NCBI RefSeq assembly: GCF_937770335.1
Contig: NZ_CALJHY010000001.1
Location: forward strand, 186,001 to 250,000
DNA: 64,000 nt
Direction: 5' to 3'
Source of the DNA: an uncultured Glaciecola sp.
Lineage (GTDB): Bacteria > Pseudomonadota > Gammaproteobacteria > Enterobacterales > Alteromonadaceae
Position 1 is the stretch's first letter. Each line of letters opens with the position of its first letter. Positions 1 to 64,000 of the stretch are shown one piece after another. A model generated the notes under the pieces. It saw nothing but the letters and a program-made list of their open reading frames with translations, did no database searches and had not been told where the DNA came from. The translations under genes were made by a program, and so were the position numbers.

Positions 1-169
1 CATTTTAAACACTATCATGAAGTTTATACCAATGTTATTCATTACAGAGCGCTGAAGCTAAATTAGGCATTTATCCAAGCGGTGAACAACTCACTGTTAT
101 TTCGGCCCAAATGGCAGCTTATTTCAATTGGTTGGGTAAAGCCCTTGATCATAGCCCCACTGACGAGTA
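1..169 (+). pseudogene. Fragment of an unrecognised gene at the left edge, frame-broken
   Basis: The reading frame ending with TAA at 167-169 encodes a protein-like tail (...GIYPSGEQLTVISAQMAAY...), but it has an in-frame TGA at 18-20 and no start codon before the ATG at 111. Frame 1 is open from base 1 to about 66 and also looks protein-like (HFKHYHEVYTNVIHY). A one-base shift near 45-48 would join the two into one C-terminal tail. This may be a broken gene or a sequence error at the contig edge. The family is not recognised. Confidence 0.3.
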
Positions 170-354
170 AAGTTAGTGTAAAGAAACTTAACGTAACGTT
201 CCTTTTCGCTAAGCTAGCCGAAATATGAAAAGCAATTAAGAGACAAAATGCATTTTTTTGTTAAAATCGTTTACAAAACTCTATGCTTTTACCATTAAGG
301 TATTATACTATAACGAACCGCGAGAGAGCAGAATTAGAAGGACTGAGTGTAAAA

Positions 355-759
355 ATGAAAAGAAAAAAACATACATCCGGTGATGACGACGCAGCAGTAG
401 ACATGACTCCAATGTTGGACATCGTGTTTATTATGTTGATATTCTTCATCGTAACGACCACCTTCTCATCTGAGAAAGGGTTGGAGCCAACACGTCCACC
501 GAAGAGCGATACGCCACCACCACCTAACAGTAAGTCTTTATCGATAAGAATAGACGCGTCAGGTCAAATTATAATGGCAGGTCGTATTGTCGATATTCGC
601 CGAGTCGTTGCGAACGCGCAAACATATTTAGCCAACAACGACACTGACACCGCTGCAATTCAAGCAGATGAAGACACACAACATGGTGTTGTTGTAAGCG
701 TTATGGACCAAATAAAACTAGCCGGCATTACGAAAATATCTGTGTTGGTGAAAGAATAG
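355..759 (+). CDS. exbD: ExbD/TolR-family biopolymer transport protein
   Basis: This is a 134-residue inner-membrane protein of the ExbD/TolR family, which with ExbB/TolQ forms a proton-driven motor that energises TonB or Tol. The short charged N-terminus is followed by the signature MTPMLDIVFIMLIFF (about 17-31), with the conserved membrane aspartate at D22, one transmembrane helix, and then a periplasmic domain to the end. I chose the ATG at 355 because it gives the usual family length of 130-140; the same frame is open from an ATG at 283, which would add 24 residues before the charged N-terminus. No ExbB/TolQ or TonB gene is visible beside it; only 354 bases of upstream sequence are in the window. 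It ends at a terminator. Confidence 0.85.
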   Translation: MKRKKHTSGDDDAAVDMTPMLDIVFIMLIFFIVTTTFSSEKGLEPTRPPKSDTPPPPNSKSLSIRIDASGQIIMAGRIVDIRRVVANAQTYLANNDTDTAAIQADEDTQHGVVVSVMDQIKLAGITKISVLVKE

Positions 760-784
760 TAATAATCACGAAGATTATAAAAAC

Positions 785-816
785 AAAAAAACGCTGCTAT
801 ATGCAGCGTTTTTTTC
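785..816. terminator. Bidirectional rho-independent terminator
   Basis: The stem AACGCTGC/GCAGCGTT has a 4-5 base loop, with an A-run on the left and a T-run on the right. It lies between the convergent exbD and ygjV-like genes, so it can serve both strands. Confidence 0.85.
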
Positions 817-831
817 ATCTGAATTAAGTGG

Positions 832-1353
832 TTAATCTTTTGGTTGTACTTTATTTTCAGCCGCTGAGTCTTGATACAGCGTATAAAATATACTAAGTAA
901 ATTAGTGATGTTAAATATAGTACCAAAGATACTCCCAACCATAATCGCATAAATCAAGCCCAATACTTCAGCTAAAATAAACCATTGGCGGATCATTTTT
1001 GCACTGGTTAACGAAATTGATCCTATCGTAAATATCAGTGATGAGGCATAAGCGATCACAATAATCCAACTGTGGTCAAGCCAAAGCAGCTCATAAAAAA
1101 AGAAACAAAGATTGGCCGTTACGAAGGTAATTAATACGGGCAAACCGCGATACTTAATAGCAACAATGTTGCGGATACAGGCTAGCATGCAACCAATGCC
1201 TGCTGCCATTGCGCCGATTAGAAAAAAGTGAATACTAACGCTCAAAAGAGCGATAGCTGAAATAAAGCGATATCGGTTGATATCACTTTGTCGATAGCCT
1301 ATAAAATTAAAAACAACGGCTATTGCGCCAAAAACTTCTGCTACTGGTAGCAT
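832..1353 (-). CDS. YgjV-family inner membrane protein
   Basis: A 173-residue, very hydrophobic protein with about five to six predicted membrane helices across its whole length. The pattern (N-terminal GAIAVVFNFIGYRQ, then SVSIHFFLIGAMAAGIGCMLACIRNIVA) matches the YgjV/Imp-YgjV family of small bacterial inner membrane proteins. No biochemical role is established for the family. The start is supported by an upstream CGGAG ribosome-binding site. It appears to be monocistronic and ends at the shared terminator with exbD. Confidence 0.7.
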   Translation of the reverse strand: MLPVAEVFGAIAVVFNFIGYRQSDINRYRFISAIALLSVSIHFFLIGAMAAGIGCMLACIRNIVAIKYRGLPVLITFVTANLCFFFYELLWLDHSWIIVIAYASSLIFTIGSISLTSAKMIRQWFILAEVLGLIYAIMVGSIFGTIFNITNLLSIFYTLYQDSAAENKVQPKD

Positions 1354-1437
1354 GTGTTCTCCGTAAATTACTTGTTAACCCAATATTGGGGTAGCACATG
1401 AAACACAGCTAGAAGAATTTATAATACGCAAAAAACG

Positions 1438-1806
1438 TTATTGAAATGAAGATTGGGTTTCAAACCAATCGTCGTATGACAGCATAATATGATCATCTAT
1501 ATGGTCAGCCGGATAAGCAAACAATCCAAACTGATTACCCTTGTGATGAGATATAACAACCGCTAATTTTGGCATATCGGTCATGTTTTGATGAAAAGGA
1601 TCCCAAAGTGGGATCAGATATTTGTCGACACGTATCAAAGGCACGTTAACGCCATTGATACGCTTCCATTCATCAGCTACTGGATTGGGAATGCATGCAT
1701 ACACACAATGAAAAGGGATTTTAATTTGCACCCCGTCCCACCAGAACTGTTCAATTCTTATATTTTCTATCAGTGTTTCAACATCTGTTGGAATAGCTGT
1801 AGCCAT
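1438..1806 (-). CDS. Small protein with weak similarity to the CheW fold
   Basis: A 122-residue soluble protein. The start is supported by a strong GGAGG site eight bases upstream. The second half (KYLIPLWDPF..., then KLAVVISHHKGNQFGLFAYPADHI, about 65-106) follows the order of elements in CheW-like domains, which bind chemoreceptors or CheA: a 'vPviDL'-type strand, then a 'vVVv..g..fGLlvd.v' strand pair. The similarity is weak and no chemotaxis gene is nearby, so the role is open. An adaptor role in signalling is only an inference. Confidence 0.4.
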   Translation of the reverse strand: MATAIPTDVETLIENIRIEQFWWDGVQIKIPFHCVYACIPNPVADEWKRINGVNVPLIRVDKYLIPLWDPFHQNMTDMPKLAVVISHHKGNQFGLFAYPADHIDDHIMLSYDDWFETQSSFQ

Positions 1807-1944
1807 AATGAATTGCCTCCGAAAACTTCATAAAGGGTCATAAACAGTATGTCCCTATTTAGGTTATCAATGCAAATTAAGATTAAGTTTAGCTAAATTT
1901 CGGCGCGAGTATAATAATTATCCCCTAACACTGCCAGCGCTATT

Positions 1945-2574
1945 TTAGAAAACTTGAAGTTGTATCATCTGATAAGCCACTTGATCCGCGGCGACTGGCC
2001 TATATTTGGCCAAGCGGCCCAGCATGATTGGAGACAGAAATTTAACAATCCTAATGCCCCAACTTTCTGCTGTGCGTTTTTGTGTACGATGTCCGAGTAA
2101 CAAGCTGGGTCTAACCGCCGCTGCATTATCTAGTTGAGGCATACTCAGTATCGCGTTTTCTAATTCGCCTTTCACTTTTAAATAAAAATTTTTACTTTTC
2201 GCGTTGGCACCCACAGACGAAATCCAAACAAAGCTTTTTGCACGTTGCGCTCTAGTCAATTGTGCTGCTACATGTATAAGCTGAAAATCTACTCGACGAA
2301 AATTGGACTGTGAACCAGCCTGCTTGATTGTTGTGCCCAGACAGCAGAAAACATGTTCCACCGAAAAATAACCTTGATAATCTTGTAACTCATCAAAGTC
2401 GATGACCATCGGTTGAATTTTATTCAGTGGATCATGAAATTGTGCTTGAGATAATGGTGAACGCACCAAGCAAGTTACCTGAGAATAGCGGTCGTCCTGA
2501 CACAATTGATTTACTAACGCTTTGCCAACTAAGCCTGATGCACCAAGCACTAGTGCTTTGTATTTTTGAGTCAT
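1945..2574 (-). CDS. NAD(P)-binding Rossmann-fold oxidoreductase (atypical SDR, HTATIP2/YwnB-like)
   Basis: A 209-residue protein. It starts with a nucleotide-binding loop GASGLVG (about 11-17) after a short beta strand, followed by VFCCLGTT and a FVWISSVGA strand as in atypical short-chain dehydrogenases related to HTATIP2. The catalytic YxxxK of classical SDRs appears as FYLKVKGELE, a form common in this subgroup. The start at 2574 follows an AGGGAAG ribosome-binding site; the frame is open further upstream, but that extension has no such signal. The substrate is unknown. Confidence 0.7.
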   Translation of the reverse strand: MTQKYKALVLGASGLVGKALVNQLCQDDRYSQVTCLVRSPLSQAQFHDPLNKIQPMVIDFDELQDYQGYFSVEHVFCCLGTTIKQAGSQSNFRRVDFQLIHVAAQLTRAQRAKSFVWISSVGANAKSKNFYLKVKGELENAILSMPQLDNAAAVRPSLLLGHRTQKRTAESWGIRIVKFLSPIMLGRLAKYRPVAADQVAYQMIQLQVF

Positions 2575-2760
2575 ATCTTCCCTAGATTGTAATGGTCTAT
2601 TCAATTGTTCGTGCAACAACAATCTGAACAAAGAGCAATTAATGTTTTACAGACTAATCATTACTTCAGCCCAGGCATTTGAGTTCAACTTAATCTGAAA
2701 TGTAATCCAGTTTCAAAACCGTGCCATTTTTTCATCTGCATAGCATTCTTTAGTAATGGC

Positions 2761-2994
2761 TTACGAGCTAAACATCATATTAGCAAGCGTCTTTTGAACA
2801 TCCTGTGCTAAACCTGATTTTAAGTTAGTTTCTATCGGTTCAGATTGCCCTGAAACCCATATCTTCAGATCACGGACCACTTTGTAGGCTTCGACAACTG
2901 TTTCTGACTCCGGAAGTATAGGAGAAAGCTCTTCAGTTACTAATGAAATATCAACTTTTGAAGCATTGCCTAATAATCCATCTAATAAACCCAT
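2761..2994 (-). CDS. Bacterial PH-domain (bPH/YozO-like) protein with an internal in-frame deletion
   Basis: A 77-residue product. Its first 42 residues (MGLLDGLLGNASKVD...AYKVVRD) and last 35 (LKIWVSGQSEPIE...QDVQKTLA) match, as I recall the family, the two ends of the about 124-residue bacterial pleckstrin-homology proteins related to Bacillus YozO. The central strands normally found between 'RD' and 'LKIW' (about 47 residues, including the TNKRLI and YHSIPY segments) are absent. The frame and an AAGGATG ribosome-binding site are intact, so it may still be expressed. It is unlikely to fold as a normal PH domain. This appears to be a partial gene produced by one deletion. Confidence 0.7.
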   Translation of the reverse strand: MGLLDGLLGNASKVDISLVTEELSPILPESETVVEAYKVVRDLKIWVSGQSEPIETNLKSGLAQDVQKTLANMMFSS

Positions 2995-3275
2995 TTTGGC
3001 ATCCTTTTATTAAAATTTTAATATATCTGTAGATACAATAATAATAACAAATTTTAAATAATTCCCCAGGACTTCCAAAGTCCATGAAAGCTGGTTCTGT
3101 GTATAGTCAAATTGCAAGTTCGCAAGTCCCGATAATTATTGATCCGAGGACAGCCAGGTCATATTGCACACTGAAATTGTATTTATTTTTATACGAACAC
3201 TTCATATCAAAACAGGATACGTTTAGTATATGGTGTGTTTAAGATAATTTATTTTCGTAAAAGGATATTTTTTTA

Positions 3276-4283
3276 ATGGTATCAATAGCTGACATAGAGG
3301 CAGCACAAAAACGCATCAGCAGTATAGTAAAAGAGACACCTATATTCGAATCACGTTTACTGAATCATTGGCTAGGTCATCAAATCTACTTTAAAGCAGA
3401 GTGTTTGCAGCGAACTGGAGCCTTTAAACTGCGCGGTGCAACAAACATTATAGCTAAGTTACATGAGCAGGGGGAATTGCCGCAGCGCGTTGTCGCAAAT
3501 TCATCAGGTAACCATGCGCAGGCTGTTGCTTTTGCTTGTGCACAATTTGGTATTCCGGTTTCCATCTATTGTGCGGACACTATTTCCCCAATCAAAGCTG
3601 CAGCAACCGAATTTTATGGTGCAAAAATAAACCGATTTGCAACAAGAGAGGAAGCCGACCTTGCGGTGGTAGAAGCAAGTCATGAAGAGGGAACGTTATG
3701 GATCCCACCTTTCAATCATCCCGACATTATTGCAGGGCAAGGAACAGTGACACTAGAAGCCTTGCAGCAACTAGCTGAAAAAGGAGTGGAGCCTGATGCC
3801 GTTTTTGCCCCTTGCGGTGGGGGCGGTTTACTATCTGGGGCAATTATCGCAACGCAAGCACGTTTGCCTAACGCTGAAGTTGTTGGTGCTGAGCCTCTGA
3901 ATGCCAATGACGCGGCTAGGAGCCTACAGAGCGGGAAAATTGAACGCTTAAATGGTATACCCGATACATTAGCTGATGGCGCGGCTACCCCAGCAATCGG
4001 TGAACACACCTTTGAAATATTAAAAACAGTCGATGATTTTTATGAAGTCGAAGAACAACAAATAGCATATTGGACTCAATGGCTACATCATTTGTTAAAA
4101 TTACATATAGAGCCTACATGCGCTATGACAATGGCTGCTGTTGCAGCTTGGCTTAGTGATAAACCCCCTAACCAGAAAGTGTTAGTATTGTTATCAGGGG
4201 GAAACATCAGTCAGGCATCGATGCTAAAAATATGGCAGCAGGATTATCTGACACAACCCCCTATCATGAATCCAGATGCTTAA
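3276..4283 (+). CDS. PLP-dependent serine/threonine dehydratase family protein
   Basis: A 335-residue fold-type II PLP enzyme. The cofactor lysine is K51 in TGAFKLRGA, the substrate-binding SSGNH loop is at 76-80, and the phosphate-binding glycine run is at 181-184 (PCGGGGLLSG). The single-domain length without an ACT regulatory domain resembles catabolic threonine/serine dehydratases, serine racemase and threo-3-hydroxyaspartate ammonia-lyase rather than biosynthetic IlvA. It would deaminate a hydroxy-amino acid to a 2-oxoacid. It lies 41 bases before the amidohydrolase on the same strand, so they may be co-transcribed. Exact substrate not determinable here. Confidence 0.85.
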   Translation: MVSIADIEAAQKRISSIVKETPIFESRLLNHWLGHQIYFKAECLQRTGAFKLRGATNIIAKLHEQGELPQRVVANSSGNHAQAVAFACAQFGIPVSIYCADTISPIKAAATEFYGAKINRFATREEADLAVVEASHEEGTLWIPPFNHPDIIAGQGTVTLEALQQLAEKGVEPDAVFAPCGGGGLLSGAIIATQARLPNAEVVGAEPLNANDAARSLQSGKIERLNGIPDTLADGAATPAIGEHTFEILKTVDDFYEVEEQQIAYWTQWLHHLLKLHIEPTCAMTMAAVAAWLSDKPPNQKVLVLLSGGNISQASMLKIWQQDYLTQPPIMNPDA

Positions 4284-4324
4284 GTCGTACACACAATATT
4301 AAATTGATATCAAAAGGAATGTAA

Positions 4325-6007
4325 ATGAACTCGATGCAAAGAACACTGCTTTGGACAACTGTACTGTTGCTAGCATTAACCTCGCAGGCCGCCTATTCAC
4401 TTACGTTTATTGAAAACGTAAAGGGTTACACATTAAATCAACAGGGTAAGTTAATCACATTTACGAATATCGCATTTGAAGATGAATTTATTATTGGTAT
4501 TAATCTTAGCCAAGAACCTGGAGGAATTGTCACGAAGATTGATGGCAAAGGCGGCGTTATGCTACCTGGATTGATTGATGCTCATGGACACATTTTAGGT
4601 CTAGGCCAAAATTTACTGGAAATTGATTTACGTGGCAGCCAAAGTGAAGATGAAGCCGTAAAACGTGTTTTGGAATTTGTAAGCGCTCATGCATCGCCGA
4701 CCAAAAGGTCTACAGATGAAACTACCCAGTGGCTAATTGGCCGCGGTTGGAATCAAGTTTTGTGGTCAACCAAAGCTTTTCCCAGTAAAGCGAGTTTAGA
4801 TGACGCATTAAAAGATCGCCCTGTCGTTTTATCCAGAGTAGACGGGCATGCTATTTGGGTAAACAGCGTAGCATTGAAATTAGCAGGCGTTGACGCTAAC
4901 ACCCCCTCACCTGCAGGCGGCGAAATAGTAAAAGATAAAAATGGACAACCGACAGGTGTATTAATAGACAACGCCGAATATTTAGTAACCAAACTCATTC
5001 CCAAAGCGGATGTTGGCCAATTATCTGCGCAACTTGATGCTGCATCTTCACATCTACTGTCGTTGGGTATTACTAGTGTTCACGATGCCGGTATTAGTAA
5101 AAAGGGATATGACTTTTATAGACAGAAAGCCCAAGCAGGCGAACTTAGGTTTAGAATATACGCCATGCTGTCTGCTACCGATCCCCAAATTAATGACATG
5201 TTAGCCGCGGGACATATCAAGACTGCAGACGACATGCTCAGTATCAGAAGTGTTAAAGCTTATGGCGATGGCGCGTTAGGAAGTCGAGGTGCAGCCTTAA
5301 TCGAACCTTATTCTGATGATAAAGATAATCATGGCTTGTTAGTTACTCCGCAGGAAAGCTTGCCTAGTTTATTTTCACAAGTGCTCGGTGCTAATTTTCA
5401 GCTTAACTTCCATGCGATTGGAGACAGGTCGAACAGACTCGCATTGCAACAGTTTGCTAAAACCTTTCAAACTTTCCCAGAAAACACCGAACGTCATCGT
5501 ATAGAGCATGCTCAAGTCGTCGCTGTTGAAGATATCCCTTTATTCAAAGATCTCGGTATTATCCCGTCAATGCAGCCTACTCATGCAACTAGCGATATGA
5601 ATATGGCCGAAGATCGTATTGGTAAAGCTCGATTAAAAGGTGCATATGCATGGAGAACCTTTTTGGATCAGGGTTCAAGAATAGCCTTTGGGTCTGACTT
5701 CCCGGTAGAACTCGCCAACGCATTCCACGGACTGCATGCAGCTGTCACACGCCAAAGCAGCGAAAACGAACCTAACATGGGTTGGATACCGGAGGAAAAA
5801 GTGTCAATTGAAGACGCGCTTCGTGGTTTCACCCTAGATGCAGCTTATGCCGGCTTTCAGGATGATAAACTTGGAACACTAGAAGTGGGTAAGCGAGCCG
5901 ACTTTATATTTATCGACAGAGACATATTTACTGTACCATCCTCAGATATTCGAGATACACAAGTATTAGAAACATGGATAAATGGCCTGCAGGTATATGC
6001 CAAATAA
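4325..6007 (+). CDS. Exported amidohydrolase, YtcJ/amidohydrolase-3 family
   Basis: A 560-residue metal-dependent hydrolase. Residues 1-25 form a signal peptide ending in a typical SQAAYS cleavage region, so the enzyme is predicted to be periplasmic. The amidohydrolase HxH metal motif is H87/H89 in LIDAHGH, further metal ligands lie in NFHAIGD (about 364-370) and FGSDFPVE (about 452-459), and the C-terminus (ADFIFIDRDIF) closes the small beta domain. Such enzymes cleave C-N bonds, often N-acyl or cyclic amides. A GGAATGTAA context precedes the start. Substrate unknown; pairing with the upstream dehydratase suggests amino acid derivative catabolism (inference). Confidence 0.82.
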   Translation: MNSMQRTLLWTTVLLLALTSQAAYSLTFIENVKGYTLNQQGKLITFTNIAFEDEFIIGINLSQEPGGIVTKIDGKGGVMLPGLIDAHGHILGLGQNLLEIDLRGSQSEDEAVKRVLEFVSAHASPTKRSTDETTQWLIGRGWNQVLWSTKAFPSKASLDDALKDRPVVLSRVDGHAIWVNSVALKLAGVDANTPSPAGGEIVKDKNGQPTGVLIDNAEYLVTKLIPKADVGQLSAQLDAASSHLLSLGITSVHDAGISKKGYDFYRQKAQAGELRFRIYAMLSATDPQINDMLAAGHIKTADDMLSIRSVKAYGDGALGSRGAALIEPYSDDKDNHGLLVTPQESLPSLFSQVLGANFQLNFHAIGDRSNRLALQQFAKTFQTFPENTERHRIEHAQVVAVEDIPLFKDLGIIPSMQPTHATSDMNMAEDRIGKARLKGAYAWRTFLDQGSRIAFGSDFPVELANAFHGLHAAVTRQSSENEPNMGWIPEEKVSIEDALRGFTLDAAYAGFQDDKLGTLEVGKRADFIFIDRDIFTVPSSDIRDTQVLETWINGLQVYAK

Positions 6008-6027
6008 TTAAAGGCATTGATAACACG

Positions 6028-6549
6028 CTAATAACGCAGAGTCATAAAGCGACAACCAACGACGGTATTGATGCCAGTAGGCGTCGCTGACTCTACAAAA
6101 CCAAACTTCTCATAACAAGCAATAGCGGTGGTGTTTTCCATATATACAAACAAAGACACTTCTTTTAATGCTATTTGCTGCTGAGCATTTCCAATTAATT
6201 CTGCCAACAATCGTTTTGCGAGTCCTTGCCCCCGATAGATAGGGTTGATAGCGAGTCGAGCAAAATGTGCTCGTTGCTTTACCAACTGGATTTGGCCGAA
6301 GCCAATAATATTTGTATGTTCAGCAAGAATAAACGATTGGTATTGACCGGCTATCAAGTGACTAGTTAGTTGTTCAACCGAACAAGGGTAAGTGATATTG
6401 GGGCCAGCCCACTGTCGAATAAACGATTTCTTTTGAGATGTTGAGGCTTCTTTCACTGAAAAAAACCAATGATAAACAGCCGCAAAATCGGCTTCTGCGG
6501 CTATCCTTAGTTCAAGGTCTGAACCTACTTGTATAACGTTCTGATCCAT
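6028..6549 (-). CDS. GNAT-family N-acetyltransferase
   Basis: A 173-residue protein with the GNAT acetyl-CoA pyrophosphate loop RGQGLAKRL (106-114) preceded by the strand ARLAINPIY and followed by YMENTTAIACYEKFGFVE, the usual motif B ending. The start overlaps the 3' end of the metallo-hydrolase gene upstream by 25 bases, so translation may be coupled. Only a weak GAAGAAAG ribosome-binding site is seen. The acceptor substrate (small molecule or protein N-terminus) cannot be told. Confidence 0.8.
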   Translation of the reverse strand: MDQNVIQVGSDLELRIAAEADFAAVYHWFFSVKEASTSQKKSFIRQWAGPNITYPCSVEQLTSHLIAGQYQSFILAEHTNIIGFGQIQLVKQRAHFARLAINPIYRGQGLAKRLLAELIGNAQQQIALKEVSLFVYMENTTAIACYEKFGFVESATPTGINTVVGCRFMTLRY

Positions 6550-7388
6550 CTTTCTTCAGTAATAAAATTCCATGACCAGCTTTTCCATTCTTTCTCTAAG
6601 CCAGCAGCGACCAAATCATCTTCACTCATACCCGCTGTCTTTTTCGCTTGAACGTAAGCATAAGTCGCCTTAAGCATGTCAACAAATCGGGTGTAATCGG
6701 CCTTGTTAGCCAAAGCACCGTGTCCTGGAATAACTTTTGTGTCATCGTCAATCATACCCAACAATGTCTCAGAGGCAGCGATATAGCCTACAACCGAACC
6801 ACCTGAATCTAAATCAATAAAGGGGAACCAATCTTTAAAGAATAAATCCCCAGTATGCAATACATCAGGTTGTTCAAACCAAACAGCACTATCACCATCA
6901 GTATGCGCATTAGGTAGATGAAATACATGCACGGTTTCACCATTCATATGAAACTTAACACCTTTTTCATACGTCACTACAGGAAGCATTGCTGGGTCAG
7001 TCTCTTCACCTGCTGACAAACGAACACGTACATTTTCATGGGCAAATATTGTGGCTTCTTTATGCTTACTAAAAAATGCGTTGGAGCCGGTGTGATCACC
7101 GTGAAAATGAGTGTTGATAACGTATCTAGTCTGCTCTTTGCTGATATCAGCAAGACTAACCGCAATTTTTTCTGCTAAATCGGCATATTGGTCATCAATA
7201 ATAAGTATGCCATCAGGCCCCGCGGACACGCCTACATTTCCCCCTGCACCAACTAACATATGTACAGAACCGCCAACTGCTTGAGCTTTCACTTCTACGT
7301 CATCAAAACGACCTTGTGAAAATGCTGCAGATACAAATAACCCAGCAAGTGACACCGCTAAAATACTTTTTTTCATTATTTTTTTCAT
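6525..7388 (-). CDS. Secreted metallo-beta-lactamase-fold hydrolase
   Basis: A 287-residue protein with an N-terminal signal peptide (SILAVSLAGLFVSAAFSQG), so it is predicted to be periplasmic. The zinc motif is THFHGDH (H94, H96, D98, H99), with further ligands at H162 (AHTDGD), D181 (HTGDLFF) and H223 (PGHG), giving a complete binuclear site. Substrate could be a thioester, lactone or beta-lactam; nothing in the sequence fixes this. Two starts are possible, ATG at 7388 or the ATG four codons later; the AAGGGTGA site lies very close to the first. The GNAT gene follows, overlapping it. Confidence 0.82.
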   Translation of the reverse strand: MKKIMKKSILAVSLAGLFVSAAFSQGRFDDVEVKAQAVGGSVHMLVGAGGNVGVSAGPDGILIIDDQYADLAEKIAVSLADISKEQTRYVINTHFHGDHTGSNAFFSKHKEATIFAHENVRVRLSAGEETDPAMLPVVTYEKGVKFHMNGETVHVFHLPNAHTDGDSAVWFEQPDVLHTGDLFFKDWFPFIDLDSGGSVVGYIAASETLLGMIDDDTKVIPGHGALANKADYTRFVDMLKATYAYVQAKKTAGMSEDDLVAAGLEKEWKSWSWNFITEERWIRTLYK

Positions 7389-7477
7389 TCATTCACCCTT
7401 AATGTTCATCATTAGATAGCTCGATACTATGTTAGTTTTTACCATAAGGTTCAAAATGTGGTTCCTTAGATAAAGAG

Positions 7478-7687
7478 TTACATGCCACCAATAAACGCAA
7501 ACCTTGGTATTTCTTTACCGTTAACTTCCACACTTTCAGTAAACATAGCTAAAGGCCGAACCCATAGACCGCGTTCACCATAGGTTGGCCGGTAAACCAC
7601 AAGGTCTGTTTCATCTTCAGAATGTGTGGCAACGCCTATAACCTCGTAAGTATTGCCTTTGTAGTGTTTATATAAGCCAGTTTTCAA
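7478..7687 (-). CDS. DUF1653 family protein
   Basis: A 69-residue protein of the DUF1653 family. It begins GLYKHYKGNTYEVIGVATHSE, continues LVVYRPTYGERGLWVRPLAMF, and ends PRFAFIG. The family is a small SH3-like beta fold of unknown function. It follows the aminopeptidase gene by eight bases and is almost certainly translated from the same mRNA. Confidence 0.85.
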   Translation of the reverse strand: MKTGLYKHYKGNTYEVIGVATHSEDETDLVVYRPTYGERGLWVRPLAMFTESVEVNGKEIPRFAFIGGM

Positions 7688-7695
7688 ATCGTCAC

Positions 7696-9246
7696 CTATA
7701 AGTACGTGTTTACGAATACGTTAACTGGCGAACCTGTTGGTTTGCCATGTTGCCAATCAAGATTCTCTATGCCACTGCCAGCGATATCAACATGCGTGAA
7801 CGGCAAAGGTAGCTCGGAGTTAACTTCATGTTTATCCAAACCAGAAGCGATAGTCAAAAATGCCATCGGAAATTGGTGACCTCGCACAGTCGTAACAGAA
7901 GGACCGTTATTCGACGATAATACATCATCTGCTTTTGTCCTTGGTTTCACAAAGTCAAAATCTTCACGACGCGAAAGTGATTGCTCTACTTGATCAGCAC
8001 ATAATTCGCCTTGAACAAACAACCCTTGCGCAATACCTTTGTTGCGGGCTGATTTGTTCTCTACGAGCGCAGTGTAGGGTCCAAACGCAATTGCGGCATG
8101 ACCGGTTAATGTTGCAACGGAAAATAGTTCAGGGTTAATTGCATTGATGGCATCTTCACGCAAGTGAGAAAGCAAATCAGCTAATAGCATTCTACCTTCA
8201 GCATCGGTATTGCCAACTCTGACTCTTATACCTGCATGACTGGTAATGATTTCATCTGGAATGAATGCTTCTGCACCAATACTGTTTCGCACAGCACCTA
8301 GTTCGGCAATGACCTTTATGCCCTTAGGAGCGAGTAGGGAGAGCGTTTTCATAAAGCCAGCAACGCCAGCTGCTCCGCCTTTATCGCGACTCATTCCTGC
8401 CATATGACCATTAACTTTTAAGTCAGCACCACCGGTGTCAAAAGTAATACCCTTGCCAGCAAACAATAGCGTTTTAGTTACCTCGCCTTCAGGCTCATAC
8501 ACCATGCGAATAATACGTGGGCGGTGTCTTTTTACTTCAATTGAAGCCCGAGCTACTGCATGCAGCAATGGGTATTCATGTCTAATTTGAACATCATCTG
8601 TAATAACACTTACTTTAACGTTGGAGTCTTTAAATGCATCAACACAATAATCAGCAAACCCAGGTGGGGCCATACGCTCTGGCTCTGTACCACACAGGTC
8701 ACGAGCAAGTCGTTTACCAGCTTCTAACGCATTTAAACGCTGAGTATTAACCACGGCCTTACTTTCAATCAAACCGACGAACTGGATAGGTTCAATCTCA
8801 TTTTCATCTAACGCTTGTCTCGCCTCAAGCGGTTGCCATAAACCTTGGCATAGCCCAAGGTAGGCTGCCTCAATAGCATTCTTAAATTGTGCAGCTTGGT
8901 TGTCAGTTAAACCCACTAAATTGATTTCCAGTAATGGCTTGCGAATACCTGAATCCAACAGCATTTGAGCGACATTTCGCGTTGCATCAAAAATTCGGCG
9001 AACATCGTCATAATCGCGACTTAACTGACCAACAGGAACTTGCAACAACCTTTGTCCAGCAACATCAGCTGCAAAGAGGATTGGGGTAACGCCAACGCGC
9101 TCATCTATTGATTGATGTTTCTCTAAATTTTTCTGAATATGAGGATAATATTGACTTGATAATGTATTACTTACCAGCACGTAGGCATCATAAGTATTAT
9201 TTAATTGTGCAATATTGGTTTCTAAAACTGCATTAGGGAAAGGCAT
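7696..9246 (-). CDS. M17 leucyl aminopeptidase family protein
   Basis: A 516-residue cytosolic dizinc aminopeptidase of the M17 family, which removes N-terminal residues from peptides. Visible active-site elements are K265 and D270 in GKGITFDTGG and the signature NTDAEGRM at 346-353. These correspond to the metal ligands and bicarbonate-binding arginine of PepA. The N-terminal domain is divergent from E. coli PepA. The start has a CGGAGAT site six bases upstream. It is the first gene of a two-gene unit with the DUF1653 gene. It is probably a paralogue of PepA rather than PepA itself. Confidence 0.85.
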   Translation of the reverse strand: MPFPNAVLETNIAQLNNTYDAYVLVSNTLSSQYYPHIQKNLEKHQSIDERVGVTPILFAADVAGQRLLQVPVGQLSRDYDDVRRIFDATRNVAQMLLDSGIRKPLLEINLVGLTDNQAAQFKNAIEAAYLGLCQGLWQPLEARQALDENEIEPIQFVGLIESKAVVNTQRLNALEAGKRLARDLCGTEPERMAPPGFADYCVDAFKDSNVKVSVITDDVQIRHEYPLLHAVARASIEVKRHRPRIIRMVYEPEGEVTKTLLFAGKGITFDTGGADLKVNGHMAGMSRDKGGAAGVAGFMKTLSLLAPKGIKVIAELGAVRNSIGAEAFIPDEIITSHAGIRVRVGNTDAEGRMLLADLLSHLREDAINAINPELFSVATLTGHAAIAFGPYTALVENKSARNKGIAQGLFVQGELCADQVEQSLSRREDFDFVKPRTKADDVLSSNNGPSVTTVRGHQFPMAFLTIASGLDKHEVNSELPLPFTHVDIAGSGIENLDWQHGKPTGSPVNVFVNTYL

Positions 9247-9354
9247 TCATATCTCCGTTAGGATCTGCGTACTGACTAAAAATATAGTCCATTGTTTATA
9301 TCAGACCGATATTTCTTACGTTGCTTATTATTATTTTTGTTCAAAGTATAGGGA

Positions 9355-10416
9355 TTATTCATCGCTAAACAAGGGCAAATCTAATTGATTACTGTTCAAC
9401 TGATCTGCCAGTGATACGTGAAGACCGACCAAACGGACTTTTTTTCCTTCTCCTCTCTCGAATGCTTTAGCAAGTAACTCGATTAATAATTGTTCGTTTA
9501 CTTCTTGTGCTTGTTGTTCAACTGTTGTTTGTTGAAAATCATCAAATTTAAGTTTTACACCGAGTGATTTAATTGGGCTATGCTTTTTTGTGTCAATTCT
9601 TTCACATAACTTAGGTAATAGCAGCATGACGACTTCTTTGCATTCGTCTAAGCTAACAAGGTCAATATCTAACGTTCTCTCAACGCCTATCGACTTTCGT
9701 TTTCTATTAATCGAGAGCCTCCGTTCATCAATCGCGTGTGCTCTTTTCCATAGTGATGCACCAAATTTACCAAAGTTTTGATATAATTTTTCAATCGGAA
9801 AAGAGCGGATATCGTCACACTTGTAAAGTCCTAACTTATTCAATTTTTCGAGTGTTACTTTGCCCACTCCTGGAATTTTTTTCAATGGGAGAGATTTTAC
9901 AAATTCATCTAATTGTGCGGGCGTTATAACGCAAATACCGTTCGGTTTGTTTTCGTCACTAGCAACTTTAGCCACAAATTTTATAGGAGCGACACCTGCT
10001 GAAGCTGTAAGTCCGGTTTCTTCCAATATTGCGCGTCTAATATCTTCAGCTATATAAGTTGCACTACCGCCAAACAAATCGCTATCGGTTACGTCTAAGA
10101 AGGCTTCATCTAATGAAAGTGGTTCAATTTCGTCCGTATAGCGCAGGTATATTGCTTTTATTTGGTCTGAAGCTTTTACATACTCATCCATTCGACCTTT
10201 GACCAACACGAGGTTCGGACATAGTCTCAGGGCCGTTGCTGTTGCCATCGCTGAGCGTATACCAAATTTCCTCGCGGGGTAATTACAAGTTGCAATGACA
10301 CCCCTGCGATCAGCACTACCACCGATAGCTATCGGTTTATGCTGTAATGTTGGATCATCTCGCATTTCGACAGCTGCATAGAAGCAATCCATGTCGATAT
10401 GAATGAACTTACGCAT
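9355..10416 (-). CDS. dinB: DNA polymerase IV (translesion, Y family)
   Basis: A 353-residue Y-family polymerase that copies past lesions such as N2-dG adducts. Catalytic carboxylates are D8 (HIDMDCFYAAVE) and D103/E104 (PLSLDEAFLDVT), and the helix-hairpin-helix segment is LKKIPGVGKVTLEKL. The C-terminal QLDLPLF is a beta-clamp-binding motif. Length equals that of E. coli DinB (351). A LexA box lies 61 bases upstream, so it is expected to be part of the SOS response. Confidence 0.95.
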   Translation of the reverse strand: MRKFIHIDMDCFYAAVEMRDDPTLQHKPIAIGGSADRRGVIATCNYPARKFGIRSAMATATALRLCPNLVLVKGRMDEYVKASDQIKAIYLRYTDEIEPLSLDEAFLDVTDSDLFGGSATYIAEDIRRAILEETGLTASAGVAPIKFVAKVASDENKPNGICVITPAQLDEFVKSLPLKKIPGVGKVTLEKLNKLGLYKCDDIRSFPIEKLYQNFGKFGASLWKRAHAIDERRLSINRKRKSIGVERTLDIDLVSLDECKEVVMLLLPKLCERIDTKKHSPIKSLGVKLKFDDFQQTTVEQQAQEVNEQLLIELLAKAFERGEGKKVRLVGLHVSLADQLNSNQLDLPLFSDE

Positions 10417-10476
10417 TTAATAACTTTGGCAATAGAATAATATAAACCCTCAATTAATCGGTATTATATATAAAAA

Positions 10477-10496
10477 CACTGTACATAAATACAGTT
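10477..10496. promoter_or_regulatory. LexA (SOS) box upstream of dinB
   Basis: CTGT-N8-ACAG at 10479-10494, with an AT-rich spacer ACATAAAT, fits the gammaproteobacterial LexA consensus. It sits 61 bases ahead of the dinB start codon, where it could overlap a promoter. Confidence 0.85.
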
Positions 10497-10621
10497 TAAG
10501 ACAGTATTTGGAATTTACCAATCAATCCTCGCTCGGTTTTGTCGGGCGCAGCTTCTAAATTTTCTTGTGACAATTAGAATGTAAATTCAAATAAACGTCG
10601 CCGGCTCTCAAATATATAAGT

Positions 10622-10962
10622 CACGAATCTAGCACATGTATAAGGCATAAAGCCCACGACGGACGTATTTGGGTGATGCAATAGGAATATCCCGGAATAG
10701 ATATTTTAGAGTTTATTACGATTAGTAATAATGTGTTTATCGGCTGCGGTGCAATAATACTATTAGCGATAATGTTGCAATAGTCGCTGGTTCTGTTGTA
10801 TCAAAAGATATTCTAAGTCACGTTTTAGTCGTTGGAGTCCCAGCAAGAACAATTAAAGCGATAGAAGACCATAAGGTAAAGGCTGCCCTGTATGGACACA
10901 ATACGAAACGGATGAGCGCAGCTTATAAGAAATTATATTACGCAAGGTTGGTCACTGAATAG
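10622..10962 (+). pseudogene. Remnant of a left-handed beta-helix O-acetyltransferase (polysaccharide type)
   Basis: Conceptual translation gives AHDGRIWV, a stop at 10682-10684, then EYPGIDI...ITISNNVFIGCGAII, a frame break near 10755-10768, and then ISDNVAIVAGSVVSKDI...VVGVPARTIKAIE, ending with TAG at 10960-10962. These are, in order, conserved parts of hexapeptide-repeat acyltransferases used on capsule or O-antigen (THDG...EYPDIDIFGKI...NVFIG..AIILPGVTIG DNVVIGAGSVVTKDI). The 5' third is not identifiable. A stop, a frame break and missing coils show it is decayed. It lies between dinB and nqrM on the opposite strand. Confidence 0.85.
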
Positions 10963-11043
10963 TGCCGGCTAATATCTGTATTTAAATGTAAGCTCGTTGC
11001 CGATTTACTACATTTATTTATAAACGGATGTGTAAATTGACAA

Positions 11044-11277
11044 TCAAAGAATTTGATTGTCCTGCCATTCCTTGATTTTTATCTGCCTTTTTTCTTCTCT
11101 TTCCATTCTGGCTTTTTTTCTATCACAAGGTTCAGGGCAGTCACACGCTTTTGAAATACCTAATGCGCCTAATCCACCGCAACTTCCGGCTATTGTTTTC
11201 TTTTGCAATATATAACCAATAGCCATAGCCGCTACCATCACTAAGAAAAATACAAACGCTAAAATAAATGTACTCAT
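11044..11277 (-). CDS. nqrM: Na+-NQR maturation factor NqrM
   Basis: A 77-residue membrane protein with one N-terminal helix (about 4-24) and four conserved cysteines (C33, C45, C47, C51) in GSCGGLG and CDCPEPC. This is the NqrM (formerly DUF539) pattern. NqrM is needed to insert the iron centre coordinated by NqrD and NqrE. An AGAGG site precedes the start. It follows apbE and the nqr operon, its usual neighbourhood. Confidence 0.93.
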   Translation of the reverse strand: MSTFILAFVFFLVMVAAMAIGYILQKKTIAGSCGGLGALGISKACDCPEPCDRKKARMEREEKRQIKIKEWQDNQIL

Positions 11278-11348
11278 GCTAACCTCTTAAATGTCAATTT
11301 ATTACTGTATGAACCAATAAAGCCAATATCTGCCAATCACACAAGTAG

Positions 11349-12356
11349 CTAGTCTTGTTCTACGTCCCTGATGAAAGCAGGAGAGGCATATTCAATAAAT
11401 TCTTGGCCTTGTTTTATAATCATAAAAACAGCTAGGTCCTCGGATGCTGCGACCGCCTTTGCTTGGTCGGCTCCCATTACATTTAATGCTGTAGCTAAGC
11501 CATCAGCAGTCATAGATGATTCATGGACAACCGTCACTGACACCAAATTATGAGTAATTGGATACCCCGTTTTAGGCTCAATCAAGTGCGAATAGCGGAT
11601 ACCGTCCTGTTCGAAATAATTACGATAATCACCAGAAGTAGCAACCGCATTATTGCCTATACTTATAATCTTCTGTATCGCTCGCTCATTGGTTATCGGC
11701 TTTTCAATCGCAATACGCCAATCATTACCGTTGGCTTTTTTACCTGCGACTCTCATTTCACCGCCAATTTCGATTAGATAATCGCTTATTTCATTCTCTT
11801 CTATAATATCAGCTACAGCGTCAACGCCATACCCTTTTGCTATGGTCGATAGGTCAATATATAGCTTCGAGTGTAACTTTGTAACAACGCCTAAGTTCAT
11901 TTGGAACTTATCAATACCAACATAATCTGCAATTTCTAGTAATTGTGACTGAGTAGGAATAACTTCAGCTCGTTTATCGGGCCCAAAGCCCCACAAGTTG
12001 ACTAGAGGCCCTACGGTTACATCCAAACTACCGTTACTTAAATTGTGCAACCTAATGGCCTCTTTGAGCACAAATTCGGTTTGATCGGAAATAGGGAAAG
12101 GAATACCTGCCGCCGTTTTATTTAATTGCGATAACTCTGAATCTGGATCATAGGTCGACATCAACGCATTAACTTGTATCAATGCACCATCTATCTGATC
12201 TTTTAGGGCTTGCACATCTAGTGGTATTTCGGATTTTCGAACCACTTTTATAGAGTATGTAGTGCCCATAGTTTCACCTAAAATTGCAACTTCGACAGGT
12301 TGATTTGGCGCACAGGAGACGATGAATAATAATAAAAAAGGGAGTAAAAATTTCAA
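11349..12356 (-). CDS. apbE: FAD:protein FMN transferase (lipoprotein)
   Basis: ApbE transfers FMN from FAD to threonines of NqrB and NqrC. Family marks are GETMGTTYSIKV near the N-terminus, TVGPLVNLWGFGP, DLSTIAKGYGVD and TADGLATALNVMG (C-terminal catalytic region). Residues 1-15 form a lipoprotein signal with lipobox IVSC, so the enzyme is anchored at the periplasmic face. I chose a TTG start at 12356 (335 residues) because GAGG lies six bases upstream and the signal peptide then begins MKFLLPF. A TTG seven codons upstream is less well placed. Confidence 0.92.
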   Translation of the reverse strand: MKFLLPFLLLFIVSCAPNQPVEVAILGETMGTTYSIKVVRKSEIPLDVQALKDQIDGALIQVNALMSTYDPDSELSQLNKTAAGIPFPISDQTEFVLKEAIRLHNLSNGSLDVTVGPLVNLWGFGPDKRAEVIPTQSQLLEIADYVGIDKFQMNLGVVTKLHSKLYIDLSTIAKGYGVDAVADIIEENEISDYLIEIGGEMRVAGKKANGNDWRIAIEKPITNERAIQKIISIGNNAVATSGDYRNYFEQDGIRYSHLIEPKTGYPITHNLVSVTVVHESSMTADGLATALNVMGADQAKAVAASEDLAVFMIIKQGQEFIEYASPAFIRDVEQD

Positions 12357-12516
12357 GACTGTCCTCGTAAATATCAAATTAAAGAAGGGATCACACTATG
12401 AGCGACGATACATTTCGTTATTGAAGATTATACATTAATTTTTGGGGTTATATAAAGAACCGCTCAAATGTAAACGTAGCGCAAAGCAAAAACCAAAAAA
12501 TATGGCGTATTTTGTG

Positions 12517-12545
12517 CAAAAAAGGCGCCATTAAGGCGCCTAATC
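12517..12545 (-). terminator. Rho-independent terminator after nqrF
   Basis: On the minus strand the stem AGGCGCC/GGCGCCT with a five-base loop is followed by TTTTTT. It separates nqrABCDEF from apbE. Confidence 0.85.
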
Positions 12546-12570
12546 GAATCTTCTACGTACTTGTTACCAA

Positions 12571-13804
12571 TTACCCGCCGAAGTCATCTAACATGATGTT
12601 TTCATCTTCTACACCAAGCTCTTTAAGCATGTTGATTACTGCTGCATTCATCATAGGTGGACCACACATATAAAATTCGCAGTCTTCAGGTGCTGGATGA
12701 TTTTTCAAGTAGTTCTCCAACAATACATTATGGATAAACCCGGTATCGCCCGTCCAGTTATCTTCTGGTTGTGGGTCAGACAAAGCAACGTGCCAGTCAA
12801 AGTTATCATTTTCTTTCGCCAACATATCGAAGTCCTCTACATAGAACATTTCGCGTGACGAACGAGCACCGTACCAGAAGGTTATTTTCCGGTCAGTTTT
12901 GATTCTACGTAATTGGTCGAAAATGTGTGAACGCATTGGCGCCATGCCTGCACCACCCACCAACAAATACCATCTCTGCGTCTGATTCTTTGGCATAAAA
13001 CTCACCAAAAGGACCAGAGATTGTGGCTTTATCACCTGGCTTCAAAGACCATATGAATGAAGACATTTTTCCTGCAGGAAGGCTTAAGTTTTTGGGTGGC
13101 GGCGTAGCAATACGCACGTTCAACAAAATAATACCTTCTTCTTCTGGGTAGTTTGCCATTGAGTAAGCACGAATAGTTTCTTCGTCACACTTTGACTCAA
13201 CATCAAAGAAGCCGAAGTGCTCCCAATCTTTCCGATACTCTGCAGGTACATCAAAGTCTTTATACTTTATGTGGTGAGGTGGAGCCTCAATTTGAATATA
13301 CCCACCCGCTTTGAAAGGTACGCTTTCGCCATTAGGAATACCTAACTTAAGTTCTTTAATGAAAGTTGCTTCGTTATTGTTAGAAAGAACGTCACATTCC
13401 CATTTTTTAATACCAAATACTTCTTCAGGGAGCTCTATATCCATATCTTGCTTAATAGATACTTGGCAAGATAAGCGACAGCCTTGCTTAGCTTCACGCT
13501 TTGAAATATGGTCAAGCTCAGTAGGTAATATTTCACCACCGCCCGACTTAATATCAACGGTACACTGACCGCAAGAACCACCGCCACCGCAAGCAGAAGA
13601 TACAAAAATGCCTGATTCCGCTAGCGCACCGAGTAGTTTCCCACCTGGCGAGGTTGTAATAGTTTTATTTGGATCGCCATTGATGGTAATTAAAACATCA
13701 CCTTCAGGGACTAATTTCGATTTTGCAAACATGATGATAAACACTAACGCCAAGACGATAGTAATAAACATGCCTACACCGAGATAGATTTCTATTTGAT
13801 TCAT
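12571..13804 (-). pseudogene. nqrF: Na+-NQR subunit F, interrupted by a one-base frameshift
   Basis: NqrF is the NADH dehydrogenase subunit of Na+-NQR. The 5' part encodes a membrane helix (6-27), a [2Fe-2S] site (C72, C78, C81, C113) and the FAD-binding start ([11 protein letters not shown]). After AEMVFVGG the frame is lost: the minus strand reads GGTGGGTGGTGCAGG where GGTGGTGGTGCAGG is expected, i.e. one extra G (plus-strand C at 12956-12958). The remaining frame continues [15 protein letters not shown] through CGPPMM to MLDDFGG. Without the extra base the protein is about 410 residues, normal for NqrF. Because Na+-NQR needs NqrF, a sequence error is as likely as a real mutation. Confidence 0.9.
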
Positions 13805-13824
13805 TATCTATACTCCTATTCGCT

Positions 13825-14433
13825 TTACAGCGAAATACCTGTGAATGACTGGAAACCTAATGCCATCAAACCTGCAATCATAAACACAGAACCTAATCCG
13901 CGAATACCATCAGGCATATCAGCATACTTTAATTTTTCACGTACCGCAGCTAGCAAGATAATGGCCATTGCCCAACCTGCTCCACTGCCGATGCCGTAAA
14001 CAATACTTTCAGTAAAGTTGTATTCGCGCTGAACGGCAAACGCAACACCACCGAATATGGCACAGTTTACGGTGATAAGCGGTAGGAAGATCCCTAACGC
14101 GTTATATAAAGCAGGGAAGAACTTGTCAAGTGTCATTTCCAGTATCTGAACCAAAGCCGCGATTACGCCGATAAAGGTCAGGAAACTCAAGAAACTAAGG
14201 TCAGCGTCGGGGAAACCGGCCCAACCTAAAGCACCTGGTGCAAGAATGTTTACAAAGATAACTTGGTTAACAGGTACTGAAATACCTAACACCACGATAA
14301 CTGCAACGCCCAGACCCATTGATGTCTTTACTTTCTTTGATACTGCTAGAAAAGTACACATACCTAGGAACAATGACAATGCCATGTTCTCTACAAATAC
14401 TGCTCTTATAAATAATGCTGCATAATGTTCCAT
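13825..14433 (-). CDS. nqrE: Na+-NQR subunit E
   Basis: A 202-residue integral membrane subunit with six predicted helices and the [26 protein letters not shown]-terminus typical of NqrE. With NqrD it forms the inverted-repeat pair that holds the iron centre through paired cysteines (one is C26 in FLGMCTF). It lies in the nqr operon, two bases after nqrD and 20 before nqrF. Confidence 0.95.
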
Positions 14434-14435
14434 GA

Positions 14436-15068
14436 TTATTCCTTAGGCTCCACTTGTTCAGGGCGAATGGTACGAATAAACCAGATCATACCGCCGATGA
14501 GGAAGAACGAGCTAAATGGGAGTATCAATAGACCATTACCTTGATACCAACCGCCATTAGTAACGAGTGGTAAAATTTCAAAGCCAAGAATCGTACCAAA
14601 ACCAGCTAATTCTTTGATCGTACCAATAACAATCAGGATAAATGAATACCCGAGACCATTACCAATACCGTCCAAAAAACTCATTAGAGGAGGCGACTTC
14701 ATTGCGTAAGCTTCGGCGCGCCCCATTACGATACAGTTTGTAATTATCAAGCCCACAAATACCGAAAGCTGCTTCGAAATTTCATAAGAGTAAGCCTTCA
14801 ATACTTGGTCAACAACGATTACCAATGACGCAATGATTGTCATCTGAATAATAATACGAACACTTGACGGTATTTGATTTCGTATAAGTGAAATAAACAA
14901 GCTAGAAAATGCGGTTACTGCCGTTAATGCCAATGACATTACCAGTGCGGTTTCTAATTTTGTTGTTATTGCTAATGCAGAACAAATACCAAGTACATGT
15001 AAAGCAATCGGGTTACTGTCTAATATTGGCCCGAATAGGGCTTTTTTCATTTCTTTAGTGTCAGCCAT
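14436..15068 (-). CDS. nqrD: Na+-NQR subunit D
   Basis: A 210-residue membrane subunit, homologous to NqrE but with inverted topology. It starts [31 protein letters not shown], typical of NqrD, and contains [19 protein letters not shown]. It contributes cysteine ligands to the membrane iron centre and belongs to the sodium-translocating core. An AAGG site is present before the ATG. Positioned between nqrC and nqrE as in other species. Confidence 0.95.
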
Positions 15069-15077
15069 TGTGATGCC

Positions 15078-15857
15078 TTATGATTTCCAAGATTGCTTTT
15101 TAAGGTAATTGCCGTAGCCATTATCACTAGCCCAATACTGCAGTGTATTCTCTACACCATTGCTGGTTAGTGTTGCACCTGATAGTGCATCAACCGCATA
15201 CTGGTCATCTCTGTTGTCGCCTTTGTTAACTTCAATAGCAACGTCACCGTTACTGAAAAGCTGTTTACCGTTCCACTTAGCCTGCCATTCTGGGTTTTGA
15301 ATCTCGCCACCCAATCCTGGAGTTTCTTTGTGTTGATAAAAAATCAATTCGCGAATGGTGTGACCATCATTGTCAAGTGCAAGGAAACCGTACATTAGGT
15401 CCCATAGACCGCTACCATGAACGGGCAGAATGATGCGTGATATAGAGCCTTCATCATCTTTAATCAAATAGACGCTGGCAACGTTAGCACGACTTGAAAA
15501 GCCAGCTGGACTGCCTTCTACTTTCGTACTCGTACCTTCAGCTTTAGCTACTCTTCCATACATATCGTAAGGCTTAGTCTCGCCTTCCGCAGGGTTAGCT
15601 ACATATTCACCCGTTTGTAAATTAACGAAACGCTCTTCTACTTTTGCATCGTAGATTGTTGCAATGTCTTTTTTTGTTTTGGCTTCACCAAGTAATCCTG
15701 CTGCAGCCAAAATGTTCGATTGTTTATCGAGCGCTGCGTTAGTCTGTTGCAATTCACGTAAGCCGACTGCTGCGCCTGACACTATGATTGAACAAACTAA
15801 ACAAACGGCAACGACAACGGCGACTGTTTTACCTAAAGTTTCTTTTTTAGCCGACAC
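15078..15857 (-). CDS. nqrC: Na+-NQR subunit C, covalent FMN carrier
   Basis: The N-terminal membrane helix (about 11-33, [18 protein letters not shown]) anchors a periplasmic flavin domain. FMN is attached by ApbE to the threonine in [10 protein letters not shown] (about T229). I chose a GTG start at 15857 (259 residues): GGAGGG lies six bases upstream, while the TTG two codons earlier abuts that site directly. The start overlaps the nqrB stop by 11 bases, implying translational coupling. Confidence 0.94.
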
Positions 15858-17127
15858 GTGCAACCCTCCGTTTAATATTGCTCTGCGCTACAAAGTAATC
15901 GAATAATGGCGCCCATAAATTAGCAAATAGTATCGCTAGCATTATCCCTTCAGGGAATGCTGGGTTAATTACACGAATCAACACTGTCATCAAACCGATG
16001 AAAAAGCCATAAAACCACTTACCTTGATTAGTGAATGAGGCTGATACTGGGTCAGTAGCCATGAAAAACATACCAAACGCTAAGCCGCCGATGACGAAAT
16101 GCCAATAGAAGGGCATTGCCCAGATTGACGTTGCGTCGGTCGCGAAAAAGTTTAGCAGTGTGCTAAAGAACACAACACCAAGCCCTACGCCAGAAACAAT
16201 TCTCCAGCTCGCTATACCCATGTAAATGATGAATAATCCACCTAGCATGATCAATAGACTAGAGACCTCTCCAACTGAACCAGGTACGTTGCCGATAAAA
16301 GCATTCATCCATAGGTCTGCTTCACTGATTGTTTGATTAACTAAGTTACCCGAAGTGTCTAATACTTGCTGAGTAGAAAACTTAACTGAATCGCCAAAGT
16401 TCATAGTGTTATTCGCAGCGTTACTTAACCAAGTCGCCCCTGAGTAACCATCCGCTAATTGGGCCGCGATCCAAGGCTGATCGCCAGAGATTTGCGCAGG
16501 ATAAGCAAAGTATAGGAATGCACGACCAGACAAAGCTGGGTTCAAGAAGTTACGTCCTGTTCCACCAAATATCTCTTTAGCAATAACGATACCGAAGGTA
16601 ATACCTAAAGCAACCTGCCAAAGTGGAATAGTTGACGGTAAAGTCAATGCAAACAGCACCGAAGTAACAAAAAAACCTTCGTTAATTTCGTGTTTTCTAA
16701 CCGAAGCAAACAACACTTCCCAAAAACCACCGACAATAAAGGTAGTTGCATATATAGGTACAAAGAAACACGCACCATAGAACATCATCGAAAGAATGCC
16801 AGAATCGGCAGTTAAGGTGCCCCCTAGTGCAGAAAATAAACCAGCTTGCCAACCGTCATACAAAGCACCTCCGGCTTCAATGGCCGTAAATGCCTGCATA
16901 CCAACGTTGTACATACCGTAAAACATCGCAGGAAATGTTGCTAGCCACACCATAATCATAATACGTTTCAAGTCAATGCTGTCTTTAACGTGTGTATTGG
17001 CGGTGTTTACTTTACCCGGAGTATAAAAAATAGTTGCTGCAGCTTCGTAAAGCGCATAAAACTTGTCGTATTTACCACCTGGTTCAAAATCAGGTTCGAT
17101 TTTTTCTAAATAAGTTTTTAATCCCAT
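15847..17127 (-). CDS. nqrB: Na+-NQR subunit B, covalent FMN and sodium-channel subunit
   Basis: A 426-residue polytopic membrane protein with ten or so helices. The FMN-bearing threonine lies in GYSGATWLS (about T232), and the conserved [15 protein letters not shown] stretch binds a second flavin and quinone-site elements. The ATG at 17127 was chosen over an upstream in-frame start because GAGGAAGAGGG precedes it and the protein then begins [14 protein letters not shown], as in homologues. It begins two bases after nqrA ends. Confidence 0.95.
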
Positions 17128-17129
17128 GA

Positions 17130-18470
17130 CTAACCCTCTTCCTCGATCTTGGTCAAACATTCACGTAACACTGGACCATAATTATATTTACCAGGACACA
17201 CATAGGTACACAATGACAAATCTTCTTCATCTAATTCCAGAGCTCCTAGGCTACTTGCGCCGTCACTATCGCCCGACAAAAGGTCACGCAACAACAATGT
17301 AGGAATAATATCTAACGGCATGATACGTTCATAATTACCGATTGGCACCATAGAACGATCAGAACCATTCGTTGTCGTTGTCATGTTAAACAGTTTTTTA
17401 GGTGACAAGTGACCTAAAAAGGCACGTGTCACAGAATGTTGATTTGAGCCTGGCGTAGCCCAACCAAATAATTTTTTCTCTTTATCTTCTACTAAAAGTG
17501 AGACTTGGTTGTGATAGCGACCAACGTAAGCCTGAGGACCGACTGCTGTATTACCATTCAAAATAGACCCAGAAATAACGCGTACAGGTCCGTCAATTTT
17601 CTGATCAGCAACCAGTTCATCAATATTTGCACCTAGAACAGTACTAATCAATTTGGGTGTTTTCGCCGCAGGACCTGCGATAGATACTATTTTAGTTGTG
17701 TCTAACTTACCGGTTTTAATCAACGATCCAATAGCAATAACATCTTGATAACCCACATGCCAAACAAACTTCTTCATACCAACGGGGTCAAGATGATGAA
17801 TGTGAGTACCAACCAGACCAGCCGGATGTGGACCTGCAAATTCGTTGACGTCAACAACAGCATCACCAGTGTCAATATCTGCACCAGGGGCTTTACTTAC
17901 AAACACTTTACCGTCTGTTAGTTTAGCCAATACTTTCAAACCAAAGGCAAAATCGGCCTTACGGTCAGCAATGATGACTTGAGGGTCTGCCGCCAATGGA
18001 TTAGTGTCCATTGCAGAAACAAAAATCGAAGAAGGCGTTGAGCCTACCGCTGGATTTTTACTAAATGGGCGAGTTCTGATTGCTGTCCAAGCACCAGATT
18101 CCACCAATAGTTCGCTTATTGCAGCGCGTTCAGCCGCTGCCAGCGACACATCATCAAATGATGTAAAGGTAACTTCATCATCACCTTGCAGTTCAATAAC
18201 CACAGACTGCAAAATACGTCTTGCACCACGATTAATCTCAATGACTTCGCCAGCTGCAGGAGCCGTGAATTTAATACCAGGATTTTTTTTGTCTTCAAAA
18301 AGTAACTGCCCTTTTTTGACAACATCACCCACTTGGACATGCATCGTGGGACGCATGCCGTTATATTCTTGCCCAAGGATGGCGACTTTCGTAACAGCTG
18401 GTCCTGGATAGACCTTTTGTTCCGGCGCGCCTTCAATAGGAAGATCTAAGCCTTTCTTGATTTTTATCAT
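17130..18470 (-). CDS. nqrA: Na+-NQR subunit A
   Basis: A 446-residue cytosolic subunit of the sodium pump, opening [18 protein letters not shown], the standard NqrA N-terminus with the GLDLPI motif. The middle part contains [21 protein letters not shown]. It is the first gene of nqrABCDEF; the promoter should lie in the 565 bases upstream. Only a weak ribosome-binding site is visible before the ATG. Confidence 0.95.
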
Positions 18471-19035
18471 ACGTAATTGACTACTCTAATTTAAAATACC
18501 AATTCTAATAAGCCTGTCGAACTGCTTGTCTGAAAGCTGATTGAAATTGGTTTTTTCTTTCCGTTATTGTTATGGGTAAGTTACCTTAACCATTGTAAAA
18601 TTAATTTAAATCAACTACTTACTACTACATAAAGGGGGAAAAACACATTACCAAACCTAAAACATTGCAACTTACATTACAAAAATAACCACATAAAGCG
18701 ATGGGTAGTTCCTATAAAAAGGTCTACTTTGATCCGTGGTTTATAATTATTCTGTGTACACGCAACATCACTGAGATAGTATTAGTAAAGAAATCCAACT
18801 ATTCTTTGTCCATCTAGCAATGGAACGGCAATATTTTAGCATTAATGAGTGTGAAAAGGCTATGCCAATAATAGTAAAAACTGTATTTTCTTTACTATAT
18901 TGCGAACAAAATTTTCCACGTCTCAATCGAATGAAGCTACCATTTACACATGCAGAGCAAATGATAGCTTCAAAAATTGAGTTTTTCACACTCCCTAAAT
19001 AAGCGTTTTACCCTATCTAGATATTGTAACGCTAA
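18471..19035. other. Gene-poor intergenic stretch upstream of nqrA, with an inverted-repeat pair
   Basis: AT-rich spacer of 565 bases between nqrA and fabV, expected to hold the nqr promoter. Small open frames of 60-73 codons exist on both strands (18768-19002) but resemble nothing I know and have no clear ribosome-binding site. Within it, GAGTGTGAAAA at 18847-18857 is repeated inverted as TTTTCACACTC at 18983-18993, bounding 147 bases. Confidence 0.5.
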
Positions 19036-20229
19036 TTACGACCAATTCACTACGTGGTTAACACCAGCGTCATAATCAACACCTTGAATGTCAAAACCGA
19101 ATAGCGTTAGGAACTCGTGATGATAACCCGCATAATCACTTAAATCGTGGAAGTTTTCTTGTGTAACCTGATCCCACAAAGTCTTTATCTTCGCTTGAGT
19201 TGCATCATTCGTTTCTTTGTCTTCCATATGATAGCGATTCATATTATCCACGGCAGGATTGGCTGCATAAAGACAGTGGCTGAAAAGACCTTCTATTTGC
19301 TCAATGCAACCTTCATGCGTACCCTCAGCCTTCATTACTTTATAAATCAAAGAAATATATAATGGCATTACTGGAATAGCGGAGCTTGCTTGAGTAACTA
19401 ATGCCTTCAAAGAAGATACGTTTGCACTCACCTTATGGTTTTTTAATTTATCGACAATCGCCGTTGCTGCTCGATCTAAATCTTCTTTTGCCAAACCGAT
19501 GGTTGCTTGTCCATAAATAGGCCAAGTAAGTTCTTTGCCAATATAGGTATAAGCAGTTGTTTTCGCTTTTTCTGATACCACACCAGCGTCATTAAGCATG
19601 ACCAACCAGCGCTCCCAGTCTTCGCCGCCCATCACTTTGACCGTCTGGTCGATCTCATCTTGATTGGCTGGTTCAAGGGTTATTTCATGGACTTTATCTT
19701 TATCAGTATCATATGTTTTAGTTGTATACCCTTTTCCAACTGGCTTTAGCGTCGACTTATAAACTTCGCCAGTATCGGGATCTGTTCTTCTTGGGGACGC
19801 TAAACTATAAATAATGAGGTCAACTGAGCCTAAGTCTTTCTTTATTTTCTCAATGACAGCTATTTTCATATCGTCAGAGAAAGCATCACCATTCATCGTT
19901 TCAGCATACAAACCTTCGGCCTTGGCTTGGTCATGAAAAGCAGCCGTATTATACCACCCTGCAGTGCCTGTTTTGCGCTCTGTCGGTTCTTTTTCAAAGC
20001 AGATACCAAGGGTTTTTGCACCATAGCCAAATGCAGAAGTAATTCGAGACGCTAATCCGTACCCTGTTGAACAACCAATCACCAGTACATTTTTAGGACC
20101 ATCCAGTTCTGACTTGGCCTTTACGTCTTGCGACTTTACATAGTTGATTTGATTTTCAACACTCTTCGCACATCCAGCAGGATGAGCATTAGTACAGATA
20201 AAACCTCTAATTTTTGGCTTAATGACCAT
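19036..20229 (-). CDS. fabV: trans-2-Enoyl-ACP/CoA reductase, FabV type
   Basis: A 397-residue NADH-dependent reductase that performs the last step of the fatty acid elongation cycle; FabV enzymes are typically triclosan-tolerant. The N-terminus MVIKPKIRGFICTNAHPAGC and the nucleotide loop GCSTGYGLASR are FabV hallmarks. The catalytic Y-X8-K motif is YGQATIGLAK. I chose the ATG at 20229 over one seven codons upstream because AAGGAA is correctly spaced. It stands alone between nqr and the TRAP transporter genes. Confidence 0.95.
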   Translation of the reverse strand: MVIKPKIRGFICTNAHPAGCAKSVENQINYVKSQDVKAKSELDGPKNVLVIGCSTGYGLASRITSAFGYGAKTLGICFEKEPTERKTGTAGWYNTAAFHDQAKAEGLYAETMNGDAFSDDMKIAVIEKIKKDLGSVDLIIYSLASPRRTDPDTGEVYKSTLKPVGKGYTTKTYDTDKDKVHEITLEPANQDEIDQTVKVMGGEDWERWLVMLNDAGVVSEKAKTTAYTYIGKELTWPIYGQATIGLAKEDLDRAATAIVDKLKNHKVSANVSSLKALVTQASSAIPVMPLYISLIYKVMKAEGTHEGCIEQIEGLFSHCLYAANPAVDNMNRYHMEDKETNDATQAKIKTLWDQVTQENFHDLSDYAGYHHEFLTLFGFDIQGVDYDAGVNHVVNWS

Positions 20230-20396
20230 AAAAATTTCCTTTTTTATCACGCATAAAAAAACGCGCGATTGATTAATTGGCTAATTTACGTAGTGCTTAT
20301 AATTGAGCATTCTACGCAAAACTAACTGTTATATCTAATATACGCGCGCATTCTAGTGCCATTCTGCAAAAAAACAAATCAGATCAGATAGAAAGT

Positions 20397-21494
20397 CTAC
20401 TCTCTATTTTCATAATACTCTTGTTCTGATACCTTGTGATACGCTTTTACTTCTTGGAAAAAAGCATCATACGACGCATAAATCCGATCAAAGTCTGCAT
20501 CACCGGCACGCTCTTGCTTGATTACTTTTGCAGTGGCCACTTTTAATGCGTCGATGACATCTTTAGGCAATGGGCGAAGTTCGGTCCCATACTCTACGAG
20601 TTGCCTCAGTGCGTTCGGATTTCTTGCTGTGTATTCATCTAACATGTCTTGATTCGCAGCTCGTGTGGCTACTTCGATAATTTTTTGCAGGTCTTTTGGC
20701 AATGCATCAAATGCCGCTTTGTTTACAGTAAACTCGAGCACTGTGCCGGGCTCATGCCAACCGCTGTGGTAATAATACTTGGCTGCTTTGTGCAGACCAA
20801 AAGCCAAATCGTTATATGGACCAACCCATTCAGTTGCATCTATCACCCCCGTTTGCAATGCCGTAAACAATTCACCGCCAGTGAGGGTTATAGGTAAGCC
20901 ACCAACTTCCTTAAAGACTTCTCCACCCAAGCCAGGTATACGCATTTTTAGACCTTGAAAATCTTCTAAATTATTAATTTCCTTTTTAAACCAACCTGCC
21001 ATCTGAGTACCTGAACTACCACCTGCAAATGGGATAACACCATATGGTGCATATAATTCACGCCATAATTCCATACCGCCGCCGTAATGCAGCCAAGCAT
21101 TCATTTCTATCGCATTCATACCAAATGGAATGGCGCTAAAAATTGGCGCAGCCGGCATTTTGCCTTTCCAGTAATACGCGCCGGCATGGCCCATCTCTGC
21201 GCTTCCACCCGACACAGCATCAAATACTTCAAAGCCAGGAACAAGCTCACCAGCACCATAAACTCTCACTTCCAAACGACCGCCAGACATCTCGTTCACG
21301 TATTCTGCGAAGGTTTCTGGTCCTTTGCCCAAACCCGGAAAGTTTTTTGGCCATGACGTCACTAACTTCCACTTTATAGTTTCAGCCGGCGCTTTAATAA
21401 TGTCCGTTGCCGCATTTTCTTCATTCTTGCCACTGCAAGACGCAATGGCAAACATCGCTGCAGCAGCACACAACAAACTAACTGACTTTTTCAT
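20397..21494 (-). CDS. TRAP transporter solute-binding protein, DctP/TakP-like
   Basis: A 365-residue extracytoplasmic solute receptor. A lipoprotein signal with cysteine C20 (AIASCSG) anchors it. The mature part starts IKWKLVTSWPKNFPGLG and contains LFTALQTGVIDATEWVGPYNDLAFGLHKAAKYYYHSGWHEPG, very like TakP-type receptors that bind 2-oxoacids or related carboxylates through a metal ion. It feeds the DctQM permease encoded next. AAAGGAG precedes the start. Confidence 0.88.
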   Translation of the reverse strand: MKKSVSLLCAAAAMFAIASCSGKNEENAATDIIKAPAETIKWKLVTSWPKNFPGLGKGPETFAEYVNEMSGGRLEVRVYGAGELVPGFEVFDAVSGGSAEMGHAGAYYWKGKMPAAPIFSAIPFGMNAIEMNAWLHYGGGMELWRELYAPYGVIPFAGGSSGTQMAGWFKKEINNLEDFQGLKMRIPGLGGEVFKEVGGLPITLTGGELFTALQTGVIDATEWVGPYNDLAFGLHKAAKYYYHSGWHEPGTVLEFTVNKAAFDALPKDLQKIIEVATRAANQDMLDEYTARNPNALRQLVEYGTELRPLPKDVIDALKVATAKVIKQERAGDADFDRIYASYDAFFQEVKAYHKVSEQEYYENRE

Positions 21495-21518
21495 TTTTAT
21501 TCTCCTTTAAAAACTAGA

Positions 21519-22892
21519 CTAGTTACCGCCATAAATGATCGAAGGCAACCATGTAATGATACTTGGCCAAATCGCCATAATAATTAATAAAAACAACTGG
21601 ATAATAATAAACGGAATCACACCTTTATAAATTTGCTCAGTCTTGACTATATCGGATGTGACGCCCCGGAGATAAAACAATGCAAAACCAAACGGAGGCG
21701 TTAAGAAACTAGTCTGTAGATTGACAGCGATCATAATGCCTAACCAAATAGGATCGATGCCCATCACTAGTAAAATAGGCGCGATAATTGGAACAACAAC
21801 GAAGGTGATTTCAATGAAATCGAGAATGAAGCCGAGTAAGAAAATGACCACCATGACTAATAGCACAGCGGTAAATACGCCACCGGGCAAGTCTGCAAAG
21901 AACGCTTGTAACAGCTCCTCACCACCAAAGCCGCGGAAAACGAGAGAAAATATTGATGCACCAATTAGGATCAAGAAAACCATTGATGTCACTTTTGTGG
22001 TCTCGCGCACCACATAATTAGTGTTCCCTATATTGATCTTCTTTTTTAACAACGCAAGAAAGACCGAACCAATGGCGCCAACGCCAGCGGCTTCAGTCGG
22101 TGTTGCTTTACCGGTTAATATTGAGCCTAAGACAGCAATGATCAATAATAATGGAGGCAGTAAAGCAATCAGAAGTTCTTTTAAGTTAGCGTGCTCACTT
22201 TCCTGGCCATGCGTAGGCACCTGAGAGGGGCTAAACTTACTGACACCCCACAAATAAAGTAAGTAAAAAATAACAAGAATAAGCCCAGGAACTATAGCAC
22301 CGACAAACAAGTCGCCGACAGACACACTTTCTGGAGAGAATATACCCATATCAAGTTGTGCTTTTTGATATGCACTAGATAACACATCACCGAGCAATAC
22401 GAGTGCAATAGAAGGTGGGATAATCTGGCCTAGCGTTCCCGTTGCACAAATAGTTCCAGTAGCTAAAGATGGCGAATAACCGCGTTTTAGCATGGTGGGT
22501 AATGAAAGTAAGCCCATTGTAACTACAGTCGCCCCAACAATACCGGTGCTCGCTGCGAGTAACATACCCACTAATACCACCGATACACCCAAACCTGTTT
22601 TAAAGCGTCCTAGCAGACCTGACATTGCCACCAGCAGATCTTCAGCAATTTTGGAGCGTTCTAGCACCACGCCCATAAAAACAAAGAGCGGAACGGCGAT
22701 AAGAGTTTGATTATTTACAATACCGAATAAACGACTTGGTGTTGCTAACAAATAATTACCGTCGAATACATCAAAGAAAATACCAATGCCAGCAAAAAAC
22801 AATGAGGTGCCAGCGAGAGTCAATGCGACAGGGTAACCGATCAATAAAAAGAGGCAAACGACTAGAAATAGAACGAGTGAGAGGATTTCCAT
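21519..22892 (-). CDS. TRAP transporter large permease subunit, DctM family
   Basis: A 457-residue protein with about 12-13 membrane helices, starting MEILSLVLFLVVCLFLLIGYPVALTLAG as DctM proteins do. It contains the conserved RLFGIVNNQTLIAVPLFVFMG and LQTSFLTPPFGFALFYLRG segments. It couples sodium entry to solute uptake with the small subunit and the binding protein. Its ATG overlaps the stop of the small-subunit gene (TAATG), so translation is coupled. Confidence 0.92.
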   Translation of the reverse strand: MEILSLVLFLVVCLFLLIGYPVALTLAGTSLFFAGIGIFFDVFDGNYLLATPSRLFGIVNNQTLIAVPLFVFMGVVLERSKIAEDLLVAMSGLLGRFKTGLGVSVVLVGMLLAASTGIVGATVVTMGLLSLPTMLKRGYSPSLATGTICATGTLGQIIPPSIALVLLGDVLSSAYQKAQLDMGIFSPESVSVGDLFVGAIVPGLILVIFYLLYLWGVSKFSPSQVPTHGQESEHANLKELLIALLPPLLLIIAVLGSILTGKATPTEAAGVGAIGSVFLALLKKKINIGNTNYVVRETTKVTSMVFLILIGASIFSLVFRGFGGEELLQAFFADLPGGVFTAVLLVMVVIFLLGFILDFIEITFVVVPIIAPILLVMGIDPIWLGIMIAVNLQTSFLTPPFGFALFYLRGVTSDIVKTEQIYKGVIPFIIIQLFLLIIMAIWPSIITWLPSIIYGGN

Positions 22893-23413
22893 TATTTGGC
22901 TGCACTCGCCAATATTAAGCTTTGTTTAATAGCTTCCGATACGCCTTGCAAAAGCATCGTGAGTGAAAATAGAAGAATAAACGACTTCAACACATATAGA
23001 AAAGGAAGACCACCTGACTCCATAGAGCCTTCAAGTGTTTGCCACGATTCGTGTACGTAATGCCAACTAACAACGGTAATGAAAATCATCACCGGCAATA
23101 ACAAAAATAATGTACCTAATAAGTTGACCAACGCTTTTCGTTTTTTACTGAAACTTCTATAAAACACATCAACTCTCACATGACCATCATGTTGAAGTGT
23201 GTAAGCACTACCGAGCAAAAAAACAGCCGCATGTAAATAAACAACCGACTCTTGCATGGCTATCCAGCCCAAGTTAAAGCCATAGCGCAATACGACCACT
23301 GCAAATGTAACTGCCGCCATTAAAAAAGTAAAATAGCTGACCCACTCACCAATTTTTTGATTAATGATATCAATTACTGCTGATACGGATGAAACGGAGC
23401 CGATTAACGACAT
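22892..23413 (-). CDS. TRAP transporter small permease subunit, DctQ family
   Basis: A 173-residue membrane protein with four predicted helices and the DctQ-type segment GWIAMQESVVYLHAAVFLLGSAYTLQHDGHVRVDVFYR. The start at 23413 follows GAGGG at a good distance; an ATG eight codons upstream lacks this. Gene order is dctQ-dctM-dctP. Confidence 0.9.
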   Translation of the reverse strand: MSLIGSVSSVSAVIDIINQKIGEWVSYFTFLMAAVTFAVVVLRYGFNLGWIAMQESVVYLHAAVFLLGSAYTLQHDGHVRVDVFYRSFSKKRKALVNLLGTLFLLLPVMIFITVVSWHYVHESWQTLEGSMESGGLPFLYVLKSFILLFSLTMLLQGVSEAIKQSLILASAAK

Positions 23414-23734
23414 GGCATACCCTCGCCTACTGGTCATTCTTTAATGAAATGTTAATAGACACATTCTTGCACATATAAACGACTGACGTTAAGTATTTTT
23501 AAATAGATTGATCTTCGACTAAAACTGAATTGTTTTAACGTCAATCAAAGTCATCGGCATTTTATACAAAACGAAAGGGATAATGTTGAGATTGCCGCGG
23601 TTTGGTTTGCAGTAGATATGATGTTAATTAGCATTACAATGACTAATTATCAGATAGCATCATTAACAGTTAAAGTGGCGCCGCGGCATACAGATATTAA
23701 GCTACCTATCATGATAAAAATAAGAATCAACGCA
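23414..23734. other. Gene-free spacer between the TRAP operon and the proBA terminator
   Basis: About 320 AT-rich bases upstream of dctQ with no open frame that I can support. It should carry the TRAP operon promoter. No operator was recognised. Confidence 0.5.
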
Positions 23735-23765
23735 CAAAAAAAGGGCTAGTAAAACTAGCCCTTAA
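23735..23765 (-). terminator. Rho-independent terminator after proA
   Basis: On the minus strand the stem AAGGGCTAGT/ACTAGCCCTT with a three-base loop runs into TTTTTTTG. It lies 19 bases beyond the proA stop codon. Confidence 0.9.
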
Positions 23766-23783
23766 TCAATTAATAACAAAACA

Positions 23784-25031
23784 CTAAGGTCTAACCTGAC
23801 CCACACCATTGACCAAATACTTCTCAGTGGTCAGCGATTCCAAGCCCATTGGCCCGTAAGCGTGCAGTTTAGTGGTCGCGATACCAATCTCAGCACCTAA
23901 GCCAAGTTGGCTTCCGTCAGAAAAGCGTGATGATGCATTTACCATGACTACCGACGAATCAACTGTGCGTTGAAAGCGTTTAGCTGTTATTTCGTTTTTA
24001 GTACAAATCACTTCTGTATGATTACTTCCAAAACGAGCAATGTGTTGCATCGCTGCTTCTACCGAAGGCACAATACGAACTGCTATTTCTAAGTCTAGGT
24101 ACTCTTCACCAAAGCCTTCCGTTTTAATTACGGTTGCATTATTGAAGTACTTACTTGAGTTTTCGCAGCTATTCACTTTTACAGAGTGCTCTTCTAAAAT
24201 AGCGCCTACAATACTCAAAAATTCCTCTGCAATGTCTTCATGTACTAGCAAGCCCTCGAGTGCGTTGCAAACGCCTGTTCTCTGAGTCTTCCCGTTAACA
24301 AGTAAATTAATACCCGACTCGATGTCTGCATCTTTGTCTATATACAAATGGCATACACCCTTGAAATGCTGAATGACGGGTATTTTGCTGTTTTCAGTAA
24401 CGTAATTAATTAGACCTTCACCACCGCGCGGTATAATTACGTCAATATAATCTTTTTGTTCCATGAGTTCTTGCATGAGAGCCCGGTCAGCGTTCGGCAC
24501 TACTGAGATTAACTCTCTCGGTAAATTATGCTTCTCTAGCACATTCTGCAGAATAGTAGCGATGTATAAGCTAGATGCTAATGCTTCTTTACCACCGCGC
24601 AAAATAGCAGCATTACCTGATTTAAAGCATAAACCGGCTGCATCTGCTGTTACGTTCGGGCGTGCTTCAAAAATCATGCAAACCACACCTAGTGGCACTC
24701 TCATTTTTCTAATTTGTAAACCATTCGGGCGAGTGCCTAAATCTCTTTCAATACCGACAGGATCTGGCAATATTGCGACTGTTTCTAGTCCTTCAGCCAT
24801 TGCTTCAATACGTTCTTGATTTAGCGTAAGTCTATCTATCATTGCATCAGGCAAACTATTGTTCTTAGCATTAACCAAGTCTTTACCGTTTTCTTCAATG
24901 ATCCCAGTTGCATTGTCACGCAACGATTTTGCCATATCAATGAGCACAGCATTCTTAACTGCCTCGTCTAAAACTGAAAGAACTTGTGCTGCTTCTGCTG
25001 CTTTTCTTGATAAATCTTTAATTAAACTCAT
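23784..25031 (-). CDS. proA: Gamma-glutamyl phosphate reductase
   Basis: A 415-residue NADPH-dependent reductase, the second step of proline synthesis (glutamyl-5-phosphate to glutamate-5-semialdehyde). ALDH-type features include VCMIFEARPNVTADA, the catalytic cysteine in QRTGVCNALEGLL (about C256), and the C-terminal AYGPMGLESLTTEKY. It overlaps the proB stop by four bases, so the two are coupled. Confidence 0.96.
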   Translation of the reverse strand: MSLIKDLSRKAAEAAQVLSVLDEAVKNAVLIDMAKSLRDNATGIIEENGKDLVNAKNNSLPDAMIDRLTLNQERIEAMAEGLETVAILPDPVGIERDLGTRPNGLQIRKMRVPLGVVCMIFEARPNVTADAAGLCFKSGNAAILRGGKEALASSLYIATILQNVLEKHNLPRELISVVPNADRALMQELMEQKDYIDVIIPRGGEGLINYVTENSKIPVIQHFKGVCHLYIDKDADIESGINLLVNGKTQRTGVCNALEGLLVHEDIAEEFLSIVGAILEEHSVKVNSCENSSKYFNNATVIKTEGFGEEYLDLEIAVRIVPSVEAAMQHIARFGSNHTEVICTKNEITAKRFQRTVDSSVVMVNASSRFSDGSQLGLGAEIGIATTKLHAYGPMGLESLTTEKYLVNGVGQVRP

Positions 25032-26143
25032 TCGTCCTCCAGTAGGGCTATATTACTATCTGATATTATTGGGCCAGTGGTATCTTGAAACTTACTGGCA
25101 AAAGCTTGATCATCTTGCTCTGTGATGAAACTTAACAAACAACTACTATAATTTGACTTAGCTTTTGCGAGTCTAGTACCGTCGTCTTTTCTTACCAAAA
25201 TGGTATCACCAACCGCAAAATCACCGTTTACAGCAATAATTTCGTTGCTAGTAAGTTGCTCACTGTCACCGTCAAGCTCAGTATCAAAATCGTTTTCCAC
25301 CACAAGTTCACCTTGCGCAGTTGACGTGTGCGTCATCCAATGCAAATGGTCATTCATCGGTTTTTTATCTGGTGAAAAGTGAGTTCCCGGGTTTTTACCA
25401 TTTAGCAATGTGTTGAACGTTTGCACGGTAAAACCGTTAACAATATAAGTATCAATGCCATGAGCGACTGATTTTTCAGCTGCTTGTATTTTAGTTTTCA
25501 TGCCACCGGTGCCTACGGAACTTGTTGCCCCACCCGCCATTGCAAAAATTTCGTCGGTGATATTAGGAACATTCGAAATCAATTTAGCATCAGCATTCTC
25601 ATGTGGATTGCTATCATAAAGGCCATCGACGTCAGAGCAGATGATTAGAGTATCAGCATCTGCTGCTGCAGCGACCATCGCTGACAAGTTATCATTGTCG
25701 CCAACTTTGAGTTTATCGGTAGTCACGGTGTCGTTTTCGTTTAAAATAGGCAGTATTCCATTTTCAAGTAAACTAAAAATGGTTTCTTTAATGCTGACGT
25801 AACGCTCACGGTCTCTTAAATCACCATGGGTAACTAGAATTTGGGCTGTTGGAAAGTCAAATAACTTATCCCAAGTTGCCATCATCTCCATTTGGCCAGC
25901 CGCAGCCATCGCTTTTTTAACTGCAATTGACGGCTTAACGCCTTCTTCATGTTCTTTAAAGAAGTGCGCACCTGCAGCAACCGAACCTGATGATACTAGC
26001 ACCACTTCAATTCCCATCGCCTTGCAGCGCACAACAAATTGTGCGATACCTAATAAATAGTGACTACTGCAACCATTTTGGTTAGGCGCAATTAACGCAC
26101 TACCCACTTTTATGACAATTCTCTTCCAGCCAACCAAACTCAT
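25028..26143 (-). CDS. proB: Glutamate 5-kinase
   Basis: A 372-residue kinase for the first, feedback-controlled step of proline synthesis. The amino acid kinase domain begins WKRIVIKVGSALIAP, with VLVSSGSVAAG and ILNENDTVTT. The C-terminal PUA domain is about 280-360. The frame is open 43 codons further upstream, but the ATG at 26143 has GGAAA eight bases ahead and gives the normal protein length. Confidence 0.96.
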   Translation of the reverse strand: MSLVGWKRIVIKVGSALIAPNQNGCSSHYLLGIAQFVVRCKAMGIEVVLVSSGSVAAGAHFFKEHEEGVKPSIAVKKAMAAAGQMEMMATWDKLFDFPTAQILVTHGDLRDRERYVSIKETIFSLLENGILPILNENDTVTTDKLKVGDNDNLSAMVAAAADADTLIICSDVDGLYDSNPHENADAKLISNVPNITDEIFAMAGGATSSVGTGGMKTKIQAAEKSVAHGIDTYIVNGFTVQTFNTLLNGKNPGTHFSPDKKPMNDHLHWMTHTSTAQGELVVENDFDTELDGDSEQLTSNEIIAVNGDFAVGDTILVRKDDGTRLAKAKSNYSSCLLSFITEQDDQAFASKFQDTTGPIISDSNIALLEDE

Positions 26144-26849
26144 TTGTGTTTCCAAAATTAATAACTCTTTTTTGTAGAGCAGCATTCGCTTTGAATATGC
26201 TGCTATTTTATGAAAATAATGAACAAGCTCGTTCATGCCGAGGTTACGGCTAAGGCTATCGGAAAAACCCAATAACCGAGAAAGAACTCAATGGAATTTT
26301 TGATGCCACAAGAATTAGGGCATCTTATTTTTTAAACAGTCAGGTTGGAGAGTGTGCGCCGCCAAATGCAGAGGAATGCATATATGCAGATTGGACAATC
26401 GTGTTGCACTTTTTGAATTGGGTCATCGCTGTGTTGTGACCTTTTTTCGTAACCATAATATTTAAATCGAACTCAATTAATTAGATGTCTAACTATATTA
26501 TTGACTATTTTAGGGGTAAAAAGCAAATAAATATGCCTTAAGGTGTCCATATACGAAGTTAAATTTGTGTTAATGGATACATAAATAGGTTGATATCGAA
26601 GTATTTAATCCCGCTATTGGATAAATTTTAGGCAATTTAGCAATTATCAGCCCTTTTTACTCATAAATTAGAGCAAACTCTCTTTTTTCGATAGCGTTCT
26701 AATTAATAACAATAAACTATAAAGAACGAAGGACGAAGATAAAGAATACGTGAGCTGTTCACCTCTGTAATCGGACTAATTGCGCGAAACTCAAAGAGGC
26801 TGAGCGGCGATTCAAGTCTAATTAAGCTAGTGTAGTAGTTGTTCTACTC
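26144..26849. other. Gene-free stretch upstream of proB
   Basis: About 700 bases with no coding sequence I can support. Short open frames, such as 38 codons on the minus strand at 26340-26456, lack homology and ribosome-binding sites. It holds the proBA promoter region and is unusually long for this compact window, so it could hide a decayed gene or a small RNA. Confidence 0.45.
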
Positions 26850-26882
26850 TACAAAAAAGGAAGCAAACTTGCTTCCTTTCAT
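26850..26882 (-). terminator. Rho-independent terminator after fklB
   Basis: Stem GGAAGCAA/TTGCTTCC with a two-base loop in the centre, followed on the minus strand by TTTTTT. It lies about 70 bases past the fklB stop. Confidence 0.85.
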
Positions 26883-26947
26883 TTGGTATAAATCGCTTAA
26901 TGATACATCACGCTATTGGAACTCAATGCATCATTAATTAGCAACAA

Positions 26948-27568
26948 TTACGCAATAATGTCTAACAATTCAATGTCAAATATTAATGTGCTAAATGGGC
27001 CTATTGCACCACCAGCACCTTGCTCACCATAAGCTAGGTCGTGCGGTACATATAAACGCCATTTTGAACCAACCGGCATCATTGTTAACGCTTCAGTCCA
27101 ACCTTTAATGACGCCACCGACCGGAAATTCAGCTGGTTGGCCACGTTCATATGAGCTATCAAAAACGTCGCCACTAATAAGCGTACCATGATAGTTGGTG
27201 CGCACTGTTGATGCAGCTGTCGGAATGTCGCCGTTGCCCGCAGTTAATATTTCATACTGCAAGCCAGATTCAGTCGTAACAATTCCTTCGCGTTGAGCAT
27301 TCTCTTCTAAGAACTTAATGCCTTCTTCAACCGCACCTGCAAATTGCTCTTGCTTGGCAGCTTGCATACGTTCATGAATTTCGGTAAACGCTGCACGCAA
27401 ATCGTTATTATCTACTTGTGACTGGGCACGGTTAAAACCGTCAGTTAAACCAGTTAATACTGTCTCTAAATCTAGTCCGTCGAAAGGGTTTGATGCAAGT
27501 TGCTCACCCATTTGATAACCGATACCGTAACTTGCTTGTGATTCTACTGTTGAATACTTATCTGACAC
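26948..27568 (-). CDS. fklB: FKBP-type peptidyl-prolyl isomerase (FklB/FKBP22-like)
   Basis: A 206-residue isomerase with an N-terminal helical dimerisation part (about 1-95) and a C-terminal FKBP domain (VRTNYHGTLISGDVFDSS, then FPVGGVIKGWTEAL, then LAYGEQGAGGAIGPFSTLIFDIEL). There is no signal peptide, so it is a cytosolic FklB rather than periplasmic FkpA. The start codon is GTG with GGAGAC just upstream. Confidence 0.9.
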   Translation of the reverse strand: MSDKYSTVESQASYGIGYQMGEQLASNPFDGLDLETVLTGLTDGFNRAQSQVDNNDLRAAFTEIHERMQAAKQEQFAGAVEEGIKFLEENAQREGIVTTESGLQYEILTAGNGDIPTAASTVRTNYHGTLISGDVFDSSYERGQPAEFPVGGVIKGWTEALTMMPVGSKWRLYVPHDLAYGEQGAGGAIGPFSTLIFDIELLDIIA

Positions 27569-27763
27569 AGTGTCTCCAAAATAGTAATTTTATAATATGA
27601 ATTGTAAGTGCTTATTTCCAGCGTAGCTTAACACATTCTGTAAAGCTTTAAAATTGACGGCTTATCCTATAACGACCATTAACTTATAAATCTTAGAATT
27701 AGACTTTAGGCACAATGATGAGTATCTTGTAAACAACGCTTTTATTTTAGGAAAACAGGAAAA

Positions 27764-30373
27764 ATGAACGATTCGTTCGATGCACAATTAAAGGACACTG
27801 TACGTTATTTGGGTGCAACACTTGGCGAAACTATTGAAGCTGAGTTGGGCAGCGAATGGTTACAAAAAATCGAGCAAATCAGACAGGATGGTCGCGATTC
27901 ATATGCTGATGTGACTCAAAGCACAGATAATCTTACTGCCTTATTTTCTAGTTTAGACAATCAATCTTTATTGACCATTGGCCGAGCGTTTGCCCAGTTT
28001 TTAAATTTAGCTAATATTGCTGAACAAGAATATAACAGTGCGAACCAGCGCGATGAGTCATTGGCCACGTCACTCGGAAAAATTAAAGCCATGGGTGCGA
28101 ATAAAGAAAAAATGCTCGCTGCCATTAAAAATTTAAATATTGATTTAGTGCTGACCGCTCACCCAACAGAAGTGACACGCCGCACCCTTATTCATAAACA
28201 CAGGCAACTAGCGGCTCAATTGGAAGCGCTTCATACAAGTGATTTAACTGACAGAGAACGCCAAAGAATTAAAACGCGTATAGCAGCCTTAATCAGTCAA
28301 GCATGGCATACCGAAGAAATCCGCTCAGTGCGTCCAACGCCTGTCGATGAAGCACGTTGGGGATTTTCCGTTATTGAAAACTCGCTGTGGGAAGCAGTAC
28401 CTGAATTTTTACGTGAACTTGAAGAGTATCTTCAAGCAGAATTCGATATTACGTTGCCTCTGGATGCCAAAGCGGTTCAATTTAGCTCATGGATGGGCGG
28501 CGATCGCGACGGTAATCCATTTGTGACATCAAAAGTGACAGAAGAAGTTCTGATGCTTGCTAGGCGCCGCGCTGCCAAGCTGTTCTCATTAGAGATGGAC
28601 GAGCTATATATCGAACTATCCATGAATGACTGTAATGACAAATTACGCAGTATCGTGGGCGATGCAAAAGAACCTTACAGAGCGGCACTTAGAAATATTG
28701 GTAATAAATTAGAGAAAACAAGTGGCGGCCTTCTTCCAATAGAGGAATGGGTATCAAGTAACGATGAGTTATTAATACCATTACTGGCGTGTTATGAATC
28801 ATTGCATGAATGCGGTATGGCCGTGATTGCAGAAGGCGCGTTGAAAGACACTATACGTCGAGTGCACAGCTTCGGTGTTAACTTATTAAAATTAGACATT
28901 CGACAAGATTCTGATCGCCATGCCGATGTATTCAGCGAGCTAACACGCTATCTGGGTCTAGGCGATTACGCTCAATGGAGCGAGGAAGATAAACAAGCAT
29001 TCTTATTACGCGAACTTAGTTCAAAACGCCCTCTTATTCCACGAAATTGGAAACCTAGCGAGGACGTGCAGGAAGTATTAGATACTTGCGGTGTTATCTC
29101 CCGTCACGGCCAAGAAAGCTTTGGCATATACATCATATCGATGGCACGAGAAGCGTCTGATGTAATGGCTGTGCAATTGCTCTTAAAAGAAGCCGGAGTG
29201 AGCTGGCCAATGTCAGTTGCGCCGCTTTTTGAAACTCTCGATGACTTAAACAACTCACCAAAAGTGATGCGTAATCTACTTGAAATAGATTGGTATCGGG
29301 GTTACATCAAAGGCCGTCAATTTGTAATGATTGGTTATTCTGATTCAGCCAAAGACGCAGGTTCACTAGCCGCGGGTTGGGCGCAATACGAATCACAAGA
29401 AGCACTAGTGGCATTAGCTGAAGAAAAATCAGTTACCTTAACCTTGTTTCATGGTCGCGGTGGCACGATCGGTCGCGGTGGTTTGCCAGCCAAGGCTGCT
29501 ATCCACTCGCAACCTCCAGGGTCACTGACAGGTGGGTTTAGGGTTACCGAGCAAGGTGAAACTATCCGCTACAAATTTGGTATGCCGCAATTAGCAAAAC
29601 GTAGTTTATCAATTTATGCGGCGGCAGTTGTTGAAGCGATGTTATCCCCACCACCTGCTCCAAAACCTGAGTGGCGTGAAACAATTACCAAAATGGCAGC
29701 AAAAGCGCGTGATAATTATCGTGGGGTTGTCAGAGAAGACCCTGAATTTGTCCCTTACTTTCGTGTTGCCACTCCTGAACAGGAGTTAGGTAAATTACCA
29801 TTGGGAAGCCGCCCAGCAAAACGTAACCCAAATGGTGGCATTGAAAGCTTACGTGCTATCCCGTGGATATTTGCATGGGCACAAACTCGCATGGTGCTGC
29901 CGTCTTGGTTAGGTGTGATGAAAGCCGTTGAAAGCGTTATCAGCGAAGGCAATGAAGAGACGGTTCAGGACATGATTGATAATTGGCCTTTCTTTAATTC
30001 CAGATTGTCGATGCTCGATATGGTGTTTAAAAAAGCGGAACCGCATATCAGTGCTGCTTACGATGCTCGTTTAGTGCCGGACAATCTGAAACATTTTGGC
30101 GAGGGATTACGCGCAGAACTTAAAGAAAGTATCGCCTCAATTCTGCGCATTCTTGATCACACCGACATGATGGAAGACGACCCTCACGGCAAATTATCGA
30201 TGGAAATTCGTGGTGGGTACCTTGAGCCATTACATTACTTGCAAATAGAACTTCTAGACAGAATACGTAAAGAAGGCTCTTCTGAATATAATGATAACGA
30301 CACAGCCACCCTAGAAATGGCGATGATGGTGACTATTACAGGTATTGCTATTGGTTTGCGTAACACAGGGTAA
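27764..30373 (+). CDS. ppc: Phosphoenolpyruvate carboxylase
   Basis: An 869-residue enzyme that carboxylates PEP to oxaloacetate, replenishing the TCA cycle. The catalytic histidine is H133 in LTAHPTEVTRRTL. Other marks are SSWMGGDRDGNPFV, MIGYSDSAKDAG and the glycine-rich FHGRGGTIGRGG loop. The C-terminus ending TGIAIGLRNTG is characteristic. Length is close to that of E. coli Ppc (883). Monocistronic, ending at a terminator. Confidence 0.97.
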   Translation: MNDSFDAQLKDTVRYLGATLGETIEAELGSEWLQKIEQIRQDGRDSYADVTQSTDNLTALFSSLDNQSLLTIGRAFAQFLNLANIAEQEYNSANQRDESLATSLGKIKAMGANKEKMLAAIKNLNIDLVLTAHPTEVTRRTLIHKHRQLAAQLEALHTSDLTDRERQRIKTRIAALISQAWHTEEIRSVRPTPVDEARWGFSVIENSLWEAVPEFLRELEEYLQAEFDITLPLDAKAVQFSSWMGGDRDGNPFVTSKVTEEVLMLARRRAAKLFSLEMDELYIELSMNDCNDKLRSIVGDAKEPYRAALRNIGNKLEKTSGGLLPIEEWVSSNDELLIPLLACYESLHECGMAVIAEGALKDTIRRVHSFGVNLLKLDIRQDSDRHADVFSELTRYLGLGDYAQWSEEDKQAFLLRELSSKRPLIPRNWKPSEDVQEVLDTCGVISRHGQESFGIYIISMAREASDVMAVQLLLKEAGVSWPMSVAPLFETLDDLNNSPKVMRNLLEIDWYRGYIKGRQFVMIGYSDSAKDAGSLAAGWAQYESQEALVALAEEKSVTLTLFHGRGGTIGRGGLPAKAAIHSQPPGSLTGGFRVTEQGETIRYKFGMPQLAKRSLSIYAAAVVEAMLSPPPAPKPEWRETITKMAAKARDNYRGVVREDPEFVPYFRVATPEQELGKLPLGSRPAKRNPNGGIESLRAIPWIFAWAQTRMVLPSWLGVMKAVESVISEGNEETVQDMIDNWPFFNSRLSMLDMVFKKAEPHISAAYDARLVPDNLKHFGEGLRAELKESIASILRILDHTDMMEDDPHGKLSMEIRGGYLEPLHYLQIELLDRIRKEGSSEYNDNDTATLEMAMMVTITGIAIGLRNTG

Positions 30374-30488
30374 ATTGATTCTGCTTGGGGGTTGTTGCGC
30401 AGCAAGAACCCCAAAGCATTTGAGATTTGCAGCCTTCATGATTCAAGGATATATGCCAAGAAAAAGACTGTGAATTTAGTATGAGATA

Positions 30489-30520
30489 TAAAAAACGGAG
30501 CCATAGACTCCGTTTTTTTA
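30489..30520 (+). terminator. Rho-independent terminator after ppc
   Basis: Stem AACGGAG/CTCCGTT with a seven-base loop followed by TTTTTT. An A-run on the left would also let it work for the minus-strand TerB-like gene. Confidence 0.85.
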
Positions 30521-30564
30521 TATTTATTCAATTAATGAGAAATCTACCTTAGAATTGACGTTAC

Positions 30565-31023
30565 TCATCCTTGTTCTGCACTATGTTTTACTTGTATATA
30601 ATCGCGATGCGTAATGTATAATAAATCAGCGACTTTTCGGATTACAGCTTCTTCATATTTGTCTAAATTGCCATCAACAAATGCCACCTTCCACATTAAT
30701 TTCAATAAATTTACTTTTTGATCGTACTCATAATTGTCATTAATCATTGACGTAAATGGATGTATCGATGTTGTGTCTTTGCTTGCTTGGCTGCTACGTT
30801 CAAATAACTCTGCCAATTTTTCATTTGACAAATCAAACAGTGACTGCAGCGTCTGCTTTATCTTTTCTTTTTCAAGGCTAGACTCCTCAAAGTCAGCATT
30901 AGACACTTCCATCAATAGCAAGGCACATGCTTGCTCTAGACTGTATTGCTGTTGAGCATTAGTACTTTTTGAGGTATTAAATGCGATTTCAGTTTGAAAA
31001 AATTCTTTTAATTTAATCAACAT
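30565..31023 (-). CDS. TerB-like (tellurite-resistance-type) helical protein
   Basis: A 152-residue acidic helical protein with the TerB-like pattern: LEQACALLLMEVSNADFEESSLEKEKI, then LMWKVAFVDGNLDKYEEAVIRKVADLL. These two helical segments carry the acidic residues that bind metals in TerB. It stands alone with no other ter genes, and its function is not established. The same fold occurs in the middle of DjlA at the right end of this window. Confidence 0.8.
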   Translation of the reverse strand: MLIKLKEFFQTEIAFNTSKSTNAQQQYSLEQACALLLMEVSNADFEESSLEKEKIKQTLQSLFDLSNEKLAELFERSSQASKDTTSIHPFTSMINDNYEYDQKVNLLKLMWKVAFVDGNLDKYEEAVIRKVADLLYITHRDYIQVKHSAEQG

Positions 31024-31210
31024 ATCATGTCCTTTAGGGTTACTTTAAAAACGCCCAAAAATATCGTATTTATTATTTTTGAACATCCGAAAGCTCGAAC
31101 GATAGTAAATATCAGCATTTCTACTCCAACTGAGTAAATGTATATGCCAATATAGGCGAATTGTTTTTTTAGGAACATATGAATAGATTTATTGACAATT
31201 AAATCATTAA

Positions 31211-31250
31211 AAAAAACCGGCTATCATTAATAAATGGTAGCCGGTTTTTA
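31211..31250 (-). terminator. Rho-independent terminator after mdh
   Basis: Long stem AACCGGCTA/TAGCCGGTT with a partly paired interior, A-run on the left and T-run on the right. It lies 26 bases past the mdh stop. Confidence 0.88.
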
Positions 31251-31275
31251 TGTTAATTCATGTCTACAGCATTAT

Positions 31276-32214
31276 CTAGCCGTTAACGAAATCAACACCC
31301 ATTTTAATATCACCACGCAAGCCATCTAGCATTGCATTTTTTGCGTTTTCTTCAAAATCGCTTAAATCACCATAAGGTAGAATTTCTTCAACACCATTGA
31401 TGCCCAAGCGCACTGGGTGAGCGAAGAATGCAGCGTCATCAGAACCGTCAACTTGTATGTAAGCATATTCGACGACTGCTTCACCTTGCATTGCAGCAAC
31501 AAGTGACAAGCAGAAACGCGCAGCGGCTTGGCCCATAGATAATGTAGCAGAACCACCACCAGCTTTTGCTTCAACAACTTCCGTTCCCGCATTTTGGATG
31601 CGTGTAGTCAAGCTAGCAATTTCTTCGTCAGTGAAGCTTACGCCGTCAACTTGTGAAAGAAGTGGAAGAATAGTTGTACCTGAGTGACCGCCAATAACTG
31701 GAACATGCACTTCAGTTGTTTTCAAACCCTTAAGGTTTGCAATAAATGTTTCTGAACGAATAACATCTAATGTCGTTACACCAAACAATTTATTTTTGTC
31801 GTAAACGCCTTTTGCTTTAAGCACTTCAGCAGCAATAGCGACCGTCGTATTTACCGGGTTAGTTATAACACCGATACACGCTTTTGGACAATTGTCGGCA
31901 ACTGCTTCGATAAGATTCTTAACGATACCAGCATTGATGTTAAACAAATCAGAACGGTCCATGCCTGGCTTTCTTGGAACGCCAGCGGGTATTAAAACGA
32001 TATCACAACCTGTCAATGCTTCAGCAAGGTCATCTTTACCATGACCAGAAACGGCAACATCAGTTGGGATATGGCTTAAATCAACAGCAACACCTGGAAC
32101 AACAGGTGATACGTCATATAGTGCTAGCTCAGAGCCAGCAGGTAATTGTGTTTTCAATAACAATGATAATGCTTGACCGATACCACCAGCGGCGCCTAGT
32201 ACAGCTACCTTCAT
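31276..32214 (-). CDS. mdh: Malate dehydrogenase
   Basis: A 312-residue NAD-dependent TCA cycle enzyme. The nucleotide loop is GAAGGIGQ (7-14), the substrate arginines are R81 and R87 ([12 protein letters not shown]), and R153 and the catalytic H177 (GGHSG) are in place. ACAGGAG precedes the start. Divergent from argR, as in E. coli and Vibrio. Confidence 0.97.
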
Positions 32215-32436
32215 AAAATTCTCCTGTTAATAAAAGCTTTTATTTGCGGGCGACACAATAATCTATATACGTTAAGATCTCAATAACCCGATGGTCTTAT
32301 CCCGCTTTTTCACACTTACTTTCACACTAAATTTACAAGGCTCACAATTCATCAACATATTTTAGTGACATTCGTTTGCGAAAAGGGTGTAGCTGATGCA
32401 AAATACGGCAATATACAACATAAGGCTTTAACCAAT

Positions 32437-32901
32437 ATGTCATCCAGCAAGCAAGACGCCCTAGTTAAATCATTTAAAGAGCTATTAAAAACCGAAAGTT
32501 ACGGTTCGCAGGGTGAAATTGTTAATGCATTGAAAGAAGCCGGCTTTGACAATATTAGCCAATCCAAAGTATCTCGTATGTTAAGTAAATTTGGCGCAGT
32601 GCGCACTCGAAATGCCCGCGGTGACATGGTTTATTGCCTGCCGCCTGAACTAGGTATGCCTACAGCTAAAAGCCCTCTTAAACAATTAGTTTTAGATATT
32701 GTGCATAATAACGTGATGGTGATTATTCGTACCAGTCCCGGTGCGGCACAGCTGATTGCTCGTCTGCTTGATTCATTAAGCCATACTGACGGCGTGCTTG
32801 GTACTATTGCAGGTGATGACACTATTTTTATTGCGCCTGCTGACATCACCCAAATCGAAGACCTACGCCAGCGCGTTGAAGACCTATTTGAGAGTGTCTA
32901 A
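32437..32901 (+). CDS. argR: Arginine repressor
   Basis: A 154-residue hexameric repressor of arginine genes. The N-terminal winged helix (about 8-70) contains [29 protein letters not shown]. The C-terminal domain has the arginine-binding [13 protein letters not shown]. The ATG at 32437 matches the family length; an in-frame GTG 24 codons upstream is not needed. Its 3' end overlaps that of convergent rsmI by 18 bases. Confidence 0.95.
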
Positions 32902-33735
32902 ACCTATCGCATAGAGTGCGTTTTTCTTGAGACCGTAATGTGCGGCAGTTATTGCTGCTGCTTTCTTCAGCGGTAATTCTTTTGCTAGCAAAGTGAGTAA
33001 CGCCAATGCCTCTTGTGATGCGCCATCGGACTGCAAATTATTTGGGCAATAAATCATTAGCACAAATTCACCCTTTTGATGAACAGCGTCAGCATCTAAC
33101 CACGCTAAAATATCTTTAGCTTTACCTTGTTTATAAGTCTCAAACGTTTTACTTATTTCTTTTGCTAGTACAATTTCATGGTCATCTTGCAAACTTGCAT
33201 CACACGCGGCCATTGTATCGCGGATACGCCTTGGAGCTTCGTAGAATACAGTAGTACAACCTGAGTTAGTGAGTAATGTCAGGGCGTGAGCTTTCGCTTG
33301 CTGCTTTGCGGGCAAAAAACCATGAAAGGTAAACTTGTCGGTTGGTAAGCCAGACGCACTGAGCGCAGTAGTTAGCGCACATGGGCCGGGCAACGCGATA
33401 ACCGGTATGCCTTGTTCTCGACAATCACGAACAAAAATAAAACCCGGATCGCTGATCAAAGGCGTACCTGCATCTGAAACTAATGCGATGCTCAGACCTT
33501 CGAGTAGCTTCGAAGTTAATTGTTTTGAACGAGCCGCTTCATTATGGTCATGCATCGAAATAGTCTTGGTACTAATAGAGTAGTGGGACAGCAAGCGTGA
33601 CGAGTGTCTCGTATCTTCAGCTGCTATCAAATCAACCTCTTGCAAGACACCGAGTGCACGAGAGCTTATATCAGACAAATTGCCTATGGGCGTAGGCACT
33701 ATGTAAAGAGTCCCTGGTGTGGTCATAATCTGCAT
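32884..33735 (-). CDS. rsmI: 16S rRNA (cytidine1402-2'-O)-methyltransferase
   Basis: A 283-residue SAM-dependent methyltransferase of the tetrapyrrole methylase fold. N-terminal signature: [21 protein letters not shown], then [13 protein letters not shown] and [13 protein letters not shown]. It 2'-O-methylates C1402 of 16S rRNA. Two ATG codons three codons apart could serve as start. It is divergent from lpoA, the usual order in gammaproteobacteria. Confidence 0.95.
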
Positions 33736-33899
33736 TTTTTATTTTTTCTCAATTTGTCTTCGCGCTGCTAATATTACACTAAATCAAACAATAGCTTTTA
33801 CACTTTATCCACCTACTTTGGGACAGAATATGTCAAAGTAGATAGATATTTGGCTGAGCTTGAGTAAACTATCATTATATTAGTCATTTGAGAGCGCTT

Positions 33900-35993
33900 G
33901 TGAACGTATTTTTTAATTTACGCACCTATCTAAGTGTTGCATTCATTTTATTGTTTTTGGCAAGTTGCGCCAATCAAACAAAAACCGTCGATCAAAAACC
34001 TGTTGAAAAGAAAACAAAGCCGTCTAAAGAAGTTGTTTTAAATAACGCAGAAGCGGCATTACAAAAAGCTCAAATTGAATGGCTAAAAAACAGCGATATT
34101 AAACAACGTAACGATTTGTTGCTAGCTGCTGCTCAAGACTTTCAGACAGGTGGTGAGTGCGCTCGTGCTGATATTATTCTTGCTAATATCGAACCTTTCT
34201 TAGAAAACCCAGTAAAACAGCAGTATTCATCATTATTAAAAGCGGAATGTGCGCTAATACAGCATTATGCATCGGGTTTATCGGTAGAGCTAATTCAAAC
34301 TCCCATCGACACAGTGATTTCATGGCTTGCACCAATTACTGCAAATCAATTTTTTGCTCGTAAAGAAGTCGTTATTGCACATTTGGCGGCACTGCATCAG
34401 CGCTGGGATTTTGCCGCTAACGTGCTAAGCGAGCAATTAAACGCAGATAGTCCGTTAAACCAAGCTCAAGAACAAATATTGTGGCAGTGGTTTTTGAAAT
34501 CATCAAAATCGACTCAAAGTACAATGGGTGAAAACAATTCATTTATGCGCCCGTATTTATCACTGGCTAACATTTTAGAGGACGGGAATTTAACGGATTC
34601 GAGCAGACAGCAAGCCATCGTTTTTTGGCGACAACAAAATCCTACCCACCCTCTGTCTATTAATCTCCCTACGGGGGTAAAAGGCTATGTTGCACAATCA
34701 TTAAAAGAGGTACGTAATATCGCAGTTTTGCTACCATTAACTGGTCGTGTGCAAGTGCAAGGTGATGCTATTAAGCAAGGCATTATGACAGCCTACTTTG
34801 CAAAGCTTAAAAATATTAATACCAATAATCCAGGCCAAAACATTCCAAGTATCCGTTTTTTGGATACGGGTTCAGATAGTGACCGTTTTGTTAGTAATGA
34901 AATTACGCCCGAAGCACTTATGCAATATGACATTGTGATTGGTCCTTTGTTGCGTGAACATGTAAGTTTAGTCAAAGACTTTAATTTACCTGATTCGATG
35001 CTCGTATACTTAAATCGATTACCGGCAGATCCTACGACCATTGAATTAACAGATAATGCGAGCACAGCAACAGGAACAATATTAGGAGATGAGCTTGATA
35101 GCTTATCGAATAATAACTTAACCAATTTACCTTCGGCTCAAGACATCAAACAACAAGTTCGAGCGCAAAATAGTAATCAAGCCCTCGGGAGGTCCACTGA
35201 AAGCGAGTCTGCTAAAGTGTATTTTGCTTTAGCACCTGAAGATGAAGCAACACAACTTGCAAATTTGATCAAAAAACAAGGGATCAGAACCCCTATTATT
35301 ATTAGTAATGGCTCATCTGTTAGTCGCAGGATGATAGAAACATTTAACACACAGTGGATAGCGTTAAATGGCCTTGACGAAATAAAGTTACCTAAAGTTG
35401 TTACCTTCTCAGATAACAAAGGACTGCGTATTGGAATTACGGCTGCACTTGACGTGCTGCAAAGCCAAAGACGTATTAGTCAGATGTCGAGTTTAACAAC
35501 TGAAACCGTGCATAGCGTGACGCGCAATAGGCGAGATGTGGACGCTTTTGTAGTATTCGCTCTTCCACAACAAGTTGAATTGTTAAACCCTATTATCGAA
35601 GCAAGCATTAGCCTATTTACGGAGCGCACGATCCCTGTATTTGCTACTTCATATAGTTATCAACATCAACTTAATAAAAATAGTATTCGCGATTTACGTA
35701 ATTTAGTCTTTGTTGATATGCCCTTCCTAATGCCCGCGCAAAGAAACAGTGCGCTCGCACAACAGGTAGATAGCCTTTGGAACAAACCACCCAGTGCTTT
35801 CTTACGTTTATTTGCTTTTGGCTACGACGCTTTTCAGTTCTCTGAACAAATGCAGCAATTAGCTTACTTTAGCCATACTGATTTAAACGGGTTATCAGGT
35901 AAATTGAGCGTCAACAATAAGCGTCAGGTAACACGCGGTTTGCCTAGCGCAGTTATTGAAAACGATTCAATAAACCAAGCAGACGGCTTTTAA
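33900..35993 (+). CDS. lpoA: Penicillin-binding protein activator LpoA (outer membrane lipoprotein)
   Basis: An about 697-residue lipoprotein, with lipobox LASC at about C23. The N-terminal half is helical (TPR-like). The C-terminal half is a periplasmic-binding-protein fold starting VRNIAVLLPLTGRVQVQGDAIKQGIMTAYF. LpoA reaches through peptidoglycan to activate PBP1A. I prefer the GTG at 33900 because GAGAG lies five bases upstream; a TTG four codons earlier is the alternative. It heads the lpoA-yraN-diaA-dolP unit. Confidence 0.92.
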   Translation: MNVFFNLRTYLSVAFILLFLASCANQTKTVDQKPVEKKTKPSKEVVLNNAEAALQKAQIEWLKNSDIKQRNDLLLAAAQDFQTGGECARADIILANIEPFLENPVKQQYSSLLKAECALIQHYASGLSVELIQTPIDTVISWLAPITANQFFARKEVVIAHLAALHQRWDFAANVLSEQLNADSPLNQAQEQILWQWFLKSSKSTQSTMGENNSFMRPYLSLANILEDGNLTDSSRQQAIVFWRQQNPTHPLSINLPTGVKGYVAQSLKEVRNIAVLLPLTGRVQVQGDAIKQGIMTAYFAKLKNINTNNPGQNIPSIRFLDTGSDSDRFVSNEITPEALMQYDIVIGPLLREHVSLVKDFNLPDSMLVYLNRLPADPTTIELTDNASTATGTILGDELDSLSNNNLTNLPSAQDIKQQVRAQNSNQALGRSTESESAKVYFALAPEDEATQLANLIKKQGIRTPIIISNGSSVSRRMIETFNTQWIALNGLDEIKLPKVVTFSDNKGLRIGITAALDVLQSQRRISQMSSLTTETVHSVTRNRRDVDAFVVFALPQQVELLNPIIEASISLFTERTIPVFATSYSYQHQLNKNSIRDLRNLVFVDMPFLMPAQRNSALAQQVDSLWNKPPSAFLRLFAFGYDAFQFSEQMQQLAYFSHTDLNGLSGKLSVNNKRQVTRGLPSAVIENDSINQADGF

Positions 35994-36015
35994 TCGTTTG
36001 CTATCCTATCAATAC

Positions 36016-36354
36016 ATGGCTAGCTCAATTGGCCATGACGCAGAGCAACAGGCAAAACAGTATTTACTCGATCATTCACTGCAGTTTTTGGAACAAAACT
36101 ACAAGGCAAAATTCGGAGAGATAGATCTGATTATGCTGGACAAGCAACAGCTGGTATTTGTAGAAGTCAAATTTCGGTCAACAAATACATACGGTTGTGC
36201 CGCCGAGTATTTTACATTTAAGAAGCGAAAACGACTTGAAAGGACCATTAATTGCTATTTACTGCAAAAAAAACTAAACGCTCATCACACAAATTTGCGA
36301 ATAGATGTTGTAGCAATTGATGGCGAGCGGGTAAACTGGATTAAGAACGTGTAA
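36016..36354 (+). CDS. yraN: YraN family (UPF0102) nuclease-like protein
   Basis: A 112-residue protein with the PD-(D/E)XK nuclease-like core FGEIDLIMLDKQQLVFVEVKFR (about 34-55), after an N-terminal helix. The UPF0102 family has no settled function; the acidic E, D and ExK residues are present. Start taken at the ATG at 36016; a TTG six codons upstream is possible, and neither has a clear ribosome-binding site. It lies 22 bases after lpoA. Confidence 0.88.
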   Translation: MASSIGHDAEQQAKQYLLDHSLQFLEQNYKAKFGEIDLIMLDKQQLVFVEVKFRSTNTYGCAAEYFTFKKRKRLERTINCYLLQKKLNAHHTNLRIDVVAIDGERVNWIKNV

Positions 36355-36403
36355 TTAAAAACTAAAAAACATCGCGACATGGAAACTACTTAAGGGGCAA
36401 TAA

Positions 36404-36997
<594 letters not shown>

Positions 36998-37009
36998 AGA
37001 GTAGGTTTT

Positions 37010-37594
37010 ATGTTTAGCAGTAAAAAGAGCGCTACGATATTAATTATTTTTGTTGCGTTTATGCAAGCAGGTTGCGCACTAGTGACGGTAGGCACAGTAG
37101 GAGCAGCCGCAACTGCATCAGCAACAGACAGACGAACGGTTGGTACACAAATAGATGACAAAACCACGCAGAGCAGAGTCAGAAGTGCAATCAATGATAT
37201 TCCACTAATCAAAGACAATGCAGCAGTGACCGTTGATGTTTACAACGGCCAAGTCCTTCTGACCGGTCAAGCGCCGATGCAAGCAATGATTATTGAAGTT
37301 GCAAAAGCCGCAACTGCAGTGCAGAACGTAACCAAAGTACATAACCAAGTCAGACTTGGAAGCCCTATTCCTGCAACTTCAACAATGAATGATGTGTGGT
37401 TGGCCTCAAAAATTAAAACCATCATGCTAGCCGATGAGCGAATCCCGCTATTTAAACTGGTTCTTGTGGTTGAAGATAGTGAAGTATTTATTATGGGCTT
37501 GCTTACTAAGGCAGAGGCTGCTGCAGCTGTTGACGCTGCTCGAAATGTCGACGGAGTTTCAAAGGTAATAAGAGTAATGGAACTCATTCCTTGA
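37010..37594 (+). CDS. dolP: BON-domain outer membrane lipoprotein DolP (YraP)
   Basis: A 194-residue lipoprotein with signal and lipobox QAGC (about C22), followed by two BON domains (about 47-115 and 125-193; the second ends AAAVDAARNVDGVSKVIRVMELI). DolP binds anionic lipids and supports outer membrane integrity and BAM activity. It is the last gene of the lpoA cluster, 12 bases after diaA. Confidence 0.92.
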   Translation: MFSSKKSATILIIFVAFMQAGCALVTVGTVGAAATASATDRRTVGTQIDDKTTQSRVRSAINDIPLIKDNAAVTVDVYNGQVLLTGQAPMQAMIIEVAKAATAVQNVTKVHNQVRLGSPIPATSTMNDVWLASKIKTIMLADERIPLFKLVLVVEDSEVFIMGLLTKAEAAAAVDAARNVDGVSKVIRVMELIP

Positions 37595-37640
37595 TACGTG
37601 TCATCTGATAGGTATTGCTACATAGGTATTACTTGAAAGA

Positions 37641-37665
37641 GACGCGTGTGCTTCGACACGCAGTC
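37641..37665. terminator. Stem-loop between convergent dolP and sspB
   Basis: Stem GCGTGT/ACACGC with a GCTTCG-type loop, extended by imperfect GAC/GTC pairing. There is no T-run, so it could be a weak terminator or a transcript-end stabiliser. Confidence 0.4.
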
Positions 37666-37687
37666 TAAATGTGCTGTTTACATGATG

Positions 37688-38233
37688 CTATTTAATCACT
37701 TTCAAGCTAGGTGGTTTAGATTTACCATTGCTAGCTTTCGACGATTTCTCAGTACTGCTCGTTTTACTTTCTGGCGTTAACGATAATTTGCTCGCCTCTG
37801 ACTGTTTTGCAGGGCTATTTTCAATTGATTTAACACTTTCAAGTTTCTTAGTAGGTTGTATAGAAGACGCACTCGATGACTCCAGCGTGCTCTTTTCATA
37901 TTCAGCCATATCTTCTGGTGTATGCGTAAAAACAGTCCCAGCTCCGTTCTCGCGAGCATATATGGCGCTAACTGCAATACTCGGAACAAATACTTGCATA
38001 GGCTGCCCAGAGAATCGAGCTTGAAACGCAACTCCCTCCAGTCCTACGTTTAAATTTACACAAGCGCTCGGTGATATATTCAGAACGATTTGGCCATCTT
38101 TCACAAACTGCCTGGGTACTTCTACACCAGGTAAATCAGCGTCGACCACAATGTAGGGCGTCAAACCATTATCGATGATCCAATCGCTAAAAGCGCGAAG
38201 CAAATACGGTTGGTTGCTAGTCATGTTGTCCAT
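37688..38233 (-). CDS. sspB: ClpXP protease specificity-enhancing factor SspB
   Basis: A 181-residue adaptor that delivers ssrA-tagged proteins to ClpXP. The folded N-terminal domain is LLRAFSDWIIDNGLTPYIVVDADLPGVEVPR...GQIVLNISPSA to about 115. An unstructured acidic, serine-rich linker follows. The C-terminal tail PPSLKVIK is the ClpX-binding motif. The ATG at 38233 has GAGAG five bases upstream. It follows sspA as in E. coli. Confidence 0.95.
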   Translation of the reverse strand: MDNMTSNQPYLLRAFSDWIIDNGLTPYIVVDADLPGVEVPRQFVKDGQIVLNISPSACVNLNVGLEGVAFQARFSGQPMQVFVPSIAVSAIYARENGAGTVFTHTPEDMAEYEKSTLESSSASSIQPTKKLESVKSIENSPAKQSEASKLSLTPESKTSSTEKSSKASNGKSKPPSLKVIK

Positions 38234-38323
38234 TAGTGCTCTCAAGTTATTGTCAAACGAAAAGGATATGCAAAGAATGGTTTAAATACGACCCATTGAT
38301 ATAGGTCGTATTTAATAACTTAC

Positions 38324-38956
38324 TTATAAAGGATTATGAATTTCGCGTTCTTGGTCAGTCAAAGATGCTTTGAAAGAACCACGTTCAAATATACGATTCA
38401 TATAGGCAACAACGTCTTTACTGCCTGCACCACTTAGCGTGATATTCAATGCGGGTAAACGCCATAATAGCGGCGCTAGGTAGCAATCAACCAAGCTAAA
38501 CTCATCACTCATAAAATAAGCTTTTTCCGCAAAAATTGGGCCTAAAGCAAGCAACGATTCACGCAACTCTGTGCGTGCTTCATCTGCACCAGGCTCATTA
38601 CGAAAAATCTTAGCAGCTAGCGCGTACCAATCATGCTCAATACGATGCATCATCAAGCGGCTTTCACCACGCGAGACGGGATAGACAGGCATCAATGGTG
38701 GGTGCGGGAAGCGCTCGTCTAAGTACTCCATGATAATATGAGATTTATATAGCACTAACTCTCTATCAACTAACGTTGGAACCGTTCCGTATGGGTTCAA
38801 TTCCAATAAATCTTCACTTAGCTGAGTCGGGTCAAGATAGCTAATTTCTACGCCGACACCCTTTTCCGCTAATACTATGCGTACTTGGTGACTATAAATA
38901 TCAATATTGTCAGAAAACAACGTCATTATTGAACGTTTGTTCGCGGCTACAGCCAT
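38324..38956 (-). CDS. sspA: Stringent starvation protein A
   Basis: A 210-residue glutathione-transferase-fold protein that binds RNA polymerase and promotes starvation and acid-stress transcription. It begins MAVAANKRSIMTLFSDNIDIYSHQVRIVLAEKG, typical SspA, with VPTLVDRELVLYKSHIIMEYLDERFPHPPLMP. GGAGG precedes the ATG at 38956; the open frame further upstream is not used. It lies downstream of petABC, after a terminator. Confidence 0.95.
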   Translation of the reverse strand: MAVAANKRSIMTLFSDNIDIYSHQVRIVLAEKGVGVEISYLDPTQLSEDLLELNPYGTVPTLVDRELVLYKSHIIMEYLDERFPHPPLMPVYPVSRGESRLMMHRIEHDWYALAAKIFRNEPGADEARTELRESLLALGPIFAEKAYFMSDEFSLVDCYLAPLLWRLPALNITLSGAGSKDVVAYMNRIFERGSFKASLTDQEREIHNPL

Positions 38957-39014
38957 TAAAACCTCCGAATTCTCTCTCAAAAAGAGAATTGCAAAAAAAT
39001 AAACAGTTAAAAAC

Positions 39015-39046
39015 ACTAAAAGGGGCACACTGCCCCTTTTATTTTA
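39015..39046 (-). terminator. Rho-independent terminator after petC
   Basis: Stem AAAAGGGGCA/TGCCCCTTTT with a three-base loop between petC and sspA. sspA therefore probably uses its own promoter or read-through. Confidence 0.85.
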
Positions 39047-39063
39047 TTACTAGAGGTAAGTCG

Positions 39064-39798
39064 TTATTTTTTAACGTCTTTCCAATAATCTTTCTTTAGC
39101 AAGTAAGCAAACACAAAGAAGATAAGGATGAAAATCAACACACCTTTACCAATTTTTTCTGATTGCAATCTTGACGGCTCGCCAGTGTACGCTAGGAAGT
39201 TAACCAAATCTAAAATAGTTTGGTCATATTCGTCTGTTGTGAGTTTACCGTCACCATCGGTGCGCAGACCCACACTTATCTCCTTCATCTCACCGTCGAT
39301 CATTTTCATTTCAGTTGCTAATCTTGGGGTACCTTGCAAACCTTGCAAAACATGCGGCATACCCGCGTTCGGAAACGCGAGGTTGTTAACACCAAATGTT
39401 TTGCTCTCGTCTACATAAAATGTGCGAAGATAAGTATATATCCAATCAACTCCACGTGAACGAGCAACTAAAGTTAGGTCGGGCGGCGGCGCACCAAACC
39501 ACTTTGCTGAGGCGTCCTCTGGCATAGTCGATGTTATATAGTCACTTACCTTTTCACCAGTAAAACGTAAATATTTATCACCCAATTCATCTGGCACTCC
39601 AATATCTTGGAAAGTGCGCTGGTAACGTTGGTACTGCATTTGGTGACAACCTAAACAATAATTCATAAAGGTTTGCGCACCGCGCTGCAACGATGACTTA
39701 TCGGTCAAATCTATATCAGCATGATCGTTAGGATACTCAGTTCCTGCTGCAAATGCGAAACTAGGCACTAACAACAAAATCGCTAACCATTTTTTCAT
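39064..39798 (-). CDS. petC: Cytochrome c1 of the bc1 complex
   Basis: A 244-residue haem protein with a cleaved signal peptide (about 1-18), covalent haem motif C48-x-x-C51-H52 (NYCLGCHQ), and a C-terminal membrane anchor (VLIFILIFFVFAYLL, about 220-236). It passes electrons from the Rieske protein to soluble cytochrome c. The axial methionine is likely in the NAGMPHVLQG region. The start overlaps the petB stop by four bases. Confidence 0.95.
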   Translation of the reverse strand: MKKWLAILLLVPSFAFAAGTEYPNDHADIDLTDKSSLQRGAQTFMNYCLGCHQMQYQRYQRTFQDIGVPDELGDKYLRFTGEKVSDYITSTMPEDASAKWFGAPPPDLTLVARSRGVDWIYTYLRTFYVDESKTFGVNNLAFPNAGMPHVLQGLQGTPRLATEMKMIDGEMKEISVGLRTDGDGKLTTDEYDQTILDLVNFLAYTGEPSRLQSEKIGKGVLIFILIFFVFAYLLKKDYWKDVKK

Positions 39799-41060
39799 AG
39801 TGTGATCCTCGCAGGTACTGGTTTAGTTTTCTCTTTACCCGAGTAAATCCAAAGTAAAACAAAGAAACCAAAATACATAATAGTTGCTATTTGAGAAGCG
39901 ACAATTTTCCAATTCTCTTGTGGCGTTCCACCAAGATAGCCCAAGAATACGAAAACAGCAGCAAATACCAAAAGATTAACTTTATGCAAACCACATCTAT
40001 AACGCCAAGATCTTACTTTACCACGGTCAACCCAAGGCATTGCGAAGAGAACAGCGATTGCTCCAAACATCGTTAATACGCCAAACAATTTGTCTGGAAC
40101 TGCCTTCAAAATTGCGTAGAACGGCGTGAAATACCATACAGGAAATATGTGCGCAGGAGTCTTATATGGGTTTGCAATTTCGAAGTTCGGGTGTTCTAAG
40201 AAATAGCCGCCCATCTCAGGCATAAAGAACATGATATAACAGAAGCCGAATAAGAATATGCTAAACGCCACTAAGTCTTTGAGCACAATGTGTGGAAAGA
40301 ACGGCACAACGTCATCAATGATGTCGTACTTATCGGTGTAATATTCATGGATCTTATAAACTGTTTTGTCTTCTGCAGCCAATGACCCTTTTTTATGCTT
40401 GATGTTTGTGCCATCTGGGTTATTCGAACCTACTTCATGCAACGCAATGATATGTAAAAAGACTAAGATAACGATAACCAACGGCAATGCAATTACATGC
40501 AATGCAAAGAATCTATTGAGTGTGGCGCCAGAGATAACGTAATCACCTTGGATCCATTCAACTAAATCAGGTCCAATGACAGGTATAGCACTAAATAGCG
40601 ATACAATAACCTGTGCACCCCAGTATGACATTTGGCCCCAAGGTAATACGTACCCCATGAAGGCTTCAGCCATAAGTGCTAGATAAATTAGCATACCAAA
40701 TACCCACAACAACTCGCGAGGTTTCTGGTAGGAGCCGTACATCATTCCTCTAAACATGTGCATATATATGACGATAAAGAATGCTGATGCACCTGTGCTG
40801 TGCATATAGCGAATCAACCAACCGTAGTTGACTTCACGCATGATGTATTCTACGGACGCGAAAGCGCGCTCTGATGACGGTTCGTAACTCATCGTCAACC
40901 AAATACCGGTTAGGATTTGATTTACCAGTACAATAGTCGCCAAGAAGCCGAATATGTACCAAAAATTCATATTTTTTGGTGCTGGATATTGAATTGCGTG
41001 CATATTTGTTACGCGCATCACTGGAATACGTTGCTCAATCCAGCTCATAAATGCATTCAT
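39795..41060 (-). CDS. petB: Cytochrome b of the bc1 complex
   Basis: A 421-residue polytopic subunit with about eight helices. It binds two b haems and both quinone sites. Visible marks: YGWLIRYMHSTGASAFFIVIYMHMFRG (haem histidines), WGAQVIVSLFSAIPVIG (the Qo cd1 helix) and the PEWY-equivalent loop, here PVWYFTPF. The ATG overlaps the petA stop (TAATG). Confidence 0.96.
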   Translation of the reverse strand: MNAFMSWIEQRIPVMRVTNMHAIQYPAPKNMNFWYIFGFLATIVLVNQILTGIWLTMSYEPSSERAFASVEYIMREVNYGWLIRYMHSTGASAFFIVIYMHMFRGMMYGSYQKPRELLWVFGMLIYLALMAEAFMGYVLPWGQMSYWGAQVIVSLFSAIPVIGPDLVEWIQGDYVISGATLNRFFALHVIALPLVIVILVFLHIIALHEVGSNNPDGTNIKHKKGSLAAEDKTVYKIHEYYTDKYDIIDDVVPFFPHIVLKDLVAFSIFLFGFCYIMFFMPEMGGYFLEHPNFEIANPYKTPAHIFPVWYFTPFYAILKAVPDKLFGVLTMFGAIAVLFAMPWVDRGKVRSWRYRCGLHKVNLLVFAAVFVFLGYLGGTPQENWKIVASQIATIMYFGFFVLLWIYSGKEKTKPVPARITL

Positions 41061-41692
41061 TACACAATCTCCGCTTCTGAGCCGATAATAATCGTATTAT
41101 CATCAACATACTGATATGGCGGCACGACTAAATTTAGTGGTGCAGGAACGCCTTGAAAAACACGGCCAGCCATATCAAACTTAGAACCATGGCAAGGGCA
41201 AAAGAAGCCTTCTGCAACGCCTTCAGCATATTCTTCGAACGTACCATCAGCTAAATGCTGTGGTGAACAGCCTAAATGAGTGCAAATACCTACTAATATC
41301 AAGTATTCAGCTTTTAACGAGCGATATTCATTTTTAGCGAAGGCAGGTTGTTGCTCCTGTTCTGAATTCGGATCTCGAAGTTGATCATCAATAGCGCTCA
41401 AACTTTTCAATAACTCTGGCGTTCTGCGCACTATCCATACTGGTTTGCTTCGCCATTTAACGCGAATCATTTGGCCTGGTTGGATAGCACTAATATCTAC
41501 TTGTACATCAGCACCAGCCGCTTTGGCTCTTGCGCTTGGCTGCCAAGAGGCAACAAAAGGGACTGCAGCACCTACAGCACCAATCGCACCGACAACACAT
41601 GTACCGACAGTTAAAAATTTGCGACGATCGCTACTTTTAGGCTGTTCGTTATTTGTTGCTGATTCATTGGTATCTACTGATACATCGCTCAT
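41060..41692 (-). CDS. petA: Rieske iron-sulfur subunit of the bc1 complex
   Basis: A 210-residue protein with a twin-arginine-type N-terminus (SDRRKFLTVGTCVVG), one membrane helix, and a Rieske [2Fe-2S] domain. Cluster ligands are C137 and H139 (CTHLGC) and C165 and H168 (CPCHGS), with C142 and C167 for the disulfide. The ATG at 41692 follows CCGGAG; a TTG one codon earlier was not chosen. It is the first gene of petABC; 322 bases separate it from rpsI. Confidence 0.95.
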   Translation of the reverse strand: MSDVSVDTNESATNNEQPKSSDRRKFLTVGTCVVGAIGAVGAAVPFVASWQPSARAKAAGADVQVDISAIQPGQMIRVKWRSKPVWIVRRTPELLKSLSAIDDQLRDPNSEQEQQPAFAKNEYRSLKAEYLILVGICTHLGCSPQHLADGTFEEYAEGVAEGFFCPCHGSKFDMAGRVFQGVPAPLNLVVPPYQYVDDNTIIIGSEAEIV

Positions 41693-41966
41693 CAACTTTT
41701 CTCCGGGGTTGGAAGGACGGGTTTCAAATAATAACTTTACGTTTAATAATGGTTTACTCGCAACCTAGATCAAACTGACATATATAATTTTAAACAGACG
41801 ATTATAGTTAGCCATGTATTTTAGAAGAAAACCCTTAGTAAACACAAGGATTTAGTCATAATATTTGACTGTTTTTGGTGTTATAAGTCAAGTTTTGTCT
41901 ACAGCGGCTGTATTTGTATACATGTAGGTTAAAATTCTTAGTAAGATGTTAGTTTTTAAGTACAAA

Positions 41967-41995
41967 TAAAAAACCCAGCCGAGGCTGGGTTTTTG
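41967..41995 (-). terminator. Rho-independent terminator after rpsI
   Basis: Stem AAACCCAGCC/GGCTGGGTTT with a two-base loop, flanked by A- and T-runs. It ends the rplM-rpsI transcript. The rest of the rpsI-petA spacer shows nothing else recognisable. Confidence 0.92.
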
Positions 41996-42014
41996 AACAA
42001 TGTATCGAAAAAAA

Positions 42015-42407
42015 TTAACGCTTCGAGAATTGTGGACGCTTACGCGCTTTGTGTAGACCCACTTTCTTACGTTCAACTTTACGAGCATCACGTGTTACGA
42101 ATCCAGCTTTACGTAGCGCAGGACGCAACGTTTCATCGAACTCCATAAGAGCGCGAGTAATGCCGTGACGTATTGCACCAGCTTGACCGCTGATACCACC
42201 GCCAGAAACGGTAACGTAAAGATCGAATTTTTCAGTCATTTCAACAAGTTCTAGTGGTTGCTTAACTATCATAACTGCAGTTTCGCGACCAAAGAAAACG
42301 TCAACTGGCTTCTGGTTTACAATAATCTTACCAGTGCCCGGACGAAGAAAAACGCGAGCTGTTGAGCTTTTGCGACGGCCAGTGCCGTAATATTGAGTAT
42401 CTGCCAT
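42015..42407 (-). CDS. rpsI: 30S ribosomal protein S9
   Basis: A 130-residue ribosomal protein, [24 protein letters not shown] at the N-terminus and the conserved basic tail ending KRPQFSKR that reaches the P-site tRNA. Co-transcribed with rplM, 12 bases downstream. Confidence 0.98.
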
Positions 42408-42419
42408 TTTGCTCGCTCC

Positions 42420-42848
42420 TTAAATGTCCAGTGATTGTGGCTGTTGTGCAGCATGCGTATGCTCTGGACCAGCAAAAACTTTCATTTTGCGGAACATAGC
42501 ACGACCTAGTGGACCTTTTGGAAGCATACCTTTAACTGCTTTCTCAATAACCATTTCTGGTCTTTTTTGAATTAGCTGTTCAAAAGTAGCTTCTTTTAAG
42601 CCACCTGGATAACCGGAGTGAGAGTAATAAATTTTACCCTTCGCTTTATTTCCTGTTACCGTAATTTTTTCTGCATTAATTACAACAATGTAATCACCAG
42701 TATCCACGTGAGGAGTATACTCTGGCTTATGCTTACCGCGCAGTCTCAGCGCTATCTCAGCCGCAAAACGGCCTAAAGTTTTGTCTGCGGCGTCAACCAC
42801 ATACCAGTCGCGTTCTACGCTTTCTGGCTTTGCAACAAAAGTTTTCAT
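42420..42848 (-). CDS. rplM: 50S ribosomal protein L13
   Basis: A 142-residue ribosomal protein with [33 protein letters not shown] and the signature [19 protein letters not shown]. It is the first gene of rplM-rpsI. In E. coli this operon is repressed by L13 through its mRNA leader; a structured leader is also visible here upstream. Confidence 0.98.
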
Positions 42849-43000
42849 TTATTCGTCACCCAAAATTATCAGTTAAGTTCACTATTAAGTAGTCTAATTA
42901 CCACCTAAAGTGCATTTATATCAACCTGTTAGCCCCTTCGAGCCGGTTAATCTACCACCTTCCCAAAGGTGGGTGCTACTGGGCAGGCCGCGAATTATAC
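42849..43000 (-). promoter_or_regulatory. Promoter and structured 5' leader of rplM-rpsI
   Basis: On the minus strand a perfect -10 element TATAAT lies at 42994-42999, preceded by TG-like context and a weak -35. That puts the transcript start near 42986 and gives an about 138-base leader. The leader contains a stable hairpin CCACCTT-TGGG-AAGGTGG (7 pairs) in about 42958-42976. The other 200 bases toward mazG are non-coding with no further features seen. Confidence 0.55.
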
Positions 43001-43202
43001 AGACTTTGGAGGAAAAGCGAAGTGTTTTTGTGGATTATCTATATATGCATGTAACTACGACAAGCATCTATCGCTTTATTCTGAGACTCGCCAGCCTCCG
43101 ACACAACCTCATACACCTCTTCGATGCGAATGCGTTGCGCTAGTTAATTGGTCACAAATTCTATACCAATGATAGATATTTTATCCAGCAGCAGATATAT
43201 AA

Positions 43203-43622
43203 TTAGCTTTGCTGCTCGCCCTTGCTCAATATTGCCTTCGCTTTTTGCCAAAGTAGCTCTAGCGCATCTATATTCAAACTGGTTAATTCGACATCTTGCG
43301 TCGCCGCAAATTGCTTTACTAACATAAAACGTTGTGTAAATTTTTCACTCGCTTTTTCAAGTGCAAGTTCAGGATTAACTTCTAGATGACGAGATAGATT
43401 AACAACAGAAAATAATAAATCACCTATTTCATCTTCTATTTTATGCTGCTGTTGCTTATGAGCATAAACTTCAACTTTAACCTCTTCAACTTCCTCCAGC
43501 ACTTTGTCAAAAACAGGAGCAACTTCGGGCCAATCGAAACCAAGTTTGGCGCATTCTAATTGAATATTTAACGCCTTTTGCAAGACGCTAACTGAGTTAA
43601 GAGAAATAGGATCTTTTATCAT
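43203..43622 (-). CDS. mazG: MazG-type nucleotide pyrophosphohydrolase, C-terminal half only
   Basis: A 139-residue protein that matches only the second (catalytic) domain of MazG, which is normally about 260-290 residues. It opens with the linker-like LQKALNIQLECAKLGFDWPEVAPVFDKV. The magnesium site EEVEEVKVE (about 43-51) plus EDEIGDLLF (about 63-71) is intact, followed by VNLSRHLEVNPELALEKASEKFTQRF. The N-terminal domain is absent, and only 45 bases separate it from relA. MazG hydrolyses NTPs and is linked to ppGpp control. It may be active as a half protein. Confidence 0.85.
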   Translation of the reverse strand: MIKDPISLNSVSVLQKALNIQLECAKLGFDWPEVAPVFDKVLEEVEEVKVEVYAHKQQQHKIEDEIGDLLFSVVNLSRHLEVNPELALEKASEKFTQRFMLVKQFAATQDVELTSLNIDALELLWQKAKAILSKGEQQS

Positions 43623-43667
43623 TGCTGAACAGATAATTTTTGTGAGACATTGGTTAATCGCATTGGC

Positions 43668-45812
43668 TTAATCTCTAGCTACGTCATTAACATCAGGCAA
43701 TTGTTTTAACTTATCAACAACGCGGGCCAAGTTATCCGCATCGATAACTTCAATAGTTAGTTTTATGAGTGCTGAGTTATGACTTTTATTACTTAAGCTA
43801 TTCACGCCAAGCAAGCCAACTTTCTCATTTGATAACACCGTCGTGATATCTCTTAAAACGCCAGATCTGTCGTTACAGTATACGTTGAGCTCGGTTTGAA
43901 AACTAGTTTGATGTTCAATTGCCCAAGATACATCTATTTGGCGTTCGGGATGCTGCTCTAAAAGATGGGATAACTGGGCGCAGTTTTCCTTATGCACACT
44001 CACCCCTTTACCCTGGGTAATATATCCAAGGATTGACTCACCCGCGACTGGTTGACAACACTTCGCTATTTGACTGAGCAAATTACCTACACCTTCAGCA
44101 ATAATCGGCTCACTACCTTTGCGTAATTTTGCTCGCCGTGGCTTCACCGTTATCTCAGCTGGCTCTGTCGGCGGCGCATGCTTGTGCATTAAAAAATGCA
44201 CAACCGTCATTACGCGTGTGTCACCCACACCTATAGCGGCAAATAAATCATCTATCGAATTTGCATTAAACTTATCAATTGCACCAGTAGCAAGCTTAAT
44301 AGAAAGACCTGCTTTTGATAGCTCTCGTTCTAGGAGCTCTCTACCAGCGTCAATATTTTTGTCTTTATCTTGTTTTTTGAAAAAGGAATGAATCGTTGCT
44401 CTAGCCCTTGCAGAGAAGACATATCCTAAACCTTGATGCATCCAATCTCGACTTGGGGAGGTGTTTTTACCCGTCAGAACTTCTACCTGATCACCACTTT
44501 GCAACTTATAAGTGAATGGTACGATGCGCTTATTAACCTTAGCACCAATGCACCTATGACCAACATTGCTATGCACATAATAAGCAAAATCCAAGGGCGT
44601 TGAGCCAAGCGGCAAATCAATAACATCACCTTTCGGGGTGAAAACGTAAACTCGGTCGTCGAATACCTGACTGCGGAGTTCTTCAACTAAATTACCCGAT
44701 TCTGCCATTTCTTCTTGCCACTGAAGAATTTTGCGAAGCCAATTTACACGTTCTTCTGAACCGCCTATTTTGCCAGTTGTACCTTCTTTATACTTCCAGT
44801 GAGCCGCAACACCCAACTCCGCATCTTCATGCATTTTTGGAGTTCTAATTTGAATTTCTACAGACTTGCCTTGTGGGCCAATAATAACAGTATGTATGCT
44901 TTGATAACCGTTCTGTTTGGGTGTCGCAATATAATCGTCAAATTCTTTAGGGATATGCTTCCAGATAGTGTGCACGGTGCCTAAGGCGGCATAGCAATCC
45001 TGCAATCTATCAGCCACAATGCGCAATGCACGAATATCAAACAACTCTTCAAAGGAAAGTTGTTTCTTCTGCATTTTTTTCCAGATACTGTAAATATGCT
45101 TTGGACGTCCAATAACTTCTGCTTTAATGTTCTGCTCGTCTAACAAGCCTTGTAGCTTTTGCACAATATCAATAATGTATTGTTCACGATCAAGACGCTT
45201 TTCATCCAACATCTCCGCTATACGTTTGTAGGTCATCGGGTGTAGGTAGCGAAACGAAAGATCCTCAAGTTCCCATTTAAGTTGACCAATACCTAAGCGG
45301 TTAGCCAGAGGAGCGTAAATACTCGAACATTCATGCGCGACGATAACCCTAGTTTCTTCATCAGCCTCCTTGACAGAATGTAAAGCACAGATGCGTTCAG
45401 CCATTTTTATAACCACAGCGCGCACATCTTCCACCATACTTAACAACATGCGGCGCAAATTATTAACATGATTTTCATCTTGACGATTTCGAGATTGCAG
45501 CGTCTTAATGGCATCCATTCGACGGACACCAATAATCAGGTCCTTAATTTGAGCGCCAAACTGATCTTCAATTTGGTCTGCAGATAATTCATGAATTTGA
45601 CAATATGGGAAGACTAATGCTGCTTGTAGTGTTTCATCATCCATGTGGAGTTCGTGCAATATTTCAACCATCTCTTGACCGATTAAAAGGTCATCAGGTT
45701 TATCTGAAATTTGACTTAATTTCGCTTTGGTTTTTTCAGGCACATCCAAGTCGGCCAACCATTGGCTAAAGGTTGGCCGACTGTTTTGATGAACACGTCT
45801 TATCGATACCAT
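43668..45812 (-). CDS. relA: GTP pyrophosphokinase RelA ((p)ppGpp synthetase I)
   Basis: A 714-residue ribosome-associated synthetase for the stringent response. Domain order: an inactive HD hydrolase-like region (about 25-185), synthetase (about 240-350, with YSIWKKMQ, DIRALRI and NGYQSIHT), TGS (about 390-455, VYVFTPKGDVIDLP), a linker with a CCQPVAG zinc-finger-like motif, and ACT (about 640-714). It lies between rlmD and mazG as in E. coli. Confidence 0.97.
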   Translation of the reverse strand: MVSIRRVHQNSRPTFSQWLADLDVPEKTKAKLSQISDKPDDLLIGQEMVEILHELHMDDETLQAALVFPYCQIHELSADQIEDQFGAQIKDLIIGVRRMDAIKTLQSRNRQDENHVNNLRRMLLSMVEDVRAVVIKMAERICALHSVKEADEETRVIVAHECSSIYAPLANRLGIGQLKWELEDLSFRYLHPMTYKRIAEMLDEKRLDREQYIIDIVQKLQGLLDEQNIKAEVIGRPKHIYSIWKKMQKKQLSFEELFDIRALRIVADRLQDCYAALGTVHTIWKHIPKEFDDYIATPKQNGYQSIHTVIIGPQGKSVEIQIRTPKMHEDAELGVAAHWKYKEGTTGKIGGSEERVNWLRKILQWQEEMAESGNLVEELRSQVFDDRVYVFTPKGDVIDLPLGSTPLDFAYYVHSNVGHRCIGAKVNKRIVPFTYKLQSGDQVEVLTGKNTSPSRDWMHQGLGYVFSARARATIHSFFKKQDKDKNIDAGRELLERELSKAGLSIKLATGAIDKFNANSIDDLFAAIGVGDTRVMTVVHFLMHKHAPPTEPAEITVKPRRAKLRKGSEPIIAEGVGNLLSQIAKCCQPVAGESILGYITQGKGVSVHKENCAQLSHLLEQHPERQIDVSWAIEHQTSFQTELNVYCNDRSGVLRDITTVLSNEKVGLLGVNSLSNKSHNSALIKLTIEVIDADNLARVVDKLKQLPDVNDVARD

Positions 45813-45824
45813 ATATTTTGCACT

Positions 45825-47246
45825 CTACTTTGAGCTTATTAGGGCTACCATCTCAATATGCTTTGTAAAAGGGAACATATCAAGTGCTCGCGCTTTTGTA
45901 ATCTCGAATTTGTTGGAAAGAGCATCAACGTCTCTCGCAAAACTGGTGGGGTTGCAAGAAACATACAATATTTTTTGCGGCTTAAATACTGATATTACCT
46001 TCATGATTTCCAGCGCGCCTGCACGCGACGGATCGACTATAAACAGCGCACCTTCGGGTATATTTAGCGTTGCCTTCAACGCTAAATCGTTGAGGTCATA
46101 ATGTTCGAATCGACAATTTTCAATGCTATTTAATCGTGCATTTTCGGTTGCTTGTTGCACCATTTCGGCAACACCTTCAACGCCGATCACTTCTTTACAA
46201 TAGGGCGCTAAATAGAGCGAAAAGTTACCAACGCCTGAAAATAAATCAACGACACAATCTTCTGGCGTTGGGTTTAACCAGTCCTTTGCTAATTTTAACA
46301 TCTGTTCATTTACGTGTTGATTGATTTGTATAAAGTTATTGGCCGTTACCGCTAAATTCAGAGACGGGCTATCAGAAATTGTGAATACGGCATTTGCAAC
46401 GTCACTTTTTGCTTCGTCATTCGTTTTATTATCAATCTGCAATGCAGCCACATTCAATAGTTTTGATGCTTTGGATTCAATCATATACTGAGTGCCGGAG
46501 GACTGTTGTTCTAGCATCAGCATTTGAACTGATTCAGTGCTCAAGTTTTTGGTTAAATGCAAACATACTTGCGCTCTTTGGGCGCCTTCAGTTAAGGTGA
46601 TATGTCCAATAGAAGACGCGCTTGGTAAACGTTTAATAAGACTTACTAGGCTTTCATATACGCTTTGTAAGGACTCTGTAAGCACTGCACATTTAGGTAT
46701 ATCGACAACTTTATTCGACTTTTCTTGCCTAAAGCCTATTTTGATCTCACCTGAATTACGCGCGTCAATCGCAATGCGAGCTCTGCGTCGATAGCCATGG
46801 TGATGATCAGAAATGTTTGATTTAATGACATCCTGCCAATCACAATTCTCGAGTCTAGATAAAGGAATAGCCTTATTTAAGTAACTTTGCAGACTTGTCT
46901 GTTTTGCCTCAATCAAATAATCGGCATCAAAAGATTGATGAGAGCAGCCCCCACATTGACTTACATAAGGGCAAAATTCTTTTACTCGAGCCGATTCATG
47001 CTCTTGCAATACTTTACCTATTTTGCCATGCCATACTTTTTGCTTTTTCGAGAGGATTTGAACACGATATAACTCACCGGGTATCGAAGCGGGTACTACA
47101 ATGATCGGCTTGTGAGATAAACTAATCCCATTGCCGTTATGATCGATGACGTCAACTGACATCTCTAGGCTCTCAAGACTAACCTTCTCTTGAATCCTAT
47201 TTTTGCGGGATGGCGATTGTTTCTTCGCTTTAAAAAATTGAACCAC
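45825..47246 (-). CDS. rlmD: 23S rRNA (uracil1939-C5)-methyltransferase
   Basis: A 473-residue SAM-dependent methyltransferase. An N-terminal TRAM domain (about 22-80) is followed by the [4Fe-4S] cysteines C92, C98, C101 and C186 (CPYVSQCGGC, KCAVL). The SAM site DLFSGVGNFSLYLA and the catalytic VSCNPTSFARD near the C-terminus are present. The start is GTG at 47246, after AGAGAG. It lies 12 bases upstream of relA. Confidence 0.93.
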   Translation of the reverse strand: MVQFFKAKKQSPSRKNRIQEKVSLESLEMSVDVIDHNGNGISLSHKPIIVVPASIPGELYRVQILSKKQKVWHGKIGKVLQEHESARVKEFCPYVSQCGGCSHQSFDADYLIEAKQTSLQSYLNKAIPLSRLENCDWQDVIKSNISDHHHGYRRRARIAIDARNSGEIKIGFRQEKSNKVVDIPKCAVLTESLQSVYESLVSLIKRLPSASSIGHITLTEGAQRAQVCLHLTKNLSTESVQMLMLEQQSSGTQYMIESKASKLLNVAALQIDNKTNDEAKSDVANAVFTISDSPSLNLAVTANNFIQINQHVNEQMLKLAKDWLNPTPEDCVVDLFSGVGNFSLYLAPYCKEVIGVEGVAEMVQQATENARLNSIENCRFEHYDLNDLALKATLNIPEGALFIVDPSRAGALEIMKVISVFKPQKILYVSCNPTSFARDVDALSNKFEITKARALDMFPFTKHIEMVALISSK

Positions 47247-47251
47247 AATCG

Positions 47252-47695
47252 TTAACTCTCTAAAATTACTGTAGCTATTGCGTAATGCTTTTCATCTGAA
47301 ATAGAAAGATGAGTATGCTTTACTCCTTTCTGCTGAAACAGCAATTCAAGATGACCATTTACTTGTAAATAGGGTTGGCCTGTTGTGTAGTGGGCAACTT
47401 CTATTTGTTGCCAACTCACGCCATTACCAATGCCATTGCCAATGGCTTTAACTGCGGCTTCTTTTGCAGCAAAACGTTTGGCTAAAAAGCGGGCTTGTGA
47501 ACTAATAGTAGACACTCCTTCATATTCAGCTTCCGGTTTTTGACGCGGCCTAATTCTAGGTAAGTTAGTTAATGTTAAATAGTCTTTATATTCATTAGGA
47601 GTAAGTATTCGCTTCGCCATTGAGTCTGACTTATCGACACTTCCCTGTAACCTAGAAATTTCAACTATATCAGTTCCTACTCCAACAATTGGCAT
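47252..47695 (-). CDS. acpS: Holo-[acyl-carrier-protein] synthase
   Basis: A 147-residue enzyme that transfers 4'-phosphopantetheine from CoA to ACP. The motif GVGTDIVEISRL (5-16) carries the magnesium aspartate, and the second motif is RFAAKEAAVKAIG. It is slightly longer than the usual 126 residues, owing to an insertion around 37-55 (NLPRIRPRQKPEAEYEG). AAGGAG precedes the start. It follows pdxJ as in E. coli. Confidence 0.95.
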   Translation of the reverse strand: MPIVGVGTDIVEISRLQGSVDKSDSMAKRILTPNEYKDYLTLTNLPRIRPRQKPEAEYEGVSTISSQARFLAKRFAAKEAAVKAIGNGIGNGVSWQQIEVAHYTTGQPYLQVNGHLELLFQQKGVKHTHLSISDEKHYAIATVILES

Positions 47696-47786
47696 TCAAT
47701 ACTCCTTTCTTGTATTCACTTACAGAGTATATACCACAGCACTGCCAACGGCTCTTAAATATACCGACTAAAATGGCTTCGCATTG

Positions 47787-47849
47787 AATCTAGCATGCAA
47801 GATTAACCGTGGCTTAATCTAGCATGCAAGATTAACCGTGGCTTAATCT
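47787..47849. repeat. 29-base tandem duplication at the 3' end of pdxJ
   Basis: Two exact 29-base copies (47787-47815 and 47816-47844), plus the first five bases of a third. The copy at 47816-47844 includes the last seven codons of pdxJ with its stop, and the other lies beyond the stop. Each copy contains an 18-base near-palindrome, AATCT-GCATGC-AGATT with one mismatched pair. Confidence 0.95.
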
Positions 47850-48572
47850 TGCTTCTTGCATCAATAAACGCATATCTCTAACTGCCTTTTCAAGACCATC
47901 AAATGCTGCTCGAGCAATAATACTGTGTCCAATATTTAATTCAATTAATTGAGGAATGGCAGCGATTGGTTTTACATTGTGGTAATGCAGACCGTGACCG
48001 GCATTTACTTTCAGTCCAAGTTTGTGGGCATACTCGATACCTTTTACTAATTTGGCTAATTCTAACTCAGCTTGAGCTTCAGTTTTCGCCTCAGCATATT
48101 GTCCTGTGTGAATTTCGATATAAGGTGCACCGGCCATTACAGCTGCTTCAATTTGCCTTTCATCAGCGTCTATAAATAATGATGCCAGTGTATTCTGATC
48201 TTTTAACTGCTCACAGGCCGCTTTCATTTTTGCTAGATTACCAGCAACATCTAAACCGCCTTCGGTAGTCAGTTCTTCTCTTTTTTCGGGCACTAAGCAA
48301 CAAAACTCAGGTAGCACTTTGGCTGCAATTATTAGCATTTCGTCAGTGACAGCCATTTCAAGATTAAGTCGCGTATTAATCGTTTCTTTGAGTAAATACA
48401 CATCTTTATCTTTTATATGTCGACGGTCTTCTCGTAGATGAACTGTAATACCATCAGCACCAGCTCTTTCCGCAATATCAGCCGCATGAACTGGATTGGG
48501 ATAGTTTGTACCTCTTGCATTGCGAAGCGTCGCAATATGGTCGATGTTGACGCCTAATAATATATCTTGCAC
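47832..48572 (-). CDS. pdxJ: Pyridoxine 5'-phosphate synthase
   Basis: A 246-residue TIM-barrel enzyme that condenses 1-deoxyxylulose 5-phosphate with 3-amino-2-oxopropyl phosphate, the last ring-forming step of vitamin B6 synthesis. Hallmarks: [19 protein letters not shown] (7-25), [24 protein letters not shown] and [11 protein letters not shown]. Its final codons lie in the tandem duplication. Order recO-pdxJ-acpS is conserved. Confidence 0.97.
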
Positions 48573-48621
48573 TGAACTCTCCTAGGATATCCAAATAGGT
48601 TTAGCAAAAAAGGAATATGTT

Positions 48622-49344
48622 TTAAGTAGTGATTTTTGTACTAAATAGTTCACGGCTTTTAATTGGTTTGTTACCTAATATTGGATGCAAAGCGATACGG
48701 CTTATTTTTTTCGCCGCTTTTAGCGACGATTGCTGCCAATCACTATTGTTGATTGCCAATATATCTTTGCCGCTAATTGCGAAAGACTGATTCTTATCGC
48801 ATTCTACAAAACCAATTTCATTCATTAACGAATAGCTCTTATCATGTATAATCTCGAGTTCGTTTTGGGAGTCAAAAGTAAAGTCCGGGAAATAACCTAA
48901 TTCCTCAAGTAAAACAAATTCAAAGTTCCTCAATATAGGTTCAACATCAGCTAATTTAGACTCTACATTGGACAGCTCTTGCAGCATGTTTAAGGATAAC
49001 TCGTATTGTTGAAATAAACGTGTAAACACTTCCGACTCAGGAAGCGCTCTGTTCAATACTTCATTTAGATAAAAAGCACAAAATAAGCTTTGCTGAGACA
49101 GCGAAAAAGACCTTGATGTCGACTCAATACGTCCTAAATATCGCAACGTACCGCGACCACTTAATTCAAAGTTGACGGCCTGAAGGGGCTGCAACAAGCT
49201 TTTCTTATCCGACTTTGGACCTCTCGCACCCTTAGCCATAGCACTAACTCTGCCATTTTGTAGCGTAAAAAAGTCAATAATTAGACTAGTTTCACGATAA
49301 GGTCTTCGATGAAGAACATAACCATCGTAAATGTCTTTGTTCAA
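48622..49344 (-). CDS. recO: DNA repair protein RecO
   Basis: A 240-residue mediator that helps RecF/RecR load RecA on gapped DNA. The N-terminal OB fold is YDGYVLHRRPYRETSLIIDFFTLQNGRVSAMAKGARGPKS (7-46), and the rest is helical. Start is TTG at 49344 with GTGAG five bases upstream. One base separates it from the upstream 93-residue gene, indicating translational coupling. Confidence 0.95.
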   Translation of the reverse strand: MNKDIYDGYVLHRRPYRETSLIIDFFTLQNGRVSAMAKGARGPKSDKKSLLQPLQAVNFELSGRGTLRYLGRIESTSRSFSLSQQSLFCAFYLNEVLNRALPESEVFTRLFQQYELSLNMLQELSNVESKLADVEPILRNFEFVLLEELGYFPDFTFDSQNELEIIHDKSYSLMNEIGFVECDKNQSFAISGKDILAINNSDWQQSSLKAAKKISRIALHPILGNKPIKSRELFSTKITT

Positions 49345-49345
49345 G

Positions 49346-49627
49346 CTAACTCACTTTAATCCTAACAACTTTCATTGTTTCGAATTCCATACCCGCAACA
49401 TTTTTAACTTCAGGGTAATAGGTTAGATTAACGACTCGGTCTACCAAGTTGTTGTATTTTTTTCGACGTTTGAATATAAAAGGAACATCTGTTTTAACTA
49501 TTAAAAGTGTATTCACGTACCAGCTGTCTTCTTCACGTTGAACATGTGACGTCACTTTGCATAATTCTGAATGCACCAAGTTTGGGTGTGTTTCTAGTAG
49601 TAGTTGCAAAGCTGTTTTTCTTGCCAT
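49346..49627 (-). CDS. Conserved-looking 93-residue protein of unknown function, coupled to recO
   Basis: I do not recognise this protein. It is basic, with an N-terminal helix (RKTALQLLLETHPNLVH), then beta-rich segments (SWYVNTLLIVKTDVPFIFKRRKKYNNLVDRVVNLTYYPE). It ends one base before recO. No membrane segment, signal peptide or metal motif is seen. The tight coupling to recO suggests a real gene with a related or house-keeping role, but that is an inference. Confidence 0.65.
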   Translation of the reverse strand: MARKTALQLLLETHPNLVHSELCKVTSHVQREEDSWYVNTLLIVKTDVPFIFKRRKKYNNLVDRVVNLTYYPEVKNVAGMEFETMKVVRIKVS

Positions 49628-49748
49628 CGTTCTAATATGCCTCTTTCATTAATGCATTGCAGGGCAATGCAGCTTAGCTATGCCCGTTTATGCTGCTTGT
49701 TCAAAATAACTTGGCAGACTAAATGTTAACCTCAATTGATAATACCCT

Positions 49749-51467
49749 TCAGTCAACTTCTTGAAGCCCTTGCACCAATAATTGTACACTGATTTGGCCT
49801 CTAAATTCATTAATATCTAATTTATAAGCCAGCTTTACTTGCCTAACTTTTAGATTTGGCCAAGTTTCAATATCAATATTAAAAGCAATCGCGTCAAATT
49901 CAATACCATCTAAACTAACGACCATTTTTAAGTGATTCTTACCAACAATTCGTTGACTTCGCATTTGAAATACACCATCGAACAGCGGTTCCTCAAACGT
50001 TTGGCCCCAAGGAACAGCAAGTTTTATTAAGCTCGCATTTTCAATATTGATTTCTTGGCAACCTAGCGCTCCATCTGACAAGATAAGGTTTTGAGTCGGA
50101 AGCCCATTAGTGGCCTCTGCCGCTGCAGCTTCAAACGCAGCTTTAAACTCACTAAGTCGCTCTGTTTTTAAGCTCAACCCTGCTGCCATTGCATGTCCCC
50201 CAAACTTATCAATTAAGCCAGGATTTTGAGTATTGACAGTTTCCAATAAATCTCGAATATGCACTCCAGGCACTGACCTAGCCGAACCTTTGATAGAAGT
50301 CTCATCCTGTTCTGCAAATACGATGGTAGGACGATAATATTTTTCTTTAATTCTACCCGCCAATATACCAATAACACCTTGGTGAAAATCAGATTGGTAG
50401 AGCACCACACCTGAGGGTAATTCGTTACCTTGTGAGATAAAGGCTTGTAACGCTTTTTCCGCTTCATCTTTCATTGAAGATTCAATCTCTCTGCGCTCAA
50501 GGTTTAAAGCATCAAGACGAGCTGCGATCTGGCGCGCTATTTGTTGATCTTCAGTAAGTAAGCATTCTATGCCCAGTGACATATCATCGAGTCTGCCCGC
50601 TGCATTTAAGCGAGGGCCTAGTACAAAGCCAAGGTCCGTAGATGATAATTTGTGACAGGGTCTTGCTGCTACTTCCAAGATGGCCTTAATACCGGGACGA
50701 GCGATACCGCTGCGTATACGTTGCAGACCCTGATGAACCAACACACGATTATTTTCATCCAATGGCACAACATCAGCAACTGTCCCTAAAGCTACAATAT
50801 CGAGGTAATTTGCTAAGTTGGGCGGCTGAATATCTTTTTGTTCAAACCAGCCTTCATTTTGCAATTGGGCTTTTACCGCCAACATGACATAAAAGGCAAC
50901 ACCCACACCAGCTAAGTTTTTAGATAAAAACTCACAACCGGGCTGATTAGGGTTCACAATTGCGTCAGCATCAGGAAGAGTATAGCCGGGCAAATGATGA
51001 TCTGTGACCACCACTTTCATACCTAACTTTTTGGCGTGACCAACACCCTCAACACACGATATCCCATTATCCACAGTTATAATAAACTCGGCTTTTTGCT
51101 GATAAGCAACATCAACAATTTCTGGGCTTAAACCATAACCAAAATCAAATCGATTAGGCACCAAATAATCCACATTTTTATGCCCAAATGCCTTTAACGC
51201 TAACATGCAAATGGCTGTACTGGTTGCACCATCAGCATCAAAATCGCCAATAATACAAATAGCTTTAGCTTGCTTTATTGCTTCGCAGATTAAAGATGAT
51301 GCTCTCTCAATTCCTTTTAACTCATTGTAGTGACGTAATTTTTTTATTTGAGTTTGTATTTGAGCAACGTCAGTTATCCCTCTGTTTCTATAGAGTCTAT
51401 CCAATATTGGCGGCAGTTGAGGGTCAATAGGAGTAGAAATGACGGCATGGCGTCGCTGTATTTGCAA
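49749..51467 (-). CDS. recJ: Single-stranded-DNA-specific exonuclease RecJ
   Basis: A 572-residue 5'-3' ssDNA exonuclease of the DHH family, acting in RecFOR recombination and mismatch repair. Motifs: IGDFDADGATSTA (motif I), IITVDNGISC, VVTDHHLPG (DHH) and GGHAMAAGLSL (DHHA1), followed by an OB domain. The frame is open 31 codons further, but a TTG at 51467 with AAGAGG six bases upstream gives the start MQIQRRH and the normal length (E. coli 577). Confidence 0.94.
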   Translation of the reverse strand: MQIQRRHAVISTPIDPQLPPILDRLYRNRGITDVAQIQTQIKKLRHYNELKGIERASSLICEAIKQAKAICIIGDFDADGATSTAICMLALKAFGHKNVDYLVPNRFDFGYGLSPEIVDVAYQQKAEFIITVDNGISCVEGVGHAKKLGMKVVVTDHHLPGYTLPDADAIVNPNQPGCEFLSKNLAGVGVAFYVMLAVKAQLQNEGWFEQKDIQPPNLANYLDIVALGTVADVVPLDENNRVLVHQGLQRIRSGIARPGIKAILEVAARPCHKLSSTDLGFVLGPRLNAAGRLDDMSLGIECLLTEDQQIARQIAARLDALNLERREIESSMKDEAEKALQAFISQGNELPSGVVLYQSDFHQGVIGILAGRIKEKYYRPTIVFAEQDETSIKGSARSVPGVHIRDLLETVNTQNPGLIDKFGGHAMAAGLSLKTERLSEFKAAFEAAAAEATNGLPTQNLILSDGALGCQEINIENASLIKLAVPWGQTFEEPLFDGVFQMRSQRIVGKNHLKMVVSLDGIEFDAIAFNIDIETWPNLKVRQVKLAYKLDINEFRGQISVQLLVQGLQEVD

Positions 51468-51703
51468 AACAGGCCTCTTTGATTTAGTAAATAAAGATGA
51501 GTAATAAGCGCATCTACACAAAACATAATAGTAAACATAGCACGAAGTGAATAGTAACAAGTGATTGCTATAGTCTGCGAGTCTTTATTGTCATTGATTT
51601 GCAGTTTAACTTAACTCAGAGCCAATATTGTTGACTTACAAGCGGCTCACAATATGACTAAGTAGATTAATCGAGGACAAGTAAAAAATGACGCCGCAGA
51701 TAC

Positions 51704-51736
51704 AAAAAAGACCTTCAGATGAAGGCCTTTTTTGCT
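51704..51736 (-). terminator. Rho-independent terminator after the PAS/coiled-coil gene
   Basis: Stem AAAAAAGGCCTTC/GAAGGTCTTTTTT with a four-base loop on the minus strand. It lies 28 bases past the stop of the 1529-residue gene. Confidence 0.88.
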
Positions 51737-51763
51737 CACGAATAGTACTTTATTAAATGTCAA

Positions 51764-54700
51764 TTAACCGTGCAAATTCTCATAAATAACCCGCAATGTA
51801 TTAGAAAATGAACGCTTAGTGTTGGGCCAGGAAATTGATATATTATCGAGCATACCCGACCCACAGTCTACTTCTAGGCGACTGACGACATCAAACAAAG
51901 CATCCGCATTTACTTTTTTACCGGTTTGAACAAGCTTCCTGGCGCCCCTTAAAATCCCACCATTATCATCTTGCATCACTGCATTTTCCGTAGCGGCGAT
52001 AGCGGTCTGAAGCTCAGAAATTAGTTCGTTTAGCGCGGTAGCCAATGAATCCACCTGCCCTTGTTGCTGCAAATAAGGCAGTAAATCAAACCACATACTT
52101 GGGTTTTCAGGCATAGGCATTTTCGCAATGGCGGACTCTGGTGCAGGTTCAGCACCTTCTTGCTGTTTAGATTTCAATTGTTCTTGCGCTTGATGTAGCT
52201 CTTCTTTGTGTGCAGCGACAAGCGCGCTCTCCTGCTCTGCGAGTATTTCCTCATTACTGTGTAACTGCTGCTGAGCTTGCTGCAGGGCCTGCTCTTTATC
52301 ATCTAATTGCGCCTTACTCGATTGCAATTCACTCTCTAATGCAGCTAATTGTTCGGCAAGACCTGACTGATTATTTTGTTGTTCACTTAAACTCTGCTTA
52401 CTTTGGCTATATTCTTGCTGAACAGCTTCTAACTGAGCCAATAACTGACCCTGTTTTTCCTCCATTGCCTCAATACTTTGTTCACGGCCTAGCAACGCAG
52501 CCTGTTGTTCTTCTACTTGCTTCTTAAGTGCGAGCTCTTGCTGCTCTTGTTGTTTAATATGTGCTTCAAGTTCTTCTTGTTGCGCCTTCGCATTATTCAG
52601 TTCATCTTGCAGTTTGTTCTCTGCAGACTGTGTTTCTGTTACTTGCGACTCAGCTTGCTGTAACTCACTTAGATTTCCTTGCAGCTTTTCTTGCAAGCTT
52701 TGGTTTTGTTGCTGTGCATCAATAAGTGCTTGCTGTAATTGCTTTTTCTGTTCTTCAATTTGCTTGTGATGCGCAGTCCATTGTTCTTCGCTGCCCTCAA
52801 GCATTTCACGTTGCTTACTTGCTCTACTTTCCACATCAGATAGTTCAACCGCTAATTGCTCAAGTTTTTGCTCTTGCTCAATGCGTGCCAACTTCTCTGC
52901 ATCAGCTTGTTGCTGAATTTCGTCTAGCTTAGTTTGTGAATCTTGCAACTGCTGACGCTTGGCTTCGACTTCCTGCTTAAGTTGAGCTTGATGTTGTTCC
53001 CACTGTTTACCCGATTGCTCAATTTTGGCTTGCTGTGCAGCACTGCGCTGCTCAAATTCTTTTAACTCGCCTTGAAGCTTATCGAATAATTCTTGCTGGC
53101 GAAGCTTTTCTGCTTTTTCAGCTTCTGTTTGTTGTTTCGAATCGCTCAATATCTGCTCAGTCTCAAGCAGTTTTTGTTGCTTAGCCTTTAACTCTTCTTG
53201 CAATTTCTGTTGCTCGGTCAAACGTAAATCTTCAGCCTCTTTCATCTCTTGTAACTTGCGCTCTGCATGTTGCTCAGCCTCAGCTAATTCAGATTCGACT
53301 CGTTTCATCTCTTCTTGTTGCTTTTGCTTCTCTAGCTTCTCTTGCTCTGCAGTTTGTTTCGCCTCATCAAGTGCCTGCTGAGTTTCTTGCAATACATTTT
53401 GCTTCTCTTCTAACTCGTGCATTAATTTGCTTTGCTGTGCTGCCATATCGCCTTTCTCTTGCTTCGACATCACCTCAAATTTTTGCATCTCGTTTTGTAG
53501 ATGCTCAACGTGGCGAACTTTGTTAGTTAACTCAGATTGTGCAAGTTTATAAGTTTGTTCAATCTCTCGACGCTGCTTCTCGGCTTCTTCACCTGCTTTA
53601 CGCTGATTAATAAGGGCTTCTTTCAATTTTGTACTAGTATTATCACTAGTATGCAATTGCTTTTGAAGATCGGTGATTTGCGAGCCAACTTCATTAATTT
53701 CTGCATCTTTATCGGTGATCGATTGTTTTAACGAATCGATTTGAGTCACGTAAGCTTGCATTTTTTCTTGTTGCTGTTGTTGTTGCGACTGCAATTGCTT
53801 AGAATTCTCTTCACTGACTTCAAGCTGTTGTTGTGCTTCTTTGAAATTTTTCTCGCTTAATTGCAATTCATTTGAAATTTCATTGCGCTGGCTTTGCAAG
53901 TTATCTACTTTCTTAGTTGAAAGCGCTAATTGCTCAGTTAGTGTGTTATTAACATCTTGCGCTTCACTCAACATTTCTCGACTCTGTGAATACTGCTGTT
54001 GCACCTTTTGAAGATTATCAGTTACGCTCTGATGTTGTTCTTGCAGCGTGATATATTCAATTTTAGCTTCGGATATTTCATCTTGGGCTAGCTGAAGCTT
54101 GGTTTCGGTATCACGCAAGTCTTTAAGTTTAGTGGTCAGTTGTTCATGACTTGACCGCAACAATAGCTGCTTTTCAGCCACTTCACGCTCGGCTTCTTTA
54201 TGCGCTGTAATCGCCTCTAATCGGGCTAGGTCCGCTTGAATCATTTCAGTCAAGTCAGTCCACATACACAAGATTGAATCGAACTCTTTACCCTTATAAA
54301 CAGGAATATAAGTGGCATGGCAAGTGCGTAATTTCAAGCCAACTTTGTGTTCCCAATTAATCGATTTCGCTCTACCATCGTATTTGACTTTATTGACAAT
54401 ACGCTCTAATTCATCAGCTTCGCCTTCATCCTTGTTGAGGTCTAGTGAATAAGGTGCGAACCCCCACAAATCATCTTCATTCTCAACACCGAAAAATTCA
54501 CAAGCGGCTGGATTCACACTCGAAAAGCCTTTTTCATCCAGAATTGCCATTGGCATACTACTATGCTCTAGTAGGCCGTGAAATTTATCCTCTTGGAATT
54601 GCTCGCCTGATCGATCTGAAATCCAACAAACGTACTGCTCTTTTTCTTTATCAAATAAATCGATATGCAGCTCACTGGGGTGCATCACTTCATTTTTGCC

Positions 54701-56353
54701 ACGTAAACTGGTATGGAAATCTCGTAATCGACCCGTTTGATGTAACTGTTTAGCCGCTCTAGCTGCAGCATCGGCATCGCCGAACAACTGATAAAAAGTC
54801 CCTTTTTTGAGCTCTTTCTCGTTTAACCCCAAACGCTCCGTCATGGCTGAGTTTGCATGCACAATCCTATCATCTGAATCAACTGTCGCGACGGCAATTG
54901 GCGCAATATCGAGTAAATTAGAAAAGTGCGCTCGCTCTGATTCCAGCTGACGCTGAGTTTCAGTTAGTAAGGTTAAATCTTGGAACATACCAGCAAAACC
55001 AACGCGTTGATTTTTATCATCGCCAAAGGCTTGTATCGTCACCCTCAGATGCAACGCAGTATTCTCATCATTGGCATTTCTCAAATCTTGAGGCGTATCC
55101 GCTGAGAAATGGTCGGCACTGTCTTTTTTACCCACTTTACCAGTAAACTCACGGTTTAGTGCTCTGCCGATTGTGACAGGCGTATCGTCTGGATTATGCA
55201 AAATATTAATGTCTTCAGGTACGAGGTTGAGCAAATCAAAGCGTTTATTTTTGATTTCAGCTAAACGCACGCCAAACATACGTTCAAATGGATTGTTAAC
55301 AGATATAATGCGACATTCATCATCAAGTATATAGACAGGATGCAGCGACACGTTCAACATCGCTTTTGCTTTCTGCTCACTCGCGTATTCTTTTCTTTGA
55401 TTTTGGCGGATCTCGGTTTCATCAATCACCAAGAGTTTGAATGCCGTCGACTTACCTTTGCTATTTTTCGCGATACTAATAGCAACAATACGCACAGGAA
55501 CTTTAAATTCTAATGATTGTAGTACGCTCTTAAAATCAATTTCATGCTGCTCTTTTGCAAGTTCAAAAGATTGTTTCCAAAACGTAATATTGTTAGGGCA
55601 GATTAGCTGATGCAGTTTTTCAAAGTCACCCGAAACATCTTCGCTGTAGCCTAAAATAGTAGATAATATTTGATTTACTTGAAAACTTTCCGACTCAAAA
55701 TCAATAGACATTTGCCCCAGATATAAATGCTCAGTGAGTTGATTTAGTTCCTCTAGATTAATCTTTGCTTCTTTTAGTTGTGTTTCGTAATTATTGACAT
55801 TTTCAAGACAAACAACAAAAGCAACACCATCATATAACGAGTCGTTTTTTGTGATAGTTAGGCGCAATTCTATGTTGCTTGAAAGGGCGGTCACCACCAA
55901 TTTAACGTCTTCATTACCATCCATTGCATTGGTTATTGCTATTTTTGATTCTTCGTTAAAAAAACCAACAAGGGGCTGATTCACCACTCTACTTTTCTCG
56001 CGCCCGAGCAGTTTTGCAGCCGGATTAGTCAATTCAACAACCCTCCCTCGCAAACCTACGAGCACAAGTCCACTATTCATTTTATTCAAAATATCGTCTT
56101 TATTAGCAACCACTTCATCATGTATTTCAATGATTTTATCTTTGGATTTCATGCTAACGAAGGAATAAATGATAAGACAAAGAAGCAGAACCAGAAGCGT
56201 AATTCCCGAATAAGCGATCAAACTCAAGGTAGCTTCGTCTTGGCGTGCTAATTTCTCACCTAATGCAAGGCAGGTAGGACTGATAAGAAGCAAAGCTAAG
56301 AAGACAAAGTGCTTTGTCGAAGAAAAAATTGAGAATAGCAAGTGTCGTGGCAT
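51764..56353 (-). CDS. Giant membrane PAS-domain protein with long coiled coil and degenerate Hpt domain
   Basis: A 1529-residue protein. Two N-terminal hydrophobic segments (about 10-31 and 42-65) are followed by roughly five PAS-like domains (about 87-185, 210-313, 330-460, 473-585 and 587-700; e.g. VELTNPAAKLLGRE, IISVNNPFERMFGV, IVHANSAMTERLGL, FSSVNPAACEFFGV). A very Q/E-rich coiled coil covers about 700-1420. The end (about 1430-1529) resembles a histidine-phosphotransfer domain, but the phospho-histidine position is arginine (GARKLVQTGKKVNADAL, about R1472). No kinase, ATPase, GGDEF, EAL or receiver domain is present. The ATG at 56353 follows GGAAA. It lies 221 bases downstream of pdsS on the same strand. 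Function unknown. Confidence 0.85.
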   Translation of the reverse strand: MPRHLLFSIFSSTKHFVFLALLLISPTCLALGEKLARQDEATLSLIAYSGITLLVLLLCLIIYSFVSMKSKDKIIEIHDEVVANKDDILNKMNSGLVLVGLRGRVVELTNPAAKLLGREKSRVVNQPLVGFFNEESKIAITNAMDGNEDVKLVVTALSSNIELRLTITKNDSLYDGVAFVVCLENVNNYETQLKEAKINLEELNQLTEHLYLGQMSIDFESESFQVNQILSTILGYSEDVSGDFEKLHQLICPNNITFWKQSFELAKEQHEIDFKSVLQSLEFKVPVRIVAISIAKNSKGKSTAFKLLVIDETEIRQNQRKEYASEQKAKAMLNVSLHPVYILDDECRIISVNNPFERMFGVRLAEIKNKRFDLLNLVPEDINILHNPDDTPVTIGRALNREFTGKVGKKDSADHFSADTPQDLRNANDENTALHLRVTIQAFGDDKNQRVGFAGMFQDLTLLTETQRQLESERAHFSNLLDIAPIAVATVDSDDRIVHANSAMTERLGLNEKELKKGTFYQLFGDADAAARAAKQLHQTGRLRDFHTSLRGKNEVMHPSELHIDLFDKEKEQYVCWISDRSGEQFQEDKFHGLLEHSSMPMAILDEKGFSSVNPAACEFFGVENEDDLWGFAPYSLDLNKDEGEADELERIVNKVKYDGRAKSINWEHKVGLKLRTCHATYIPVYKGKEFDSILCMWTDLTEMIQADLARLEAITAHKEAEREVAEKQLLLRSSHEQLTTKLKDLRDTETKLQLAQDEISEAKIEYITLQEQHQSVTDNLQKVQQQYSQSREMLSEAQDVNNTLTEQLALSTKKVDNLQSQRNEISNELQLSEKNFKEAQQQLEVSEENSKQLQSQQQQQQEKMQAYVTQIDSLKQSITDKDAEINEVGSQITDLQKQLHTSDNTSTKLKEALINQRKAGEEAEKQRREIEQTYKLAQSELTNKVRHVEHLQNEMQKFEVMSKQEKGDMAAQQSKLMHELEEKQNVLQETQQALDEAKQTAEQEKLEKQKQQEEMKRVESELAEAEQHAERKLQEMKEAEDLRLTEQQKLQEELKAKQQKLLETEQILSDSKQQTEAEKAEKLRQQELFDKLQGELKEFEQRSAAQQAKIEQSGKQWEQHQAQLKQEVEAKRQQLQDSQTKLDEIQQQADAEKLARIEQEQKLEQLAVELSDVESRASKQREMLEGSEEQWTAHHKQIEEQKKQLQQALIDAQQQNQSLQEKLQGNLSELQQAESQVTETQSAENKLQDELNNAKAQQEELEAHIKQQEQQELALKKQVEEQQAALLGREQSIEAMEEKQGQLLAQLEAVQQEYSQSKQSLSEQQNNQSGLAEQLAALESELQSSKAQLDDKEQALQQAQQQLHSNEEILAEQESALVAAHKEELHQAQEQLKSKQQEGAEPAPESAIAKMPMPENPSMWFDLLPYLQQQGQVDSLATALNELISELQTAIAATENAVMQDDNGGILRGARKLVQTGKKVNADALFDVVSRLEVDCGSGMLDNISISWPNTKRSFSNTLRVIYENLHG

Positions 56354-56574
56354 CTTAAATGTTTCCAAAGAAAATAAGTTAATATCCTAGGAGACAACTT
56401 ACATCGTGAGCATCAACTTAAAAACAGTCGATCGGCATCTAGTGTATATTTATAAATAACTAATAAGCCGTATCTGTCGCACCAAATGTCACAAATTCAT
56501 TAAGTAAGAGTGACTTAATGATTCCTGCGCCAGCGTCATGATAGTTGTTTCGTCATGACTCTGTATCGGCAGAC

Positions 56575-58734
56575 TTAACTAAATTTAAAACTTATTGTTA
56601 CTACAACACCCGATCCATCTATTTGATTGTCGATATTAATCTCGGCATGATGAAAAAGTGCAATCATTTTAGCTATATACAAACCTAAACCCAGATGTGG
56701 CTGTTCGGAACTTTGCTCTTTTCTAATTGAAATCATTGAGTCTAAAAGCTCTTTTTGCATATTTTCTGGTAAAGTTGGCCCCTGATTACTGATGTGAATT
56801 TCAAACCCATCAGACTTGCCTTTAAGAGCAAACTTAATAGCTGAATCAACCGGGCTAAATTCAACAGCGTTTGCAACAATTTTGTCTAGCATTTGAGCAA
56901 AAAGCTCAGGGGAACCCGGTATCACCTGTTTTTGTAACTCGACCTCGAGTAAAAACTGTCTTGAAGGATAGGCTAGCCGATAACCTTCTGAACAGCCAGT
57001 CAGCACTTCCTCTAAGCTAAATTGTTCAATATCACTGCGCTGAATAGCTTGCTCTAGACGGGTTGCTTCACTCATGTTGGTCAGTATTTTACTTAGTCTT
57101 TTAATTCCCTCTCTTGCCCTATCTATATAGGCTTGATTATCAGATGAGTGCGGCTCAAGCGACAGGTTATCCAGTGATGAGCTAACAATTGCGACAGGCG
57201 TTCTGAGTTCATGCGACAAACGCGACGCCATATTTTCCAAATAGCTGTTGTACTGGTCTAATTTAGATAACACGTTATTGAAGGTTCGACTCAAGTCGCC
57301 AATTTCATCATTGGTAGGCGACGCTTTAATTTCGCCCACTATTTTACCTGAACTATCGATGGCACTTTCTGCTTCATTTCTTAGTTTACGAATTCGCCAT
57401 GAAATTCGAGATGCTAATAAAAATAAGGAGAGCGTTCCTAAGACAATAACCGCTAAAATAAAGTGAAACTGCTGCTCTAAGGCCTGGTTTCGTAAGGTTC
57501 TTATACCATTAGTTGTCTGTTCAACGACCACAGCTCCCATCACCTGCTCATCAATATATATCGGATGTGCAGCAGACAAAATGACCGCTTTTTTATCCGC
57601 ACTCAAACGCCACAAACTGCTCGGTGTGCCATCTAAAGCCTCTTCAACATCCTTACCTTCAAGTGCATATGCATTGTCTAGATCGTCAATAAAATCAGCG
57701 GGGGGCTTGATGAGGAAGGTATAATAAATAGGCAGTAACCATTGGTTTTCAATATACTGCCACCAACTTTCTGTATTTCTTTTTTTAGCGCTCGGTGCTT
57801 TTACTCCGCTTGAGCTTTGTATCTCACCGGACTTAGCCAGTACTCGCATATGTTTATCAATTACCCAGACTCGTGCATTCGAATATTTTAATCCTTTTAA
57901 TATATTTTCAATATCAGGTGACGGTATTAGTACCGTACCCAAGGACTCTTTTTTTGCAGGGTCGGAAGTGCCCAACGTGTATTTTGCAAAACCAGTTTGC
58001 GGGTCATCTATGTCAGTTATAGCAAAAGCGATTTTATTCGACATCATATCAACCGGTAGACGTAACTCTATGTTATAGCCAGTTAATGTTTGTTGCCAAT
58101 AGCCTTGAATTTTAGTTTCTAGGCGATCTGGTTGAATACGTTGAGTACCCGACTTAAGTAAATAAGCGTTAACCCATCCGGACTGCATGGGCGCAATAAC
58201 ATAACGCTTGAAATCACCTTTATTGTCTATCATCGCAACCTGTAGATAATCGTTACGGTCAATTCGCAGACTATTGCGTGCGCGGAAAACTAAGTTGTCA
58301 TCCGAGACTTCAAATACCGCATATAGAAATGACTCATAACGACCAATCATATGTTTAAAAGTCAAACTTTGTGGCAGATATGTTTGCTGAATTTCAAGTA
58401 GATTTTGTTCAGCGTAGTTAAGTTTAAAAGCTTGATATTCGTCCCAGTCAGAGGTGTCACCGTCGAGCTGAATAGGGAAATCGATACTATGTGCATACAA
58501 GTCTGTACCAGGCCTTACATCACTCATAAAAGAAGACTGCAGATCGAATAGCTTAGGCCTCTCATGCAGCGCAGTTGCAACCGCACGAGCAGTTCCTACC
58601 ATCGTTTGCTCTTGACCAATGCGCAGGTAAGTTTCTAATTCCCAAACATATTGGTATCCCAAATACGGAATTGTAAATAAGAATGATGAGAAGAAGAGAA
58701 GCTGAATTCGTAAACCAATGCGCCACTTTTTCAT
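56575..58734 (-). CDS. pdsS: Sensor histidine kinase of the proteobacterial dedicated sortase (Pds) family
   Basis: A 719-residue membrane kinase. The N-terminal helix (about 10-30) and second helix (about 422-442) enclose a large periplasmic sensor region (IQLDGDTSDWDEY is a beta-rich CBM9-like element). Then come HAMP (about 443-495), the HisKA box with H508 (SRLSHELRTPVAI), and an ATPase domain with N-box VANAVEFSP and G2 box HLGLGLYIAK. The G1 box reads ISNQGP, with asparagine where kinases have aspartate. Length and layout match the PdsS family. The gene overlaps pdsR by four bases. The usual sortase genes are missing from this locus. Confidence 0.82.
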   Translation of the reverse strand: MKKWRIGLRIQLLFFSSFLFTIPYLGYQYVWELETYLRIGQEQTMVGTARAVATALHERPKLFDLQSSFMSDVRPGTDLYAHSIDFPIQLDGDTSDWDEYQAFKLNYAEQNLLEIQQTYLPQSLTFKHMIGRYESFLYAVFEVSDDNLVFRARNSLRIDRNDYLQVAMIDNKGDFKRYVIAPMQSGWVNAYLLKSGTQRIQPDRLETKIQGYWQQTLTGYNIELRLPVDMMSNKIAFAITDIDDPQTGFAKYTLGTSDPAKKESLGTVLIPSPDIENILKGLKYSNARVWVIDKHMRVLAKSGEIQSSSGVKAPSAKKRNTESWWQYIENQWLLPIYYTFLIKPPADFIDDLDNAYALEGKDVEEALDGTPSSLWRLSADKKAVILSAAHPIYIDEQVMGAVVVEQTTNGIRTLRNQALEQQFHFILAVIVLGTLSLFLLASRISWRIRKLRNEAESAIDSSGKIVGEIKASPTNDEIGDLSRTFNNVLSKLDQYNSYLENMASRLSHELRTPVAIVSSSLDNLSLEPHSSDNQAYIDRAREGIKRLSKILTNMSEATRLEQAIQRSDIEQFSLEEVLTGCSEGYRLAYPSRQFLLEVELQKQVIPGSPELFAQMLDKIVANAVEFSPVDSAIKFALKGKSDGFEIHISNQGPTLPENMQKELLDSMISIRKEQSSEQPHLGLGLYIAKMIALFHHAEINIDNQIDGSGVVVTISFKFS

Positions 58735-59429
58735 GAAGCGTCATCTTTCCAGCGATAACCCATGCCATAAACTGTTTCAATACGGTCAAAAGAAAGGTCA
58801 ACTTGCACGAACTTTTTTCTTATTCGTTTAATGTGCGAGGTAATGGTGGTGTCATCAACAACCATGTTCGATTCATCCATTAACTGTTGTCTACTTTTCA
58901 CATGCCCGACATATTTTGCAATCGCATGTAGCATCCAAAACTCAGTGACGGTTAGATCAATAAATTGCTGGTTCCATTTTACCGTCATGCGTTTAGCGTC
59001 CATGACTAAATTACCTGACTGAATAAGATCTGATGCCACTTGGGGTTCATTTAATAATTCATTACGTCTAAACAGCGCGGCAATACGAGCTAACAAATGA
59101 GGCAAACTGATATCCTTTGTTAGATAATCATCCGCTCCCATTCTTAAACCACATATCGTGTCGTAATCATTGTCGCGCGCTGTCAAAAAGATAATAGGTA
59201 AGGTTTTAGAAAGGCTACGTAAGGTTTGACAGACAGCAAAACCGCCGTCAATTTCATCGGCTAAACCTATATCCACAATTGCTAAGTCAGGGAGTCTTTT
59301 TGTAAAGGCAATTTCCGCTTCCTGTCTATTTGAATACGCTTTTACTGCATAGCCTTGCTTAGTTAAAGCAGACACATAGTTGTCTCTAAGCGCTTCGTCA
59401 TCTTCAACTAAAGCAATTTGCTTCGACAT
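58731..59429 (-). CDS. pdsR: Response regulator of the proteobacterial dedicated sortase (Pds) family, OmpR-type
   Basis: A 232-residue two-domain regulator. The receiver has acidic pocket E9-D10-D11, phospho-acceptor D53 (LAIVDIGL) and the later threonine (FLTARD) and lysine (YLTKD). The C-terminal OmpR/PhoB winged helix runs about 130-230 (WKDDAS at the end). It is the partner of PdsS by overlap and by family. AAAGGTG precedes the start. It is divergent from pdsO. Confidence 0.85.
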   Translation of the reverse strand: MSKQIALVEDDEALRDNYVSALTKQGYAVKAYSNRQEAEIAFTKRLPDLAIVDIGLADEIDGGFAVCQTLRSLSKTLPIIFLTARDNDYDTICGLRMGADDYLTKDISLPHLLARIAALFRRNELLNEPQVASDLIQSGNLVMDAKRMTVKWNQQFIDLTVTEFWMLHAIAKYVGHVKSRQQLMDESNMVVDDTTITSHIKRIRKKFVQVDLSFDRIETVYGMGYRWKDDAS

Positions 59430-59512
59430 AACACACCTTTAATTTGCACAGTTAAGCATAACTATATAGAAAATCACGATGGGTGAAAGCCTTTGCTAGC
59501 AATTTCCATTTT

Positions 59513-59563
59513 TTCGCCACAATTGACCTCCACATTGCCACTTTCCCCCCCTTAAGTTGCCAC
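59513..59563. promoter_or_regulatory. Three phased TTGCCAC-type repeats between pdsR and pdsO
   Basis: TCGCCAC at 59514-59520, TTGCCAC at 59535-59541 and TTGCCAC at 59557-59563 are spaced 21 and 22 bases start to start, two helical turns each. They occupy the divergent promoter region, about 75-120 bases before pdsO. This is the typical layout of OmpR-type operators, so PdsR is the natural candidate ligand (inference). Confidence 0.5.
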
Positions 59564-59636
59564 CAAGTTTTTGTTTAATGACATGGCGATTCAAAACTGC
59601 TTTTAAAAACAAACGTAAACATATTTGGAGAAATAC

Positions 59637-60491
59637 ATGAAATCAACAGTTAACAAAACCAACGCAAATAGATTGAATAAAATCACCTTAGCGATCGCTT
59701 TTTCCAGTTTAGTGAGTGTCTCTGCATTTTCAGTTGCAAAGCCATCCTCAAACGACCACGTAACTGATCTGACAACAAGTACACAGGAACTTAAAAATAC
59801 GGCACTTAAAAATACCGATCTTAAAAATAATGAAGCTCAAAATAACGCGATGGGATTGGGCTCCGGAATTATAGTTGGTGCGGTCGTTGCAGGCCCGATT
59901 GGTGCCGCCATAGCAGGCCTATTTGGCTTATTTATTGCCGATGATATAAATGATGGGAATCGTTTAGCGCTAACTAAAGAAGAGTTAAATAATACGAATC
60001 AAGAACTGATCGTATTGCAGCAGAGTTATCAGGATTCGATAGCCTCAGCAAATCAAAAAATTGCAACTATGGACAGTGCAATGACTCAAGTAATTCAAGG
60101 TGTCATGCCGACGCTTGAAGCGAACATTCAATTTAAAACCGCCTCATTTCTAGTTGAAGACCATTACAAGTCACAACTTGATGGCCTAGCAAGTGAATTA
60201 CGCAAAAACCCTAAGTTAAAAATTGAACTGTCTGGTTTTGCCGATCAACGCGGCGAGTCGACCTATAACCAAGTGCTTTCGCAACAGCGTGCTAAGTCCG
60301 TAAAAGACTACTTAGTGAGTCAATTCGCGAATGAAAATCAGGTGCTAACGCAATCATTTGGCGAATCTGAACTAGTGAGTGAAAGTGATAACTTTGAAGA
60401 TAACTTTTTCGACCGTCGAGTGCTGTTAAAAGTAATTAATAAATCAGCAGACATGACTGCTGCAAGTGGCTCCCTACCCTATAGTCACTGA
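59637..60491 (+). CDS. pdsO: Sortase-system OmpA family protein PdsO
   Basis: A 284-residue exported protein. The signal peptide is about 1-35. A short LKNT/LKNN repeat linker (about 46-65) comes next, then a glycine-rich hydrophobic stretch GLGSGIIVGAVVAGPIGAAIAGLFGLFIADD (about 73-103), a coiled segment, and an OmpA-like peptidoglycan-binding domain (about 165-270; LSGFADQRGESTYNQVLSQQRAKSV). This order is that of PdsO proteins of marine sortase loci. Start is the ATG at 59637 with TTGGAG six bases upstream; a TTG four codons earlier overlaps that site. No sortase or sortase target gene is adjacent. Confidence 0.82.
   Translation: MKSTVNKTNANRLNKITLAIAFSSLVSVSAFSVAKPSSNDHVTDLTTSTQELKNTALKNTDLKNNEAQNNAMGLGSGIIVGAVVAGPIGAAIAGLFGLFIADDINDGNRLALTKEELNNTNQELIVLQQSYQDSIASANQKIATMDSAMTQVIQGVMPTLEANIQFKTASFLVEDHYKSQLDGLASELRKNPKLKIELSGFADQRGESTYNQVLSQQRAKSVKDYLVSQFANENQVLTQSFGESELVSESDNFEDNFFDRRVLLKVINKSADMTAASGSLPYSH
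59790..59834 (+). repeat. 15-base repeats within pdsO
   Basis: CTTAAAAATA recurs at 59790, 59805 and 59820 with a 15-base period. It encodes the LKNTA-LKNTD-LKNNE linker of PdsO. The unit could vary in number by slippage. Confidence 0.85.
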
Positions 60492-60585
60492 TAAAAATGC
60501 TAATTATTTTGTGACTTCTATTCATAAGCTGTCGTCAATATAATAAATTGCCAATAATGGCAGTCATTTTAATGGAGATATTTTA

Positions 60586-60735
60586 ATGAAAAAGTCAATT
60601 ATTGGTATCAGCATTGCGTTAGTTTTACTAGGAGGATGCCCATTAAATCCTGCGGTAAGTGAAGCTGAAGTTTTTAAGCAATGCCCGAGTGCGCTTGAGG
60701 CTAAAAGTGTGAAGGCTTGTGCAATTGCGTTTTAG
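60586..60735 (+). CDS. Small lipoprotein downstream of pdsO
   Basis: A 49-residue open frame. MKKSIIGISIALVLLGGC forms a lipoprotein signal with lipobox LGGC (C18), followed by a 31-residue mature part with two further cysteines (C33 and C45) that could form a disulfide. GGAG lies nine bases before the ATG. It begins 94 bases after pdsO on the same strand and may share its transcript. No homologue recognised. Confidence 0.7.
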   Translation: MKKSIIGISIALVLLGGCPLNPAVSEAEVFKQCPSALEAKSVKACAIAF

Positions 60736-60910
60736 CGTTTTTATAGAATGGTTAGCAAAACTCAAAAATACATTGATAAACGATTAGGAACTAAGCTTAC
60801 CTATAATAAATAGACGATAGTTTTATCCGAAAAGTCACACTTTTTACGTAAATTAGGTAGGTTTTAGTGAAGTTGCCGTCTAGCAGCCTGTTTTTTGAAA
60901 ACTAAGATAA

Positions 60911-60940
60911 AGTGAAAAGCAAGCTTACTTGCTTTTCACT
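60911..60940. terminator. Strong stem-loop between the small lipoprotein gene and dsbC
   Basis: Thirteen-pair stem AGTGAAAAGCAAG/CTTGCTTTTCACT with a four-base loop. It lies 5 bases beyond the dsbC stop on the minus strand. The T-run is short, so its efficiency is uncertain. Confidence 0.7.
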
Positions 60941-60944
60941 TATA

Positions 60945-61724
60945 TTACGCTTTGTGCGCTGCTTTAAGGGCTAGCAATAAAGACTGTGCAGGCTGATAAC
61001 CTGGGACAACTGTACCGTCAGGCATAATGATATTAGGCGTTCCGTTTACGCCAATCGCCTTGCCAAAGTTATATTGGTCAGCAACTTGATTCTCGCATGA
61101 CGTGCTAGCAATATTTCCACCAGCTTTGGCTTTAGTCATCGCTTCCTGCGGATTTTCAGAACACCAAATGGAAACAGCATCACGGTAAACTTGACTATTA
61201 ATGCCTTGCCTCGGGAAAGCAAGATAGCGAACCGTAATCCCTAAATCATTAAGGATATCCATCTCATTATGAAGCTTGCGGCAGTATCCACAAGTTGCAT
61301 CGGTAAATACATTAATGACGTATTTTTCTTTTTTTGATTTAAATTCAATTGCAGAATCTTTGAATCTCTCGATGCCTTGCAAACGGTACTTTTGTAATGC
61401 TGCACCAGTTTCATCGACAATCTCATCGCCAACGCGATAGATTCGAGCACTTAGAAAATATTCACCATTTTCACTACCATAAAAAATACCCGTATTTGTA
61501 TTAATCTGTAACAAACCAGGTACATTTGAATCCGCCACTGATATTATTTGAAAGTTTAGCTTTTGCTCAAACTTTAAAATCAAATCAGCATACTTTTCGG
61601 AAGCGCCCTCTTGTGTCGCAATCTCTTGCACAGCATTAACCCTTGCCGAAAACACTAAAGCAGAAAACATAGCTGATATAACAACAAGCTTCGATGCTAT
61701 TATTAACCTATTGATATAATTCAT
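60945..61724 (-). CDS. dsbC: Thiol:disulfide interchange protein DsbC
   Basis: A 259-residue periplasmic disulfide isomerase. Signal peptide about 1-31, N-terminal dimerisation domain (about 40-100), then a thioredoxin-fold domain with the CGYC active site (C145, C148; FTDATCGYCRKLH). The cis-proline loop is GVNGTPNIIMPDG. Start ATG at 61724 follows GGGG; an ATG seven codons upstream is less well placed. It follows xerD, as in E. coli, though recJ is elsewhere in this window. Confidence 0.94.
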   Translation of the reverse strand: MNYINRLIIASKLVVISAMFSALVFSARVNAVQEIATQEGASEKYADLILKFEQKLNFQIISVADSNVPGLLQINTNTGIFYGSENGEYFLSARIYRVGDEIVDETGAALQKYRLQGIERFKDSAIEFKSKKEKYVINVFTDATCGYCRKLHNEMDILNDLGITVRYLAFPRQGINSQVYRDAVSIWCSENPQEAMTKAKAGGNIASTSCENQVADQYNFGKAIGVNGTPNIIMPDGTVVPGYQPAQSLLLALKAAHKA

Positions 61725-61882
61725 ATAAAACCCCAAAAGAAACACGGTGTAACAGATAATCGTTAAATAATTAATTCGTTCAAAATATAGAGACCGTTGT
61801 TTTTTGTAAAAACATTCAACGTTGCCTTAAATGTAAGCCACTTACATAAAACACATCGATAAAAAAACACGATGGCAAAAAG

Positions 61883-62827
61883 CTACCCCCTTGGATGATG
61901 GTTTTTTACCAAAGATTGAAGTCTTTCAGTGGCAACATGGGTATAAATTTGCGTTGTCGACAAGTCACTGTGCCCTAATAACATTTGTACCACGCGCAAA
62001 TCAGCTCCGTGGTTTAGCAGATGCGTAGCGAATGCATGCCTTAACGTATGCGGTGACAAATGAACCTGAATACCAGCTTGCTTTGCGTGCAATTTTATAC
62101 GATGCCAAAAAGTTTGTCTCGTCATCGTTGTACCGCGCTTACTCGGAAAAATAGTATTACTTGGTTTGCTCAATAGTTGCGGGCGCCATTCTTTCAAATA
62201 CCCGGCTAAACAATCAATTGCAACTTCACCTAAGGGGACTAAGCGCTCTTTATTTCCTTTACCCATAACTCTGATAACCCCCTGTAACAAACTCACTTCG
62301 TTCATCTGCAAATTGACTAACTCTGATACTCGAATACCAGTGGCGTACAATACTTCTAGCATCGCTTTATCGCGAGCATTAATAGGATCATCATCATTTG
62401 GAGCCGCCAATAAGTCGTCTACTTGTTGCTCCGTTAATGTGCTGGGTAGGTAACTGGGTAGTTTAGGGTTACTTATACCCTGAGTCGGGTTATCGGCTCG
62501 CCATTTTTTTGTAATTGCATACTTGAAAAAAGATCGCGATGAACTCAAAAACCTCGATGTTGATCGTTGCGATAACTTTTCTTCAAAGCGCAATGTTAAG
62601 AAAGCTTGAATATCCTCTTTGTGAACTGAAACCAAATCGCACTTATCTATTGAGTTCCTTTGTAAAAAGAGAGAAAATTTAGTGAGGTCACTTCTGTAGG
62701 CTCCTGCAGTATTGTCACTCAGTCCTTTTTCAATCCACAACATACTAATAAAATCGTTAATAGCAATTTCATTTTCAGCAGACAAAATAACTTTTTCTTT
62801 TTTACTATTAGTAATCTGCGTCTTCAT
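61883..62827 (-). CDS. xerD: Site-specific tyrosine recombinase XerD
   Basis: A 314-residue recombinase that resolves chromosome dimers at dif with XerC. The N-terminal core-binding domain is about 20-110. Catalytic residues are R166 (ATGIRVSEL), K190, H260 and R263 (SPHTLRHAF), H286 (LLGHSD) and Y295 (TTQIYTHV). The xerD-dsbC context identifies it as the housekeeping enzyme, not a phage integrase. It has an about 15-residue N-terminal extension over E. coli XerD. The start abuts the djlA stop. Confidence 0.92.
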   Translation of the reverse strand: MKTQITNSKKEKVILSAENEIAINDFISMLWIEKGLSDNTAGAYRSDLTKFSLFLQRNSIDKCDLVSVHKEDIQAFLTLRFEEKLSQRSTSRFLSSSRSFFKYAITKKWRADNPTQGISNPKLPSYLPSTLTEQQVDDLLAAPNDDDPINARDKAMLEVLYATGIRVSELVNLQMNEVSLLQGVIRVMGKGNKERLVPLGEVAIDCLAGYLKEWRPQLLSKPSNTIFPSKRGTTMTRQTFWHRIKLHAKQAGIQVHLSPHTLRHAFATHLLNHGADLRVVQMLLGHSDLSTTQIYTHVATERLQSLVKNHHPRG

Positions 62828-63724
62828 TTAAACATGCTTATGTTTGCGAACTAGCTCGTAGGCTGCTTGAATATCTTGGGCTCTCTGTTTGGCAAGTTCA
62901 AGAGCCTGTGCAGGCAACCCTTTGGATGCGACTTTATCGGGGTGATGCAGTGACATTTGTTTGCGATATGCTTTTTTAATCAACCTTGAGTCATCCCCTT
63001 CTTTAATGCCCAATATCTTAAACGCATCCTCCAATTCTGCCTTTGCAGAATATGAACTAGCATCTGCATATTGATTCTGTCGGCGTCCTTGTTGATGACT
63101 TTGTTTATAACGGCCTTGCTGCCGGCGTTGATTGTTTGTTTGCGACCTACCGTTGCGAAAGCGTTGTTCTGCCTCAAATGTAATTATCAAGAAATCGAGT
63201 TCTACTCGTCTAAAACCCAGTGCCTTAGCAACTTTTTCTAACAGCGTATATTGGGCAGCACCTAGCTTTTTGTGCGCGCAGGACGCTTGAATTAGTATCT
63301 CCAGATAAATGTGTAGCACATCTCGTCGAGCATGGCATTGTTGTTTAAATTGTTGGAGCATCTCGATAATCGCAAAATCACGTTGTTTACCGTCCCTGAA
63401 CGCTTGCTGTGCTTCTAATCGGACGTCACCAGTTAAGTCCATTTCATCCATCAACGCAGACGCTACCTGAATATCCTCTTGAGTGACTATACCGTCGGAC
63501 TTTGCAATATGACCTAACGCAGAAAATAAACTATGAAAAAAAACGGCTTGTTGCTGGATTTCATCTGATGTCGTGAAAAAGCGAGCAAAACCACCTTTTT
63601 GCGAAAAGTCTTTACTGAACGTTGTATCGAATATGTGGCCAACTATCAACCCTAATATGGCACCTGCAACGCGGCGGAACATGAAGCCCAAAAGTACACC
63701 AACAACTTTTCCCCAAATTTGCAT
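62828..63724 (-). CDS. djlA: Membrane-anchored co-chaperone DjlA
   Basis: A 298-residue DnaK co-chaperone. An N-terminal membrane segment (about 5-34, glycine-spaced, a dimerisation helix in DjlA) precedes a TerB-like domain (about 55-175), a basic Q/R-rich linker (about 180-215, RNGRSQTNNQRRQQGRYK), and a C-terminal J domain with the HPD motif (LHHPDKV, about 267-269). The gene abuts xerD with no gap, so the two are probably co-transcribed. Confidence 0.94.
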   Translation of the reverse strand: MQIWGKVVGVLLGFMFRRVAGAILGLIVGHIFDTTFSKDFSQKGGFARFFTTSDEIQQQAVFFHSLFSALGHIAKSDGIVTQEDIQVASALMDEMDLTGDVRLEAQQAFRDGKQRDFAIIEMLQQFKQQCHARRDVLHIYLEILIQASCAHKKLGAAQYTLLEKVAKALGFRRVELDFLIITFEAEQRFRNGRSQTNNQRRQQGRYKQSHQQGRRQNQYADASSYSAKAELEDAFKILGIKEGDDSRLIKKAYRKQMSLHHPDKVASKGLPAQALELAKQRAQDIQAAYELVRKHKHV

Positions 63725-63980
63725 ATTTTCATTGCCCTCTGGCGCGTTAATTTAAAATATTTATCACAGATTACGCTAAATTAAAAAAGTAATGGCGTAA
63801 AAATCGAGAACATTATGTATTTTACGCCCAAATTAGCTGTAATTTTCGGCATTATACAAAAAAAAACGTATTTATTGCCCCTTTTCCAACAATATAGTTG
63901 GTTATTCTGCTTCAAAGCATTAAAATTTAGGGTCATCTGAACGTTATACAAAATAACGCTTCAAAATTCTGAGTGTTTAG

Positions 63981-64000
63981 ATGCTAAAGCGTCGGTATGC
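63981..64000 (+). CDS. First codons of a gene running off the right edge, possibly lptD
   Basis: ATG at 63981 opens MLKRRY and continues beyond the window. In gammaproteobacteria djlA is commonly divergent from lptD, and LptD precursors start with a short basic N-terminus. Only six codons are visible, so the identity rests on context. The 256 bases between djlA and this ATG show no other gene. Confidence 0.35.

Follow-up and report, generated by a model that had tools for sequence, protein, structure and literature searches.

A sortase-less Pds locus in Glaciecola points to PdsRS as a likely cell-wall damage two-component system resembling CreBC/BlrAB

The Pds system is described by five NCBIfam models, which cover a class GN sortase (TIGR03784), the sensor kinase PdsS (TIGR03785), the response regulator PdsR (TIGR03787), a VIT/VWA target protein (TIGR03788) and the OmpA-type protein PdsO (TIGR03789). 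In the available part of PMC10581121, the Gram-negative sortase is given no known role. The CreBC/BlrAB two-component systems have creD and beta-lactamase genes as known outputs (PMC4689548, PMC3660660, PMC2654508), and their cre/blr tag is TTCAC-N6-TTCAC (PMC4689548, PMC3660660). Homologues of CreBC/BlrAB are noted as absent from Shewanella oneidensis in the accessible portion of one study, which invokes an 'unknown TCS' to link damage to PBP1a with the beta-lactamase gene blaA (Yin et al. 2018, PMC5786531).

The Pds locus analysed here lies in a 64,000-nucleotide stretch of DNA (the window) from the genome of an uncultured Glaciecola sp. (G000). It shares the divergent gene order of the described Pds system but has neither sortase nor target. 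Its features are listed below by position in the window.

51764-56368, PAS/coiled-coil protein, 1534 amino acids, adjoining pdsS
56575-58734, minus strand, PdsS, sensor histidine kinase, 719 amino acids (TIGR03785, 957.3 bits, cut-off 612.2)
58731-59429, minus strand, PdsR, OmpR-family response regulator, 232 amino acids (TIGR03787, 399.1 bits, cut-off 335.7)
59461-59466, minus strand, likely -10 element of pdsR (ACTATA on the plus strand, TATAGT on the minus strand), kept in seven aligned members of the genus
59501-59548, plus strand, predicted PdsR box, 48 bp (TTTCCA at 59503, TCGCCA at 59514, TTGCCA at 59535; a further TTGCCA at 59557)
59574-59579, plus strand, likely -10 element of pdsO (TTTAAT), kept in seven aligned members of the genus
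59637-60491, plus strand, PdsO, glycine-rich segment and OmpA domain (TIGR03789, 208.7 bits, cut-off 152.2; PF00691 OmpA, 62 bits)
60492-60944, no strand, empty site at the relatives' place for target and sortase, neither of which is in the window
60547-60564, terminator-like hairpin, after pdsO and ahead of the lipoprotein frame
60586-60735, plus strand, lipoprotein frame, 49 amino acids, 95 bp beyond pdsO and in its orientation

The identities of PdsR, PdsS and PdsO proposed in a preliminary description of this DNA hold, with all three proteins above their NCBIfam cut-offs, and pdsO and pdsRS point away from each other, the PdsR start codon and the PdsO ATG being separated by 207 bases. The same description regarded these 207 bases as intergenic DNA only; the length is correct, but the gap carries a deeply conserved element, the predicted box. 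It also took the gap to be the place where a sortase and target would be found, a position that had to be revised because relatives have both genes downstream of pdsO, before dsbC.

That the window holds no sortase or target was borne out, and the whole genome (3.85 Mb in 18 contigs, completeness 100, contamination 0.07) gave the same result. Profile searches of it returned no match at E<=0.001 to TIGR03784 or to TIGR03788, and none to the sortase model PF04203 even at E<=1, so that the suggestion of a sortase encoded elsewhere in the genome was not upheld. Rerouting of the target to another sorting signal, an idea taken from PMC3237569, is ruled out by the lack of any TIGR03788 match.

In the canonical order of the relatives, djlA-xerD-dsbC comes first, followed by the sortase and target genes, which point away from pdsO, and then by pdsO itself, with pdsRS in divergent orientation to it. 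The flanks of the window are those of its relatives, and nothing of the sortase-target pair remains between pdsO and dsbC; in blastn of positions 60301-61100 against the relatives' loci, matches were confined to the end of pdsO, to dsbC and to a stretch of the lipoprotein frame that G003 also has. Among 12 same-genus relatives, all carry PdsS and 10 carry sortase and target above cut-off, the pair being broken in G008 and absent in G011. The sortase and target genes have, on this comparison of sequences, evidently been lost secondarily from the window's genome. Because G009, the sister of G008 in the PdsS tree, retains its sortase, the losses in G000 and G008 may have been separate. In G009 the target gene starts ~30 bp after pdsO, which suggests that target and sortase probably share the pdsO promoter; their deletion would then leave pdsO as the sole gene under that promoter. 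The sortase-target site of G011 (L079:10037-14105) instead encodes a response-regulator protein with GGDEF/EAL domains, a BLUF protein and a further protein that matches no Pfam family.

Separation of the regulators from the sortase is common across the family. In a sample of 246 genomes (presence cut-offs of E<=1e-5 for TIGR03784 and E<=1e-60 for TIGR03785), PdsS was found in 158 and sortase in 112, a count that includes the broken sortase of G008 and partial matches in G110, G134 and G265. The distribution is nested: every one of the 112 sortase-positive genomes has PdsS, and 46 of the 158 PdsS genomes, spread over 22 of the 43 PdsS-bearing genera, are missing the sortase. In 12 genera no sampled PdsS genome has one. 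PdsO, counted by hand at E<=1e-37, is present in 39 of the 46 sortase-less PdsS genomes and in 110 of the 112 sortase-bearing ones. On a tree of 75 PdsS genes (G036, G038, G041 and G046 left out), there are at least 11 changes of sortase state, six of them forced by well-supported branches. Because 46 of 158 PdsS genomes do without a sortase, the Pds system is not dedicated to it.

All three proteins stay under strongly purifying selection in the absence of the sortase. Excluding pairs with saturated or tiny dS, median omega in sortase-less pairs was 0.073 for PdsS (12 pairs), 0.043 for PdsR (13) and 0.081 for PdsO (12), as compared with 0.052 (11 pairs), 0.031 (17) and 0.110 (15), respectively, in sortase-bearing pairs. 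The slightly raised omega of PdsS without the sortase (0.073 versus 0.052, p 0.029, from pairs that are not independent) counts slightly against reading PdsRS as a cell-wall alarm.

These observations bear on three other accounts of the locus. That sortase and target exist in this genome and were missed, through an assembly gap or divergence, is highly improbable: 18 contigs do imply gaps, but completeness is 100, neither TIGR03784, TIGR03788 nor PF04203 finds a match, and the sequence runs unbroken across the syntenic site, which is empty. We likewise consider it very unlikely that PdsRSO is the leftover of a dedicated sortase system, decaying without function. The loss of sortase and target here, their decay in G008 and the somewhat higher omega of PdsS would fit such a relic; against it stand the full-length frames in the sortase-less genomes that we opened, their median omega of 0.04–0.08, the intact box in the window, and the many PdsS genomes without sortase, including whole genera in the sample. 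Hardly credible is the idea that in this lineage PdsRS has come to serve a neighbour, either the PAS/coiled-coil protein or the small lipoprotein, the two new partners that the preliminary description had put forward. Both are adjacent to the locus, and the lipoprotein frame follows pdsO closely on the same strand. However, this frame corresponds to the 5′ portion of a lipoprotein gene that is longer in G003, where it encodes at least 280 amino acids from its ATG and is sited elsewhere (L071:2-925, minus strand, ~4 kb past the G003 sortase); the shortened copy stands behind the terminator-like hairpin and has no box of its own. The PAS/coiled-coil protein lies beside pdsS in 5 of 12 same-genus loci, with or without a sortase (G003, G008, G009, G010 and G012), and all of these except G008 are sortase-bearing. 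What survives of the proposed re-use is that PdsRSO works without the sortase; the evidence that follows favours a general cell-wall regulon over re-use peculiar to this lineage.

The conserved element between pdsR and pdsO occurs in 64 of 78 regions upstream of pdsR at a score above 12, and its matrix was built solely from such regions. Scanning the window with this matrix gave a single match above 0, at 59501, with 65.2 bits (the best of 10 shuffled windows scored -8.8). In the whole genome the pds box was the sole match at E<=0.005 (E 1.1e-12); the next matches, with best E values of 0.0076 and 0.059, lay inside frames on inspection and were taken as noise. The box also occurs at target genes that are unlinked to pdsRS. 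Of 15 such genes, hand-picked from a larger number and none used in building the matrix, 13 are preceded by a box (scores 25.6–52.1, 160–400 bp ahead of the aligned part of the target), the exceptions being those of G023 and G035. Where pdsO and pdsR have come to lie apart (G066, G127, G155, G022 and G222), box matches are found at both genes. At E<=0.005 the box profile matched in 140 of 158 PdsS genomes and in 2 of 88 genomes without PdsS; of the 18 PdsS genomes without a box, 8 belong to g24 and 7 to g76. Profile R1, which was only built, comprises 55 of 59 distinct boxes at score >=28 and leaves out four from g11, and profile R2 combines 30 pds boxes with 13 target boxes, at which its matches arise by construction. 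The Photobacterium loci L153, L161, L162, L166 and L169 have pdsRS, pdsO and the box, with no sortase within the fetched flanks; the Alteromonas loci L117, L122, L124, L125 and L132 keep pdsRS, with no pdsO and no box nearby.

PdsR would be the protein that binds this box. It could instead be owned by another regulator with the same DNA preference, of which PdsRS is merely one target, and some considerations favour such an owner: binding by PdsR is a prediction, sites of OmpR-family regulators look alike, and the box tracks the locus partly through linkage. Yet so few PdsS-less genomes have a match, the position of the box is autoregulatory, and most sampled Alteromonas-like (g24) genomes are without the box, several of them also without pdsO. 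We therefore regard a different owner as unlikely and treat the box as a predicted PdsR site.

The genes behind further boxes indicate what else PdsR might control. Among 60 Shewanella genomes (the genus of G040), 57 had a box match at E<=0.001, with 98 matches in all. Opening 55 of these together with the pds site of G040 gave 15 pdsR/pdsO sites and 40 non-pds sites; 42 of the 43 best matches (E<=1.1e-8, one per genome) were left unopened, on the assumption that they represent the pdsR-pdsO box. Of the 40 non-pds boxes, 38 precede creD or genes for class B or D beta-lactamases: creD is the gene behind 18 of them, a class D beta-lactamase gene behind 15 (in L311 a short frame) and a metallo-beta-lactamase (class B-like) gene behind 5, with the neighbours assigned by Pfam/NCBIfam on samples (CreD 2 of 18, class D 4 of 15, Lactamase_B 5 of 5) and the remainder by BLAST. 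Only L334 and L348 have no such neighbour. The box-profile search of the window's own genome found neither creD nor a beta-lactamase gene with a box.

Outside Shewanella, another 24 box matches at E<=0.001 belong to neither pds nor target genes, and 12 of them precede cell-wall genes; the genomes covered include a set of 38 mostly picked for having several box matches. The beta-lactamase genes behind these boxes are of class C (G179), class A (G032 and G075) and a class D-like type (G033), with a beta-lactamase-family hydrolase in G060. A gene for D-Ala-D-Ala ligase (Ddl) follows the box in G064 and G107, a hydrolase and PBP2 pair follows it in all four genomes of g13, and a DacA-like gene does so in G161, where the box is on the other strand. 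Genes for alpha-2-macroglobulin lipoproteins stand behind boxes in G045, G064 and G107, and a weak case is mraZ in G013, with the box ~330 bp ahead. Eight of the 24 have no link to the cell wall (in G013, G018, G047, G068, G072, G075, G145 and G151). The box of L290, in G072, is a strong one (E 1.4e-7) and lies ahead of a gene for a SIMPL-domain protein of unknown role.

This predicted regulon resembles that of CreBC/BlrAB, with creD and beta-lactamase genes among its predicted outputs in relatives, and the sites themselves are alike in being tandem 5-mers with 6 bases between them, giving an 11-bp period. CreB and CreC are also the next-best NCBIfam models for PdsR and PdsS. The scores, however, fall far below the cut-offs (169.2 versus 273 for CreB and 143.6 versus 356 for CreC), and the half-site is TTGCC rather than the TTCAC of the cre/blr tag. 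PdsRS differs further in the CBM9-like domain of its sensor and in having pdsO and the target-sortase pair as additional outputs. In trees with proteins of E. coli K-12 (10 regulators, 8 kinases), CreC joins PdsS at 87/83, under a long-branch warning, and the CreB fork stays open. Because the predicted outputs and the period are alike while the cut-offs for CreB and CreC lie out of reach and the trees are indecisive, we propose that PdsRS works like CreBC/BlrAB and do not claim membership in that family.

Together, these results make it likely that PdsRS is a two-component system for cell-wall (peptidoglycan) damage, similar to CreBC/BlrAB, with pdsO as a core output and the sortase-target pair as an optional one. 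The sortase is probably only one optional output of a general cell-wall damage alarm. PdsS would detect the damage on the periplasmic side, possibly by means of its CBM9-like glycan-binding fold, and phosphorylated PdsR would bind the TTGCC-N6-TTGCC-type box. Bound PdsR would then turn on a regulon for envelope repair and beta-lactam defence whose members vary by species, with pdsO included nearly always, target and sortase often, and creD, beta-lactamase, PBP, Ddl or alpha-2-macroglobulin genes in some species. We infer the inducing signal, activation rather than repression, and the role of PdsO, which, being of the OmpA type, would fasten the outer membrane more firmly to the wall. Target and sortase have been deleted from the pdsO operon of the window's genome, whose only strong predicted outputs are now pdsO and pdsRS.

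The boxes before the class D genes of Shewanella make PdsRS a direct candidate, on sequence grounds, for the 'unknown TCS' of blaA. On balance we favour the wider view that PdsRS is both this system and the missing CreBC-like system of Alteromonadales-type marine bacteria, that the class GN sortase acts with its one target as an effector of the damage response, not as a surface system in its own right, and that both can disappear from a genome that retains the alarm. In the open-access papers searched, we found no account of a PdsRS regulon or of its link to blaA induction. If the regulator does answer peptidoglycan damage, envelope repair becomes a testable role for the sortase and its VIT/VWA target, and S. 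oneidensis gains a named candidate two-component system for the induction of blaA. On the same reading, the label 'dedicated sortase system' misdirects the annotation of sortase-less genomes.

The predicted fold of the PdsS sensor is compatible with a signal from peptidoglycan damage. Because a fold search with full-length PdsS gave only kinase and photoreceptor chains, we modelled the periplasmic part (residues 58-420) alone, which yielded a mean pLDDT of 78.6. The model shows a CBM9-like beta-sandwich with a Cache-like domain behind it, with matches to the CBM9 chains 1i82 (E 4.4e-8) and 7nwn and a weaker match to the WalK sensor 4ywz (E 4.7e-3). With these two domains, the sensor could plausibly respond to glycan ends from damaged peptidoglycan. 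The Cache-like part, which scores below its Pfam cut-off (19.3 versus 27), is where PdsS resembles WalK, one of the envelope-stress and cell-wall sensors; PdsRS differs from WalK in its regulon and in the CBM9-like domain that PdsS carries in front.
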